A program made the position numbers and the translations under genes. A stretch of DNA of 64,000 nt, taken from Macrolepiota albuminosa (taxonomy: Eukaryota; Basidiomycota; Agaricomycetes; Agaricales; Agaricaceae). Each line of letters opens with the position of its first letter. Within the stretch, counting starts at the first letter, position 1. The stretch is from contig JAMWFC010000113.1 in assembly GCA_027475525.1 (NCBI GenBank), forward strand, positions 2,406,001-2,470,000, read 5' to 3'. The notes beneath the pieces were generated by a model. The model searched no databases. It saw only the letters and a program-made list of their open reading frames with translations, and had not been told where the DNA came from. Shown here one piece after another: positions 1 to 64,000 of the stretch.

Positions 1-3000
1 GGCGGGTATATACGAGCCTTCTAATTTGGCCTACCGCTTGAGATGGTTCTGCGTACTGAAGAAAAACGGGAAGCTACATATAGTTCACAGCCTAGAACCG
101 CTAAACAAAGTCACCATTCATCATTCAGGGGTACCGCCATTTCCCAATCACGTTGCTGAATCTTTCGCAGGACGAATATGTGGTGCTACCCTGGATTTGT
201 ACGTTGGCTATGACAAGCGCTTAATCCATCCTGCCTCTCGCGACTTGACAACGTTTCAAACACCGTTTGGGGTGCTGCAACTAGTCACACTTCCTATGGG
301 ATGGACAAACTCAGTACCAATATTTCACGACAATATTACGTTCATCCTACAGCCCGAAATACCCCACCATGTGCTCAGCTTCATAGATGACATAGGAGTT
401 AAAGGCCCAAAGAATTGGCGATTGGTAGAGGGCAAGCCCAAAGTTCACCCAGAAAATCCTAATATCCATATGGCGCTATGGGACTTCTTTCAACTGGTTA
501 ACCGAGTACTTCAGCGCATGAAGTATTGTGGCGGTACATTTTCAGGGCACAAGCTCATTCTTTGTGTGCCGCAATTTAAAATTTTGGGGCACGTTTGCAC
601 ACCAGAAGGCAGGATTCCAGAGGAGAGCCGATTAGCGCTGCTGGAGAAATGGGGGGTCTGTCATAACCTCTCGGAAGTCCGCGCGTTCTTGGGCACTGTA
701 GGGGTGCTGTGCATGTTCATACACCATTTTTCACATTGTGCAAACGCCCTTAATTGCCTCACCCGTTCAGGGGTCCCCTTCGAATTCAGACCTGATCAAA
801 TCAATGCCCAGAAGGACTTAGTAAAGGCGCTACAGGAAGCGAAACCATTGGCGCCCATTGACTATACTACCACCAATCCCGTTATACTTGCCGTTGACAC
901 TTCCTATATCGCCGTTGGCTTCTTTTTATGCCAGTGTGATGGCGCAAACCAGAAAATCAGGCGCTACAATCGCTTCAGATTGATTACCCTTAACGACCAA
1001 GAATCGCGCTACAGTCAGCCCAAGCTAGAGTTATATGGCTTGTTTGATTGTTTCAGGTGCTGCGCATGTACCTCATTGGGGTACAAAATCTGATTGTCAA
1101 GGTCGACACACGATACATCAAAGGAATGCTTCAGAACCCTGATATCCAACCTTCAGCCAGTATGAACCGCTGGGTAGTAGCAATATTAATGTTTCACTTC
1201 GAGTTAGTACATGTCAGAAGTGCGTTCCACGGGCCGGACGGATTATCTAGGCAACCCAGACAACCAGAAGATGAAGCGCTAGACAATAGCGACAACAATG
1301 TATTTGATGACTGGATTGATCGATTGCATGGTTTCATGCATATCATTCAGTTGCCTATTCCGGTGCTTTGCGAAGACCAACCAGTTTTAACTTGGCTTCA
1401 CCCTATTGTTCCGTACCAGCCCCAGCCATATCAAGCATCATCGACTTTTTACACGGCCAGTATCTATAACATCGCTAAGCCATCTAACAATCTAAAAATA
1501 GTCGAGGAACCAAGACCCTTGCAAGAAGACAGTCAGAACCTGCCATATTTGGCGGTACCTCGAAGCAACAAAGCTAAGTCAGAAGATCAGCGAGTTGACC
1601 AGGTTAGGAAGTGGCTACAGGATTTGCGACGACCATCAGACCTTACGGATACGGAATACGCCACCTTCATTTGATATGCGACGACTTTCTTTATAGTGGA
1701 AGACCGACTTTGGCGACGAAATAGAGATGGCGCCCATAAACTAGTAATTAAACCAGATAATCGAGTTAGGATTCTATGTGCTATGCATGATGATTTGGGA
1801 CACCGAGGACTCTACGCAACAAGGGCAAACCTTTTGGAGCGCTTTTGGTGGCCGCAAGTTAGCGCCGATATTGCGTGGTATATTTGCACTTGTCATCTCT
1901 GTCAAATCCAGCAGACACGTCAGGTTCTGATTCCCCCAACAGTAGCGACTCCAGCGCCATTATTCAGAAAAATATATATCGACACCATGTACATGCCCAA
2001 GTCAGGGCGCTACAAGTATATCATTCAAGGAAGGTGTTCCCTGGTACATTGGCCGGAGTTTTGTATGCTCCAGCGAGAAAATACAGATGCTATAGCTAAG
2101 TGGCTCTTTGAAGATGTTATCTGCCGATGGGGAGCCCTTCACGAGATAGTCACAGACAACAGAGCGCCGATAGTCAAGGCGCTCACTTATCTTGCCAAGA
2201 AATACAACATACAACACATCTGAGTCTCAGGATACAATAAACGTGCCAATGGAATCGTAGAAAGGCCTCATTCCGATGTTTGACAAGCGCTATTCAAGGC
2301 GGTTGATGGTGACGAAAGTCGCTGGAGCGAGGCGACTTATTCGGTCTTCTGGTTGGAGCAGGTTACCGTACAAAAGAGGATGGGCTGCTCTCCCTACTAT
2401 GCGGCGACTGGCACCCACCCCTTGCTACCTGCGGATGTGGTGGAAGCGACGTACTTACAACCTGCTCTCCCTACTATGCGGCGACTGGCACCCACCCCTT
2501 GCTACCTGCGGATGTGGTGGAAGCGACGTACTTACAACCCCCACCGAATTCAATACTATCCTCTACCAACATGATTGCTAGACGCGCTATAGACTTACAA
2601 CGACGCATGGAGGATCTTGAGCGCTTACACGAGGTAGTATTTCAGGCTAGACGACAAGCTGCGCTACGGTTTGAAACTGAGCATAGCGCCACGATTCGAG
2701 ACTACAACTTTACAACGGGCACCCTAGTACTAATGCACAACTCCAAGATCGAAGTTACCCATAACAAAAAGATGCGGCCTTGGTATCTGGGACCCCTAAT
2801 AGTGGTTTCCTGCAATAGGGGAGGCGCATATGTACTCTGCGAGTTGGACGGCTCAGTTTTGCATCGACTAGTAGCGGCGTTCTGACTCATTCCCTACTTA
2901 GTGCGTGAACACATTTCATTACCTTTATCGGCACTGGACATTGACACTGCTAAACTTCGAGAGCTAGAGGAGACCGAGCTTGTGGACGATGACAAAGTCG

Positions 3001-3026
3001 CACAAGAAGAAGAAAACAATCAGTAA
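1..3026 (+). pseudogene. Element A pol: RT, RNase H, integrase (decayed)
   Basis: Reverse transcriptase, RNase H and integrase of a Gypsy polyprotein. Seen: RT core with catalytic FIDD (380-391), RNase H beginning near 890 (AVDTSYIAVGF), an integrase HHCC zinc finger (HDDLGHRGLYATR, then CHLC, about 1790-1910), and integrase DDE residues in YIDTMYM (about 1975), VTDN (about 2148) and NGIVERPH (about 2250). The frame ends at TAA 3024-3026. It is broken by a small indel near 1050-1090, three in-frame TGA codons (1672, 2221, 2883), each where an arginine codon would fit the related element D, and a 77-bp duplication at 2386. Without the duplication the integrase C-terminal part would be continuous. 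Not functional as it stands. Confidence 0.9.
2386..2539. repeat. Exact 77-bp tandem duplication (1 of 8)
   Basis: Copies 2386-2462 and 2463-2539 are identical and adjacent. 77 is not a multiple of 3, so the integrase frame of element A shifts here. One of eight such duplications in the window, all of exactly 77 bp; probably an assembly join artefact. Confidence 0.95.
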
Positions 3027-3153
3027 TAGGACGCGAAGGGGAAGGGCGCTAGACCTTAGCGCCTTGCACCTCACTTATAAAAAGAACAACAATGCATAGG
3101 ATTTCAAACTATACAGGACTATGGAACTGGCAATAATTGATCTATTGGCTACT

Positions 3154-4014
3154 TTATGTTCTACGGCGAGGACCCCTAACAAATCCCTCAGAACGCCTAG
3201 GGTGCTGTCTGCGGCGGAGTTGCGCAGGAGAAGGAGGCGGTGCAGGGGGAAGAATAGGCAACGGAGTGGAGGGAAAGGTCCCCGGAGGAAAGGTGGAGAA
3301 GCCGGGTGGAGATTCATTGATGGGAGCAGGCGGCGCTCCAGCGCAAATGGTGGAGGAGCCGGGGGGAGACTCATTTATGGGAGCAGGTGGCGCTCCAGCT
3401 CCAAAGCGAAAGGTGGAGGAGCCAGGGGGAGACTCAGTTATGGGGGCAGGAGGCGCTCCAGCTCTGAAGCAAGGAGCTAGAGGAGTAAAAGGAATGATGA
3501 CGTGCTCGAGCGTGGTGGCACGAACGTCATTGTCAATTAGATCTGGCAAGGGCAACCACTTCAAAGTCTGAAGCAAGGGGTCAGCGACCCTGAAGGTATG
3601 AAAGGAAAAAAAAGGAGAGGGACTAACAATATTATCCGTTTCGAGGAGTAGGAACTCCAAGCACTTTTGGCTACCCGAAATAGGAGGCTGGAGGGACGCG
3701 TAAGAAGGTACTTAATCACGCTGCCTGTAGAAACTTACCGTGTTGAGGTGACGTTTGGACTCTACAAGCCACTCCTGGGTCATAGCCAGAAGTAACCTGT
3801 AGCGGCAAATCAGGGTGAGGATGTTCCCGTTCTGGTGTCGAATACCGCCTGGGGGCAGTCGAGCAAAGAACATCTCGAGGCGATCTAAAACCTCGGGACG
3901 AGGGATGGAGGTGATGTCTTCAAGAAGGAAAAAGGGAATAGGCATTTCGAAGAACTTAACAATGCTAGGCCCAGAAATCTCAGATATATACCTAGCGACA
4001 TTATGCAGGGTCAA
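3154..4014 (-). CDS. Antisense coding segment A-as3, proline-rich tail with three repeats
   Basis: Unrecognised protein on the strand opposite pol, just behind the pol stop. Seen, in minus-strand order: a helical-looking module (LDRLEMFFARLPPGGI, then LLLAMTQEW); a GT-AG intron starting near 3738; a short exon (about 3653-3690); a second intron ending near 3590; then an exon with three copies of an AGAPPAPI-(T/N)-ESPPG motif (about 3310-3470) and a stop at 3154-3156. The LDR..FF..PP.GI module recurs in the neighbouring segment at 4342-4730, so the two may be paralogous or exons of one gene. Start not settled; the left part looks like a continuation exon. No function is proposed. Confidence 0.5.
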
Positions 4015-4341
4015 AGGGACTTAGGAAACAGAACTTATGCGGCACCATCATGAGGATGCGACAACAACGATGTATTTCATATATCTATGGCAGGAGAAGC
4101 AAAAAGCTGGGAATATGTTAGGCCGGTGGCGCTGCGAAGAAGATGGGATCACCTCACTCAAACAACATGGGGGGGGAAGGAAAAACAACACACGACGAGT
4201 CAAGAAGGGCCGAACCAAGAAATACGCTTGCTAACAACCGTCGGCCCCTCGAGGGGACCACGAAAAAGACGAGCGCCGGTATACTTGCGAGGGGACTAGG
4301 AGAAAAGGGCCGTTGGACACGGAAGAAGGAGAGGTGATGGC
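4015..4341. other. Spacer between antisense segments, possible introns
   Basis: No convincing coding signal. On the minus strand a GTTAGT donor at about 4356 and pyrimidine-rich stretches suggest that part of this is intron linking the segments on either side. Open frames on + here have no recognisable content. Confidence 0.35.
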
Positions 4342-4730
4342 TCAGTCACTAACCAGGTAATAGCTTTCCTCCATCAAAAGTTGAAGACGATCCGCCGTGT
4401 CTTCGGTGGCGATTTCCTGGATTTGGGCGACTGTCAGAAGGGCACTGTAGTGCGCCAAGAATAGCAAGACACGCACATGGAAAGCTTGACTCCAAGTGGC
4501 CTCCGTACCAAAACGCGTTAACGGGAACGCATCTCCCCAAATTTCACAAGCAGCCCGCAGAAGCTGACAGCGACGACCCAACTCAACTACTTCGTTGGCC
4601 AACTTAGGAATACCCTCAGGAGGGTAATGATGAAAAAACGAGGTGGCCCGGTCCAGGAAGGTGGGAGGGTCCATGGTAATATAGGCGCGATTGCAGCTCC
4701 GAGTCCACACACAACCAGACGGGGTGGCCA
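4342..4730 (-). CDS. Antisense coding segment A-as2
   Basis: Minus-strand open frame of about 129 codons starting MATPSGCVWTRSC. It holds the module FLDRATSFFHHYPPEGIPKL followed by a hydrophobic helix-like stretch (FHVRVLLFLAHYSALLTV). The LDR..FF..PP.GI pattern matches A-as3, which argues that this strand is coding. The last codons (YYLVSD, stop) overlap a possible splice donor GTTAGT, so the protein may continue into the segments at 3154-4014. It lies antisense behind element A integrase. Function unknown; no signal peptide or known fold recognised. Confidence 0.5.
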
Positions 4731-5253
4731 TCGTGAAGACTGATGGAATCGAGTTGATGCATAAGTAATTTATAGGACACAGGAAGTGTTTCAATTAGCA
4801 ACAGCGTGGGAGGACTTTTCTCAAGGAGCCAGGACCCTAACAGGAGCGCTAGCCAATCAGAAGCGTTTAACTTATTCTGGGACCCTCCAAAAAGGGAATC
4901 AACATTCGATGTTCAGCGCTTACTCACAACCGCACTAAACGGGCATAAGCGATCACTGGTTTTCTATTTCTTTATATGCTCTACTTCTTACATGGATCCG
5001 CTTAATTATTTCCAGACAGTCCCTATTTTCTACTTAGGCTGGTGCGGTAATGGCTATTGGACCGCGTCGGCAAAGGGGTTTTTGCGCTGTGATAATCTAC
5101 TGAGCGTTTCCCCTTTTACTTATTTTTCTTTTGATTACTTACAAACTGATGATTTGAAGCAAAGGGGGGCGTTTATTTTTAGTATCACACACTACAAAGT
5201 ACGTATCAAACAACAAAGTCCATAAAAAAGTTTAAAGCGCTACGGGTCGGCAA
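4731..5253. other. Gap between antisense genes
   Basis: About 520 bp with no supported gene. A 139-codon open frame on + (4806-5225) has no recognisable motif and lies between minus-strand genes; I treat it as chance. Probably the 3' end of the 5254-7852 gene and the promoter of the 4342-4730 segment. Confidence 0.4.
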
Positions 5254-7852
5254 CTACGGATCATACTCGGGAAGGGTGGGATTGCCCAAAGGAAGCAAGT
5301 CCCCATCCTGGATCGCATTACTTGCTTGCCACTCAAGCACAGCCGTAATATCGTCATGGAGCTCGAGCAGGAGGCGCTCGCGGCGAGCTAAGGTGGAAAC
5401 ATGAGGATGCAGGTTGGCAAGTTCGCGACCAGCAGCTTCAGTCGCATCCTCAATATGGCGGAGTTGCTGGCAAAGGTTGGCAGAGGGATGGAGGGGAGTA
5501 ACAGGATAGGAGAACTTGTCCCTGAGCCAAGGGAAGGCGTCGCCAGAAACTTGCATGGCGGAAGGGGGTGTCCAAAAGGGATCGAACTTACCGGGAGATT
5601 AGAAAAGGGGAGAAAAGGGCATGAACAAAGACGGATGTACCCGGACAGTTACAGGCGCACAGGGTGTCCACTCATGGCGCTCGTCGCCGGGGGACATAGC
5701 TCTAGCAGAAGAAAGATGGATGCCGTAGGGAGGCAAGTACCTCCAGCAGCAACGACGCTCACCTTCCAGCACCAGGGTTCCTTCGGACTCCAGCGCCATA
5801 GAAGTCTCGCGACTACTAGGAACAGAGGAAAAGCTGTGAGGAGGAGTAAGGGACGGAGTAATCGGAAGAGCAACAGGAGTGTCGCTAGCCGCAACCGGTT
5901 CGGGGGCGGGGGTAGCGCCAGCGACAGACATAACGACATCTTCGGCAGCAGGGATAGCCACTACGGCGGGAACAGGAGTGGGGGACCTATCAGTCAAGAA
6001 GTTAGCACGCGAAGAAAAAAAAAAAGGACTTAGAAAAACGCGTACTGGTTACCACTGGGGCCACTCTGATGAGGGTTAGCAGCGATAGGGGGAGTAAGGC
6101 GAAGCAGGAGAGCACATACCGCCAACAGCGCATCGGCATCAACAACGGGCTCAGCTTCATCATCATCCTCTCCCTCAGCGTCCCTCCCAGTGCCCTCCCC
6201 CTCATCCGTAAACGACTCAGTCAAAGACAAAACCACAGGCGTAGCAGGCGCTAGCTCGTGGCGCTTACCAGGACTCTTGCCAGGAGACGCAGCAACAGGC
6301 TTACATTTTGAAGGAATGGGACGACGAGGAGAGCGAGCGAAAGGTGCCACCATGGTGGTACCATCCTGGGTAGTCAGCAGCGCCAGGCTGGCTGCGCTGA
6401 TCAATGTGGGCTGGTGAGTAGCCGCTAGATCGCGTTGCTGCAACACAAAGTTCTGGGCGTTACGAACTAACACCGCACGTTCATAGTTCCTTTGCATGAT
6501 GGCATCCCTACCACGTTCACGAGTACAAATTCTGTTGAAGGCGCAGCCTCGTTTCAACGCATTGCACCGATAGCAAGGCAGAGAGGTGGTAGGAAACCAG
6601 CAGCCCTCAGGATCGTTCTCAGACCAACACTTGTCACACTAAGAAAGAAGTCAGCAACAGCATCAACCTATCAAGGGGCAAACCAGTACTTACCGCGCCA
6701 ATTTTTGCCCTAAACGTGCGACGCTCCAAGGGTGCAACGGTAACCTTCTTCTTGCCGCCCAGTACTTGGACACCAGCCAGGATACCGGTATCAATGACGG
6801 TAGTATCACGGCGAAGACACAAAAGGTCACGAAGCTCCACGTCGGTGAACATGGTCTGGTTAGGTGCCTATCAACATTAAAATTTAGGCGCTAAAGTCTA
6901 GCGACAACTAGCAAAGCACTTACAACATACAAAGGGGGAACGCAAGCAGGGAGATTGATCTGGAAGGGGAGAAGTCAGAAAAATGGAGTAAGGAAGATAG
7001 GGAAGGAACACACAGTACACTTGGGAGAACTAGCACGAGCAGGGGGCGCTCGTTCAATAACAATGGCAAAATTATGCGGAGGACCGTGGGAAGTTGGGCA
7101 CGTTGGGCCAGGTCGTGGCTTGCTACGAGAAACGGCAATACGTTTGATGGCCGAATGGGGAGGGGCAGTGCGAACGGGAGAAGCAGCGGTCGTGGCTTGC
7201 TACGAGAAACGGCAATACGTTTGATGGCCGAATGGGGAGGGGCAGTGCGAACGGGAGAAGCAGCACTTGAGGCAGGACGAGTGGAAGAAGCAGCGCCACG
7301 AAAAGGGCTGCCAAGAACGGAAGGAGGCGGAACAGAAGTCAAAGAAGGAGGGGCGGTAGGAACAGAAGGGACAGTAGAGGCCGATGGGGCAGTGGGAAGA
7401 CTGGCGATGGTGGAAGACGTGGCAACCGACTACTCAAGGATTAACAGTGGAAAAAGGGGGGAAGAAAAGGAAAGACTTACTTCGCTGACCTCGGTACTAG
7501 CCAACAACGTGTCGATCTCGTTGGATAAGGAGGGAGCCTAGTATGGGCGCTGAACCTTAGCGCCACAAAGCCAAAATCAAACTTAGAAACTTACGAAAAG
7601 GTCCGCGAAAGGGCACAACCAATTGGCACCTTCGAACTCATGGTACCGGGCCACACACCACTCGCGAACCTCGTCACCCCACTCCCAGGAACTGTCGGAG
7701 CCGCGGACCACGAGCCAGCACCAATAGAGTTGCATAATGCCAGGGACGGTTTGTGGCGCATTGGCGGGACCGACAGACTTAGCGCGATCAAATAAATAGG
7801 AGGCCTTAGCCAGGAAATTGCGGAGAGCAGAGGCATCAAAAGGAGTGGACAT
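5254..7852 (-). CDS. Antisense intron-containing gene A-as1 with a Zn2Cys6-like cysteine cluster
   Basis: Multi-exon gene opposite to pol, start ATG 7852-7850. Exons I can place: 7852-7595 (VREWC and WL.PFA motifs shared with the F gene), 7537-7481, about 7429-7030 (Ser/Pro/Ala-rich, holding the 77-bp duplication), about 6957-6921, 6855-6694, 6638 to about 6050, about 5995-5600, and the last exon ending at the stop 5254-5256. Introns are GT-AG, about 50 bp. The exon from 6638 begins with a cluster C-x2-C-x8-C-x8-C-x2-C-x6-C (CDKCW start, PCYRC middle), close to fungal Zn2Cys6 spacing, then an acidic stretch. The same cluster and the same splice junction occur at 49286 in element F. The family suggests DNA binding; function is not shown. 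Splicing after 6050 is uncertain. Confidence 0.7.
7111..7264. repeat. Exact 77-bp tandem duplication (2 of 8)
   Basis: Copies 7111-7187 and 7188-7264 are identical. They fall in the Ser/Pro-rich exon of A-as1 and shift its frame; removing one copy restores a continuous frame through the exon. Confidence 0.95.
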
Positions 7853-7902
7853 GCTGGAAAGATGGGAAGGAAAACACAGGAAGGTGAAGTGCTGAAAACG
7901 AC

Positions 7903-7910
7903 TTTTATAA
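7903..7910 (-). promoter_or_regulatory. TATA box for antisense gene A-as1
   Basis: On the minus strand, CCTTATAAAAGT lies about 50 nt upstream of the A-as1 ATG (7852) and inside the element, between gene and hairpin. Suggests the antisense gene has its own promoter next to the 3' LTR. Inferred from sequence only. Confidence 0.5.
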
Positions 7911-7961
7911 GGCGCCGGCGGCATTATACGGACCGTAGCGCAGTCAAATTAATGACGGCAT

Positions 7962-7998
7962 TTGACTGAGGACAGTCAATTTTTCAGTTGGGAGGAGA
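7962..7998 (+). promoter_or_regulatory. AGGA-loop hairpin plus polypurine tract of element A
   Basis: TTGACTG-AGGA-CAGTCAA (7962-7979) is a perfect 7-bp stem with an AGGA loop. The purine tract TTGGGAGGAGA (7988-7998) abuts the LTR and should prime plus-strand synthesis. The same AGGA-loop hairpin stands at the same place in D (31179-31192) and F (48010-48021). Confidence 0.75.
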
Positions 7999-8958
7999 TG
8001 ATAGGCTTCTACTTGGACTGAGCGCATCAAGGGACATTATAGGCCAACCAACTCTTGACACACTAGAGACTCTAGCGACCAGCCTTGGGTACAGAGCAGC
8101 CCTAGCACGGGCGCTCTATGGCAAGACTTATCCATTCATCTCAATCACCAGTATCAGCCCCTCAGCGCCCTCCACTCAGTTACTTTGAAGACCAAGAAGG
8201 CCCAGAACTCATAACGCTAGCACAACAGCGGGAGGTGACTCTGACCAAACCCCGATCAGTACTGAAAGGAGTTAGCAACTGGCGCTGTCAATCACCGAGG
8301 CACCTCAATCAGAAGTCTAAAGGAATCAATGACGACGAGACAGGATACACGCAGACCCAACATTTAAATCTATCAAAAGATGGTACAATGTTTAGCGCCA
8401 GAATTATCATACCACTTCTAAGTAGTTTTAGAGTCGCCGTTGGTCACCGTCACCCATGTGCTGCAGGTCGCTGTTGACAGGTGGCCGTTAGCTACAGTCA
8501 CGAAGAGAGGCGCTAATTGGTAGCACCGTCAATGAACTTATTTTGGAAATACCGTAGCGCATAGTATAAAAACTAGCTACTTGCCATGTATATAACAACA
8601 AATTGTAACCTCTTGAGCACCCAGTTACACTTAGCGTTCAAATCGTGCTAGCATTGCCTGACTTTGTCACCAAGTTTGGTGCTAGCTTCATCTATCTTGT
8701 CTTCGTCGTTTACGGTGCCACCTACGGGCATGCTACGCTGCGCTATTCGTCTTATTCTCCATAACTTCTCCTAAACTACGACGCTTGCCACTTGTTAGGT
8801 AGCACCCGAGGCGCTATAATCTAGCGCATTGTCCTATCACCTCTGCTCAAGCACACTGGGACCCTGCCGGGACTCCTCATAAACCCGTACGCCAGGCGCT
8901 GGAGACGGCGTTGTACTGCGTATACGTCCAGTGCACCCAACCACAGTTGGCGTCATCA
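7999..8958 (+). repeat. 3' LTR of element A
   Basis: Starts TGATAGG right after the purine tract and ends CATCA where the B reverse transcriptase frame resumes; 960 bp. Start and end match the F LTRs. TATAAAAA at 8565-8572 is a likely core promoter. Rich in GCGC-type CpG. The 5' LTR is outside the window, so age and target duplication cannot be read. Confidence 0.8.
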
Positions 8959-11366
8959 TTGTACTGGAACGTCTTCGCCAGCACCAGCTCTATCTTAAGC
9001 CAGAGAAGTGCGAGTTTGAGCAGACTAAGGTTGAATATCTTGGACTGATCATCTCTCATGGAATGGCTGAGATTGACCCAGTCAAGGTGGCTGGTGTGGT
9101 GGAGTGGCCAGAGCCTAAGAACAAGAAGGAGGTTCAGGCCTTTCTGGGTTTCACCAACTTCTACTGGAGGTTTATTCAGGATTTCTCACACCATGCCCAG
9201 CCCCTCTTTGATCTCACCACTAAGGACACTCCTTGGCACTGGGATGCAGCACAGCAGACAGCCTTTGATGCCCTCAAGCAGGCAGTCACTTCAAAGCCTG
9301 TCCTCCTATTCCCAGATGACAACTCTCCCTTCCGTGTCAAAGCCAATAGCTCAGATTTTGTTACTGGAGCCGTTCTCTCTCAGCAGTCAAGAGAGGATGG
9401 TAAGTGGCATCCTGTGGCCTTCTACTCCAAGAGTCTCAATGCTGTGGAGCAAAATTATGAGATCCATGACAAGGAGATGCTGGCTATCATTTGGTCATTT
9501 GAGGAGTGGCAACATTTCCTTGAGGGTGCCAGGCATAAATTTGAGGTGTGGACTGATCACAAGAACTTAGAGTACTTTTGGACGGCCAAGAAACTTAACC
9601 GCTGACAGGCTCGATGGTCCTTGTATCTGGCCAACTTCGACTTCTCTCTGCATCACAAACCTGGACAGAGCATGGGTAAGCCAGATGCGCTTTCTAGGCG
9701 AGCAGATCATGGTTCAGGAGCTAGTGACAATGACAATATTGTACTCCTAAAGCCAGAACTATTTGCTATCCGTGCTCTAGAAGGTGTGGTTGGCCAGGGA
9801 GAAGAAGTGAGCATCCTTTGAGACATCCGATGAGGTAACCGGGAGGGCGCTCAAGAAGATCTGGTAGCTAAGGCTGCCATGGCCTTGCATGCTTGAGAGA
9901 AAACTGGAGTGAAGTCCATCCGCACCGATGAGTGGTCTCTGGAGAATGGTCTTCTCACCTTTTGGGGACGCATTTATGTTTCCAACCTGCCAGATCTTCG
10001 GAGGTAGATTGTGGAGCAGCATCATGACTCTCGAGTTGCAGGACATCCTGGCAGATGGAAGACACTGGAGCTGGTCTCACGGAATTACTGGTGGCCTCAA
10101 ATGTCACGGTATATTGGCTCTTACACCTCTACCTGTGATCTTTGCCTTCAGACTAAGCCTCGTCGTCAGCCTCCTATGGGACAACTTCATCCATTGCCTA
10201 TCCCAGCTGAGCGTTGGAGTGTGGCCTCGGTAGACTTCATTGTTGAGTTACCTGATTCTCATGGATATGATGCAATCATGGTGGTAGTGGATCTCTGTGG
10301 CAAGCGTGCTCATTTTATTCCAACACACACTACTTGCTCAGCCATGGGCGCTGCCAATCTGTACCAAAAGCATGTCTGGAAGCTCCATGGGTTGTCAGAT
10401 GCTTACGTCTCGGACTGTGGACCTCAGTTTGTGGCAGAGTTTACTAGAGAACTGTATCGCCTCCTCCATGTCAAACTCCACACTTCCACAGCCTACCACC
10501 CCCAATCTGATGGCCAGACTGAGCATGTCAACCAGGAGCTAGAACAGTATCTCCGGCTCTTCTGCAATGAATGACAGGATGACTGGGACGACCTATTACC
10601 AGAGGCAGAGTTCCAGTACAACAACCGTGTACATGCTGCCACCCAGATGTCTCCTTTCCTTCTAGATACTGGTCGACATCCTCAGATGGGATTTGAGCCT
10701 CGTGGACGACCTTCAGAGAATGAAGCTGTCAACGAGTTCATAGATCGGATGAAGGCAGCCCAGGAGGAAGCCAAGGCAGCTTTAGCTAAGGCAAAGGATG
10801 ACATGGCCCGCTACTATGATCGTGGACGAACTCCAGCCCCCAAGTACAAGCCTGGAGATCGAGTCTACCTGGATGCCTCTGACATTGCTACCACCCGACC
10901 TTCTCAGAAGCTCTCTCACCATCGTCTAGGACCCTTTCCTATAGTACGGCAGGTAGGCCCACTTGCCTATCGACTCAAGCTGCCTAGTGGAATGAGTTGA
11001 CTCCATCCAGTCTTCAATGTGGTGAAGCTTTCTCCAGCCCCAGAGGATCCAATCCCAGGTCAACGTCCACAGCCACCTCCACCACCAGTTCTGGTAAACA
11101 ACCAAGAAGAGTACAAAGTGGAACGGATCCTAGACAGCCGACTCTTTAGGAATAAGCTTCAGTTCAAGGTCAAGTGGAAGGGCTACGGAATTGAAGACAT
11201 CTCCTGGGAGCCACAAGAGAATGTCCATGCCCCTGCCTTAGTCCAGGAATTCTATCAACAGCATCCCAATGCTCCCCGGGCAATCAGAGGCCTCTATTCT
11301 CTTTCCAAGGTAGACCAGGCCATCCAGAACTACTTCTATCCAGCACGTCGAGACGCCGCGCTCTAG
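8959..11366 (+). pseudogene. Element B pol: RT thumb, RNase H, integrase, chromodomain
   Basis: One reading frame from the A junction to TAG 11364-11366. Seen: RT connection (YLKPEKCEFEQ, about 8990), RNase H (KANSSDFVTGAVLSQQ, DKEMLAIIW, WTDHKNLEYF; about 9340-9580), integrase HHCC finger (HHDSRVAGHPG, then CDLC; 10013-10145), DDE core (VDFIVEL about 10230; SDCGPQF about 10410; HVNQELEQYL about 10528) and a C-terminal chromodomain (YKVERILDSR, KVKWKGY, ISWEP; about 11110-11230). Seven in-frame stops: TGA at 9603, 9819, 9831, 9894, 10572 and 10998, TAG at 10005. The family-typical SDRG reads SDCG, consistent with CGT to TGT. Inactive through C-to-T decay, otherwise well kept. Confidence 0.93.
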
Positions 11367-11377
11367 AGGGGGGGTGA

Positions 11378-11876
11378 TGTCAGGAGACTCCTCATTTCTT
11401 CCTTCTCTCACTCCTTATCTCTTCACTCTCCTTCCATTCATTCTCTTATTTCTTCTGACATTATTTCATTTCACTGTTTCTATTCTTTCAACACTATCTG
11501 TTAGTACTACTCTCAGCCCTTGAGATGCTCTGGTTCTTTAGCCACCATTCAGACAAGTGTGGGCCCACTCAGCACCGCTTCCAGACCGCTTATATAAGCC
11601 AGAGTTTGCCAGAGTTTGCCCCTTATTTGTACAAGTGTTTGTGTAGGCAATTTTTGAGTTTTTAAGGTTTTGTTGTACTGTACAGTTGTTTCCCATGCTT
11701 CAGAGGCCCCAGAAGCGTCCAACCTGGCATAGGGAATCCCTAGACTTGTTCTCTTTGGATCTCCCTCTGCCAGGTGAGTAGCTACCTTGATATTGTCAGT
11801 ATATATTCTAATACACTTTGGATCTCCCTCTGCCAGCTGTGTGACTGAGCCACAGCCTCTAGAGGTCGCCCTTACA
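11378..11876 (+). repeat. 3' LTR of element B
   Basis: 499 bp, from TGTCAGGAGAC to CGCCCTTACA. Preceded by a GAGGGGGGG purine tract (11366-11374). TATATAAG near 11591 is a likely TATA box. Two direct copies of TTGGATCTCCCTCTGCCAG lie about 62 bp apart near the 3' end; a solo LTR at 13967 has lost the stretch between them. Confidence 0.92.
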
Positions 11877-11936
11877 GCCTGTCCCAGCCTATATTGAGAG
11901 GCTATTGCCAACTATAACACAGCAAACCCTTTTATG

Positions 11937-12506
11937 CCATTCACTCCAATGAGCTGGACTAATGTCCAGCTCTGTGCCTCATACTTCAAGGCCACCATGG
12001 CTGTCAACATTACATATGCAAATGTCCTTTGTGTGATGTTGGCCAATGGCATTCCTCCTGAATAGGTAGATCATGCCTATATCTTTGGTGTGGTCTACCT
12101 TGAGACTTACTTCTTTGCAGCAAACACCTCAATTGACTACTATTAAGAAATCAACAATGAATAACATTGTTGTCTTGACTGCTACAGAGAGCCTCCTGCT
12201 ATTCAGCAGTGGGATGACCGGCAAATACCTACAGAGAATGACATGATTTGACTTCACACATTACTTGTGCATGAGTATGCTCAAGGACAAGAGTATTTTG
12301 AGCACAGCATATATTATTCCATTGAAATGAACCCAAATTGTCATAACTTCTGGCACCATCAGTCTCAACATGGGCCATGTCTGCCCTTTCTAGTGAATCT
12401 ATCTACCCTGGTTCAGGCTCAAATGGCCTCAACATTGTTGGTTAATGTTGACATGGACATGAGGATTGACTTGGCCAGCAAGTTGGCATGTCTGCTGTCT
12501 GTGTAA
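11937..12506 (+). pseudogene. ORF3 C-terminal remnant of element C'
   Basis: Colinear with 35955-36542 of element C: both contain the segment for MSWT(D/N)VQ, a DHAY-(T/I)-FGVVYLE motif, an LLYYP/IYYSIEMN motif and the final MRID stretch. The copy has several stops and substitutions, and most CpG positions of the intact copy are TG or CA here. It is a decayed duplicate of an unidentified protein and no longer coding. Confidence 0.75.
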
Positions 12507-12717
12507 TTCTCATAGGTGGCTCATCTTCTCCTTCAACTTATACTGTTGGTTAATGTCAACACTGTATCTTTTGACAGATGAGTATGGACTTCAAGCCATG
12601 GAGGACTTAAGCACCTGCACATTCAACACACTCTGTAGACAATAGCTAATATATAGATAAAGCTATCTTTCTGCACCTTCCATCATATAAATTGCTTCTT
12701 AGTCTAAAAGAGGGGCA

Positions 12718-12914
12718 TATAACAGACTTATAGCCATAGCTCTGTGGCTACAACACTAATTGAAATTATTATTATTATTATACTCTACAATACTGTATGG
12801 CTGCCTTATATAAGGCAGCCAATTTTACTGTTATACTTTATAGTACTAAAATTGACTATCAATTTGGTTCTGTTGCATAACAGTAAGGCTATAACTATTC
12901 TTGACAATGTTTCA
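12718..12914 (+). repeat. 3' LTR of C' (degenerate)
   Basis: About 197 bp, aligned to the C LTRs (14523-14710; 36732-36922): starts TATAACAG, ends ATGTTTCA. It retains the central 24-nt palindrome (12798-12821) built of TGGCTGCCTTA and its complement. Confidence 0.75.
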
Positions 12915-14522
12915 GAGCCATTCTACCTGTAGCAAATGGAAGTAGACAATGATGGACACTATGAGTGCCTAGTTGAAGATGTGTGCTAGGAGCACTTCTA
13001 CCAAGTTCCTCTCTCATGACTGCCTGTGCTGGTACCAATATATGCAGGTGCAGTGAAGGGACCATCACTTTTGCCATAGGCATGCTAGCCTGTGGCAGAT
13101 CAGTATTTGAAATCTGCACTACAAGTGCAAGAATTGTCAGTGCTAGAAGCACTCCTTTGCTGGTTGGAGGCAGCAGAACAGCCAGTGCCTGCAACTACAT
13201 CCTTTCTGCAGGATAGTCTGGCTGTGGTAGTGATTAATAGGTTGCTCAATCAGATTGAGCTAATAAAATAGCAGCATGTATCAGTGCTGGAGCAGATTGA
13301 CCATGCTTTCAAGCACAAACTTCAGACCTTTAAGAAACCAACTCTTGAGGTCAAGAGAGCAAAATATCAGCCCATTTAGCTGGTTGAGCCTTCACAGACA
13401 AGGTTGCCAATGGCAGCATGACCTGCATGCTTTGAACAGCCTGTTCAGCCTATTGCCTCATTGTTGCAGTTACCTACTGTGCTCCTCAGGGCTTGTCAGA
13501 GTTACTGGCTGCAGTTAGTGAGCCTCTGGCAGAATTGTCGCTGGATCAGTGGAAACCTGCATCCTCTTGGGCCCCAATTATGGGGTCTAAACCTGTTATT
13601 ATAGCACAAAAAGTGCCTATTCATAATGTACCTCATGCTGAGCCTGGAGAGAGAGCTATGGCATGAACTGCACCTGCACCTCCAGTGGCTTAGCCACTAT
13701 CATTGCATGCCCCAGATAAGCTGGGACCATCTTATCAGCATCACGGCCATAAACCACTGCTTGATGCATCTAAACTGGAAGTTGTAGACTTCTACACCAA
13801 CATTTCTGAATGAGCTGAATTAGCTCAAATGTTGTTTATATTGCACATCCTATTGCCAGCACCACTGGCACAATATCCAGTAGTCATGTTGACCTCAGAT
13901 CTGCATATAGCAGCACAATACAATGGTCTGCTCATGACTGAGATGAGGCAGGCTATGCCTGGAAAATGTAAGGGCAACCTCTGAAGGCTATGGCTCAGTC
14001 ACATAGCTGGCAGAGGGAGATCCAAAGAGAACAAGTCTAGGGATTCTCTATGCCAGGTTGGATGCTCCTGGGGCCTCTGAAGCATGGGAAACAACTGTAC
14101 AGTACAACAAAACCTTAAAAACTCAAAAATTGCCTAAATAAATAACTGTACAAACAAGGCAGGAAAACTTCAGACTTTAGAAGTCAGAAAGGCAAACTCT
14201 GGCTTATATAAGCAGTCTGAAAGCAGTACTGAAGGGCACACACTTGTCTAAATAATAGCTAACAGATAGTATTGAAAGAATAGAAACAGTAAAATGAGAG
14301 AATGACAGAAGAAATAAGAAAATGAATGAGAGGAGAGTAAAGGAATAAGGAGTGAAGGAAGGAAGAAATGAGGAGTCCTCTAACAGAAAAAGCAAAGCAA
14401 AGGCAGTCTCCCTCTCCAATAAGAGCAACTATGGTGAGTTGAGCTTGGAGCAGGAGGAGGAAGGAGAGAAAGGGGAAATAGTCACTGACTGTTTCCAATG
14501 TGTCATGTGCAATAAGTGCCTA
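12915..14522 (+). pseudogene. Sequence E, 5' part: ORF3-like relic interrupted by a solo LTR
   Basis: Decayed coding sequence continuing, after removal of a solo LTR (13967-14385) and element C (14523-36922), into 36923-38459. The stretch just before the solo LTR (APLAQYPVVM, then LLMTEMRQAMPG) aligns with C ORF3 near 34870-34960, and 14386-14522 (SNKSNYGELSLEQEEEGEK) with the acidic region near 34975-35030. 12915-13700 should be the low-complexity N-terminal part but I cannot align it securely. No long frame survives and CpG is scarce. Function as for ORF3: unknown. Confidence 0.55.
13967..14385 (-). repeat. Solo LTR of family B with GAAAA target duplication
   Basis: Reverse-oriented B LTR, 419 bp, flanked by GAAAA on both sides (13962-13966 and 14386-14390), so it is a real insertion later reduced by LTR-LTR recombination. 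Lacks about 61 bp found in the other copies, between two short direct repeats. Confidence 0.92.
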
Positions 14523-14710
14523 TACATATTATATTTTAGTTAATTAATTGATATACACTTATATTAATTAGTTATTACTACTTTACATACATGCTGGCTG
14601 CCTTACATAAGGCAGCCAATTTTACTGTCATACTTTGTAGTACTAGAATCGATTATTGATCTGGTTCTGTTAGTGTGACTGTAAGGCTAACCATACTTGA
14701 CTTTGTTTCA
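14523..14710 (+). repeat. 5' LTR of element C
   Basis: 188 bp, ends CTTTGTTTCA, preceded by GCCTA. Contains a 24-nt palindrome (14595-14618). Just after the LTR a hairpin GAACCT-TTC-AGGTTC (14718-14732) stands where the primer site is expected; no TGG-type tRNA site is visible. Confidence 0.88.
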
Positions 14711-14860
14711 CTTTTTTGAACCTTTCAGGTTCAATTCTGATACTATGAATGAAGACTACGTGTCTAGACCAATAGCCTAGACTGTGATTGCATCGAACAG
14801 TGCATCAACTTCTTTGATGCATGCTTCCGGAGTAATAGAGACGTATCAACGCCTGATTGG

Positions 14861-17340
14861 ATGGAGACCAATCAATCTGCTGAACCAACACGCGATGGTG
14901 AGACCATTGACCAGTCATTGGCATATCCTCAATCTGTGGTGACTGACCCAGGTCATCCCGGGTCAGAATATACAAAGGCCAAGCCTTCCCGGCAGCCTCA
15001 GGGGATGCCAGGAGGGACGCAATGGAGTGAAGTGCAGCTGACAGCTGCGCCAAGCAGTGCAGCGAGACCAGGAGCAGCTGTGGAAGACCTGGAACAGCGA
15101 CCCGGCAGGGAACATGAATTTCCCGTGCAGACTGGGAGGTCTGGGCGACAGTTCCAGAGCAGGAGTAGCGCTCAGGGACCAACTGAAGGTCGCAGACCTT
15201 CGTCGTACTTCCTGGGGAAGATGCCGAGGCCTGAGGCGGGCAGTTGGAGAGTGCCAACTGAGTCCACTCCACTGACGCAACGTCAGCAGAGAGTTGGAGT
15301 GCTGCAGGAAACGACAATTCCCAAGCAAAGAACACCGGCAGTACATTGGGAAGACGAAACTTCTGATGACAAGGAGAGTGGACGGAGTGAGTCCACCCTT
15401 CAGGTTCAGTGTGCTATGCTATGGAAAAGATACCCTAGCATTACGAAGGATACCACTCGTGCTTGACTAGGACTGTATGTACTGAAACACATACGGTTGA
15501 TACAGGCTAGAGGTGATAATGTACCTCAATTAAATACCGTTGAATACATTACATTGTATGTCCAGATTCTTGAGCTGGAAGCCCAAGCATATATGTACCG
15601 CAAGGCTAATCGAGGATCAGCTGCCTCGACCCCAGAGGGGGCAAACTTGATTCCGAGTATACCTTCGGTGGCAAAGCCAGAGTTGTCTCCCCACCTGGAA
15701 GAGGCGATGAACAATATATATGCTCCCCAGCAAGCAGGAGAGTCTGACGAGCAGTTCGCTGCAAGGTTCACAGCAGCACAGAGACAAAATGTATTCAGAG
15801 GTCAACTAAGGAGACCTCTGTTGATGGCTGAATCGGTGTCTACCATACCTGTGGTAGATAGTAACCTACCCAAAATGGGGGGAACAAGGCACCCTCATCC
15901 AAAACAGGAATCAGTGGAGAATACTCCACTGACAAATCAAGTGCCGTTGGCTGATAAGTTTGCGGAGAGAGTAGCTTATCAGCGCATGCGGAACCAAGAC
16001 CTGAAACGCCAGGGACACTCCTGGATAGATGACCAGGGGATTTTATTTGATGGGATAACGCCCATCGATGAAATGAGAAGGCAATATGTCCAACGGACAC
16101 GTCAGCCTGACACTAGGAAGAGGGACCCGCCCATGGCGGATCCGAGCCGAGTCCCTGAAAGACAGGTGACAGAAGGGCTAGGGGGACAGGAGAGCCCCCT
16201 GCATTGGAATGATGCAGGGAAAGTGCACTATACAGGTCACCGACCAGTACATGCATTCTCTGTAGTACCTCCAGCAGAAGGTAGAAATAAAACGCCTGGG
16301 ATAACTGAGGCGACAAAGGTGTATACTGAGAATATGCACCAATGCCTCAGTAGCATAATTGACAATGCGGTAGGCGTAGCATTGCGCCTTCCCGAAGGTA
16401 TCAAGCCACGTAAGGCAGAATCAAAACACATCCAACCATACAGAGGGGAGTCCAAGTTTAGTGACTTGGAAAACTGGACAATGGATGTGTGTAACCATCT
16501 GGCAGCATGCCAGTATGGGGGGGATCGTCTGGATCGAGAACGTGTATTCGTTTTCCCAGAGTTCCTAGACGGACCGGCCAAGGCCTGGTTTCGACATCAT
16601 GTCTTGCACTATAATCGTGCACAACAGCAATGGACATTCAAGGATGTAATCCTTGAATTGTATAACCGGTTCGTAAGTGCATCTACCATGCAGGATGCTC
16701 GGGAGGCGTTCATTGCAACGTCCTACACCGAATGATTGGGTGTTCAAGGTTTCTATGACACCTTGATAGACCACGCACAGAATATGTCTATTTACCCAGA
16801 CAACTGGGTAATGATCGATACCTTCCTGCGTGGGATACCCGATGCAATGAGAGAGTCTCTCATTTGTGATGACGGGCTATCGCCCAAAGTGAATACTGTT
16901 GAGGAGTTCATAGCGCATGCGTTGCGCTACGAGCAAGCCCACAAAATTGCACGACACTTTGGGCTCATAGCTCAAAGGTTTGTTCAGCCAACAAGGCCGA
17001 GCCTCAGAAGGTAGGCACCTTCTGGGCCCATCGAAAAGAAATGGTGGGCAATACGAACCCGCAGTTTGTGATAAGAGCAGCATCTCGGCAGGAACGACGC
17101 TTCCATAGCGACCGGCCTGGGGACCGTAGGGATGCACCAGCGCAGGACGTTCAGAGGGGTCCGCGCTGAGAGGGTGCTTGGCCACACCAGACTACTGGTG
17201 AGGCTAAAGTGCCAACACCGACTGGGCCACCAAAGTTTGAAGCAGCTCACCCTTTCGGGGCGAATAAGTGCTTCAAATGTGGCCAGCCTGGGCATTTCGC
17301 GAATGCATGTCCAGTGGGCGGTGGACATATGGTTAAGCCA
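14861..17340 (+). pseudogene. Element C gag with CCHC zinc knuckle
   Basis: Capsid/nucleocapsid protein. Start ATG 14861 (METNQSAEPTRDGE). An unstructured Q/P/R-rich N-terminal part is followed by a retrotransposon gag domain (about 16380-16930; FPEFLDGPAKAWF, ELYNRFVS) and a zinc knuckle C-x2-C-x4-H-x4-C at 17269-17310 (CFKCGQPGHFANAC). In-frame TGA at 15464, 16733 and 17167, each suiting a former CGA arginine codon. The frame steps from one phase to the next between about 16950 and 16990; there is no slippery heptamer there and the knuckle lies downstream, so I read it as an indel. Gag appears to have been fused in frame with pol. Confidence 0.88.
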
Positions 17341-20300
17341 CGTGCATATGTACGGGCGGCACACACTGCTATCCCAGACGCTGAAGAGATAGACTCAGGA
17401 AATGAACCTGATGTGGAAGACAAAGAGGTAGAGAACCTCAGTCCTGGTGCACCAGAGGATGAAAACGCCTCTGTGGTAGAGGAGTTGTCGGATGATGAAT
17501 ACGTTGAGGTTGACGTATACGACAATGACTATTATGCTTGGGAGTCAGACTCAGAATTCATGGGAGCTCTGACGGACTACCCGGCCAGCGCACTAGACCG
17601 ACCAGTTGGAGCAGCCAATGTGAAGGTGTATAAAGTACACCTTCGCAAGGCTCCGGAGAAGCTGGTATGGCCGGTGTTGAAGCACGAAGACAAGGAGTGT
17701 CTGGCGTCGTACGTTGAAGTGAATGGCCACAAGGCATGGACATTGTGGGATTCAGGTAGTACGACTACTGGGGTGACACCTCAGTTTTGCCAAGTGCATG
17801 ATATTTCTGTGAGTGAATTGAAGGAGCCATTACTCCTTCAATTGGGTACTGTGGGCAGCCAAGCTGCAGTACAGTTTGGTACGCAGGCGAGTATCACCTG
17901 TGCTAGATCAAGGTCAAAAGAGTACCTTGACGTGGCGAATTTTGATTGTTACGACATGATTATAGGCATGCCGTATATGAGGAAGCACAAGGTTGTGCTT
18001 GACTTTGCGAAGAATGAGATAGTGGTGGATGGCACCACCATTCCTGCAGTGCGAGTGACCATAGATAATGGCAATGGACGTCTCCATTGACACCGCGCCA
18101 CGGAGAAGAAGGTGCTAGTCAGGCGACATTGACTAGGCGGAGGCAAGAAACTGCCTACGGTGGAGGATGGAGAGGATGAGGAGCAAGCTCGTGCGAGCTT
18201 GCCAACAGATAGTCCTGCTGTGTTGATGCTGGAGAGCGAAGCTGTAGAGTATGAATGTACTCTGAAGAGGGGGGAGAGCCCCAAGATGGAGTGTGAAAGG
18301 CAGGGTAAGCCTGAGGACAAGTGGCCTCAGCACACAGCAAGCACAGAGTGCCAGCCAACGTCGTCGCAAGTAAAGGTCGAGGACTTAGTAACGGGTGACG
18401 AACAAGGACTGATGGAGGACGAGGCATCCTCCACACATACAAATTGGTCAATCTGGGATCGACCGGTCCCTCATCCCACATTTGAATGGGCGTTTAATCC
18501 ACGAATGCCTGCTGAGTGGAATGAGCTAGTGGCATCGATGTATGCGTGGAATGGACCACGATGGATGCTGAAGGAGGAGTCATATTGTCAGGCTAGTGAT
18601 GACGAGATATTGCCACCGAGTGAGGTATTCTTTGACGGACTGTCTGTGATGTCACGGAGAAGCAAAAAGGAAGTGCCTGTGCGACTGCACACGCCGGATG
18701 ACAGTGAGCTGAGGATTACTGCCCTCAGAGAGAAGTATGGCCACCCAGCCATACAAGCAAAGCTGTCCGGGCATCCACAGAAGGATGTGGACCGGAAGGG
18801 CAAAGGTAAAACCAGTGGTTTTACAAAGGAGGACATTCCGGACCTATGTTCGCAGTGGCAGCAGGAATTTGGGGATATTCTGAATGGAACCAAGGAGGAG
18901 TTACCTCCTTGGCGTGAGGTCAATCATGAAATCAACCTTATTGATGAGAATAAGGTGTATAAATATCATTTGCTGCAATGTCCAATGGCGCTACAGCAGC
19001 AGCTCCGAGACAAGACCAATCGGTACTTGAGAGCCCACTGGTGGGAGGCCCAACTGGCCTCCCAAGCTGCTCCGCTATTGTGCATTCCGAAGAAAGATGG
19101 TACATTGAGAACGGCGTTGGATGCTCGCCAACGCAACAACAACACCGTAAAGGACGTGATGCCACTTCCAGATCAGGAAGTGATTCGAGAGGATGTGGCA
19201 AGAGCAAAGTTCAGGTCAAAAATTGACCTGATGGATGCTTATGAGCAAGTGAGAATTCGCTTGTCTGATATCCCAAAGACAGTGTTCTCGTTGATCACGG
19301 GAACATATGTGAGCAACATCATGCAGATAGGAGATTGTAATGCTCCTGCAACGTTTCAGAGGTTGATGACCTCCATCTTCCAGGATGTTATCGGGAGGTT
19401 TGTCCATATATATTTGGACGACATATTCATATACTCCGATTCAATCGAAGAACATGAAGAGCATTTTCGTGTTATTTTTGAGCGACTGAGGTCTAATCTG
19501 CTGTACCTCAAGTGGAAGAAATGTGAACTATATGCCGAGACAGTAGATTGCCTCGGACACAAGATTGACAGTCAGGGTATTCACCCTGACCAGGACAAAA
19601 TCAATCGCATACGCGAATGGCGTGTGCCTCATAACTATAACGATGTGCAGAGATTCGTGGGACTAGTGAACTATATCGGCAACTGTCTGCCTGATATAAC
19701 AGCGTATACTGGACCTTTGATGTCCATCACGCAGAACGGAGCTCCATTCATATGGAGACCTATACACCAACGCTGTTTTGAGATGATCAAGAGGATCTGC
19801 TCAAAGACGCCAGTCATTCGTCCCATAGATCCCAGACGTGATGAGCCGATTTGGCTCATCTGTGATGCCTCAAAGACCGGAGTAGGAGCAATGTATGGCC
19901 AGGGAAGTTCCTGGCAGAATTGTCGACCAGCTGGGTTCATGTCGAGGAAGTTCACCTCGGCCCAACAGAATTATGCAGTCCATGAGCTTGAAACGCTGGC
20001 GATACTTGAGGCACTCCTCAAGTGGGAAGACAAATTGATGGGATATAAGATCCACATCATTACGGACCATAAAGCACTTGAGTTCTTCAAAACTCAAGCA
20101 ATGTTGTCCCCCCGGCAACGCCGGTGGATTGACTATATGTCTCGCTACAACTTTGACATCACATATGTCAAAGGCGAACTGAACAAGGTAGCCGACTGTC
20201 TCTCAAGGTATTTCGAGAGCGATAGAGTTGGTGAACACCATGATATGCATGATTATGTCGATGCGGATATTTGTCTTGATCTACAGGGCGATGATCTTCC

Positions 20301-21043
20301 GTACCATCGCTACAAAGAGGTGAAGGAGCATGTGGTTGAGCTTTGTGCTATGCAAGCAACCGAGCTGCGACGCAGTCAACGACTGCAGGAGCGGCAAGAG
20401 GGGCGAGACATAGAAGCTGAGCAATTAGAGCAGGCTCAGCCAAAGGAGGCGACAATGCCATGCCAGGACGAGACTGGGAGCAGTTGTGGACCGTATGGCC
20501 ACGACATTACACTCGCTGACGCGTTATCACCTACAGGAGAGTATTGTAACCCCCTTGTTCCTCAAACCAATGAGTACCTCTGGAAGGTACTGAGGGGCTA
20601 TAGCCGCGATGCGTTCTACACAGAAATCCGGCAGAACGCAAATTCCCACCCACGCTTCAGCGTGGATGAAAAAGGACTGGTCCAGTTAACGAATGTTTGA
20701 GGGCACGACGTGGTGTGCTTACCACGCGACCAAACATTAATCACACAGGTCGTCACTCAAGCGCATGACGTTGTTGGTCACTTTGGGACCAACAAAACAC
20801 TGGAATACCTGAGGCAATGGTACTGGTGGCCTCAGATGCAGAAAGAAGTGATGCAGTTCTGCCAGACCTGCGAGGTCTGCCAGCGGTCAAAGACCAGCAA
20901 TAGGAAGCCAGCAGGGAAGTTGCATTCCTTGCCCATTCTGACGAAGCCATGGGACTCCATTGGGATGGACTTTGTTGGTCCATTCCCCGAGTCCAAAGGT
21001 TATAACTACCTTTGGGTGGTTATTTGCCGAATGACTAGTATGG
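17341..21043 (+). pseudogene. Element C pol part 1: protease, RT, RNase H, integrase N-part
   Basis: Continues gag in the same frame. Acidic linker, then aspartic protease (WDSGSTTTG; DSG at 17749-17757), RT with YLDDIFIYSD (YLDD 19411-19422), RNase H (WLICDASKTGVGA, about 19850; ITDHKALEFF, about 20065), integrase zinc finger (HDVVGHFGTNKT, CEVC, about 20760-20880) and the first integrase aspartate (GMDFVGPFPE, about 20965). In-frame TGA at 18088, 18130 and 20698. The 18160-20697 stretch is open for 846 codons, so decay is recent. Cut at 21043 by element D and resumed at 32219; joining the two flanks continues the same integrase motif. Confidence 0.93.
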
Positions 21044-22045
21044 TGATACGACGCTGTACCAGCAGTCAGGGACACACCATGCACCAGAAGTCAAAATAAA
21101 CATTTAAATATGGGCTGAAAACTGTAAGCCTCCTGGTAGCAGTCTCAACAAATAACCATCTCCGAAAACATCCCAACAAATACACAGAAAAGTACAGAAC
21201 AACAGGCAGGAACCAGTTCAAACTATCAGCTCAACAATAGTCTAACCACTGTAATGGGGAGGGGAAGCATGGAAGCTGGCAGAGTGGACGGAATAGGATG
21301 GAATTGGGGAATTATTATTCTCATTCAATATTATAATTCCTCAATTTCATCATCAAATCAGTCAATGTTCGGCAATGGACGGAATAGGATGAAATTGGGA
21401 AATTATTATATTCATTCAATATTATAATTCTCAATTTCATCGTCAAATCAGTCAATGTTCGATTTGACAACAAGGAGGGGAAAAGGAAAGAAGTAGGGGA
21501 TGCAGGGAGGCGCTAAAAGAGGAAAGAAGGATCTATGAAGGAGATCATGCTAAATGGAGCTCAAGCAAATGGGGAAGTGGCAATCCGAAACATCCGGAAG
21601 AATGGCGGAACAAGAAGTTGAATGGTGGAACGGGTGGCACTGAAACAGGCCTCCCAAAAGGGAAATTGGACTATCAAATACATTCTGGAAGTTGGAGAGT
21701 TTCCGACAAAGAGTCATATGTAGATAGTGGTCTGTGCACCAGAAAAACAGTATAAATAGCCCAAGTTTAGTAGAGAATAGACAGGCAATTGATAGGCAAA
21801 GGCTCGGTGATTCCCAGGGAGTGAATCGCTTAGGCCGGAGTTTGTTAAGAAACCTCGACTTGTGGGAATATTATTATTCTCATTCAATATTATAATTCCT
21901 CAAAACCTCGGCGTTTTGCAAAATTATTAAACGCATTCAAGATCATAATTATCTCTTTCACCGTCAAAATCAGTGTGAATTCAAGGTCATATTCTATACT
22001 AGCAAGCCCCAGAACTATCAAGTAATACTTATACCAAGTACTACA
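21044..22045 (+). repeat. 5' LTR of element D
   Basis: 1002 bp, TGATACGACG to AGTACTACA. TATAAATA at 21751-21758. Two imperfect copies of a roughly 91-bp unit (about 21285-21375 and 21376-21468) share AATATTATAATTC; a third partial copy lies near 21866-21902. Matches 31213-32214. Confidence 0.95.
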
Positions 22046-22047
22046 TC

Positions 22048-22065
22048 TGGAGCCCACCGCGAGGG
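22048..22065 (+). promoter_or_regulatory. Primer binding site of element D
   Basis: TGGAGCCCACCGCGAGGG starts 2 nt after the LTR; TGG pairs with the CCA end of a tRNA. Element F has the same first 11 nt at its own LTR edge (minus strand, about 52952). The tRNA species is not identified. Confidence 0.7.
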
Positions 22066-22151
22066 GCTTTGGTTTAGCAAGTGACCAACAAGTTACACCG
22101 ACATCAAGCTCATCATTGTGGACCATCAAGTCCGGTTCACATCAAGTTTAA

Positions 22152-22305
22152 TACAAGATTTCATTTGCACCAAGAGGGTCTACCCCAGAAAGACTAAAGA
22201 GAACCGTGCCTAAGCAACGGGTCAAGACTACAAGATTTCATTTGCACCAAGAGGGTCTACCCCAGAAAGACTAAAGAGAACCGTGCCTAAGCAACGGGTC
22301 AAGAC
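22152..22305. repeat. Exact 77-bp tandem duplication (3 of 8)
   Basis: Copies 22152-22228 and 22229-22305, in the leader between primer site and gag of element D. No effect on the gag frame from ATG 22469. Confidence 0.95.
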
Positions 22306-22468
22306 TACGGAGCACGTCCGCAAGCCCGTAACCCGTAGCATCAAGACCACGACACTCAATAGTGCCAGGGACCCAGAACAGATCTTGAGATCTAGTAGAA
22401 AGCATACATCCAACGATATCAATATTTCAAGTATAAGTACATCAAATACACAAAATCCAACACAAAAT

Positions 22469-23743
22469 ATGCCTGCCGAAATAGTGAGACAAAAGCTGCC
22501 ACTATCAACAAGTCGTGACGCTCCTCGATTCACCCATACACAGCCTACAGAAGTACGGCGTTTCCTTCGAAAGATGGAGAGCCTCTTCAAGGCTGCAGGG
22601 ATCAATGATAACCAGGAACGGAAGGACAAGTTGACGGAATATGTGGACGCTGAGACGGATAGTGAGTGGAGAGGGTTAGATAGCTTTGGGGACGAATCTA
22701 CGTATGACAATTTCGTCAAAGAAATACAAAGTTCTTACCCTGAAGCAATCTCAGATGAGGGAAGCGTGGCAGTGCTTGATCGGATCTGTCGAGAGCACGC
22801 ACGTTTAGGGCAGCATGACACAGAAGAAATTCATGCGCTTGTTCGGAAATTCCGGGCTGAGGCAAAGAAGTTGACAGGGGTGCTAGGGAATGGAGCATTG
22901 GTGGACAAATTTACCAAGTGCTTCACACCAGCATTCCGTGAGCTAATCTTAGCACAAGCCTTGCAAAAGTACGGACATTACAGTGATGTATCTAGGAAAC
23001 GACACAAAGATGACAGATATGATCTAAAGGAAGTTATAAATATCGTGTCTATTTTAGTCGACTCCGGAACATCATTCCGAGATGATGAGGGAACAAAAGA
23101 GAGAGCTCCGGGGGTGATCAAGGTTAAGCAGGAGGTTGACCTGGAGACTGAGGGAAGGTTAGCCAATTTGCAGGATGGAGTCATGGCTCTGGGGAAGGAG
23201 ATGAGCAGTCTGAGGGGGTTCATGCAGACAATGAATAATGAGTGGAAGGCAAAGAGCCAGGTTCCTATGCAGGGAGGACTGCAGACTAGGCTGGGGATGC
23301 CTGCTCAGGCTTTGCAGACTGTTCAGTTTCCAGGAGGCAACAGTTCAGCTGCTGGAATAAATTGTTATCACTGTTGGGAGTTGGGACACAGGACCAATGA
23401 CTGTGAATATCTCAAGACTCAAGTCCAAGAAGGCAAGCTCATCCTCTTTGAAGGCAGGCCTAGGCTACCTTCTGGGGAGCCCATTCCCAGGAGTCCACCT
23501 AATGTGTCTCCCAAAGAGAGGGTCAATGCTATCATGGATCCTAAGGCTGCTGCCTTCTATGGCTGGGTTGAAGAGCCAGTCACTGTTGTGCCTAGTGTGT
23601 CTACATATGTGCAGGCAGTGCCCAAAGAGAAAGAGGATTTAGAGAAGAAGATAGAGGAGCTGCAGAGCTTGGTGGCAAGTCTGATAACTACTAGGAGTCA
23701 GACTTATGAGAAGAACACCCAGCAGAAGCAGGAGGGTTTTTAG
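22469..23743 (+). CDS. Element D gag (capsid/nucleocapsid)
   Basis: 424 residues from the first in-frame ATG (22469; MPAEIVRQKL). The frame is open upstream to about 22283 but without ATG. Seen: capsid-like helical domain (RRFLRKMESLFKAAGI, about 22555-22960), Lys/Gln-rich linker, zinc knuckle C-x2-C-x4-H-x4-C at 23363-23404 (CYHCWELGHRTNDC), then a C-terminal coiled-coil-like stretch (EKEDLEKKIEELQSLV). Stop TAG 23741-23743 directly follows the slippery heptamer at 23734-23740. CpG is common before about 23110 and almost absent after it. Related to F gag (50980-52940). Assembles the particle that packages element RNA (family knowledge). Confidence 0.9.
   Translation: MPAEIVRQKLPLSTSRDAPRFTHTQPTEVRRFLRKMESLFKAAGINDNQERKDKLTEYVDAETDSEWRGLDSFGDESTYDNFVKEIQSSYPEAISDEGSVAVLDRICREHARLGQHDTEEIHALVRKFRAEAKKLTGVLGNGALVDKFTKCFTPAFRELILAQALQKYGHYSDVSRKRHKDDRYDLKEVINIVSILVDSGTSFRDDEGTKERAPGVIKVKQEVDLETEGRLANLQDGVMALGKEMSSLRGFMQTMNNEWKAKSQVPMQGGLQTRLGMPAQALQTVQFPGGNSSAAGINCYHCWELGHRTNDCEYLKTQVQEGKLILFEGRPRLPSGEPIPRSPPNVSPKERVNAIMDPKAAAFYGWVEEPVTVVPSVSTYVQAVPKEKEDLEKKIEELQSLVASLITTRSQTYEKNTQQKQEGF
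23734..23740 (+). promoter_or_regulatory. Predicted -1 frameshift site, gag to protease
   Basis: G GGT TTT in gag phase, immediately before gag TAG. This is a canonical X XXY YYZ heptamer. A -1 slip enters the protease frame, open from 23710. Seven nt downstream CTCAA (23748-23752) can pair with TTGAG (23785-23789), and GGTGG (23757-23761) with CCACC (23800-23804), a possible pseudoknot. Confidence 0.75.
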
Positions 23744-24759
23744 AGAACTCAAGGATGGTGGCAGATGGAAGAGTCCAGCCTGAATTGAGGACACCACTAC
23801 CACCTGAGAGTGATCTAAAAAGGCAAAGGGGAGTTATAGAAGTAGGCAAAGGGAACCTGCCCTTTGAGCAGGTGCCTGCTGTCAATGGAGAGAAAATAGT
23901 AAAATTTCAAAGTGACAAGAAAGAGTTGTATCAGCCCAGAGTATGGCAGAGAAGGGAAGATGAGATTGTCAGCAAAATATTGGACAATGAGGTGACAATT
24001 TCTACAAGGGAATTGTTGAAGGTGCCAGCCTTGCAGGAGGCTCTGGAGAAGACTTGGAGGAGGAGGGAAGGTGCTACCAAGTGGACAGCTGCCAAGGTCT
24101 TTGCACAGGAGGATAGGAGTGCCTCTGTAATGAGCCAGGTCAATATAGATGACTTGCCTCAACCAGGGTACCATATCTCTCAGAGTGAAGAAGAGGGGGT
24201 TCCAAAGGGATCAGTGGTTCATGAGGACTGTGTGGCTACCTTCTTGGAACAGCTTCCACCAGGGGATAGGCCAGAAGTGGTCTATGTGGCCAGAGACTTA
24301 CAAGTGTTGAGGTCTCTGTACCCTAGTGTGAATGACCAAGCTAAGGTGGAGGCTATATTGGACAGTGGGTCTCAGATTGTGTGCATGGCTTTGGACAAGG
24401 CATTAAGTCTGAGATTGACTTGGGATCCTGATATAAGGTTGCGCATGGAGAGTGCCAATCAGCAGGTTAATGAGTCTTTGGGGATGGCCAAGAATGTGCC
24501 CTTCAAGTTTGCTGAGGGTTTCACAATATACTTGCAAGTGCATATATTTGAGAAACCTGCCTATACAGTATTACTGGGGAGGCCATTTGATACAGCCACT
24601 GAGAGTAATGTGCAGAACTTGAAGGATGGTAGTGCAATCATCACTATCAGGGATCCTAATACTGGGAAGAGGACTGCACTGCCAACTTATGAGAGAGGCA
24701 AGGCACCCCCTAGTGGCAACAAGGAGGAGTTGGGAAAAGCTTCAGCCTTGAGGAGTTGA
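23743..24759 (+). CDS. Element D protease ORF
   Basis: Retropepsin-type aspartic protease that cleaves the polyprotein. The frame is open from 23710 to TGA 24757-24759 and lies in the -1 phase of gag; its first ATG is 23755 (334 residues). The N-terminal half is a charged linker; the catalytic motif VEAILDSGSQIV has DSG at 24361-24369; a flap/dimer region follows (AYTVLLGRPFD, about 24560-24590). Expected product is a gag-pro fusion by -1 frameshifting at 23734, with independent start at 23755 as the alternative. The stop overlaps the open pol frame. The same protease is recognisable in F (DSG at 50858-50866, minus). Confidence 0.9.
   Translation, partial: ENSRMVADGRVQPELRTPLPPESDLKRQRGVIEVGKGNLPFEQVPAVNGEKIVKFQSDKKELYQPRVWQRREDEIVSKILDNEVTISTRELLKVPALQEALEKTWRRREGATKWTAAKVFAQEDRSASVMSQVNIDDLPQPGYHISQSEEEGVPKGSVVHEDCVATFLEQLPPGDRPEVVYVARDLQVLRSLYPSVNDQAKVEAILDSGSQIVCMALDKALSLRLTWDPDIRLRMESANQQVNESLGMAKNVPFKFAEGFTIYLQVHIFEKPAYTVLLGRPFDTATESNVQNLKDGSAIITIRDPNTGKRTALPTYERGKAPPSGNKEELGKASALRS
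24732..24738 (+). promoter_or_regulatory. Predicted -1 frameshift site, protease to pol
   Basis: G GGA AAA in protease phase, 18 nt before the protease TGA. Pol is open in the -1 phase from 24714. A stem begins 4-7 nt later: CCTTGA (24746-24751) pairs with TCAAGG (24767-24772), with CAG/CTG outside (24743-24745; 24778-24780). Classic spacing for programmed frameshifting. Confidence 0.78.
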
Positions 24760-27700
24760 TCCCAGATCAAGGAGAGGCTGCAGTGATGATAGAGGGGAGT
24801 GAGGAGGAAGGTTTCTGGATCAAGGGGTACTGTGTCAAGGAGAAGAGTTTTGAGCAGCAAGAACTCAGAGATGTGTACTTGGCTGCTTACCATGCTACTG
24901 GAAGAGAAGGAGAAAGGACAGGGCAGTTGCTGGGAGCTTACCTGAATGGAGAGCTTGGCTACCTACCTGAAGAGTTAAAGAGTGGGGGGGAGAAAAGCCA
25001 GGAGGAAACTGTACAAGTGTTTGGGAAATATAAGCCTGTTGCCAAGAAAGTTAGACCTGTGTTGGGTACTACACCAGAGGAGTTCAGGATAGAAAGGAAT
25101 ATCACTGGGGATCCTTTAAAGGACATGCCACCTTTGAGTCCACATCCACCTGAATTCAGACCTACTGGGAGGTACACAGAGGAGTGCAAGCAGATTATTG
25201 ACCAAGCACATGAAGGGGAGTTTCTGTGGCCAGAAGAGAGAAAGTTACTGCACCAGTTGATGATGCAGCAGAATGAGGCCTTTGCATGGAATGACAGTCA
25301 GAAGGGGAAGTTCAAAGAGGAATACTTCCCACCTGTTGTTATGCCAGTAGTACCTCACCAGCCTTGGGTGTTGAAAAACAGACCCATACCTCCTGGGAAG
25401 TACAATGACCTGTGCAAGGAGATTAAGAGGAAGTTGGAAGCAGGGGTTTATGAGAGGTCAAACTCCTCATATAGATCACAATGGTTTGCTGTTCTGAAGA
25501 AGGATGGGAAAAGTCTGAGGCTTGTGCACAGTTTAGAACCTCTAAACAAAGTCACTATAGCTCATTCTGGAGTACCTCCTGCTACAGAAGAACTGGCCAA
25601 CCACTTTGCTGGAAGAGCATGTGGTGGGATGTGTGATCTCTATGTTGGATATGATGAAAGGACTTTGGACCCTAAGTCTAGGGACTATACTACCTTTCAG
25701 ACACCTTATGGAGCTCTGAGATTGGTGACATTGCCAATGGGATGGACTAATTCAGTTCCCATCTTCCATGATGATGTTACTTATATCTTGCAAGATGAGA
25801 TGCCTCATGTCACTTGGCCTTATATTGATGACGTTCCAATAAGAGGACCTGAGACTAGGTATGAGTTGGAAGGAGGAGGGTATGAGACTATTGCAGAGAA
25901 TCAAGGGATTAGGCGCTTTGTATGGGAGCACCTGAACAATGTCAATAGAGTTGTTCAGCGCATCAAGTATGCTGGAGGAACCTTCTCAGGGACTAAGTCT
26001 GTGCTATGTGCAGATGAAATCACTGTAGTGGGTCACTTGTGTTCTTATGAGGGGCGCAAGCCAGAGACAAAGAGATATGCAGTGGTCATGAGTTGGGGAG
26101 ACTGCCGCAATGTCTCTGAGGTTAGGAAGTTCTTGGGAACTTGTGGTACCTTCAGAATGTTCATCCAGGACTATGCCAAGATCTCAGAGCCTATCAATAG
26201 GCTCACTAAGGATGATGTGGCTTTTGTCTGGGAGGAAGAACAGAAGGAGGCCATGAGGGAGATGAAGAGGAGGTTAGCAAGTTGTGCAGCGATGTGGCTT
26301 TTGTCTGGGAGGAAGAACAGAAGGAGGCCATGAGGGAGATGAAGAGGAGGTTAGCAAGTTGTGCAGCTCTAAGACCTATAGACTATGAGTCTGAAGGAGC
26401 TGTCATCTTGGCAGTAGACACTTCTTGGATGGCTGTTGGGTTTGGGATCTTCCAAGAGGACAGTACAAATCCAAAACAGAGGACTTGTGCTAGACTGGGG
26501 TCCATTACCTTGAATGAGAGGGAGGCTAGGTTTTCACAACCTAAGAGAGAGTTGTATGGTCTTATGAGGGCATTACAAGTTAGCAGCTATTGGTTACTAG
26601 GGTGCAGAAAGCTTATCATTGAGAGTGATGCTAAATACCTCAAGGGCATGCTGAGCAACCCAGGAATAGGACCTAATGCTACTATAATGCGCTGGGTGGA
26701 AGCTGTACTTATGTACCACTTCACCTTGAGGCATGTGCCAGGGAAGACTTTCAGTATGGATGGTCTATCTCGCAGAGAGAAGCAACCAGGAGATGAAGAG
26801 TATCCTCCTGTGGACCCATCTTTACTGGATGATCCAAAGCCAATGTCCTTTGAGTATCCAGATGAGATCAACAGAGTACCTGGTTGGGAGGAACATGTGC
26901 CCCTCAAGTTAGAAGACTTCATGGATGAGATTGATACAAGAGGAGGCTACTTGCTAGCTGTCACTCCAGAAGATGTACAGGAAGAAGTAGAGATGGGTAG
27001 AGACAGGGAGCAAGGCCTAGCCTTGGGCTTACAAGAGCAAAGCACTAAAGTAGGGACTACACTGAATCCAGTAGCAGTCTTGACTTTATCTACACTCTTG
27101 TTGCCAGAAAGGCCCTCTGCCTCTACTGTGGAAGAGTACCAGGAAGAGAGGAGAACTGAGAAGGGGAAATCCTTGGACAACCTCTTACCACTAGTACAGG
27201 ACTGGCTTAGGCATCCTGGAAAGGTACCCAGAGAGGTGAAAGAGGGACAATTTCTTAAGTTTGCAAGACAGTTCTTCTTTGATCTCAAGGGAAGGTTTTA
27301 CAAGAGAGGAGAAGAGGGGAAGCACAAGCTAGTCATAGAGAAGGACAGGAGGATGTATATGCTAAAGTCTGCTCATGATGCACTTGGTCACAGAGGGACT
27401 TTTGCAACTAAGGCTTTACTGGAGGAGAGGTTTTGGTGGCCAGAAATGGAAGCTGATGTAAAGTGGTATATAGACACTTGTCATGCTTGCCAAGTAAGGC
27501 AGAAAGTTGCAGTGTGCAGGCAGCCTGTGGTAGCCTACACTCCCAGTATATTTGAAACCATACACTTGGATACCATGCACATGACACCAAGTTCAAATGG
27601 GTGCAAGTATATTGTACATGGGAGGTGCGCTTTAACCTCATGGATGGAGGGTAGACCTTTGAAGAAGGATAACCACAAGTTGATTGGGCAGTGGTTGTTT

Positions 27701-28567
27701 GAAGAAGTGATCTGTAGATGGGGCTGTATAAGCACCATTGTAACAGATAATGCTGGGCAGTTCACAAAAGTGGTACATTGGCTATCTAAGAAGTATGGGA
27801 TACAGGGCATAACTATTGCTCCCTATAATTCTAGAGCTAATGGGAGGATAGAGAGACCACATTGGGATGTGAGGCAGGCCTTGTATAAAGCCTGTGAAGA
27901 CAGAACCAAGTGGTACTGGTTCTTTTGGCATGTAATGTGGGCAGACAGGATTACAGTTAGGAAGAGATTTGGGTGTTCCCCATTCTTCTTAGTAACTGGA
28001 GCACATCCTATACTACCCTTGGACTTAGTGGAAGCCACTTGGTTGGTAGACTGGCCTGATGGACCAGTATCTACAGAAGACTTAATTGGCTTAAGAGCTC
28101 AAGCACTGGCAAAGCACTACCAGCATGTGGAAGACATGAGGACTAGGGTCAGCAAGGAGAAGTTGAGATGGGCAGAGAACTTCACAAGGGAAAATGAAGC
28201 CTCTATCAAGGAGTACAAGTTCAAACCAAGAGACTTAGTACTGGTTAGAAACATAGTGGCAGCTAAATCTCTAAGTGGGAAAATGTCTGCGCGCTATTGG
28301 GGACCTATGGTGGTGTTGACTAGGACTAAGGGAGGCAACTATATAGTGGCAGAGTTGGATGGTACTGTATGGCAAGAAAGAGTAGCTGCCTTTAGGGTTA
28401 TACCTTACAAGGCTAGGCAGCAAATCACTCTGCCTACTAGTATAGAGGAATGGATTGATATTACTCCTTCTAAGCTACAAGAGCTAAGAGAAGAGAAGAA
28501 TGAGGGACAAGTAGAGGAAGACCTCTACCTCCGGGGGGTACATCTAGGAGAGGAACAGGAAGAGTAA
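24739..28567 (+). CDS. Element D pol: RT, RNase H, integrase
   Basis: Long pol frame, in the -1 phase of the protease. Without the 77-bp duplication at 26214 it is one frame of about 1,244 codons counted from 24756. RT: SNSSYRSQWF (about 25457), catalytic YIDD at 25821-25832. RNase H: ILAVDTSWMAVGF (about 26407), ESDAKYLKGML (about 26622), ending near VPGKTFSMDGLSR. Integrase: HHCC finger (HDALGHRGTF, CHAC; about 27375-27490), DDE in HLDTMHM (about 27565), VTDNAGQF (about 27742), RANGRIERPHWDV (about 27835). C-terminal part GPMVVLTRTKGGNYIV. No premature stop other than the duplication effect. The sequence is almost free of CpG although the frame is intact. Confidence 0.93.
26214..26367. repeat. 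Exact 77-bp tandem duplication (4 of 8)
   Basis: Copies 26214-26290 and 26291-26367 in RNase H of element D. It splits pol into two overlapping frames differing by exactly the shift a 77-bp insert causes; the rest of the frame is clean. Confidence 0.97.
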
Positions 28568-29732
28568 CTCAGTCTGCCCTGGTCACTAGAGCTCTGGGGT
28601 AGCTGGTAAAAAGGAGGGACAGCTAGTGGCATTGTGTGCTAGCTACCACAATGGCTACAACTAAGCTACCAAGGTCTTAAGGAGGGTCTGAGGAGAGAGA
28701 AAGATCAGGGATACAAGAAGAGGCACAACGGCGTGTCACCACGTTGCTGAGGAGCGCAAATATTCTCAAGCACGTGGTCACACGTGCTAGTCACGTTGAT
28801 GTCAGCCTGGACGCCTGCCTTGGTAATCAAATCGTCGGTGCACCTGCTTATGTAACGTTGTCACACGTAACTAAGCACGTGTTCACGTCAGCAATTGCAC
28901 GCGTCGACTGCGAATATGATCGTCGATATATTGAGCATGTTTGTACTGGGTCTGACAGAGCGGAACTCTTAAAGTACAGAAAAGCAGGGCAAGAAATCTA
29001 TTAGACGACCTATGAGACAAGATTTGGTGGCTACGGCGTGGTACAAAGAGTGGGGATTTAGGCACAACAAGGGTGCCGGGACAGAGTCAAACGCGCGGTC
29101 GGTCAGACCAAGCGGTCGTCCAAGCACGAAAAGAAGTAAAAGTCAGAAGTGGCCGTGCGTGGAGACGTCGCAAAGGGACGCACAGGGATAAGAATGGGTG
29201 CAGGAGACGGGAAAAAGTTCTGAGACAGCCATGGTGTCTCAGGCGCGTCCGAATACTGTAAATAGAGTAAAAAGTTCCGTCGTTCCGCGTGATCGGAAAG
29301 GTGATGTGAAAAGGATGGTGAGGTGGATAGAGAGTTACGAAGGAGGAGTAACGAGCTGGCCGGAAGAAAAACTGCGAGTGAGTGTGGGAGGCAGAGAGTA
29401 AGGGCAAAGACGCACCAAAAGACAGTGCGGGGAATACAAGGAGTTTACCCCACACGATCGGACAAATGAGGAAGCGAGTAGTGGGGATCACGGTCCGAGG
29501 TGGGAACCGAGAAGAAGCAGTCAGTTCCAGAGGATCGGAACAACGGAAAGGAGTTGAGGCGAAAAGGAGTAATGGAAGGCTCGGATCAGCGGATCAGCAG
29601 GGCTGATCATGATCAATCAAGAAGCCTTGCGTCACTCATACGTCACGCAAATTAAAGACGTCGAATGCAAGTTTATTGCGCGCAGAAACTAAGTCTATTG
29701 GGCTACGGAATAGTAACAAAAATACGTTGTAA
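28568..29732. other. Spacer between pol and the antisense gene of D
   Basis: About 1.2 kb where two convergent transcription units would end. CpG-rich, no supported gene; open frames on both strands lack recognisable content. Three CACGTG palindromes (28771, 28781, 28876) and several more ACGT cores cluster in 28738-28890. Confidence 0.55.
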
Positions 29733-31001
29733 CTATAAGGTAGCCTCAATAGCACTGTCTACTGCGTCCGCTTTGGGATCCGGCCCAGGGATCTCAACAT
29801 CCGGGCTTTCGACGGCTGTCTGAGAAGAACAGAGAAAATGAGTACGAAATCGGAGCAGAATAAGCTGAAGAAACGAACCGACTTAGAAGGGGATCCGACT
29901 TGGAGCTCTCCGATACGGATCTCCGTATCGGAAAGAGCCTGCTTGTCGAGAGCAGTTCGGACAGCTTCACGGCGCGCAATAAGTTGCTTGCAACGTTGCT
30001 GGGCCATGTCCAGCGCAAAAAGCTGTTGGCAAGCGGTCTGGTCGAGTTCCTGGAGGTAGTCTCGGAGGGTAGCACGTGAGACCTTGCCGTCCTTGGCAAG
30101 GATGCGGTCGGTCTCGTCAAGAAGCGCTTGTGCGCAAGAGCCGTCAGGTCGATAAGAAGCTGAGGGGAAAATTTAAAGTGGAGTTATGTAATAAGGAGAA
30201 AAGGAACGCACCGACAGAGGGTTGAACGCGAGGCCTCTTGGCGTCGGGTGCGGCCTCAGGTGGGGGCTGGAGAGAGAGCGAAAAATGCGCAAAACGCATA
30301 AATAATTCGTCGATTTGTATTTCTAGAAATAGAAAACAAGCTCACGTCGTTAGTCTTGCGCTTGGCAGGACGAGGGGATGACACACTCATCATTTCCACG
30401 TCGCTGTCACGCTCTTGGCGGCGGTCACGGGCACGACGAGCCTCATCACGGCGGCGGGTCTGGAAAGGAAGGGAGAAATTAGAAAAGAAGTGGATGGGGG
30501 AAAAATGCAAAGAGTGACCTCAGCGCGCTCTTTAGCAGCAGCTTGTTTGGCAGCTTCTTCGGCACGCTTGTCATTGATTAATTTCAAGATGCTGTCAGCA
30601 AAAATACACCAGTTTTTGAGGTTGGAAGAGGTCTGGAGGAGGCGACGCTCGATGCGGTCCTGGACTTTATAGAGAACATCATAAAGGCCACACTGCTCGG
30701 CAATGGCAGGGAAGTCCGAGTGATCAATGAAGATCTGGGGACAATGTGCAAAAGGTTAAACTTAGAACAAGAGCCAAAATTAGACATGACACACAAGTTC
30801 GGCAGCTCCGAGATGCCGGGACACGAGGGTAGAGGACTCTTTTGCAAGAGCTTCCTCACAAAGGCGGGTGACAGCAGTGCCAAAAGCAGCAATATGCTTG
30901 ACGGACTTGATTTGTTGATCCTTATCACGGATAATGGCATTCTCAAGGAGAGAGTAGGGGTCGGTACCAAGGGATCTTTTGGGACCAGTAGGAGGAGCCA
31001 T
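29733..31001 (-). CDS. Antisense six-exon gene of element D, intact
   Basis: Spliced ORF opposite to gag-pol: exons 31001-30795, 30734-30519, 30459-30346, 30266-30212, 30159-29900, 29819-29733, giving 939 nt and 312 residues. All five introns are GT-AG (52-80 bp) and all junctions keep frame. Starts MAPPTGPKRSLGTDPYSLL. Contents: helical N-terminal part, a basic Ala/Lys/Arg stretch (AAKQAAAKERAE), a basic segment with a nuclear-signal-like PAKRK, an acidic-helical part rich in Gln/Arg/Glu (ETDRILAKDG, AQQRCKQLIARRE), acidic tail. No cysteine cluster as in A and F. ATG is 211 nt from the LTR; TTTAAA lies about 42 nt upstream. Likely nuclear; function unknown. CpG-rich, unlike pol. Confidence 0.8.
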
Positions 31002-31178
31002 GGGGGATGGTGAACTAGGGATGTAGGGGATGATAGGAGGGGTTTAAATGGCCTTTGAGGCGACAGGGAGGACGGCAAAAACATGCAAAAGAAACCTACA
31101 AACCTTGCAGGAGGGCTGGACAAAAATTTTGATATGATGGCAGAGAAATGGAACTTGACCTAATCTGGAACTGTGAAT

Positions 31179-31212
31179 GACTGAGGACAGTCTTTATTTG
31201 GTGGGGGGGAGA
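31179..31212 (+). promoter_or_regulatory. AGGA-loop hairpin plus polypurine tract of element D
   Basis: GACTG-AGGA-CAGTC (31179-31192) followed by the purine tract GGTGGGGGGGAGA ending at 31212 against the LTR. Same arrangement as in A and F. Confidence 0.8.
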
Positions 31213-32214
31213 TGATACGACGCTGTACCAGCAGTCAGGGACACACCATGCACCAGAAGTCAAAATAAACATTTAAATATGGGCTGAAAACTGTAAGCCT
31301 CCTGGTAGCAGTCTCAACAAATAACCATCTCCGAAAACATCCCAACAAATACACAGAAAAGTACAGAACAACAGGCAGGAACCAGTTCAAACTATCAGCT
31401 CAACAATAGTCTAACCACTGTAATGGGGAGGGGAAGCATGGAAGCTGGCAGAGTGGACGGAATAGGATGGAATTGGGGAATTATTATTCTCATTCAATAT
31501 TATAATTCCTCAATTTCATCATCAAATCAGTCAATGTTCGGCAATGGACGGAATAGGATGAAATTGGGAAATTATTATATTCATTCAATATTATAATTCT
31601 CAATTTCATCGTCAAATCAGTCAATGTTCGATTTGACAACAAGGAGGGGAAAAGGAAAGAAGTAGGGGATGCAGGGAGGCGCTAAAAGAGGAAAGAAGGA
31701 TCTATGAAGGAGATCATGCTAAATGGAGCTCAAGCAAATGGGGAAGTGGCAATCCGAAACATCCGGAAGAATGGCGGAACAAGAAGTTGAATGGTGGAAC
31801 GGGTGGCACTGAAACAGGCCTCCCAAAAGGGAAATTGGACTATCAAATACATTCTGGAAGTTGGAGAGTTTCCGACAAAGAGTCATATGTAGATAGTGGT
31901 CTGTGCACCAGAAAAACAGTATAAATAGCCCAAGTTTAGTAGAGAATAGACAGGCAATTGATAGGCAAAGGCTCGGTGATTCCCAGGGAGTGAATCGCTT
32001 AGGCCGGAGTTTGTTAAGAAACCTCGACTTGTGGGAATATTATTATTCTCATTCAATATTATAATTCCTCAAAACCTCGGCGTTTTGCAAAATTATTAAA
32101 CGCATTCAAGATCATAATTATCTCTTTCACCGTCAAAATCAGTGTGAATTCAAGGTCATATTCTATACTAGCAAGCCCCAGAACTATCAAGTAATACTTA
32201 TACCAAGTACTACA
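31213..32214 (+). repeat. 3' LTR of element D
   Basis: 1002 bp, aligned with the 5' LTR at a constant offset of 10169, with no gap. Ends TACTACA; ATGG follows as target duplication. TATA box at 31920-31927. Confidence 0.95.
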
Positions 32215-32227
32215 ATGGTGCACCTGA

Positions 32228-32381
32228 TACCGGTGCACACAACCATTACTGCGTCCGCATTATCCTGGCTCTATTTGAAGGAGATTGTAAGGCTACATGG
32301 CCTTTACCGGTGCACACAACCATTACTGCGTCCGCATTATCCTGGCTCTATTTGAAGGAGATTGTAAGGCTACATGGCCTT
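32228..32381. repeat. Exact 77-bp tandem duplication (5 of 8)
   Basis: Copies 32228-32304 and 32305-32381, in C integrase close to the 3' edge of D. Confidence 0.95.
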
Positions 32382-32633
32382 TCAAGCTCGATCATGAGCG
32401 ATCAAGATGCAAAGTTTACGTCTCATTGGTGGCGAGAACTCCACAAGCTCTTGGGAGCTAAGTTGCTCATGTCTACATCGTTTCATCTGCAGACGGATGG
32501 ACAGACAGAGCGAGCGAATAGAAGTATTGCTCAGATCTTTTGTACGGTGGTCCGACCGGACCAACGCAACTGGGTAGATAGGATACCGCTAACCGAGTTC
32601 ACAATCAACGCAAGTGTGTCAGAGACCACGAAT

Positions 32634-32787
32634 TATGCGCCATTCGAGCTCAATGGAGGGTACATGCCCTCCATGCTGCGTGAACTACGGACGGATGGAG
32701 TCGTTCACAATATGCGCCATTCGAGCTCAATGGAGGGTACATGCCCTCCATGCTGCGTGAACTACGGACGGATGGAGTCGTTCACAA
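32634..32787. repeat. Exact 77-bp tandem duplication (6 of 8)
   Basis: Copies 32634-32710 and 32711-32787, in C integrase. Shifts the frame between two open segments (32310-32795 and 32741-33385). Confidence 0.95.
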
Positions 32788-33609
32788 GGGGGTGAAGGAC
32801 TTTGCACAGCAAGCATTGGAGAATCTAGCCAATGCACACGACACTATCATTGCCGCATGTGTTATACAGGCATGCCATGCAAATAATAGGCGGAGTGAGG
32901 AACCAGAGCTAACGCCTGGGATGTTAGTATACCTGTTGATGGAAAACTTGAATCTTCCGAAAGAAAGAGCGAGGAAGTTGTGTCCAAAATTCATTGGACC
33001 ATACAAAGTCTTGGTTGCGGAACCAAGCACATTGAACTATGTTCTGGAGCTGCCTGCAGCTCTGCAAGCACGTCGGATTGTGCCTAAGTTTCATGTATCG
33101 TTACTTAGGCGATATAATGCAAGCAATGATGCTATGTTCCCTAATCGGGTGACGCCCGAGCCATATGACTTTGGTGCCAGTGACGAACAGGAATGGTTCG
33201 TTGAGGATATTCTAGGCCATCGGTGGCAGGGAGGAACGCACCTCAAATTCGAGGTACGATGGAGTGTGGGTGATACGACATGGGAGTCGTATCACACTTG
33301 TGCCAAGTTGGCAGCGCTGGATCGGTACTTAGAACTGCAGGGTGTGAAGCACCCAAATCAGCTTGCTAAGCGCTCACATGCTTAGATTGATGGCAGTGAT
33401 AAGATGTAGGCCGGATCAGTCGGAGCTCAGATTGACTGAGTGTCTGATCCGGATCGGATCACGGTTGTTCCAGATAGATAAGATGGAGATTGATCTATCT
33501 GATGAGATAATCATGATGTGGAGTTGGCATTCAGATCAGGTTATGTAACCTGATGATGGGGAATTTAGTGTGTTTTTTCCCACCGAGACGTCAACATTTT
33601 TGTATTACC

Positions 33610-36542
33610 ATGTCGTACCCTTACCAGCGTATGACCAGTGAGCAGCAGCCTCAGAACCCACAGGGTTCTGGAGGAGGGGGGGATCGCCCCCAGCAAAACG
33701 TTCAGCAGCCTGTAACGACGCCGACTGTGGCGTTGTATCCAGTGGTGTCCCAGTTTGGGCAGAACCCAGCCCAATTTGGACAACCTCCGCAGTTTTATCC
33801 GCCGTTTTTCCAGATGCCATACTTCCCAGGACCAGCTGGTCCTGGACAGCAGATGGGAGGACAGGTTATGTGGGGTATGCCAATGCTGATGCAGCAGACG
33901 CAGACCCAGAGTGCAAGTATACTCCTTTCGGATGAGAAAGCACTAACTGCGCCACAGGTAGCACCCATGGACATGGACGACGACGTGGGGTGTCAACAGC
34001 CAGGAAAGAGCAAGGTGGTGCAACCTCGACAACAACGAGAGAGGACGCCACCCCCACAAGAGACATATAGAAGAGACCGGAGGCGATCGCCTCTGAGGAG
34101 TACCAGGGCACGAGTAGGCGGGCCTCATGATGTAGTAGGGCGCGGACGGGATGAACTGTCAGTGAGGATGCAGACTCAAGGTCAACCCCGACCTCAAACA
34201 CCGCCCCGACGAGCATCTCCGTCACCTCGTTGTGCACCATCTCCGCGGCGCTTATTGTACGCAGAGAAAGGGAAAGGAAAGGAGATTGGGACGCTGTCGG
34301 AGGTGTTGGACCCTCAGGCAGAGGCAGTCTGGAGACGCCTCATATCTGCCGGCCAGCGAGTGCCACGACGCTGTCGGAGGTGTTGGACCCTCAGGCAGAG
34401 GCAGTCTGGAGACGCCTCATATCTGCCGGCCAGCGAGTGCCACCAGAGTCCGCGTTTTTAGTGGATCTGGTGGCTCAGGTGGTGATTACAGGTCTGCTTG
34501 ATGAGATTGTTATGCTGCAGCAGCGTAACGACAATACGATTAAAACTTTCACAAACGCTATGAAGAAGTGTCTGTCGTCATCGGAGGAGCAACCTGAGGC
34601 AAAACGCCTCAGAGCGCGTGATGCAGGACTGGAAGTTGGGGTGCGGGAATCTGGAGAACTCACTCCGAGTCTGGCCGAGCTACATGATGAGCTCGTGGAG
34701 GTTGACAATAGTTTATGAGGACTGTCCTCGTCAACACATGCGCCTTCTCAGCAGTCAGGGGCGAAGCGGCAGGATGAGGTGGTCTTGTCGGAAGTGGAGT
34801 TTGGAGCAGATGTCCCATGAGGAGCAGACAAAGTAGTGATGCGGTTTGGAGCAGTGGTGCAGTTTGAGGCACCACTGAGGGCGTATGCGTCCGCGGTCCC
34901 CATAAAGGACACGAGGACGGACGCCGAGGTCGAAGGGCGACTCCTAACGTTGGCTGTGCTCGGTCTGAATGAACCAAGCAACGGGAGTGATTATGGGGAG
35001 TCATCAGACAAGACCCCCTCAGAAGGAGAAACCCCCGCTAAATGCCGAGTGCGTTTAGACAAGAAACGCAAGAAGGAGGCTCGGAGGAAGCATGAGGCCG
35101 CCCGGCAGGCAAAGGTCGATAAAGACTGGGAGGAGCAGGCCACAGGCCATATTCCTGATGGCCTCGGTGTGTTTGTCAGCGGGACGTCGGTGGAGCGGTC
35201 CAATTGGTTCTACGGTGGGGCACTCGACCGTCATTTTTACTACTCCCGGCTCACCAATACAGTTTTTGTGAGCGATGAAGCCTTGGTCGCGAAGACGCAC
35301 GAGGAAGAGAAGGGACAGAGGTATTACCATACCTCAAAGGAGTTGAACTGTGTGGCACCGAGGGGATTCCCAATGAATCCCCAGCAGTTGCAAAAGCTTT
35401 ATGAGCTTTTGCAGAACAAGTTCACGTCAGTGTCTCTACGCACTGAGGCCTATTATCTGTTGCGCGAGTTTCAGCGCATCAGTATTAACTACTATACATC
35501 GGTGAGGGATAGGACGATGACTCTGGTGTGTTCACCAGAGTACGAGCACATTTCGCCCCCTCTGGATCTATCATCCCATCACATAAACATTGCGGTCATG
35601 CCGACCCCAGACGGGTACCTGCAATGGAAGGACTGAGCCGGAAGACCGTTTTTTACGCTCTCCGGGTTTGATTCCAAAGGTGTACGTTTCACCTTCGATC
35701 TGGACAAGCTGGCACAGAACGTACTTTACTTCTGTCAGCCAGGAATAATGAATTTGGTGTATGGCATTGCAGTGGATCAAGCGTATCGCATTCACTGGCA
35801 TACTTTCCTGGGCCACGCCTTGGCGCATGGATTGTCCCCTTCGGGAAGAGCTTGCGGACGGTTTGCAAGGCTGTTGGCCTTGATTCTGGCGCCTCCCGGG
35901 TTGTATTGTGAGGCGGTTGCTGATTACAATGCCGCCAACCCTAGTACCCCCTTTGAACCCATGAGCTGGACTGACGTCCAGTTCCGACCCCCATACTTTG
36001 ACGTGGCTAATGCCGTCAACATCACTGATGCTGACGTGCTACGTGCTATGATAGCCAACCGCGTACCTCTCAAGTGGGTAGACCACGCCTATACCTTCGG
36101 CGTGGTCTACCTTGAAAACCAATTCCTTGCGGCCACAGCCTCCATTGACCAGTTCCGCAAGGTCAACGATGAACGTCATCATCGACTGGACCTCTATGGA
36201 GAGCCCCCAGCCATCACGTGGTGGGACAATTGGCGACTGCTCACGGACGATGATATGATTTGTCTCCATGCACTACTCGCCCGTGAATCCGATCAAGGTC
36301 ATGAGTACCTTGAAAGTGGACTATATTATCCGGTGGGGATGAACTCCAACCGTCGAGACTTATGGCAACGCCGCTCTCAACACGGGCCATATCCCCCCTC
36401 TCCATCTCACCCTTCAACGTCAGTTCAGGCTCCTACAGCCTCAACATTGTCGGGCCCCGTTGCCTCATCATCCTTGGTTAACACCGACAATGAGATGAGG
36501 ATTGATACAGTTCATGAGTTGTCGCGTCTGCCATCTGCATAA
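33610..36542 (+). pseudogene. Element C ORF3, unidentified third sense ORF after pol
   Basis: Starts ATG 33610 (ACC before ATG; MSYPYQRMTSEQQ), 225 nt after the pol stop, and ends TAA at 36540-36542. The N-terminal part is Gln/Pro/Gly/Met-rich; then an Arg/Ser/Pro-rich stretch, a helical segment (VWRRLISAGQRVP), an acidic-basic stretch, and a conserved globular part (GALDRHFYYSRLTN, APRGFPMNPQQL, DHAYTFGVVYLENQF). One 77-bp duplication (34291) and three TGA (34716, 34818, 35634) interrupt one phase. No signal peptide, membrane segment or zinc knuckle, so it is not env-like or gag-like. Homologues lie at 11937-12506 and 36923-38459; the part is conserved across element ages. Function unknown. 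Confidence 0.8.
34291..34444. repeat. Exact 77-bp tandem duplication (7 of 8)
   Basis: Copies 34291-34367 and 34368-34444 in C ORF3. The frame before and after agree only if one copy is dropped. Confidence 0.95.
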
Positions 36543-36701
36543 CCCTCGTAGGCGGCTCATCTCTTTTTCAATTCATACTGTCGGTTAACGTCGGTGTTGT
36601 ATTTTTTGACAGATGACCTGGACATTTTCGAGCCGTGGAGGACCAGAGTGCCTCCACATTGACCTACTTAGTGACACGGACAAATTGTCCCTCTTTACAT
36701 C

Positions 36702-36731
36702 GAGACTGATTACCAGTCTCAAAGGGGGGCA
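36702..36731 (+). promoter_or_regulatory. Hairpin plus polypurine tract of element C
   Basis: GAGACTG-ATTAC-CAGTCTC (36702-36720), then AAAGGGGGGCA up to the LTR. Element E shows AGACTGAGTACTCAGTCT at the equivalent place (38763-38780). Confidence 0.8.
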
Positions 36732-36922
36732 TGTAACATATTATATTTTAGTTAATTAATTAATATACACTTATATTAATTAGTTATTACTACTTTACAT
36801 ACATGCTGGCTGCCTTACATAAGGCAGCCAATTTTACTGTCATACTTCGTAGTACTAGAATCGATTATCGATCTGGTTCTGTTAGTGTGACTGTAAGGCT
36901 AACCATACTTGACTTTGTTTCA
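36732..36922 (+). repeat. 3' LTR of element C
   Basis: 191 bp, TGTAACATATT to TTTGTTTCA, followed by the GCCTA target duplication. Unusually short for a Gypsy LTR. Contains the 24-nt palindrome at 36807-36830. Confidence 0.92.
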
Positions 36923-38459
36923 GCCTAGCAAAGAAGAAGGTGGATTGCATCAAAGCAGAACAAGCCCTTTGCTCTATAGGGCTGAGAATGATTTCTTGGG
37001 GAGAATTCCTGATAGTTTGGAGATAAAGGTGTGGAGTCTGCTCAATGTTGAGTGGATGAACTTGTGCTTCAGAGGAGCACTCAGCCATCACACCTATTAT
37101 TTGTATTATATAAATATGGTGTTGATGGGAGCCAATGCCAACTAGGCTGTGGCTTATGAGTTTGTCTCTGGGCATTATGCTAACATTTCTAACATAATCA
37201 TGTACAAGCATGCCCCTCACAGTCTCCTCTGCACTCCTCTAGAGCTGGAGAAGCTCTATAAGTACCATATAAACTCTCACATCTCTTGTTACAACAGAAT
37301 TGTCACATATATGCTGATCACAGAGCTTCAGATGTTTGCACATTGAACAGATGAAGTTTTACACAACAGAACAATGCAGCTCCTTATGACAGAGCTGCAA
37401 TACTGAAGTCTTGTCAATCTGGTGCAAGGTCCTGACAATCTTGCTGTCATTGAGCGATGAAATATTCTGGGGTGCTTTCTGCACACAAAAACGAATAGGA
37501 ATAGCTCCACCATGCTGCATGTAATGTGCACACTAGATCCAACCACTCTATTCAATCTGGACCAGCTTGCTCAATATGTGCTGGTCTTTGATTGCTCAGG
37601 GATGAAAAATACATATCAGAGCATTGCAGTAGATTATGCCTACCACATGCACTGGCAAACCCTTTTCAGGTTCACATTGTATTGAGCTCTCTGCATAAAT
37701 ATTGCAGCCAAAGCCATGATTGTTTGGTGCATGACTCTTGTCATAGCTTGTCCATGACTTTACCATAAGGCAGTTGCCTCATATAATGCTTCCTTCTCTG
37801 AGCAGCCCCTTGTGTTCCAACATGGGGCTCAGCTCAAAATCTAACAAGTCTATGTGCCTGACAACCAGGCATGAAACTTCTTGAATAATGACACATTACA
37901 TGTCTTATCACACAATTGTATCTTGCTGGACTGGGTAGACTACACATACACATATGGTGTAGTCTTCCTGGAACAGCAGTTCCATGCCTCAACAATGTCT
38001 TTGGACATCTTCAAACAGATCGACAATAAGTGCATGGAGCACCTTGCTATATATGGTACCTCTTCCACAATCTTGCAATGGGATAGATGGCAGAAGATAA
38101 CAGAAGATGATCATTATTGTCTGATGTTCAAATACAATGAGAAGATACTCTCTCAGAACTCTGAGGCCAATGGCCTCTATTACCTCATTGGCATGGACCC
38201 AAATTGGGTCAATCTCCTAAAATGCACATTGGCATACAGTACACTACCAACTATTGCTTCTGCAATTAACATTGCATTTACTGAGCCCATGTTGATAGAT
38301 TCACCTGATGTTGAGGGGTCATTCATCCCACCAAGGACAGAATCAGTGCCTCCCTCTCCTGTGATTAACATCACCTCAGAAGAGGGCATAATGATGACAG
38401 AGACAGGCATGGTTGTGGAGGCTTCATCATGTGGGTCTTTAGACTCTTTAAAAATTTAG
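36923..38459 (+). pseudogene. Sequence E, 3' part: diverged ORF3
   Basis: Continues the relic of 12915-14522 across the element C insertion. Clear alignment with C ORF3: GRIPDSL and GALSHHTYYLYY (about 36990-37115) against GHIPDGL and GALDRHFYYSRL; DWVDYTYTYGVVFLEQQF (about 37930-37985) against WVDHAYTFGVVYLENQF; GLYYLIGMDPNW against GLYYPVGMNSNR. The last 192 codons (37881-38459) are open, the rest is broken. It diverges enough from C ORF3 to be a separate lineage. The tail adds a Ser/Pro/Glu-rich stretch not seen in C. Confidence 0.75.
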
Positions 38460-38797
38460 GTAAATCTGAGTTGTCACTCAACCTGCTCATGCTGACATGC
38501 ACTCCAGTATAGCATGTATATACAGCTGTAGTCATTTGTTTTACTTTTTTTTATATATTCATTTTCTTGTCTGTGCTGTGACTAAGACTGTTATGCGCAC
38601 TTGCACAACTAAGTCTGCATAAGGACAGTCTGAGGATTACCATGTCTACACCTGACATGTATGCACTAATTTTTTATAGCTAACTTATATTGGATACCCA
38701 GTTGGCACTTGTGCTTATTGCCTATGCACTACTATGCATCTTCTTGGCTTTACCTCTTAATTAGACTGAGTACTCAGTCTTATTGGGAGATATGTAA
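38460..38797 (+). promoter_or_regulatory. 3' end of E: hairpin, purine tract and probable LTR start
   Basis: Non-coding, AT-rich. AGACTGAGTACTCAGTCT (38763-38780), a purine-rich ATTGGGAGATA, then TGTAATGG at 38793, in the same order as the end of element C. Supports E being an LTR element with ORF3 last. The LTR end was not found. Confidence 0.5.
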
Positions 38798-40382
38798 TGG
38801 ATTGTCACTCTAGCTTTGAGCATCAGCAATGCTATTATCAGATTGTAGACTATTATGTAAGACAACATCTTGTATTCACTCTTAGTTTTAGTCAAATCTG
38901 ATACTGCAGTCTGATTTAGTACTATGTGATCCACACAAGGTTGTTCTAGCTCATAATCACTGGTTACACCTTTGCCTCAGTTTCCTGGTCTCTCCTCAGT
39001 GTCTCTTCACTATTACCCAACTCTACTCTATTTTATCAACCCTTGGACTTAGTCTGAGATCTTTATATCTCTTCCATTGAATCTTGGCACTCTGTGTGAG
39101 TTCTAAAGTACCTCTGCACCTCTCCAGACCCTCTAGAACCCACTCCTCTCCCTTTTTTGTAGGTTTGGAGCTGTTTTATAAACATCAAGTCTGCCCAGTA
39201 AAGACTTACTTGCCATTGGAAGCCCTGTAGTCAGCAAAACCTGACAGCCATCTGGTCATGTGAAAGACTTGTTAGAGAACAGTCTTTCGCTCTGAGAATG
39301 TTTATCAATACCAGCATGTTTTTATTGTATTCCTACTGTATCTTTGCAAGTTATGTCAGCCTGATAGTGATTATTTAAAAAATGAGAAAAAGGTCATCAA
39401 GTTCCTCTCAGTGAGAATCTTCATTGACTGCTATAAGTTTCTGCTTCTTTCACAAAAATCAGAGGCCTATTTCAAAGGCAACAAGATTGTTATCCTTAAA
39501 TCTACTCATCTCACTCATCTCTACATGTATTTTATGTTGTACCTCTGCAGCTGAGCTTCCAAGTTTCCTTTGCAACAAGAACTTTGGTTGCTAAGCAATG
39601 GAAAATACCCAACATATTCATTCTTCAAGATAAAACTGAGGCAGTTCTTTTCTATGTCAATTGCAGGCCAATTCATGTGAGCTGGGGAAGCCACTTACTT
39701 AACAGAATCAGGTATAACTCTGCACCTCATACAAGCCATGAGCTGATAGTCTTCAAAAGCTTTCCAACAATATATCAGGAAAAACCTAATTTTAATTCAT
39801 GCTATGACATTCTGCCAATCCACCTCCAGGAAAGCCTGATGGGACCCTCTTCTTTAAAAGAATTGAAAAAAAAAGATCTCAAAGAAAATTCAAAAAAAAT
39901 TATACATTACAGAAATGTTGCCTGCATCCAATTGTTTCAGACAACTTAATAGGGATTTAGCAGGCAGGCAGCAAAGGACTATTTGTATTATTTACAATTT
40001 GTATACACATGTCAGAGTTGAGACAGGCATAGCAGCCCTCTAGAAAGCACTCTGACTTACCTAGTAAATACTCCAACCTAAGTGAGGTTATTGGTTTGAA
40101 TATTTCTGTCAAAATGATAGAAAAAATATTGTAATTGAATTTTTAATGGTACTTAGTCTGATGCTCTCAAATGCATTGACAAGGGCTATATTAATCATTG
40201 TTGAGCCCAATGACTAGAGCAAGCCTTCTGTAGCAATTTGTTTCCTTAATCTTTTAAGTTCAGTAAAAATATTTTTTCTATAGTTTTGACAGAGATATTC
40301 AAATAAAATTCTGAAATTAATTAAATTATTTTTAGTTTTTACAATTGTTTTTCCACAGAACATCATTCTCTGCACCCAGAGA
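38798..40382. other. AT-rich relic sequence upstream of the BTB gene
   Basis: No supported gene. The first few hundred bases may be the rest of the E LTR. A 121-codon open frame at 39584-39949 has no recognisable motif. The last part should hold the BTB gene promoter. CpG is very scarce until about 40390. Confidence 0.45.
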
Positions 40383-42567
40383 ATGAGTTCTTTATCCGAT
40401 CTTCCACAATGGACACCGGAACATGCTCCGCAGTATCCTTCAGACTTGTCTGGTGAGTTCACTGGCTTTCAAGCTTTGAGGAAGGGCTTAACAAGGGTTT
40501 TATAGACTCGGATGAACTCGATGGTTCTGAAGACAATCAATCAACAGGAGCAGAAGATATGGGAAATAATCTGGCCTCAGAGTATGATTGTGATTTGGCA
40601 CTTGGTACGTCTCTGCTGCTTTTCTATTTTTCATTGATTTTGATTCACATAATTGTTCTGGACGCTATTCCAGACATACCATCGCAGCGGCATCAAGTGG
40701 TGGAAGGGCCTTCCTCCATTGTCGAGTGCTCTGCCGCAAGATTATTGGAACGAGTTGGCCTGTGTAAGCAGCCTGAGTCAAACGAAGCATCTTCCCAAAG
40801 TCATTCAATGGATGATTCCGACCGTGCTGCGTTCTCGAATCAAGCCCAGAGAGATGTAGATCAGGGCTCCGATGAGAGTCGCAATTCAAACGGACCCTTA
40901 CCATTGACAAAGTGTCTCTCTTCGGGTCCCAGAATTGTCGACGCTAATACTTCTTCATTGACCTTGACCCGCCATCATCCTTTTACGAATAGCCAAAAGT
41001 CTCCATCGTCTTTTACACCACTCGTTCAACGATTCCCGCTATCTCCCCCACGTCTGTCACAGTCTCTCAGTCCGTCAGTGCTTGAACACAATTCTTCGGA
41101 CGAGTCAAACGATTCCGAAGTCGATGATTTGCCCAGAATAGAGCAACTAATTGCTCTTACGCAGCCGAATCAACAAGCAAGTCAATCGCGAAACGAAACC
41201 AAGCGGCCATCCATGACTGGACCACATAACATCAACTGCTCTCGTTCTCCGAGCTCTCCGATCAAGAGGCAGATGTCGAATAGTCCTGGCATTCCGAGTC
41301 AACCTCCCCACAAAAAGCGAAGAATGATGAATAAAGAACCGGAAACACCTGTAAGGTATCATGAAGTTGCAGATTCGTCTTCCGATGAGCAGCCTTCTGA
41401 GGTCAACAAAGGTGCTTAATTCATAGATGCCATCTCAGAGCTGAGTCCATGTCTTGCAACAGTGAAGTGTTCAATGTCTTCCCAGCGTCCCCCTCGAAAA
41501 CTCAAGAAGAAAGCTTCATTGTATACAGTCGAAACCCCGACTTCCACAGGTGTATTTCAAAATCCTTCAATATGCGCAAAATCATATCAGAAACACCTAG
41601 TTTACTGGCATCTGGACGGAAATATTCGCGTTAAGATAGGAAGAACTTGTTTTCAGCTACATAGGAGCATCCTCGCTCGACAGAGCAAGTGGTTTGAAAA
41701 CCAGTTTAATCCCAGGGAACCAGAAACGATATCACACAATACTGAGGAGCCGTACGATCTCACTGATCTAGATATAACCGCTGATGACTTTGAAGAGTTG
41801 CTTCGTGCTCTGGACGATACTCAGTATGTCTTCTCCTTTCATCTGCTCAGTACATTTCCCAGTACATATGCTCAATCTTTTATAGTGCTTGCTTCCAAGG
41901 GGAGTTGCCATTTTCGAAATTAAATTCTCTTCTTCGTGTATCGACAACCCTTGGCTTCACGACCATCGAAAAATATGCGTCAAATGCCCTGTCCGCTATG
42001 TGGTCCGCAGATCTTGCCGACGTCGGCATCAACAAGATTGAATGTCCAATAGAAAGTCTTGCTCTGGCGCGGCAGTGTGCCCTCTTTTCCGTCATCAAGC
42101 GCACTCTGTATGAACTAGTGAGACTCTCCAACTTCGGGCAAACGAAGGTGATACCGGGAAACGTCTCTGTCGCATCCATGGTGCGCTTAGGATCTTACGA
42201 TAAAGATCTACTCCTCACAGCTCGTGAACGCCTTGGAATTGCGTGGAGAGAGGCTTTAGACGTTGATCGCTTTCCTATTTGCATAGCTCAGCAGGGTGTT
42301 GTGGACGACGCTGGAGGACTGACAGAGAACACTCCTACCTGCGCAGCGACAAATCACGTACGGTCTCTAGTGGCACATCATGAGATCATCAAGGAGTATG
42401 GCATTCTAGGTTATGAATATGATCCAGTAAATGGGTTGCAGGTCTTAGCTGCAGCGCCGTGGAAGGAAAAGGGTTTTTGTCAGGCGTGTGTTGAACAAAG
42501 GCGGAATTATTGGTTGAACGAGCGCGAAAGACTTTGGCGGAAACTCGATGAATGGTTTGAGGTATAA
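40383..42567 (+). CDS. BTB/POZ-domain protein with a disordered N-terminal half
   Basis: Five exons: 40383-40452, 40506-40604, 40674-41411, 41463-41823, 41886-42567; 1,950 nt, 649 residues, all introns GT-AG (51-69 bp), frame kept throughout. Starts MSSLSDLPQWTPEH. Residues 1 to about 300 are Ser/Pro/Asp-rich and basic (PPHKKRR), looking disordered and nuclear. A BTB fold follows (about 320-430: HLDGNIRVKIGRTCFQLHRS, LARQSKWFENQF, DDFEELLRALDDT), then a helical C-terminal part with a possible CQAC pair (about residue 620). BTB domains dimerise and serve as transcription or cullin-3 adaptors; which applies is unknown. The 51-bp third intron (41412-41462) is inferred: without it a TAA at 41417 would make two genes. 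CpG-rich island among CpG-poor transposons. Confidence 0.8.
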
Positions 42568-43266
42568 GGTGGAGAGGTTATGAAGCAGGATGGTGTGGTC
42601 AGCTTCTTTCTGCTTTTCACATTGCTGCTGCGAACGTAGCGTTATGGGCACGCTTTCGCAGCTCAGACTCATTATCACCAGTGAACATCGTATCATTGAG
42701 TAGTGTGGTCTTTGATTGAACGTCAACATTGCTCGTTGCTCATCCTCACCGTGATGCTGTCAAGAGCAGGGTCCGCACTGAGATCGACACATCATGAGGA
42801 GGAAGCTCTAAAGGAGTATCGCTATGAAGAAGCCCACGTCTCCAGTTTGACCGCGGGAACAAGTCCAGGCGCCCTAGGCGAGACATCGCGCCTGACGCCA
42901 ATGGTGATGATGTTGCAGTTGATTGCGCAGATAGTGATACGTCTGCCTCACCCGAGGCAGACAGAATGAGACATAAGACCCCAATTAAATCCTTAGAGCG
43001 CTGAAAACTGTAAGCGTGCGTTGAGAACTGTAAATGCGGGGGCGGCTCACCTCAGAAATAACCCTGAGACATTCAAAAATCAGCTTCTCTACAGTCGAGG
43101 ACAAGCAAACCCTACAACTGAGATTCTGAGAGATTGAGCTGATATATCCTGAAACTTTTGACAGCTCTGAACTCGGATTGGCAAAAAACGCCAAAAAGCA
43201 CTTGTCCAAAGTTTTTCCCACAACTTTTTGGAGTGGCCAAAAATTTCAAGTCATTCAACAAATTCT
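42568..43266 (+). other. Downstream region of the BTB gene, possible coding remnant
   Basis: CpG-moderate. A frame ending TGA 43002-43004 reads a plausible acidic tail (DANGDDVAVDCADSDTSASP) but its start is blocked by stops upstream, so it would need an intron. I cannot support a gene; it may be 3' UTR plus a fragment of another gene. Confidence 0.3.
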
Positions 43267-43375
43267 ATGTACCTAAAACGGCCTCCAGATGCATCATCAC
43301 AGACCGAGATACTGCTTGGTGACCCTTCTGCCTTTGAACTGCCCACGCTGCAGCCTTTCCTTTCAGACCAAGATG
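43267..43375 (+). CDS. Possible first exon of a host gene cut by a transposase
   Basis: ATG 43267 opens 36 codons (MYLKRPPDASSQTEILLGDP) ending at a good donor GGTAAG (43376). CpG is present, unlike the AT-rich transposase that starts a few bases later on the other strand. Looks like exon 1 of a gene whose intron holds, or whose body was displaced by, the insertion. No downstream exon was found. Confidence 0.3.
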
Positions 43376-43390
43376 GTAAGCACTCATGAA

Positions 43391-46285
43391 TCACCAAGTT
43401 TGGTTAATGAATTTCTTGATGACATTTGTTGGGCATGTATCAAGAGCTTCGAATGCAGCTGACTTGGCATCTTCAAATGCTTTTTTGAGTTTCTCTCTGT
43501 ATCTGTACTTGGCCCATCCCCAGTACTGAAAGATTGAGTTCAGATTATGATGATAAAGGTGAGGACTTCCCATCTCAATTGGATTCAATTCACAGTGGAA
43601 TTTAGAGAGAAAAATGCACTTATGTCCAGCATTCTTGACGACTGTTTCAAGCATTGACACTTGATTGACAAAATCATCCTGCTTGCTGAGCAAATGTGCC
43701 ATGCAGCATTTGTCATTGGTCCATGGGCAAATTGGTGAGCACTTCACACGCATTCCTGTCACATCAAATCCATGCTTGGACAAAGTTTGCTGAAGACTTT
43801 TTGCCTCTCCACTGTCAGTCATCATTGATTGAGGCTTTCCACAGTATTCAGGGTATGAGTTGGTCATTGGGATAACTATATCATGCTGTTTTCGTTGTTT
43901 TCTGCCATTTTTTTTTGTTCATTTTGAAAGCTTTCAGTGCATTGGATAGCAGGGAAGCATGAACCGAGGACTGGTCAAAGATGAACAATGTCTGGCATTC
44001 AGGGTAAGCCTCTTCAAAGATGGGAATGGCACTTTCTTTGACTTGTTTGATGAGCTGATTACAGTCTCACCATGGATTGCTATTGGAACCTGGATAAATC
44101 ACTCTATGTGCCTTTTTTACAATGTTACTACTATCTTTGTTCTTGACCACAAGCCTACCATTATGTTCATTGATAAAGTCAGAGATGTGTATCAGTTGAC
44201 CACAGCCTTTTTTCATTAAAATTTGTTCTCCTTCTTGCATCCTTCAGAAAGTTCATGAATTTATGTCAAAGAATGAAAAGTTTTTTTTTTACCAGGCAGA
44301 CTTTTTAAAGTTATTTGCTTGGCAACATGTTTCATCTTGCCATTGAGGCATCAAGACTTGTTCACCAGGCTGCAATTCAGGCTCAACACAGTGAAGATCT
44401 GAATCTTCAAAACGTATCATCCACTGTTTGAACTCTTGCATTTTGGAAAGAAACACCTCTTCACAATATTTGACAACATCTTCATGCTTGTTTCCATTCA
44501 TATAGATACCTTTTTGGTCTACAACAAGCCTCCAACCAAGTTTGACTAGCTATTGCTGAGCTGTGTGCTATCAGGGGACTCCTCATTTCTTCCTTTTCTC
44601 ACTCCTTATCTCTTCACTCTCCTTTCATTCATTCTCTTATTTCTTCTGACATTATTTCATTTTACTGTTTCTATTCTTTCAACACTATCTGTTAGTACTA
44701 CTCTCAGCCCTTGAGGTGCTCTGGTTCTTTAGCTACCATTCAGACAAGTGTGGGCCCCTCAGCACTGCTTCCAGACTGCTTATATAAGCCAGAGTTTGCC
44801 AGAGTTTGCCCCTTATTTGTGCAATTGTTTGTGTAGGCAATTTTTGAGTTTTTAAGGTTTTGTTGTACTGTACAGTTGTTTTCCATGCTTCAGAGGCCCC
44901 AGAAGCGTCCAACCTGGCATAGAGATTCCCTAGACTTGTTCTCTTTGGATTTCCCTCTGCCAGGTGAGTAGCTACTATGATATTGTCAGTATATATTCTA
45001 ATACACTTTGGATCTCCCTCTGCCAGCTGTGTGACTGAGCCACAGCCTCTAGAGGTTGCCCTTACATGTGCTCACAAAGTGGCTTCTTTATAACAATATT
45101 GAATGCTGGAAGAATTGTTGTGTTCAACCCTTCAGCAAAGTGCTAAGATGTAACAGAACTAATTTTCTGCTCTGTTAATCATTTACATGCTGCCATCTTT
45201 ACCTGTTCATCTTGTAACAAAAATTGAGCATTTTTGCTACCACCACACTGCTCTTTTGGAAGCTGTTTGAATGTCTGATAGTAATATGCAAGGGCACAAA
45301 TATGATATGAGGCTTAGCTCCATCATGCCATTGAGTTGCAACATCTAGACTTGCCAGTATCCACTTCCAACCTTTCACAAATAAGGTTGAAAAATTTTGC
45401 AAGAGTATTAGCTGATAAGTCTGGGTTAGCATCAAAGTTTTCCAGTTTTTCTTGAAATCTTGTTTGATTTTTTTTCTCAACTCTTTTCATTCTTGAAACT
45501 CCATATTCAGCCGCCTCTTTATAAGCTCTCCAACTTCTTTTTTCCATAGTTCCACATTATCATCAGCTTCTGCAACAATGCCTTGAATCTCATCCTCATC
45601 ATTATAGTATCTTTTAGATAGTCCTGTCATCATTTCACTTGATGCTACAAGTGTGTCCATACTCTGATTGTCAAATTCAAGAGGTGGAGGAGTGATCAAT
45701 TCAGTGTGCACAATTACAGAAAATTCTGGCTGTTCTAGCTTGACTGCAATGAAATTATTGAGATTGCTCTGCTTTGCAATAGCATCACGATAACGATGAT
45801 GTGTGCGTGCACTTTTACTTCCAACATCGGGTCCCTTCTTGTACTTTTTTAGATATCCTGATAATTTTACATTTAATAAGTTTTTTTTCTTGACATTTTC
45901 ACTAACAAACCTTTATTATTACTCTTTTTCTTTGCCCTTAATTTTGCCAGAATCCAGTTTTCATTGCATAAATCGTCACTATTATCAATAGCCATGTGAA
46001 TTAGTCTGATAAGACCTCCTTCATCTTCTGTCTGTATATCTGCACTATTCCACTCTTCAATGTCTTCAGCCTGATCAGAAGATTCAGCCTCATGCTTAAA
46101 ATCAACTTTTAGACTGTCATGAAATGTATGTGGCTTCCAGTTTTTACTTTTGGCCTCAGACAACATGTCAGATATTTGATCGACTTCACTAGCAGGTAGA
46201 AAAGTTGACTTTCTAATATTCCAGCTTTCTGATTTTGAAGGCCAGAGGTATTGTATGAACTTTTAGAACACTTTCTTTTTGCCAT
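43391..46285 (-). pseudogene. DDE-type transposase relic (Tc1/mariner-like DDE_3 group)
   Basis: Minus-strand gene in pieces. N-terminal part 46285 to about 45200: MAKRKCSK start, acidic linker, an RTHHRYRDA-like stretch (RTH about 45818) and a Lys-rich helix. C-terminal catalytic part 43867-43391: MMTDSGEAKSLQQ, CCMAHLLSKQDDFV, AGHKCIFLSKFHCELNPIEM, then YWGWAKYRYRE after an intron of about 50 bp with a damaged donor. These motifs match a transposase family common in basidiomycete genomes; the ELNPIE motif holds the last catalytic acid. Broken by frameshifts, stops and the solo LTR at 44569. Terminal inverted repeats were not found. Group assignment is from motif memory. Confidence 0.75.
44569..45066 (+). 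repeat. Solo LTR of family B with TGTGC target duplication
   Basis: 498 bp, starts TATCAGGGGAC (TG to TA change) and ends GCCCTTACA. TGTGC flanks it at 44564-44568 and 45067-45071. Lies inside the transposase relic, so it is younger than that transposon. Confidence 0.95.
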
Positions 46286-47006
46286 AAAATGATTTATTGG
46301 CAAAAATTAAGCTTTTTCTTTGTTTGATTCATTAGAAAATTCTTTTTTTATTGTCACAATCATTGTCTGGACCCTAATAATTCAACTTGAAATAGATATT
46401 GTTAAGGAAAAAGAGTGAATTCCTGTATTTTGTATAATTTTATCTAATATTTTTGAAGGGTAGTCAAATTTTGGAGGTTTCAAAACTCAAACTACAATTG
46501 AGCAAAATGTGCTTGATAATTTCTAGTCTACTAGGTCTAAATAGTTTATTCCAATGGTTTTCCTGACTTTCTTATTATTGTGGTTGGCTTTTGATAGAAG
46601 TCCAGATGTTTTGTTAAATTTGCTTGTTCTCGACTGTACCAGACTGATATTATTGGTGGACTGGCCTATCAAGCCTCCGATTCCAACATCAGATACTCAA
46701 CAAAAACTTGTCCTCATCCTTGTAATGCAACCTGCCACCACTATCAAATAATAAGAATATGGCCTAGCAAGAGTAGAAAGAGACAGGTAAGGGGATAAGA
46801 ATAGGAAGAATTGGGTCAGCTGATAGAAAAAGAATGGACTACTCTGAATACCTGAGCACACAGCAATGTGATGAACAAGTGCATGACCAGGTTGATAGGC
46901 CTAGGTCTGTGCACAAGAGAAAAAGGTATTAAAAAAAAGGTCATTCAAGGAGAGTTAGGCAAGTAATTACCTTGTCTATGGCTCAGGTCTTCAGAGAATA
47001 GACCAC
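46286..47006. other. AT-rich unassigned DNA
   Basis: No gene supported. A 65-codon open frame at 46554 has no motif. Probably the 5' flank of the transposase relic and the target of element F. Confidence 0.4.
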
Positions 47007-47987
47007 TGATGACACCCAAAGTTTGGTCAGTAACAAATATAACAATAGTGTTACCAGACCAATTGCTTGTGTTGGGCACGCTATAAGTGATGTGAGGAGT
47101 CCTGGGCAGGTCCCAGAAAACGCGCCTATGAAAATGAGGAAAAGTCGGTAAGAGAGTCGGCAAGTGTAAAGCGCTAAGGTACAGCGCCTATGAAGGGAGT
47201 GGTAAGCAAACATGGCAATATCAGCGGCAAGAACACAGTAAGCTTAGCAAAGTCTAAGCGTCGTAAATGCCTGCCATAGCTGCAAGGCGCGAATAGGTTG
47301 AGGGCTAGCGATAGTCTGCAACTGCCAACGAGTTCGACGTTGCCAACTGTAAATGAAATCTCGAGCATAAGGGAGGCTGATGAAAGGGGAGCAGGAAACT
47401 CTGGTCTATTGTTCTGTGTGTATGTACAAGTCGGTAAGTACTTTATATACTACAAGGAGTTCACCGTCGCCAGTGACCAACCATTGCCAAAGTGCGGTAA
47501 ACTAGAAAATTTCATAGAGGTAGCTCCAATGGTTTCAGATCCCTACCGTCCATTCAAGAACCTTAGTGACGCCAGGCAACAGATTGCAAAGCTAAACCAT
47601 CAATCCATCACCCTTCTGTCTGTCCAAATGCTTAGCGATGTCAGACGCCAAGGTCAAACGCCAAGCTGTCCATCAGTTTTTGATAGATCATCAGGCTTCT
47701 CTCTAAGCGCTGTCGTGTCAGACGCCAAGGTCAAACGCCAAGCTGTCCATCAGTTTTTGATAGATCATCAGGCTTCTCTCTAAGCGCTGTCGTCAGTGAC
47801 TGATGCTATCTGTCAGTTGTCATTCTGTCTGCCGTCAGCGCTATCACTGATTGGATCTGCTTCTTGCTGTGCGTGGCCGTCAAATATTGCCAAAATTGGT
47901 TAGTTAGCACACGCTAAGGTATCCTGAGCCTGTACTGTGTTGCCGTAGCCTGCCGTTGATGCGCTGATCCTGTATGGGGTCCTATCA
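47007..47987 (-). repeat. 3' LTR of element F
   Basis: 981 bp on the map, about 904 without the 77-bp duplication at 47641. On the minus strand it runs TGATAGGACCCC to TCATCA. Differs from the 5' LTR at many sites, often CpG in one and TpG or CpA in the other. Confidence 0.88.
47641..47794. repeat. Exact 77-bp tandem duplication (8 of 8)
   Basis: Copies 47641-47717 and 47718-47794 in the F 3' LTR. The sister LTR at 52956-53867 has a single copy, which dates the duplication after the element or points to assembly. Confidence 0.95.
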
Positions 47988-48023
47988 TCTTCCCCCAACT
48001 GAAAAATTCACTGTCCTCAGTCA
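47988..48023 (-). promoter_or_regulatory. Polypurine tract and AGGA-loop hairpin of element F
   Basis: On the minus strand ACTG-AGGA-CAGT (48021-48010), then TTGGGGGAAGA ending at 47988 against the LTR. Same order as in A and D; the stem is shortened to 4 bp by a mismatch. Confidence 0.75.
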
Positions 48024-48156
48024 CCAAATAAGGCTACCATTACCGCTTTTGTGACAAGTGGTCCGTGCGTTCTTGAGATTTTGTTTATAGTCCTGGCGCA
48101 TAAGTTTGGACTTCACCTCTCTTCCCCTGATTTATCTGGCGCTTATTTAAAATAAA

Positions 48157-49606
48157 ATGTCTTTCCGTATTCCAACTCTGCCCCCTGTTCCCTCCCGTGA
48201 GGCTCAAGATGCCGCCTCCACCTATATCGAAAAGGCAAACAATTTCCTCAAGCAGATTGATGGCGTTGGCACAGATGTGCCTATAAATTTAGTCGTTGCC
48301 GTGATGAAGTTATATGAGCGGTGGCTGGAGGTGCGCGTTCTTGGCGTGGGATGGGATCGCAAAATCAAGGTTCGGGAGTGGTGCCAGTCACGGTACCTGG
48401 ATCATTGTGGCGCAGAGTGGCTAGCACCCTTTGCTCGTTTTGTAAGTACCTCCCAGTTCTTGCCGTGTCGCTAGCTGATTATGTTATCAGGCACCCCCTC
48501 TCGTTCCGACCATTGAGGATGAGCTGGAGGACATTCTGTCCAGGGCGCTGCCGATGACGGTAAGAGCGCCTGCGGCAGAGTGAGTATTCCTAACTCATTC
48601 CTTTGACTTAGCTTTGGTCTGATTTGTCGCCCCATAGTAAGCAGGAGGTGTTTGGCGCCCTTAGCGCGCATGCAGGTAGCTGAGGAGCTGGCGGCACGGC
48701 AAGAAGAAGTGTCCCAGGATGCCTGGGAGATTACCAGGGCTTTGGAGGAGCGGGAGCGGGTCAGGGAGTTGGTGGAGAAGATGGAGAGAGTTGCTGCAGG
48801 GAAGGCACCTGCCGCCGAGAGGCAGGAGACTGGAGAATCCAGCAAGGTAGGTCACACTGGCAGCACTTTGAGCCCAGTGTTGCCGGCTAGCAAGTCAGGC
48901 TCGCCGAGGAAGCTGGCAGGTGCTTCCAAACGCAAGGTAAGTGCTGATTTTGCTTGCCATTGCCGATGGTCGCTAACGACATTCACAGAGTCGCAAGGCG
49001 GCTCCTCAATACGCGGTGAGTGGTACTTTCTTTTTGGACTGGAATTACTAAGTTTCTGTAGGCGCCAACTCAAAGTTCCTTTGACGACAAGGAACTGAAA
49101 GGTTTGCTTTTGCCGCGTCGGGAGGAAGCCGTTCTTGACGAGGGGCAAGAGGCTGGGGTCGTAATGGAGGAAATGAAGGGGAAGAAGACCGTTTCCTTGG
49201 CAACTCGGCAGGCCTTTAAGGAGGCACGGGGAGCAGTAAGTGACCTTTCTGTCTCCTTTAGTCTCTTGCTGACTTGTAGCGCTAGTGTGACAAGTGCTGG
49301 GCAGATAACAACCCAGAAGGCTGCTGGTTCCCAACTAGGGCCCAGCCTTGCTATCGCTGCGGTGCTCTCAAGCGCGCTTGCACCATCGACGGGGCCAAGA
49401 GTCGCAAGCGTGGCGGTGCGCCAGATGCCTTGGTTGAGAAAATGTTTTCCTGCATGGTCTTGGTAAGGAGGGCTAGGGAGTTTGTGGAGGGGCAGAAGAA
49501 GAAGGTCGCTGCCGGTGGTATGGCAGCCATTGGACGTGCCTCCTTGGCATTGCCGACACGCCAAGGAGATGGGACGGAAACAGTTGGCCAACGAGGCGCT
49601 AGGCGC
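48157..49606 (+). pseudogene. Antisense gene of element F with Zn2Cys6-like cluster, 3' truncated
   Basis: Plus-strand gene opposite to F gag-pol. Exon 1 48157-48441 (MSFRIPTLPPVPSREAQ; VREWC and WLAPFARF motifs shared with A-as1), exon 2 from 48492 (APPLVPTIEDELEDIL), further exons with Glu-rich coiled-coil (about 48676-48846) and basic segments, GT-AG introns near 50 bp (for example 49236-49285). The exon from 49286 begins CDKCWADNNPEGCW and has C-x2-C-x8-C-x8-C-x2-C-x6-C, identical in spacing and splice position to A-as1. It stops near 49606, where F RT sequence begins, so the C-terminal half is deleted. Middle exon borders are uncertain. Confidence 0.75.
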
Positions 49607-50500
49607 AGATTACCGTTCTTTTTGAGGACGCAAAACCACTGGGAGCGGTAAGAGCTGTTAGAGGGCTCATAGACGCCAGCCTTTATCTTAGTTCTAATAA
49701 TTTGGCAGACCTCGGCTTCTATTCCAGGTAGTAATGGTTGGTTGTGTTTAGTCCACGGTACGTGAGGAATGGTCGGGATTACAACAAGTGGGAAGAAGTC
49801 TGTATGGAGGCTGCTGCGTTCTGAGTCTTCCCAGGCGAAGGCTTTATTTTGCTTAGCAACGAGATCGGTAAGAACATCCAACTCATCTTTGGTCAAAAAC
49901 CCTGTGTCATGTTCTTTGGCGAACTGTTGCTGGCGTTCTGCAGTAAAATGTCCTGTGGGCTGAAAGGGTGGCAGATTCAGTGATAATATTGGCATGTTGG
50001 CAAGAGGGTCGCTAATAATCTGGCACTTGATTCTAAATGTCTCGGGAGAGTGCGTAGCGACAGGTTTTGTTTTGAGCGCAACTGGCTTATATTTCTTTTT
50101 GACTTGAACATAGCTTGGTTATATACAGAGGTAGAAAGGGGAAAAGTAGCCTGAGGAGTGGCAAGTCCAAGAATGGCAGGAGACGAGGCTCCGAGAAGGG
50201 TAGTGAGATAAGTATCGGTAGATGCAATATTTTGAAATGATTCAGAAGCGGTAAGGTATAAGTACGCAAGTGAGGAGTCAGTAATGTTTTGGTTTTTCTG
50301 GAAAAGTTCAGCGTCAGTAGCAGATAAGGTAATTACCACGTCTTCATCAAGAAAAGTGGTAGACACAACATTTACAAGACCAGTATCATGGTCATATTCA
50401 AGCGTTAGCACTACATCTCCATGATTGTCGCCAATCACCTCCTCGATGGTTTGTGAAAACACCTGTGGGGTTGTTTGTTGGCGTGTTGGTCGGTAAATTC
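49607..50500 (-). pseudogene. Element F pol remnant: linker and RT start only
   Basis: Minus-strand reading with HTERQQQF-like linker, NKAFAWEDSERSSLHTDFFP, IPTIPHVPW and the RT opening SNSSYRSQWFCVLKKNG, matching D at about 25150-25500. It breaks off after LRLA at about 49607, before the catalytic YIDD region, and abuts the antisense gene. A deletion product. Confidence 0.85.
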
Positions 50501-50506
50501 CAGGGG

Positions 50507-50920
50507 CTTAGCGTGGATACCTTTTTGTTGTCCCCTAGAGAACATTGGCACCGTTCGTCAGATCCCGGAATTGGGGTCGCTAATTGTTAGTGTTGTCTCA
50601 TTGTCGGTAACGGTTTTGATGACTAATCGCACCAAGATGTTGAAGGGTCTGCTGAGAAGTAAATCATATGCCGGGGATTGTAAAATGTGTATCTGTAGGT
50701 AGAAAGTGATATTGCCAAGAGTGCAAGGAACATTCTTGGCAAGGCCTAAGAATCTGTCTACCGTACCATTAGTGCTCTGCATGTTTAGTATCACAGTAGG
50801 GTCATAAATGAGGCCCAGATCGTTAGCGACTTCAGCTGCCATAGAAATAATTTGTGACCCGCTATCTACAATTGCCTCTACCTGTGAAGAGAGTCAATGG
50901 TAACAGCAAAACCAGGAAGT
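50507..50920 (-). pseudogene. Element F protease remnant
   Basis: AIVDSGSQIISMAAEVA with DSG codons at 50866-50858, then LGLAKNVPCTLGNITFYLQ and AYDLLLSRPF, colinear with the D protease. The frame ends at a stop near 50558 and the following pol frame is in another phase, as in D, but no slippery heptamer is evident here. Upstream stops show decay. Confidence 0.8.
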
Positions 50921-50979
50921 GCGTCGTTGAGTTCATCGACCTTGGCAATGGCTGTTGCCAAGGGTAATCGGGGAGTGAC

Positions 50980-52940
50980 TGCAGTCTTGACTTAGTTGTG
51001 TATATCTGGGGCAATACTACAAAGTTCTTCTACTGATAAAGTGACGGCGGTTTTCATGATGTGGCTGAAGACGTGGTTTGACTTTTCTATATCGAATATT
51101 GGCACAGTAGGTCGGTAACCACCTTCAGGATGCTTCTCGGGAGCGGCAAAGTTTTGTTGTGCAGGAGCATGATATTGGTCGGGGATCCCTGAGTAGAGGT
51201 GGAGAGGTGGCAAAGGCGTTTCAGGAGCGGCAGAGGACAAAGACGGTTCTGAAGTTGTAGCTGGCAGTGCGGCAGGAGCAGGAGTTGGTAACTTGCTAGC
51301 GGGAGGCATTGGCTTATATCCTTTGAGAGGTTGTTTAGGCTACTTAACTTCAACTCCATCAAAAACCTGGTTCTTAAGCAAATCCAATTCCTTCTGTAGC
51401 TTAGCGATTCGTTCTTCCCGTGAAAAGGTAAGACGGTCGCCAACGCTGTCGAAGTGTAAAACTTCATGAATCATTTGCTGTTGAGTTGCCTGCTCAGGGT
51501 CAGGGTTGGCATTGCCAGAAAGCGTGCCTGTAACTATTTGTCCTGAATTGCGCCTATGTCATTCATCAACTCGCTCCTGGAAGAACTTCTTGTCCAGATA
51601 GTTGGGGATGGTGGCACCAGTGGTTAGCACTATCTTGCCATCAATAGCCCTTTGAATTCTTCCTTGCCAAATATAATTTTCTAAAGTAGTGCAGCGTCCT
51701 CTAGTTATAGTGTGTCCAATTCCCCACAGAAGTGGCAAGGGCCAGACACGGGTACATTAGCGGGTCAGTTAGCAGTGAGGTTGGTTGTGATCATGGTTTC
51801 AATATGAGTCATGGCAGAAGCGACAGCAGCGGTAATGGCAGTGTTGAGCTCCTCTTTCTTAACAAAGTTAGCAACAGGAGACGGGATGGAAATAATCCCA
51901 TTAGTTTGCTCAGGGGGGTGGGCTTGTCCTAGCGCGTTGAATACCAATGCCAGTGTCCGTTCCCTTGAAAACCCATTTACTGGCTTCAAAGACATTGGCA
52001 ATGTTATATGGCTCCTCTGAGTGATGGGCCTGCTGGACAATTTCTAGGCAACGAGCAATACGAGTCCACAATGAAGTCAAGATGCCCTATTGGAATAGGC
52101 AACATTTCTTGTTGATATAGAGCTTGCCATTCTGCAGAAGCCACCTAGCAATTTTCTGGAACTCGCAGTAATACGTAGAGAACGTGCCAAGCAAAGATGT
52201 GCTGTTATCGAAAGATTCCTGTACTAGTTTCTGCAACTCATTTACCGTGTATCGGATAGCCTCTTTGGCACCAGGGTACAACTGGATTACTGCCATCTTC
52301 CAGTCTTCATATGAGGTGCCTTGGGCTGGAACTGGTGGAGTGGCAAGAACAAAAGTGGCAAACTCGGCAAGACCTGTCCACGTCTCTGCCATGTCATATG
52401 ACACGTATCTTGCCACGTATTCCTTCATCTGCATGTGGTCAGTAATTCCACAATCCCTGAATAAATACTCTAACTCTTTAAAGTACTGAGAGAGCTCCCA
52501 TGGCTTGGACTTGTCCCATTTTGGTGCTGAGAAGTGATTACGTGGTGGCATGCGCTGAACTTGTTGTTCCATGGCGACTGTGGTGCCGAGTTCAGTTAGC
52601 AGATGTGGGGAAGGAGTTCTAGGGATTGGCGACGGGGTAAGAGAAATGACGAGTTGAGAAAGAGGTGTTAAAGGAGTAATAGGAGTAACTAGTTGCGGTA
52701 TGGCAAGCGGCAACGCTAAGAGGTCGTCGGTGCTAAAATTGAGAGAATGTGGGAAAAGATCAGGAAATTTGTCTACAGTGGCATTCTGTAGTTCCTGTGT
52801 GAGAGAAAGACCTGGTAAGGCACCAGGTGGTTGTGGAGTTGATGGGTGGGAAGAAGCTATGTCTTCTGCTGACTGCTCTAGCAGACGGCGCCTATGCTGG
52901 AGACGGGTTTCTGGCAGAATTCTGCCTTAGAGAACCCTTG
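50980..52940 (-). pseudogene. Element F gag remnant
   Basis: Capsid-type domain (KYFKELEYLFRDCGITDHMQ; MAETWTGLAEFA; about 52500-52350), homologous to D gag residues around RRFLRKMESLFKAAGI. Continues as broken frames to a partial zinc knuckle (CHFCGELD near 51710) and a Pro/Ala-rich tail (about 51300-51000). Frameshifts and stops near 52087, 51765 and 51350. N-terminal part Pro/Thr-rich; exact start not fixed. Confidence 0.75.
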
Positions 52941-52955
52941 TGGTGGGCTCCAATT
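52941..52955 (-). promoter_or_regulatory. Primer binding site of element F
   Basis: On the minus strand, AATTGGAGCCCACCAC follows the LTR end TCATCA; TGGAGCCCACC equals the first 11 nt of the D primer site. Confidence 0.65.
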
Positions 52956-53867
52956 TGATGATGTCCAAAGTTTGGTCAGTAACAAATATAATGGTAGTGT
53001 TACCATACCAAAAGCTTGCGTTGGGCATGCTAAAAGTGATGTGAGGAGTCCCAGGCAGGTCCCAGAGAACACGCCTATGAAAATAAGGTAAAGTCAAAAA
53101 AGGGTCAGCAAGTGTCAAGCACTAAGATAAAAGCGCCTATGGAAGAAGCAGTAAATGAACACGGCAATATAAGTGGCAAGAACACTGTAAGCTTAGCGAA
53201 GTCTAAGCATCATTAATGCCTGCCGTAGCTGCAAGGTGCGAGTATATTGAGGGCTAGCAATAGTCTGCAACTGCCGATGACTTTGACGTTGCCGACCATA
53301 AATGAGATTTAGACCATAAGGGAGACTGGAGTAAGGGGAGCAGGAAACTCTGCTCTTGTTGTTCTATATACAAGTCGGTAAGCACTTTTTATACTACAAG
53401 GAGTTCATCATTGCCAGTGACTAACAATTGGCAAAGTGCGATAAACTAGAAAATTTTATAGGGGTAGCTCCAACAGTTTCAGATCCTTATCATCTATTTA
53501 AGACCCTTAGCAATGCCAGGCGGCAGATTGCGATGCTAAACCATCAATCCATCACCCTTCTGTCTGTCCAAAATGCTTAGCAATGTCAGGTGCCAAATTG
53601 AGGCGCTAAGCAATGTCAGACGCCAAGGTCAAACGCCAAGCTGTCCGTCAGTCTTCTTTCCAAGCGCTGTCGTCAGTGACTGATGCCATCTGTCAGTTGT
53701 TATTCTGTCTGCCATCGGCGCTATCATTGATTGGATCTGCTTCTTGCTGTGCGCAGCCATCAAATATTGCCAAAATTGGTTAATTAGCGCGTGCTAAGGT
53801 ATTCCAAGCCAGTGCCATGTTGCTATAGCCTGCCGTTGATGTGCTGATCCTGTATGGGGTCCTATCA
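52956..53867 (-). repeat. 5' LTR of element F
   Basis: 912 bp, minus-strand TGATAGGACCCC to TCATCA, homologous to 47007-47987 but without the 77-bp duplication. Followed on + by GGGGG, not a match to the left flank. Confidence 0.88.
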
Positions 53868-54794
53868 GGGGGCTTCTTTGTTCTAAACCACCACTATAGT
53901 CAGAGTTTAAATAACTGCAAACACAGTTTGAACAGTCATCTACTCTCTTGAGCAGAACTAACAACAGAGCACTGGAAGGGCAATAGTAAACTACAAATAA
54001 GGAGAAACACCCCCCTGTTAAATCATGCCTAAATTGACAAATAAAAAATATAAGATCACACATGAAAGAATGTATTTCAAAAAGGAACAAACTATGGCAA
54101 TAAACAAACCAATGCAACAAGAGTGAAACAAAAACAAGAATAGAAAAAAGGAATTCTACTGAGCAGAAAACCTCATATTGACTGAGATTTGAGGACAGAA
54201 AACTGCACATAATAAGAAAAGCCCACATGACTGATATAAGGCTGACCAGCAAATAGAGAAGCAACATAAAATACAAACAAAAAACCCCCTATTCCTGAGA
54301 CAGATAATGATGCCAACAATGGTTGGGAACACTAGATGCAATGTAGTAAAATGCCATCTCTAGCACCTGGCATGCATAAAGTGTGAGGAGCTCTGACAGG
54401 GTCCCGATATACTCAAGCTAATAAGATATAATGATGTGCTAGTAAATAGCACTTCTAATGCTACTTAACAAGCTGTAAGTGCCATACTTCTAATAAAAAT
54501 ATAACAAAACAATGGAATAACATAGCACAAATATGCCTGTAGTTGGTGCCATAGATAATGAAGACAAGATAGACTATGCTAATAATTTAGTAATGAAGTT
54601 AAGTCAAGCTAGCAAGATTTAAATGTTGAGAGTATTATAGCTGACAGAGCAATCAACACTCTTCCAAGTCAACAGTCAAAAAATGTCACATCAATCAGAA
54701 TGCGCCATTTTAACACTCTGACAGCTTTGATCTAAAGATGCATTGCAACATTAATAAGGACAGTTTTGTTCAGTTGTACTTATGGGTATTTACT
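53868..54794. other. AT-rich unassigned DNA
   Basis: No gene supported. A 160-codon minus-strand open frame (53794-54276) overlaps the LTR edge and is a low-complexity hydrophobic run without motif; treated as chance. Confidence 0.45.
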
Positions 54795-57107
54795 TTACAT
54801 CAATGCAAAAACTTCTCCTTGACAACAACTAGCATAAAACAGACCAACAAACTGTGGATCCTTCACGAGTTCTTTTTTGTGCTGGGTGAGATGATTTTTG
54901 ATGTGCTGAGTAAGGTCTTGTATTGTTTCTTTTGCAGCAAGTTCAAGTGCTATTGCAAGAATTTCAAAATCTTCTTTTCTTTTGTAGGTTGTAATTGGAA
55001 GTTCAAAGATTTTGAGGGCTGATTCACATGTGATTTGAGTATTCCATGCATTTGTCTCTGCTACTTTTTGAGCTTCTTTCTCAGTCTCCTCTCTCTTCTC
55101 TTCCACTCTTTTTCTTTTTTCCTCCTCAAACATGTTTTTAAGCTCTGGATGAGTCAGAAAATGAGCCTTGATTTTGATAGATTCTTGAGTCTTTTTTTTT
55201 GCATGTTTTCAAAGCAAACATATGTGTCAGCAAGCTTCTTTTGAATGGTAGTACAGTGAGAGTTTGCAGACTGCATAAGTACTTTTTGAACATTTAATTG
55301 CCTTTTGAAAGCCCCTACTTCTTCTCAGAGACTTTGAATCTCCACCAGTAAGTCATTTTTTGACTTTAGCATGTTATATGCTAATGGAATGTGTTTACTA
55401 GCAGGTGTTATCATTTCAAGTGATGCTATTGATGAAAATTGGATTACAGGGGTAGCATAAAGATCTGGAATAGGTATGGATAGAATTGAGAAAGAGCAAG
55501 AAGCACCAGAAGTCATCAAAGAAATAAGCACTAGATCAATGTCTAGCTCATCTTTATGTTGATTTTCAAGATGAAATACTGATTCTTCTTCTAGTTGCAT
55601 ATTTGTTCCTGGTATCCAGTCAAAGCTCAATGTCTCCATGTCATTATTATTGCAATCACCATTGGTCATGACAGCAGAAGGTGAAGATAGGATGACATTA
55701 GAATATGAAGAGAGAACATGGGCTTGAATTGAATATGCCATGCTTGATGCATAGTCATTGTCTATAAATATGTCTGAATTAAATAGATGGATTCCTGTCA
55801 ATTAAAACAAAGTTTTGATAATTTCTGGAGTTATTGCTAGCCTGATCTTTATATATTCATAAATGAAGTTGTATTGGTTTATTACTACTTCTTCAATGAT
55901 TTGAATAGCATATTGCATGTTCTATGCATGGCTTATGGGGCCAAATAGGCCAACATTAAGGGGCTAAAGCTTATGTGTTGTTTTTGATAGAAAGGCGAAT
56001 AAGATGATGTTGTGCATATAGACAGCCTTCTGCATTGCTGGTATTTTATGTGAGTTATGCCCATCAAATGTCAAGACAATAGGCTTTCCAGGTATACAAA
56101 GAGAAGTAGCAGCAGGAACAAAGATTTTGAGAAACTATTGCTCACAAATAAAATGGTCAGTCCAGCCTGAAAGTAATGTTGCCACACTTGAAAAGTATTA
56201 GAAACAAACAAATGAAAGGGTTGAAATAATGGCTTATTTGCCAATCTGCTCTTCAATGTCTTAAATGTCAGACATAGGTCTCTCAGAAAGAATAAATAAT
56301 GGTGGCATGCTTTTTCTCATAGCAGAAATACATCCAATTACTATCCCTAATTGCAAATTGTTGCTTTTAATCCTGTGTCTGATTTTTGCCAAATCATAAA
56401 AAGATGTTTTCTTCCATTATTTCTTCTTTCACCTCCTAGATGACTTTCTGTCTCATCTATATTCTATTGGTTATCTGGAGAAACTCCATTTAGTAGAGCA
56501 CAATCATGTAGAGATTTTCAAAGTGAAAAATAGTAAGCTACTGTCAATCTATTAAAATTTACTGCTTGTTTAGGATTTAGAGCTACAGCCCATTCTAATT
56601 TAAGTATGGAATTATATGTTAAGAAATGTTGATGCCATTGTTTTTCTAGGACTCTGGCATCTTTAATTAGAGTACTGGCTATTTTCCTGAGATCGTTATG
56701 ATAAAGGGCCTGTCCAAAAATAGCAGAATGGCCATACTAGTCAGCAAGGACTTTTTCTTGCAATAGATCAAGAAGCTGACTCTTATTGTGAGTCTCAGCA
56801 CAGAAATTATAATGTCTTGTATAATGTTCTTATAATGTTGACCATGCAACCTTTTGGCAAATATTAATTAAGTGTTAAGCATTGAATTTTGTATATGATA
56901 GCACTAACTTCACATTGTCGTGCTGCTTCAGCTGTGCTTGTATATATGCCATCTCAAAGACCTGTCAGAGCACTTTGCATTTTGACTTCATATTTAGCAG
57001 ATTTATACTGCTTGTCAGCTACAACATTGCCTTTTTTTAGCATAAAATCAGAGGAAAAATTGAGAATGCTATTCTTTATTCTGATATTATTTATTATATT
57101 GTCATAG
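54795..57107 (-). pseudogene. Pogo-type DDE_1 transposase relic
   Basis: Decayed minus-strand transposase. In order: helix-turn-helix region (DKQYKSAKYE, STAEAARQCEVS; about 57040-56890), first catalytic region (YNIDE, then GGERRNNGRK; about 56440-56400), DDE core with LTFDGHNSHKIPAMQKA, NIILFAFLSKTTHKL (about 56090-55965), TGIHLFNSDIF (55801-55770) and a C-terminal region (55133-54795) with a Glu/Lys-rich coiled coil and a stretch resembling a SAP module (ITTYKRKEDFE). Frameshifts and stops throughout and almost no CpG: an old insertion. Domain calls are from motif memory. Confidence 0.7.
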
Positions 57108-58432
57108 ATAAGATCAAACATTAAACAAAGCATGCTTTTTTAGCATGACATGATGCATTTGATAGATCAAATTTCAATGATTTCCACACACATCATCAAA
57201 TGGCAGATGTGACAACGAGTGACTTTTTTCAAAGACCCTCCTAACAGGACTCAATGAATTCTAGCTCATTTTCTTTCATTCAACTTTAGTATATTACTAG
57301 ATGAATGTGATCATTCATTGAATTAAAAATTTTAAGAAATAAATGATCAATTTATGAGAGATCAAAAGTGTTGACTAAGGAGGTGTCAATTGCCCTGTCA
57401 ACCATAGTAACTGTGTTCCAATGAGTTACAATTTGTTGTTATTTATATGTTCAGTAGCTATCTTTTATATTATATGTTATTGTATTTAGAAAACAAGTCT
57501 GTCTGTAGTGCTACCAATTAGTGCCTCTCCTTATACCTACAGCTAATGACAACTTGTCAACAGCAATTGGCAGCACATAGATAACAGCAACCAATGAAAT
57601 TACAGCCTATTGGCCATGGCAACTCTAAAACTACTTAAAAATTCTATGAGTCTGCTCACTTTTTAATATAATTCTGATTGGCCAGAATACTCTAAAATAT
57701 GATCAGAAAATCTTTGACAGATGCTATAATCCAAAAGTGCTATCTTCAGCATTAAACATTGTACTACTTTCTAATAAACTAAAGTATCAGGCTTTAGTAT
57801 ATCCTGTCTTATTGATGTTAATTCTTTATATTTCTGACTGAGGTGCTTCAATAAATGACAGTGCCTAATGTTATCCCCTTATAGAACTAATCAAAGCTTG
57901 GTCAAAGTTACTTTTCTATAGTCGCACTAGTGCTATAAGTCCTGAGTCTTCTGAGTCTGAAGTCAATAAATAGTAAATAGTGAATGATGGTTGAGACTGC
58001 TAAGTAAAGCCTATATTGAGGAGCAATAGCCAGAGATGTCCTAAGTTTAAAAAAGTCCTTTGAGTCTCCAGACTGACAAATGTCAGTAGATCTATAATGT
58101 TCCTTGCTGTGCTCAGTCTGAGCAGAAGCCTATCACTGACATAAAAAAACATAAGAAAAATACCTCTAGTAAATAAATGGAGAGAAAAAAAGAATTGAAC
58201 TACTAACTTGAATGAAACTGAAGCATGATTAGAAATGAAACAATCCAGAAACAAAAAAAAAAGGACAAAGTAAGAGGAAAGTTATAAAGAAATGCAAAAC
58301 AACATTCTAAGATTTAAAATAGATTGAGGTTTTTCTGTACACTGGACTATGTGTGGGAAAAATATCTTCAATTTTTGCTGTCATGTGATTATGTTTGTTC
58401 TCATTGCTATTAGTTCCCTTGGGTAACTGTGA
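57108..58432. other. AT-rich unassigned DNA
   Basis: About 1.3 kb with no coding signal on either strand, CpG nearly absent. Likely decayed transposon DNA. Confidence 0.5.
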
Positions 58433-58805
58433 GAATAATATCTCACTTTTTACTATTATATAATACATAGTTAGTTATTCACATAAGCAGTAGACTAGGT
58501 ATGCATAGGAATAATATCTTTGATTTTTACTATTATATGTATATAATACATATATTTGTCTGTACAGTTACTCATAGAAGCAGATATGTATAAGAATAAT
58601 GTCTTTGCTTTTTACTGTTTAATATGTACCATTTGTTTGTACAGCTTAGTAAGCAGAAAATTGAGTATATGTAGAAATAATATTTTTGCTTTTTATTGTC
58701 ATGTGATATGTACTGTTCATTTATTTGTATAGTTATTTAGTATGCAGTAAACTGGGTATGCATAGGAATAATATTTTTAATTTTTACTATCATGTGATAT
58801 ATACT
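58433..58805. repeat. Degenerate tandem repeat, unit about 76-92 bp
   Basis: Five starts of a GAATAATAT-like unit at about 58433, 58509, 58594, 58674 and 58766, each followed by TTTTTACT-type and ATGTGATAT-type blocks; a weaker unit may precede at 58350. A minisatellite decayed by substitutions; no spacer pattern as in CRISPR. Confidence 0.7.
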
Positions 58806-61800
58806 TACATAATTCTTTGGGAATAGCACTCTGGCTCATGCACATTGAAAACTGAGACAGCTTCTTGACTATGATGTAGAATTTTTAGGCCCTGAGAGCC
58901 ATGGAGCATTATTCAATAATTTTCTTTCTCCTTTCTTGGCTTGATTGTCATTTGAATGCTAGATTTTTCATTCTATCTAAAGATGTATATAAGTAGTCTG
59001 TGGAATTGGCATAACCTTATAACATTTTCTGATTTCTTGGTTGCCTTTCATGAAGAGCAAGTTCTGAATATCAGGGCTGACATACTTCTGAAAAAATTCA
59101 GCATATTGCCATCATATAATGAACATCTATTATTATTTGATAGGTCTTTTATCCTGCATAATAGAGATATGTCAACAAATAATTGATTTACTAGATTATG
59201 GTAATTACTGAATTTGATAGTCTAACTTATGACATGCTGTCATTATGAACAATGATTAATGTGTCATGGCTTATTATAGAGCAATGATAGGCTATGCTCA
59301 AAGCTAAATCTTTCTATTCAGACTTTTCTAACAGTAATTCAGATTACCAGACTATTCCAAACTCTCATTCTGAATCAGATGCATCTTCTCATGATTATCA
59401 ATGTATTTGTAATAAATCCATGTCACCACCACCATGTTATTGACATGATAATTCAAATTATCTTCTCACTTAAGCAAAGGCATTTATAAGTTTTGTTCTC
59501 CCAACCCAAGGCATATACTAAGCAATTTGATGTCTTCTCCATCTCTGAGATTCTCAGCACCATCTTTGTGTGTCCTTCTCTGCTCTCTCATATGCTCTTT
59601 CATGGGTGCTCCTCTCTCTAAGTATGATGGCAGAATTTATTGCACTACAACATTTCTCAACAAGACATTTGCTGTTTAAGCAGCTACTGTGCATCAATGA
59701 GCCATCATATATATAGTGCTCCCAGAATGCTATATCCTTCAGACATGGAATACAAAGTGGCACACACACCAGCAAGTAATGATATGTATAAAGCAGGCAA
59801 TGATGCTGTGGAAGGTGTGGAGACAGATCAAGACTTGATCAAGAATGTTTTGAATAGTGATGTTACAGACTTTAACGTTTTCAACTAATGTTATGGACTG
59901 AGGTATTGTTGCTTGCACCAGCAAGACATAAATTCAAAGCTATACAACCTATCCTTTTATTCTCAGTTTAGAGCACTACTGTGAGATTCTATTGTGGTGT
60001 CCTCACACATCCTCCCACTGCCCTTTTGAGATCAAGATGTGTGCGATGACTTATTAGGAAATTCACCAGATAATGGAGAGGTACTCAGATCTGCTATATC
60101 ATATCAGACCTACCTATTTTATTTTTTTATATATTTTGACCTCTTGTTTCACTCATTCTTTGACTTTGAGTCAGAAGCTATATGCATCATGACAATCAGA
60201 ATCATATCATGATAAAAGCTTTTGATGGACAAGAGATTCTCATTGCCACATTCTATACTCACAAAAATCAACAGCTTGACAAAGTTTGGACTTACTCAGA
60301 GGCTTCAAAAGAGGTCAAGTAGAATGTGAAGCTCATTGTTGTCAAACATATAGTATGCCATGACCCTAATAATCCTGATTTCACTTTATATAGAAAGGAC
60401 TGTGTACATGAAATGTTTTTGACTTTTAAACTTGCTTAATTTTCTATGCAGTGCAGCATGTAACAATATTTTCATGCTAAACTAGAGATATGTTCACTTG
60501 CTACTATTGAAAATCTCTTATTAAATATTTTATTTCTAGTTCTTTCTATTGTAGTTATGAGACTAGCTATCTATTCATTATATATTTGTAGCTAGATATC
60601 AAGACTAAATATACACTGCTGGTCTTATGCATTTTTTTTGCAGATAACTATAGATTGACAGCATCTGTTATTGAAGCCTTAAGTGCAATTCTTATGAGGA
60701 ACATTTAATGGTACATTGTCTTTGCTCTATTATTAGGGAAGCTCTTATTGAACAGATATCTTTAGTAGAACAGTTTTATAATACTAATAGATCTATTATT
60801 AATTATTGGTATTGGTACAGCTAATAATTACATTAATACTTACTACTAGTCAACTATTTAGATTTTTGTATATAATATATTTATACCAACCTGGATTGTC
60901 AATATCAGTGTTCAGCTAACTGAGCTTTATTGCTGATAGGTAAAAGAAGTACCAAAACACTTTAATTGGTAGCATAATATCACAATTTCTTATTTCTTCA
61001 TACTATTTAGTACTTCAACTTCTGCTTGTAATAATATAGGCTTAGATAACAACTATTAAATACAATTGATTATCAGCTTGTCCAAGTCATCTGATCACTT
61101 ATAACCTCTGCAATGAAAAAACATTGGTTTTACAATGTTCTGATGTATAGTCTATTAGTCCATCTATAGTATACTATCTACAAAGTTTGACCATATATAG
61201 TATAATATAAACACTATTCAAATATTCAGGTTTGCAAGCAAGAAATTACAATATAAGCCTTCTCCCAACCTCAGGTCCATCTTTTGTTTCTTCCATGGTC
61301 ATTGCTGCTGCTTCACCCATTGCCATTGTTGCCACTGCCACTTTGCCTATTATTGCTGTCATTATTGCTGCTTCACTCACCTCTGCCATCATCATTGCTT
61401 CTGCTAGATGAGGGTGAGCACTAAGAAGCTCCTGTCCAACGATAGTCAGTACTTATGCACCCCTTCTATATGTGAAGATTTATCAGGAATATAGTATAAG
61501 ACATAGGGCCACTTATACATAACATCTTCCTGTGCCAATGCCAATGTGTTCAACAGCCAGTTCCTCCTCTGTAAAATTTGTGGCTGTGCAGCCTCCACTT
61601 TACGTATTGCCTGCTATATCTCCTCTATCTCTGACACCCCAAGTGCTACTCTGTCTGATTCTTGATTTTCAATATGCTCTACTTATGACCACAAACCAGC
61701 CAATTCATTTTGATAGCCATATCCACTACAATGTCATCTCTGTCTCCAAATGCTCTGTCCCTGTTGTGAATCACCATGTCTCACTTTTTCTATAAAAGAT

Positions 61801-62016
61801 TCTTTTGTATAGACTGCAACTGTAAGGTTATTTGTTGCTTATAGGCTGAGACCTTCTGCAAACACTGTCCTATTTCCTCAACAGTAGATAGTTGGGCAGA
61901 TATCAGAGTGAGTATATGGATATTCAATATGTCCAAGCTTGGAGACCTCTATGCATGCTTGTACCCTACTATCTCTACTGACTTAGTCAAAGCTCAGTGC
62001 TTTCTCTTGTCCTGCT
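58806..62016. other. AT-rich relic region
   Basis: 3.2 kb without a supported gene. Short protein-like pieces (a Ser/Asp-rich run near 59330-59430; an Ile/Ala-coding low-complexity run near 61296-61410) suggest old transposon proteins, but I cannot assign them. CpG is extremely rare. Confidence 0.45.
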
Positions 62017-62535
62017 TGTCAGGAGACTCCTCATTTCTTCCTTCTTTCACTCCTTATTCCTTCACTCTCCTTTCATTCATTTCCTTATTTCTTTTATCAT
62101 TATCTTATTTTGCTGTTTCTATTCTCTCAACACTATCTGTTAGTACTATTCTCAGCCTTTGAGGTGCTCTGGTTCTTTAGCTATCATTCAGACAAGTGTG
62201 GGCCCTTCAGCACCGCTTCCAGACTGCTTAAATAAGCCAGAGTTTGCCTTTCTGACTTCCAAAGTCCGGAGTTTTCCTGCTTTGTTTGCACAGTTGTTTG
62301 GTTAGTCAATTTTCGAGTTTTTAAGGTTTTGTTGTACTGTACAGTTGTTTCCCATGCTTCAGAAGCCCCAGAAGCATCCAACCTGGCATAAGAAATCCCT
62401 AGACTTGTTCTCTTTGGATCTCCCTCTGCCAGGAGAGTAGTTATTATGATATTGTCAGTACATACTCTAATACACTTTGGATCTCCCTCTGCCAGCTGTG
62501 TGACTGAGCCACAGCCTCTAGAGGTCACCCTTACA
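62017..62535 (+). repeat. Solo LTR of family B with CTGCT target duplication
   Basis: 519 bp, TGTCAGGAGAC to CACCCTTACA, flanked by CTGCT at 62012-62016 and 62536-62540. Same orientation as B. Confidence 0.95.
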
Positions 62536-64000
62536 CTGCTGTGGAGACAGCATGTCCACCTTTACTCCTTGCAATGAACCCTTGACCTGTGTCTCAACCA
62601 ACTCCACATCCTTTAATGACCTCTCAGACCATGCTCCAATTGATTTCACATCCTTTGACCTGGACACCCTGCTTATGCTTGAGGGCTTTGCATTTGTGTA
62701 TATGCATATGCTATTGAATAATAATATTGAACCCAAATTCACTGCCTCTCCAAAGTACAGCTCCAAGGATGCTCAATGCTTTTCATTATCATGCCAAGTC
62801 ATTGGCACTTTCTCTATTGATGCAGGCAAAGCTCTGCTTTCTCTTATTCTGCCATGTAGTCAACACCTTTGCCTTTCTTCCTCTCAATGAACTCCTAGCC
62901 ATTGCCTCATCTGACTTCTTAGCTCTAAATTTGGACATACCAGCCAACTGGCCCAGCATCCAGGTCATATCCCAGCCTTGCTCTTTGCTCATGCAAGATG
63001 CCCTCCATGCTTGAGCCACAGAGCACTATTTGTGCCAGGCTTGACAGGCCACACAAACTGATGAATCCCTGCATGACTTTACCACCAGCATCGTGAACTT
63101 ACATAGCTCACCTTGATGCAAACATAACGAGCACTGGTAATGCTTAGAACATGCAACTGGGCTAGAAGAACACTCACAGGACCCTTGGTCTGATACTACT
63201 TGAGTTTGAGAGGGCCATGGTGCTGATTTTAGGCCTTAGCAAACTGCTCTGGCATCACCTCAGCTTAAAGAATCCTTCTCACTATCAGGACTACCCATAT
63301 CTGACCAGGACCAAGAGCAGGCCATTCTGTATGCATTAATAAGCTTGCAATATGTGCTGGTTGAACTAAGCTGCTTGGCTTGGCCATCAGCATGCTCCTC
63401 TCTGATGCCAATGAGTTTGATACTGGTGCCAATAAACTTGACCCCATAGACTGGGCCACCATCTCTGGGTAGGCATGCTGGGTAAGTATGCAGACAGGCC
63501 AGAAAATTACTTATGCTGCTGCAAAAGGTCTGCTATTTGCTGCTCATCCAGACAGCACTTGTAGAGTTCTCAACGCTCCTTATAGTGTAGCCATGATGCA
63601 GTAGAGTTATTATCAGATGGGAGTGGCATAGGCAATCTGTTAAAAGTAGAATGGTGTGACATGGTCAAAAGAGAGATGGTCAAAATGTTTTTCTTATCTA
63701 CCTTCTTATCATAATAGCATCAAGCTTCTACTTCTTTTACTACTATGAAGACATAGCTACCACCATATCACATAAATAAGTAAATAAAAATAAATACACT
63801 TCTTGTATATAAACAACAATAAGAGTGTTATGTCTAGACAAATAGTTTTGATTCCTCTGCAAAGTTCAGGTATTTTTAGCTAATATTCTCAAGTGTATAT
63901 TCATTATTTATATGTCAAATAAAAGAAGAATTAAAGTCTGAATACAAAGCTCAAAAGCAATGTTATACTATCTATTGTTTCATGAGACAAGCATGGCACA
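62536..64000. other. Unassigned relic, possible decayed ORF
   Basis: 62552-63014 reads protein-like in two overlapping phases (DHAPIDFTSFDLDTLLML; LPLNELLAIASSDFLALNLD), as if one ORF with a frameshift, but I do not recognise it. From about 63200 no coding signal. It continues the sequence before the solo LTR at 62017. Confidence 0.4.

Follow-up and report, generated by a model that had tools for sequence, protein, structure and literature searches.

Gag, protease and pol in three reading frames, with a slippery heptamer before each −1 step, in a Ty3/Gypsy-type retrotransposon of an agaric fungus

Known frameshift plans and the architecture of element D

The expression of pro and pol through a double frameshift has been described, in the excerpt of the study considered here, for all betaretroviruses examined there and for four deltaretroviruses (PMC3835772), which agrees with an earlier remark, made in a first-pass annotation of the DNA analysed here, that double −1 frameshifting is typical of these two groups. 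For the Metaviridae, to which the Ty3/Gypsy elements of fungi belong, the ICTV profile as excerpted lists one to three genes (gag, pol and env), the protease lying inside pol (PMC7879559), and an excerpted report on a Gypsy element of Paracoccidioides places pol −1 relative to gag (PMC4427930). Literature searches covering titles and abstract openings turned up no report of double −1 shifting in a fungal element; the first-pass annotation likewise knew of no fungal Gypsy element so described.

Element D is a young LTR retrotransposon of the Ty3/Gypsy type in an agaric fungus that stands near Termitomyces. It occupies 21044-32214 of the window (the whole 64,000-nt stretch of Macrolepiota albuminosa DNA that was analysed) and is nested within another Gypsy-like element. 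The 5′ LTR (21044..22045, plus strand; 1,002 nt, TG...CA) is 100% identical to the 3′ LTR (31213..32214, plus strand; 1,002 nt), and the insertion is flanked by a 4-bp target-site duplication, ATGG (21040-21043 and 32215-32218). A candidate primer-binding site (22048..22066, plus strand), which begins TGG 2 nt past the 5′ LTR, and a polypurine-tract-like run (31200..31212, plus strand), which abuts the 3′ LTR and contains one T, are assigned from their positions only.

The gag gene (22469..23743, plus strand) runs from ATG to TAG within a stop-to-stop frame of 22214-23743, ends in QEGF and carries a CCHC-like knuckle, which fell below the cut-off in a Pfam profile search (zf-CCHC, E 0.27). Its best relative, from Termitomyces sp. 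'cryptogamus', is 85% identical over the full length. The pro gene (23710..24759, plus strand) is an open frame of 349 aa encoding an aspartyl protease with DSG and LLGRPF motifs (Asp_protease_2, E 2.9e-5, in the Pfam search). The pol gene (24714..28567, plus strand) contains, in this order, reverse transcriptase (RVT_1, E 9.7e-5; 22.6 bits, below the 29.6 cut-off), RNase H (E 1.8e-9) and integrase (Integrase_H2C2, E 2.2e-18). The four minus-strand frames 3′ of pol, the only ones scanned for env, gave no Pfam match above the cut-off. D therefore has the paired LTRs with a target-site duplication, the CCHC-like gag, the aspartyl protease and the RT-RNase H-integrase order that are shared by fungal Ty3/Gypsy elements. 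It departs from the excerpted Metaviridae profile in that the protease is its own middle frame, −1 to gag, and pol is in turn −1 to the protease. The Paracoccidioides element, as reported in excerpt, also uses a −1 step, but D has two.

Reading frames and heptamers in D and its relatives

Taken from stop to stop, the gag, pro and pol frames of D start at 2, 1 and 0 modulo 3, so that every step is −1; these coordinates bear out the first-pass description of three successive phases. The overlaps span 23710-23743 for gag/pro and 24714-24759 for pro/pol, and each holds a slippery heptamer as originally read. Heptamer 1, GGGTTTT (23734..23740, plus strand), stands in gag phase as G GGT TTT and adjoins the gag stop TAG (23741..23743, plus strand) with no gap, and heptamer 2, GGGAAAA (24732..24738, plus strand), stands in pro phase as G GGA AAA, with 18 nt between it and the pro stop TGA (24757-24759). 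According to the excerpted source, G_GGU_UUU is among the most shift-prone heptamers on mammalian ribosomes, and G_GAU_UUU with a stop close by is a natural viral site (PMC5009743). Under a strict in-phase criterion (YYY being AAA or TTT, and the final base not G), one heptamer was found in each overlap, which comprise 10 (gag/pro) and 14 (pro/pol) codon positions, and one in the 1,946 codon positions elsewhere in D. The rate in codon-shuffled D was 0.0017-0.0020, giving a chance expectation of about 0.02 and 0.03 heptamers per overlap and about 1 in 2,000 for both together.

The heptamers are kept among the genomic copies of D, a check that the first-pass annotation had proposed. The 41 fetched loci correspond to 40 distinct places, as L049 and L032 overlap. 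Heptamer 1 and its stop are unbroken in 40 of the loci, or 39 of the places, and heptamer 2 is unbroken in all 38 loci that extend to site 2. A genome-wide pattern scan for site 1 of D found 51 places, 45 of them exact, against 0 for the reversed control, and heptamer 1 is retained in 49 of the 51. A 349-350-aa pro frame with the standard end point is present in 27/41 loci, and 12/41 combine a gag of at least 495 aa, a pro of 349-350 aa and a pol that is open through the fetched end; other copies have a pol frame of about 1,258 aa without interruption. In a search of the same genome with pro (119 matches listed; best 116 of 1,021 candidates scored), no open frame longer than 428 aa occurred among the matches listed at the level of D or of the second family described below, indicating that gag and pro are unfused in these copies. 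The plan thus survived a comparison that could have revealed heptamer loss or a single phase in most copies, the outcomes named beforehand as speaking against it.

Substitutions in the gag, pro and pol parts obey the codon periodicity of their separate phases. Among 39 copies, the variable columns at codon positions 1/2/3, each part being counted in its own phase, number 103/93/262 in gag, 49/28/108 in pro and 55/26/102 in pol. A phase-breakpoint fit gave optima at 23915-23925 and 24904-24905, 170-190 nt beyond the sites, which lie barely inside the 2-log-unit intervals (23690-23934 and 24730-24908). As this fit is coarse, we do not claim that the phase switch sits exactly at the heptamers.

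The assembly does contain frame-breaking exact tandem copies of 77 nt, one of which (26214..26367, plus strand) interrupts pol of D within the window. We judge these copies to be assembly artefacts, since there are eight in one window and the period is 77 in every case. Neither overlap of D in the window holds such a copy, and we rejected assembly error as the source of the phase changes. That mutations or assembly errors produced these changes is scarcely credible, given the identical phase relation across many copies and in the second family and a substitution periodicity that matches part by part.

The second family, also abundant in this genome, has the identical three-phase plan. Its gag/pro site is G GAT TTT followed by a stop (45 places in a genome-wide scan, 44 exact; control 1), and its pro frames, counted by hand among the stop-free matches listed that span residue 43-47 to 340, are 350 or 353 aa in 28/29 cases and 343 aa in one. 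The pro/pol site is a non-standard heptamer, A AAA TTT or A GCA AAA, and inspection by eye found no canonical heptamer at this step. Both steps therefore carry recognised heptamers in the D copies, and only site 1 does so in the second family. In a third family (L051/L072), gag and pro are fused in a single 881-aa frame, with one −1 step to pol in L051, and no canonical heptamer was found by eye at the gag-pro/pol step. Such gag-pro-fused basidiomycete elements, which include those with DUF4100-type proteins, have a protease and pol homologous to those of D, but they have one −1 step where D has two.

Relatives' proteins elsewhere are divided in the same way, and standalone protease proteins are found; the genera represented among the relatives include Termitomyces, Tephrocybe, Arthromyces and Tricholoma. 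Of the pro relatives listed, many of them near kin, 106/120 carry DF no more than 10 residues from their C-terminus. In a protease tree built from 27/120 listed split proteins, 41/120 listed fused proteins and three from this genome, one branch parts 29 split from 42 fused rows (SH-aLRT 99); we give this little weight, because the unequal length filters of the two protein searches favour such a separation. The own-genome pro search was free of a length filter, yet only the best candidates were scored. A scan of IMG/VR confirmed no pol relatives. The gene models P0125 and P0137 seem to split or mis-join elements of this kind.

It could also be proposed that Pro is made separately, through termination at the gag stop and reinitiation at an in-phase AUG, with a frameshift at Pro/Pol only. 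We keep this as an unlikely rival because an in-phase AUG occurs at a fixed place after site 1: the first pro-phase ATG follows the heptamer start at 21 nt in 40/40 loci with site 1 and at 18 nt in the second-family copy L050, and four listed relatives (P0020, P0025, P0081 and P0113) begin [LM]SSM[MI]AATRS. However, reinitiation leaves unexplained both the G GGT TTT or G GAT TTT that abuts the stop in the two families and the GF or DF that forms the exact C-terminus of 10/24 gag relatives, and a Pro separate from Gag would require its own route into particles. Splicing could connect the frames and make recoding unnecessary, and TTTTTAG at site 1 does look like a splice acceptor. We regard this as very improbable, as no GT[AG]NGT donor is present within the ranges searched (23600-23900 and 24600-24900), the second family carries TTTTTGAG at the acceptor-like position, and a spliced RNA could presumably not carry the entire element.

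RNA structure at the two sites

The stems that the first-pass annotation placed after the heptamers are present as sequences, but a role for them was unsupported. At site 1, CTCAA/TTGAG with a GGTGG/CCACC pseudoknot was rejected, since folds of 48-90 nt do not beat synonymous-codon recodings in either D or the second family. Against dinucleotide shuffles, the z values at this site are −2.2 for D (5/200 shuffles as low) and −1.4 for the second family, so the outcome hinges on the control chosen. By eye, GGAGCT/AGCTCC occurs in 9/9 matching site-1 stretches of the second family, and a possible pseudoknot arm, CAATG/CATTG, is missing from one subtype.

At site 2, a hand count showed 2/6 pairs of CCTTGA/TCAAGG to be lost in the second family, and this stem was dropped in favour of a two-stem structure of 12 pairs (24744..24779, plus strand), which begins 5 nt past heptamer 2. 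All 12 pairs are kept in both D and the second family, three of them altered on both sides. When each was synonymously recoded 200,000 times, the full set survived in 0.54% of draws for D and in 0.32% for the second family; one pair is broken in 3/38 loci. The folding energy is modest. Dinucleotide shuffles of 90 nt gave z +0.26 for D and −1.39 for the second family, and the fraction of 36-nt synonymous recodings as low was 0.06 for D and 0.005-0.011 for the second family; the signal in D vanishes in longer stretches, and other 60-nt stretches of D reach z −3.2. The conservation of its pairs lends some support to the two-stem structure, unlike the stems first described. The compact gag-pro pseudoknot of betaretroviruses is unsupported at site 1 of D, and the partly supported structure lies at pro-pol.

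Proposed expression of D and its meaning

With the phases and heptamers conserved, the periodicity kept in each phase, the plan repeated in the second family and standalone proteases found among relatives, all of which the sequences themselves establish, we consider it quite probable that D is expressed from one RNA through two successive programmed −1 ribosomal frameshifts. The majority of ribosomes would stop at the gag TAG and yield Gag; some would shift by −1 at G GGU UUU, immediately ahead of the stop codon, and yield Gag-Pro; and part of the latter would do so a second time at G GGA AAA, aided by the compact two-stem RNA 5 nt downstream, and yield Gag-Pro-Pol. We infer slippage at both sites, and the order and ratios of the products, from these signals, and the stop codon and the RNA structure may act as frameshift stimulators.

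In this arrangement D resembles the beta- and deltaretroviruses, which have three −1-stepped phases of gag, pro and pol and a slippery site ahead of each step, but it is a fungal LTR element and no vertebrate retrovirus, and its gag stop touches heptamer 1. Our best reading is that D may represent a fungal Ty3/Gypsy lineage with two successive −1 frameshifts that is independent of both retroviral groups. We also lean, with less assurance than for the two shifts in D, towards a wider history: a basidiomycete Ty3/Gypsy lineage (Lyophyllaceae and kin) with three frames and two −1 shifts would have had a single origin, from or beside one-shift gag-pro-fused elements and separately from the beta- and deltaretroviruses, to lower protease relative to Gag, and the second slip of the second family would have shifted to a non-standard A AAA UUU that depends on the conserved RNA structure.

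Annotation that assumes a protease within pol will split or mis-join such elements. As related one-step and two-step families reside in the same genome, the change from one to two steps is open to direct study. Should slippage be confirmed, the double −1 layout of some retroviruses would have evolved again in fungal retrotransposons, and such a second origin, if true, suggests a repeated advantage of dosing protease apart from Gag and polymerase.

Element D and its reading phases

Element D, a Ty3/Gypsy-type LTR retrotransposon in a genome of 100 Mb and 129 contigs, extends from 21044 to 32214 in the window, with two identical LTRs of 1,002 nt each and a 4-bp target duplication, ATGG. Read by eye, it is nested in the integrase region of a different Gypsy-like element, the frame of which is interrupted at 21040 and resumes past 32214. 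A protein of Termitomyces sp. 'cryptogamus', a member of the Lyophyllaceae according to taxonomy look-up, is 85% identical to D gag over its full length, which makes an agaric of this kinship the probable host. The ~2.6 kb that separate pol from the 3' LTR (28568-31212) contain several minus-strand frames, four of which gave no Pfam match over the cut-off. The stretch 29000-31000 is common to many copies, with 68-96% identity outside the window, and is more diverged than the coding part.

The first-pass annotation described gag, pro and pol of D as each lying -1 to the previous frame, with G GGT TTT directly before TAG and G GGA AAA 18 nt before TGA, and the sequence bears this out. The start coordinates modulo 3 are 2 (gag), 1 (pro) and 0 (pol); heptamer 1 (G GGT TTT, 23734-23740) abuts the gag TAG with no gap, and the pro TGA follows 18 nt past the end of heptamer 2 (G GGA AAA, 24732-24738). 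The gag/pro and pro/pol overlaps comprise only 10 and 14 codon positions and hold one strict in-phase heptamer apiece; elsewhere in D there is one in 1,946 codon positions, and codon-shuffled rates are 0.0017-0.0020. In the window a pro-phase ATG occupies 23755-23757, 21 nt from where heptamer 1 starts, and all 40 loci that contain the site have it at this distance.

Conservation and selection among the copies of D

A DNA search with 23380-25040 as the query gave 50 matches, 40 of 115 candidates being scored, and the set of D copies comprises 41 loci, two of which (L032 and L049) overlap each other. Conservation among genomic copies, which the first-pass annotation had proposed as a check, holds for both heptamers: GGGTTTTTAG is unbroken in 40 of the 41 loci, the sole exception being L046 with GGATTTT, and each of the 38 loci that extend to site 2, the pro/pol step, contains TTGGGAAAAGCTTC (L041, L048 and L049 do not extend to it). 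The spacing of the heptamers, measured in 37 loci, is 998 nt in 29 and exactly 77 nt more in five. A pro frame of 349-350 aa with the standard end is found in 27/41 loci, and 12/41 combine a gag of at least 495 aa, a pro of standard length and a pol open to the fetched end; the remaining loci show decay, truncation or 77-nt duplications. A whole-genome scan with a 26-nt site-1 pattern and at most 3 mismatches found 51 places (45 exact), 49 of which keep heptamer 1, and the reversed control had 0 matches genome-wide. Six mosaic copies (L024, L031, L042, L044, L046 and L047) are 79-87% identical to D on the gag side and 92-98% in the following part, as if a template switch had occurred towards the end of gag or near the start of pro.

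The window contains eight exact tandem duplications with a period of 77 nt (at 2385, 7111, 22152, 26214, 32228, 32634, 34290 and 47639) and none of any other period from 20 to 199. Among 48 fetched loci of at least 3 kb, some of which cover the window's own copy, 22 such duplications have a period of 77 nt and one has a period of 78 nt. They have the appearance of k=77 overlaps left unmerged in the assembly; they break reading frames falsely and may affect other findings in this window.

Substitutions were compared with the window in 39 copies, leaving out L009 (the window itself), L049 and aligned pieces below 80% identity. Variable columns at codon positions 1/2/3 number 103/93/262 for gag in gag phase, 49/28/108 for pro in pro phase and 55/26/102 for pol in pol phase; heptamer 1 with its stop has one variable column, in a single copy, and heptamer 2 has none. 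Assembly errors or mutations confined to individual copies would not yield such a pattern, in which the substitutions follow a different phase in each part. A breakpoint fit resolves the place of the phase change only coarsely: the best points are 23915-23925 for the first change and 24904-24905 for the second, and everything within 2 log units of them spans 23690-23934 and 24730-24908, which takes in both sites.

A second family and a candidate RNA structure after site 2

A related family, ~71% identical to D in pol and 57-60% in pro in protein searches, has three phases as well. The gag of one member, L050, terminates with G GAT TTT TGA; the 350-aa pro is -1 to this gag, and pol is shifted by a further -1. 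L050 also has a pro-phase ATG 18 nt from the start of the site-1 heptamer. Ten further copies have GGATTTTTGAGGAGCTC in 9/10 site-1 stretches, the tenth (L054) being unrelated sequence, and a 23-nt site-1 pattern occurs at 45 places in the whole genome (44 exact; control, 1 match). GCAAAATTTT is found in 10/10 site-2 stretches and is followed by GAG in 8 and AAG in 2, and the pro stop is therefore TGA or TAA. The pro/pol overlap spans just 13 nt and accommodates none of the standard heptamers; the best candidate slip site would be A AAA TTT, with perfect re-pairing in the P site only. At L050:1468-1482 and in its copies the pro/pol step reads GCA AAA TTT TGA, yet the downstream RNA structure is kept. 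EAKF also occurs near the end of two pro proteins (P0002 and P0004), one from Tephrocybe and one from Tricholoma.

Downstream of site 2 the two families share a predicted two-stem fold of 12 pairs, which starts 5 nt past heptamer 2 in D. Between the families, both partners have changed in three pairs, a single partner in three more and neither in the other six, and none is broken. Because this stretch encodes a conserved peptide, the comparison was made with random synonymous coding: of 200,000 draws per family, those that keep all 12 pairs make up 0.54% in D and 0.32% in the second family. Among D loci, 35/38 have 12 pairs and 3/38 have 11. Two points weigh against the structure: its energy in D is ordinary (z +0.26 over 90 nt), and no more than two families vary enough to inform. 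The stem and pseudoknot proposed for site 1, the gag/pro step, are not supported, as no site-1 fold outdoes synonymous recoding. At this site the stop codon adjoining heptamer 1 may act as the stimulator, by analogy with G_GAU_UUU of pea enation mosaic virus, at which shifting is reported to fall when the neighbouring stop is mutated to a sense codon (PMC5009743, in part).

Fused relatives and the reading of the plan

A third family (L051/L072), ~59% identical in pol, has gag and pro in a single 881-aa frame, with pol -1 to it. No standard heptamer is present at the gag-pro/pol step of L051/L072, and GAGTGTTTTCC is common to all 6 copies read there. G TGT TTT stands in place of the standard heptamer (L051:1472-1478), identical in 6/6 copies read. 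A genome-wide protease search, in which 116 of 1,021 candidates were scored, gave 119 matches. Among the matches scored, frames of 716-882 aa occur only at ~43% identity, and in whole matches from D and the second family the frame is ~350 aa long and never exceeds 428, so that the case named as refuting the plan, a single phase in most copies, is not what is found.

A pro search gave 291 proteins, of which 120 were listed; its length filter leaves out fused gag-pro proteins, and the list alone therefore cannot show the split to be universal. Eight listed relatives are named, from Termitomyces, Tephrocybe, Arthromyces (all three Lyophyllaceae by taxonomy look-up) and Tricholoma. The other 112, unnamed and drawn from ena, jgi and similar sources, are taken for metagenome proteins, and 100 of them are 365-400 aa long, a protease without gag or RT. 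Of the 120 listed proteins, 106 carry DF no more than 10 residues from the end. A gag search found 24 proteins, 10 with an exact GF or DF end; of the rest, several carry a partial label or have a different end, and two gene models, P0125 and P0137, read through from gag into pro. G GGT TTT encodes GF and G GAT TTT encodes DF, and such ends are an indirect sign of the heptamers because proteins do not reveal codons. A search with the fused protein as the query, scoring the 7,994 candidates that share most words, gave 232 proteins, including ones from Postia, Mycena, Galerina, Trametes and Lyophyllum; of the 120 listed, 91 also match a loose CCHC pattern, and the ends are DF in 34, GF in 18, another residue plus F in 52 and no F nearby in 16.

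According to the available parts of the sources, two -1 shifts are used by some retroviruses, and G_GGU_UUU ranks among the most shift-prone heptamers on mammalian ribosomes (PMC5009743, the available part of which mentions no retrotransposon with two -1 shifts). Double frameshifting is described for betaretroviruses and four deltaretroviruses (PMC3835772, in part). Metaviridae are described with the protease inside pol (PMC7879559, in part), and one Gypsy element of a fungus is reported to have just one -1 step (PMC4427930, in part); the available part of PMC2577118 does not mention frameshifts, and literature searches over titles and the beginnings of abstracts, at most 20 per search, showed no fungal element with two -1 shifts. 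The three-phase plan is real, common to two families and maintained, and by far the best reading of the sequence evidence is that it would work by two -1 frameshifts.
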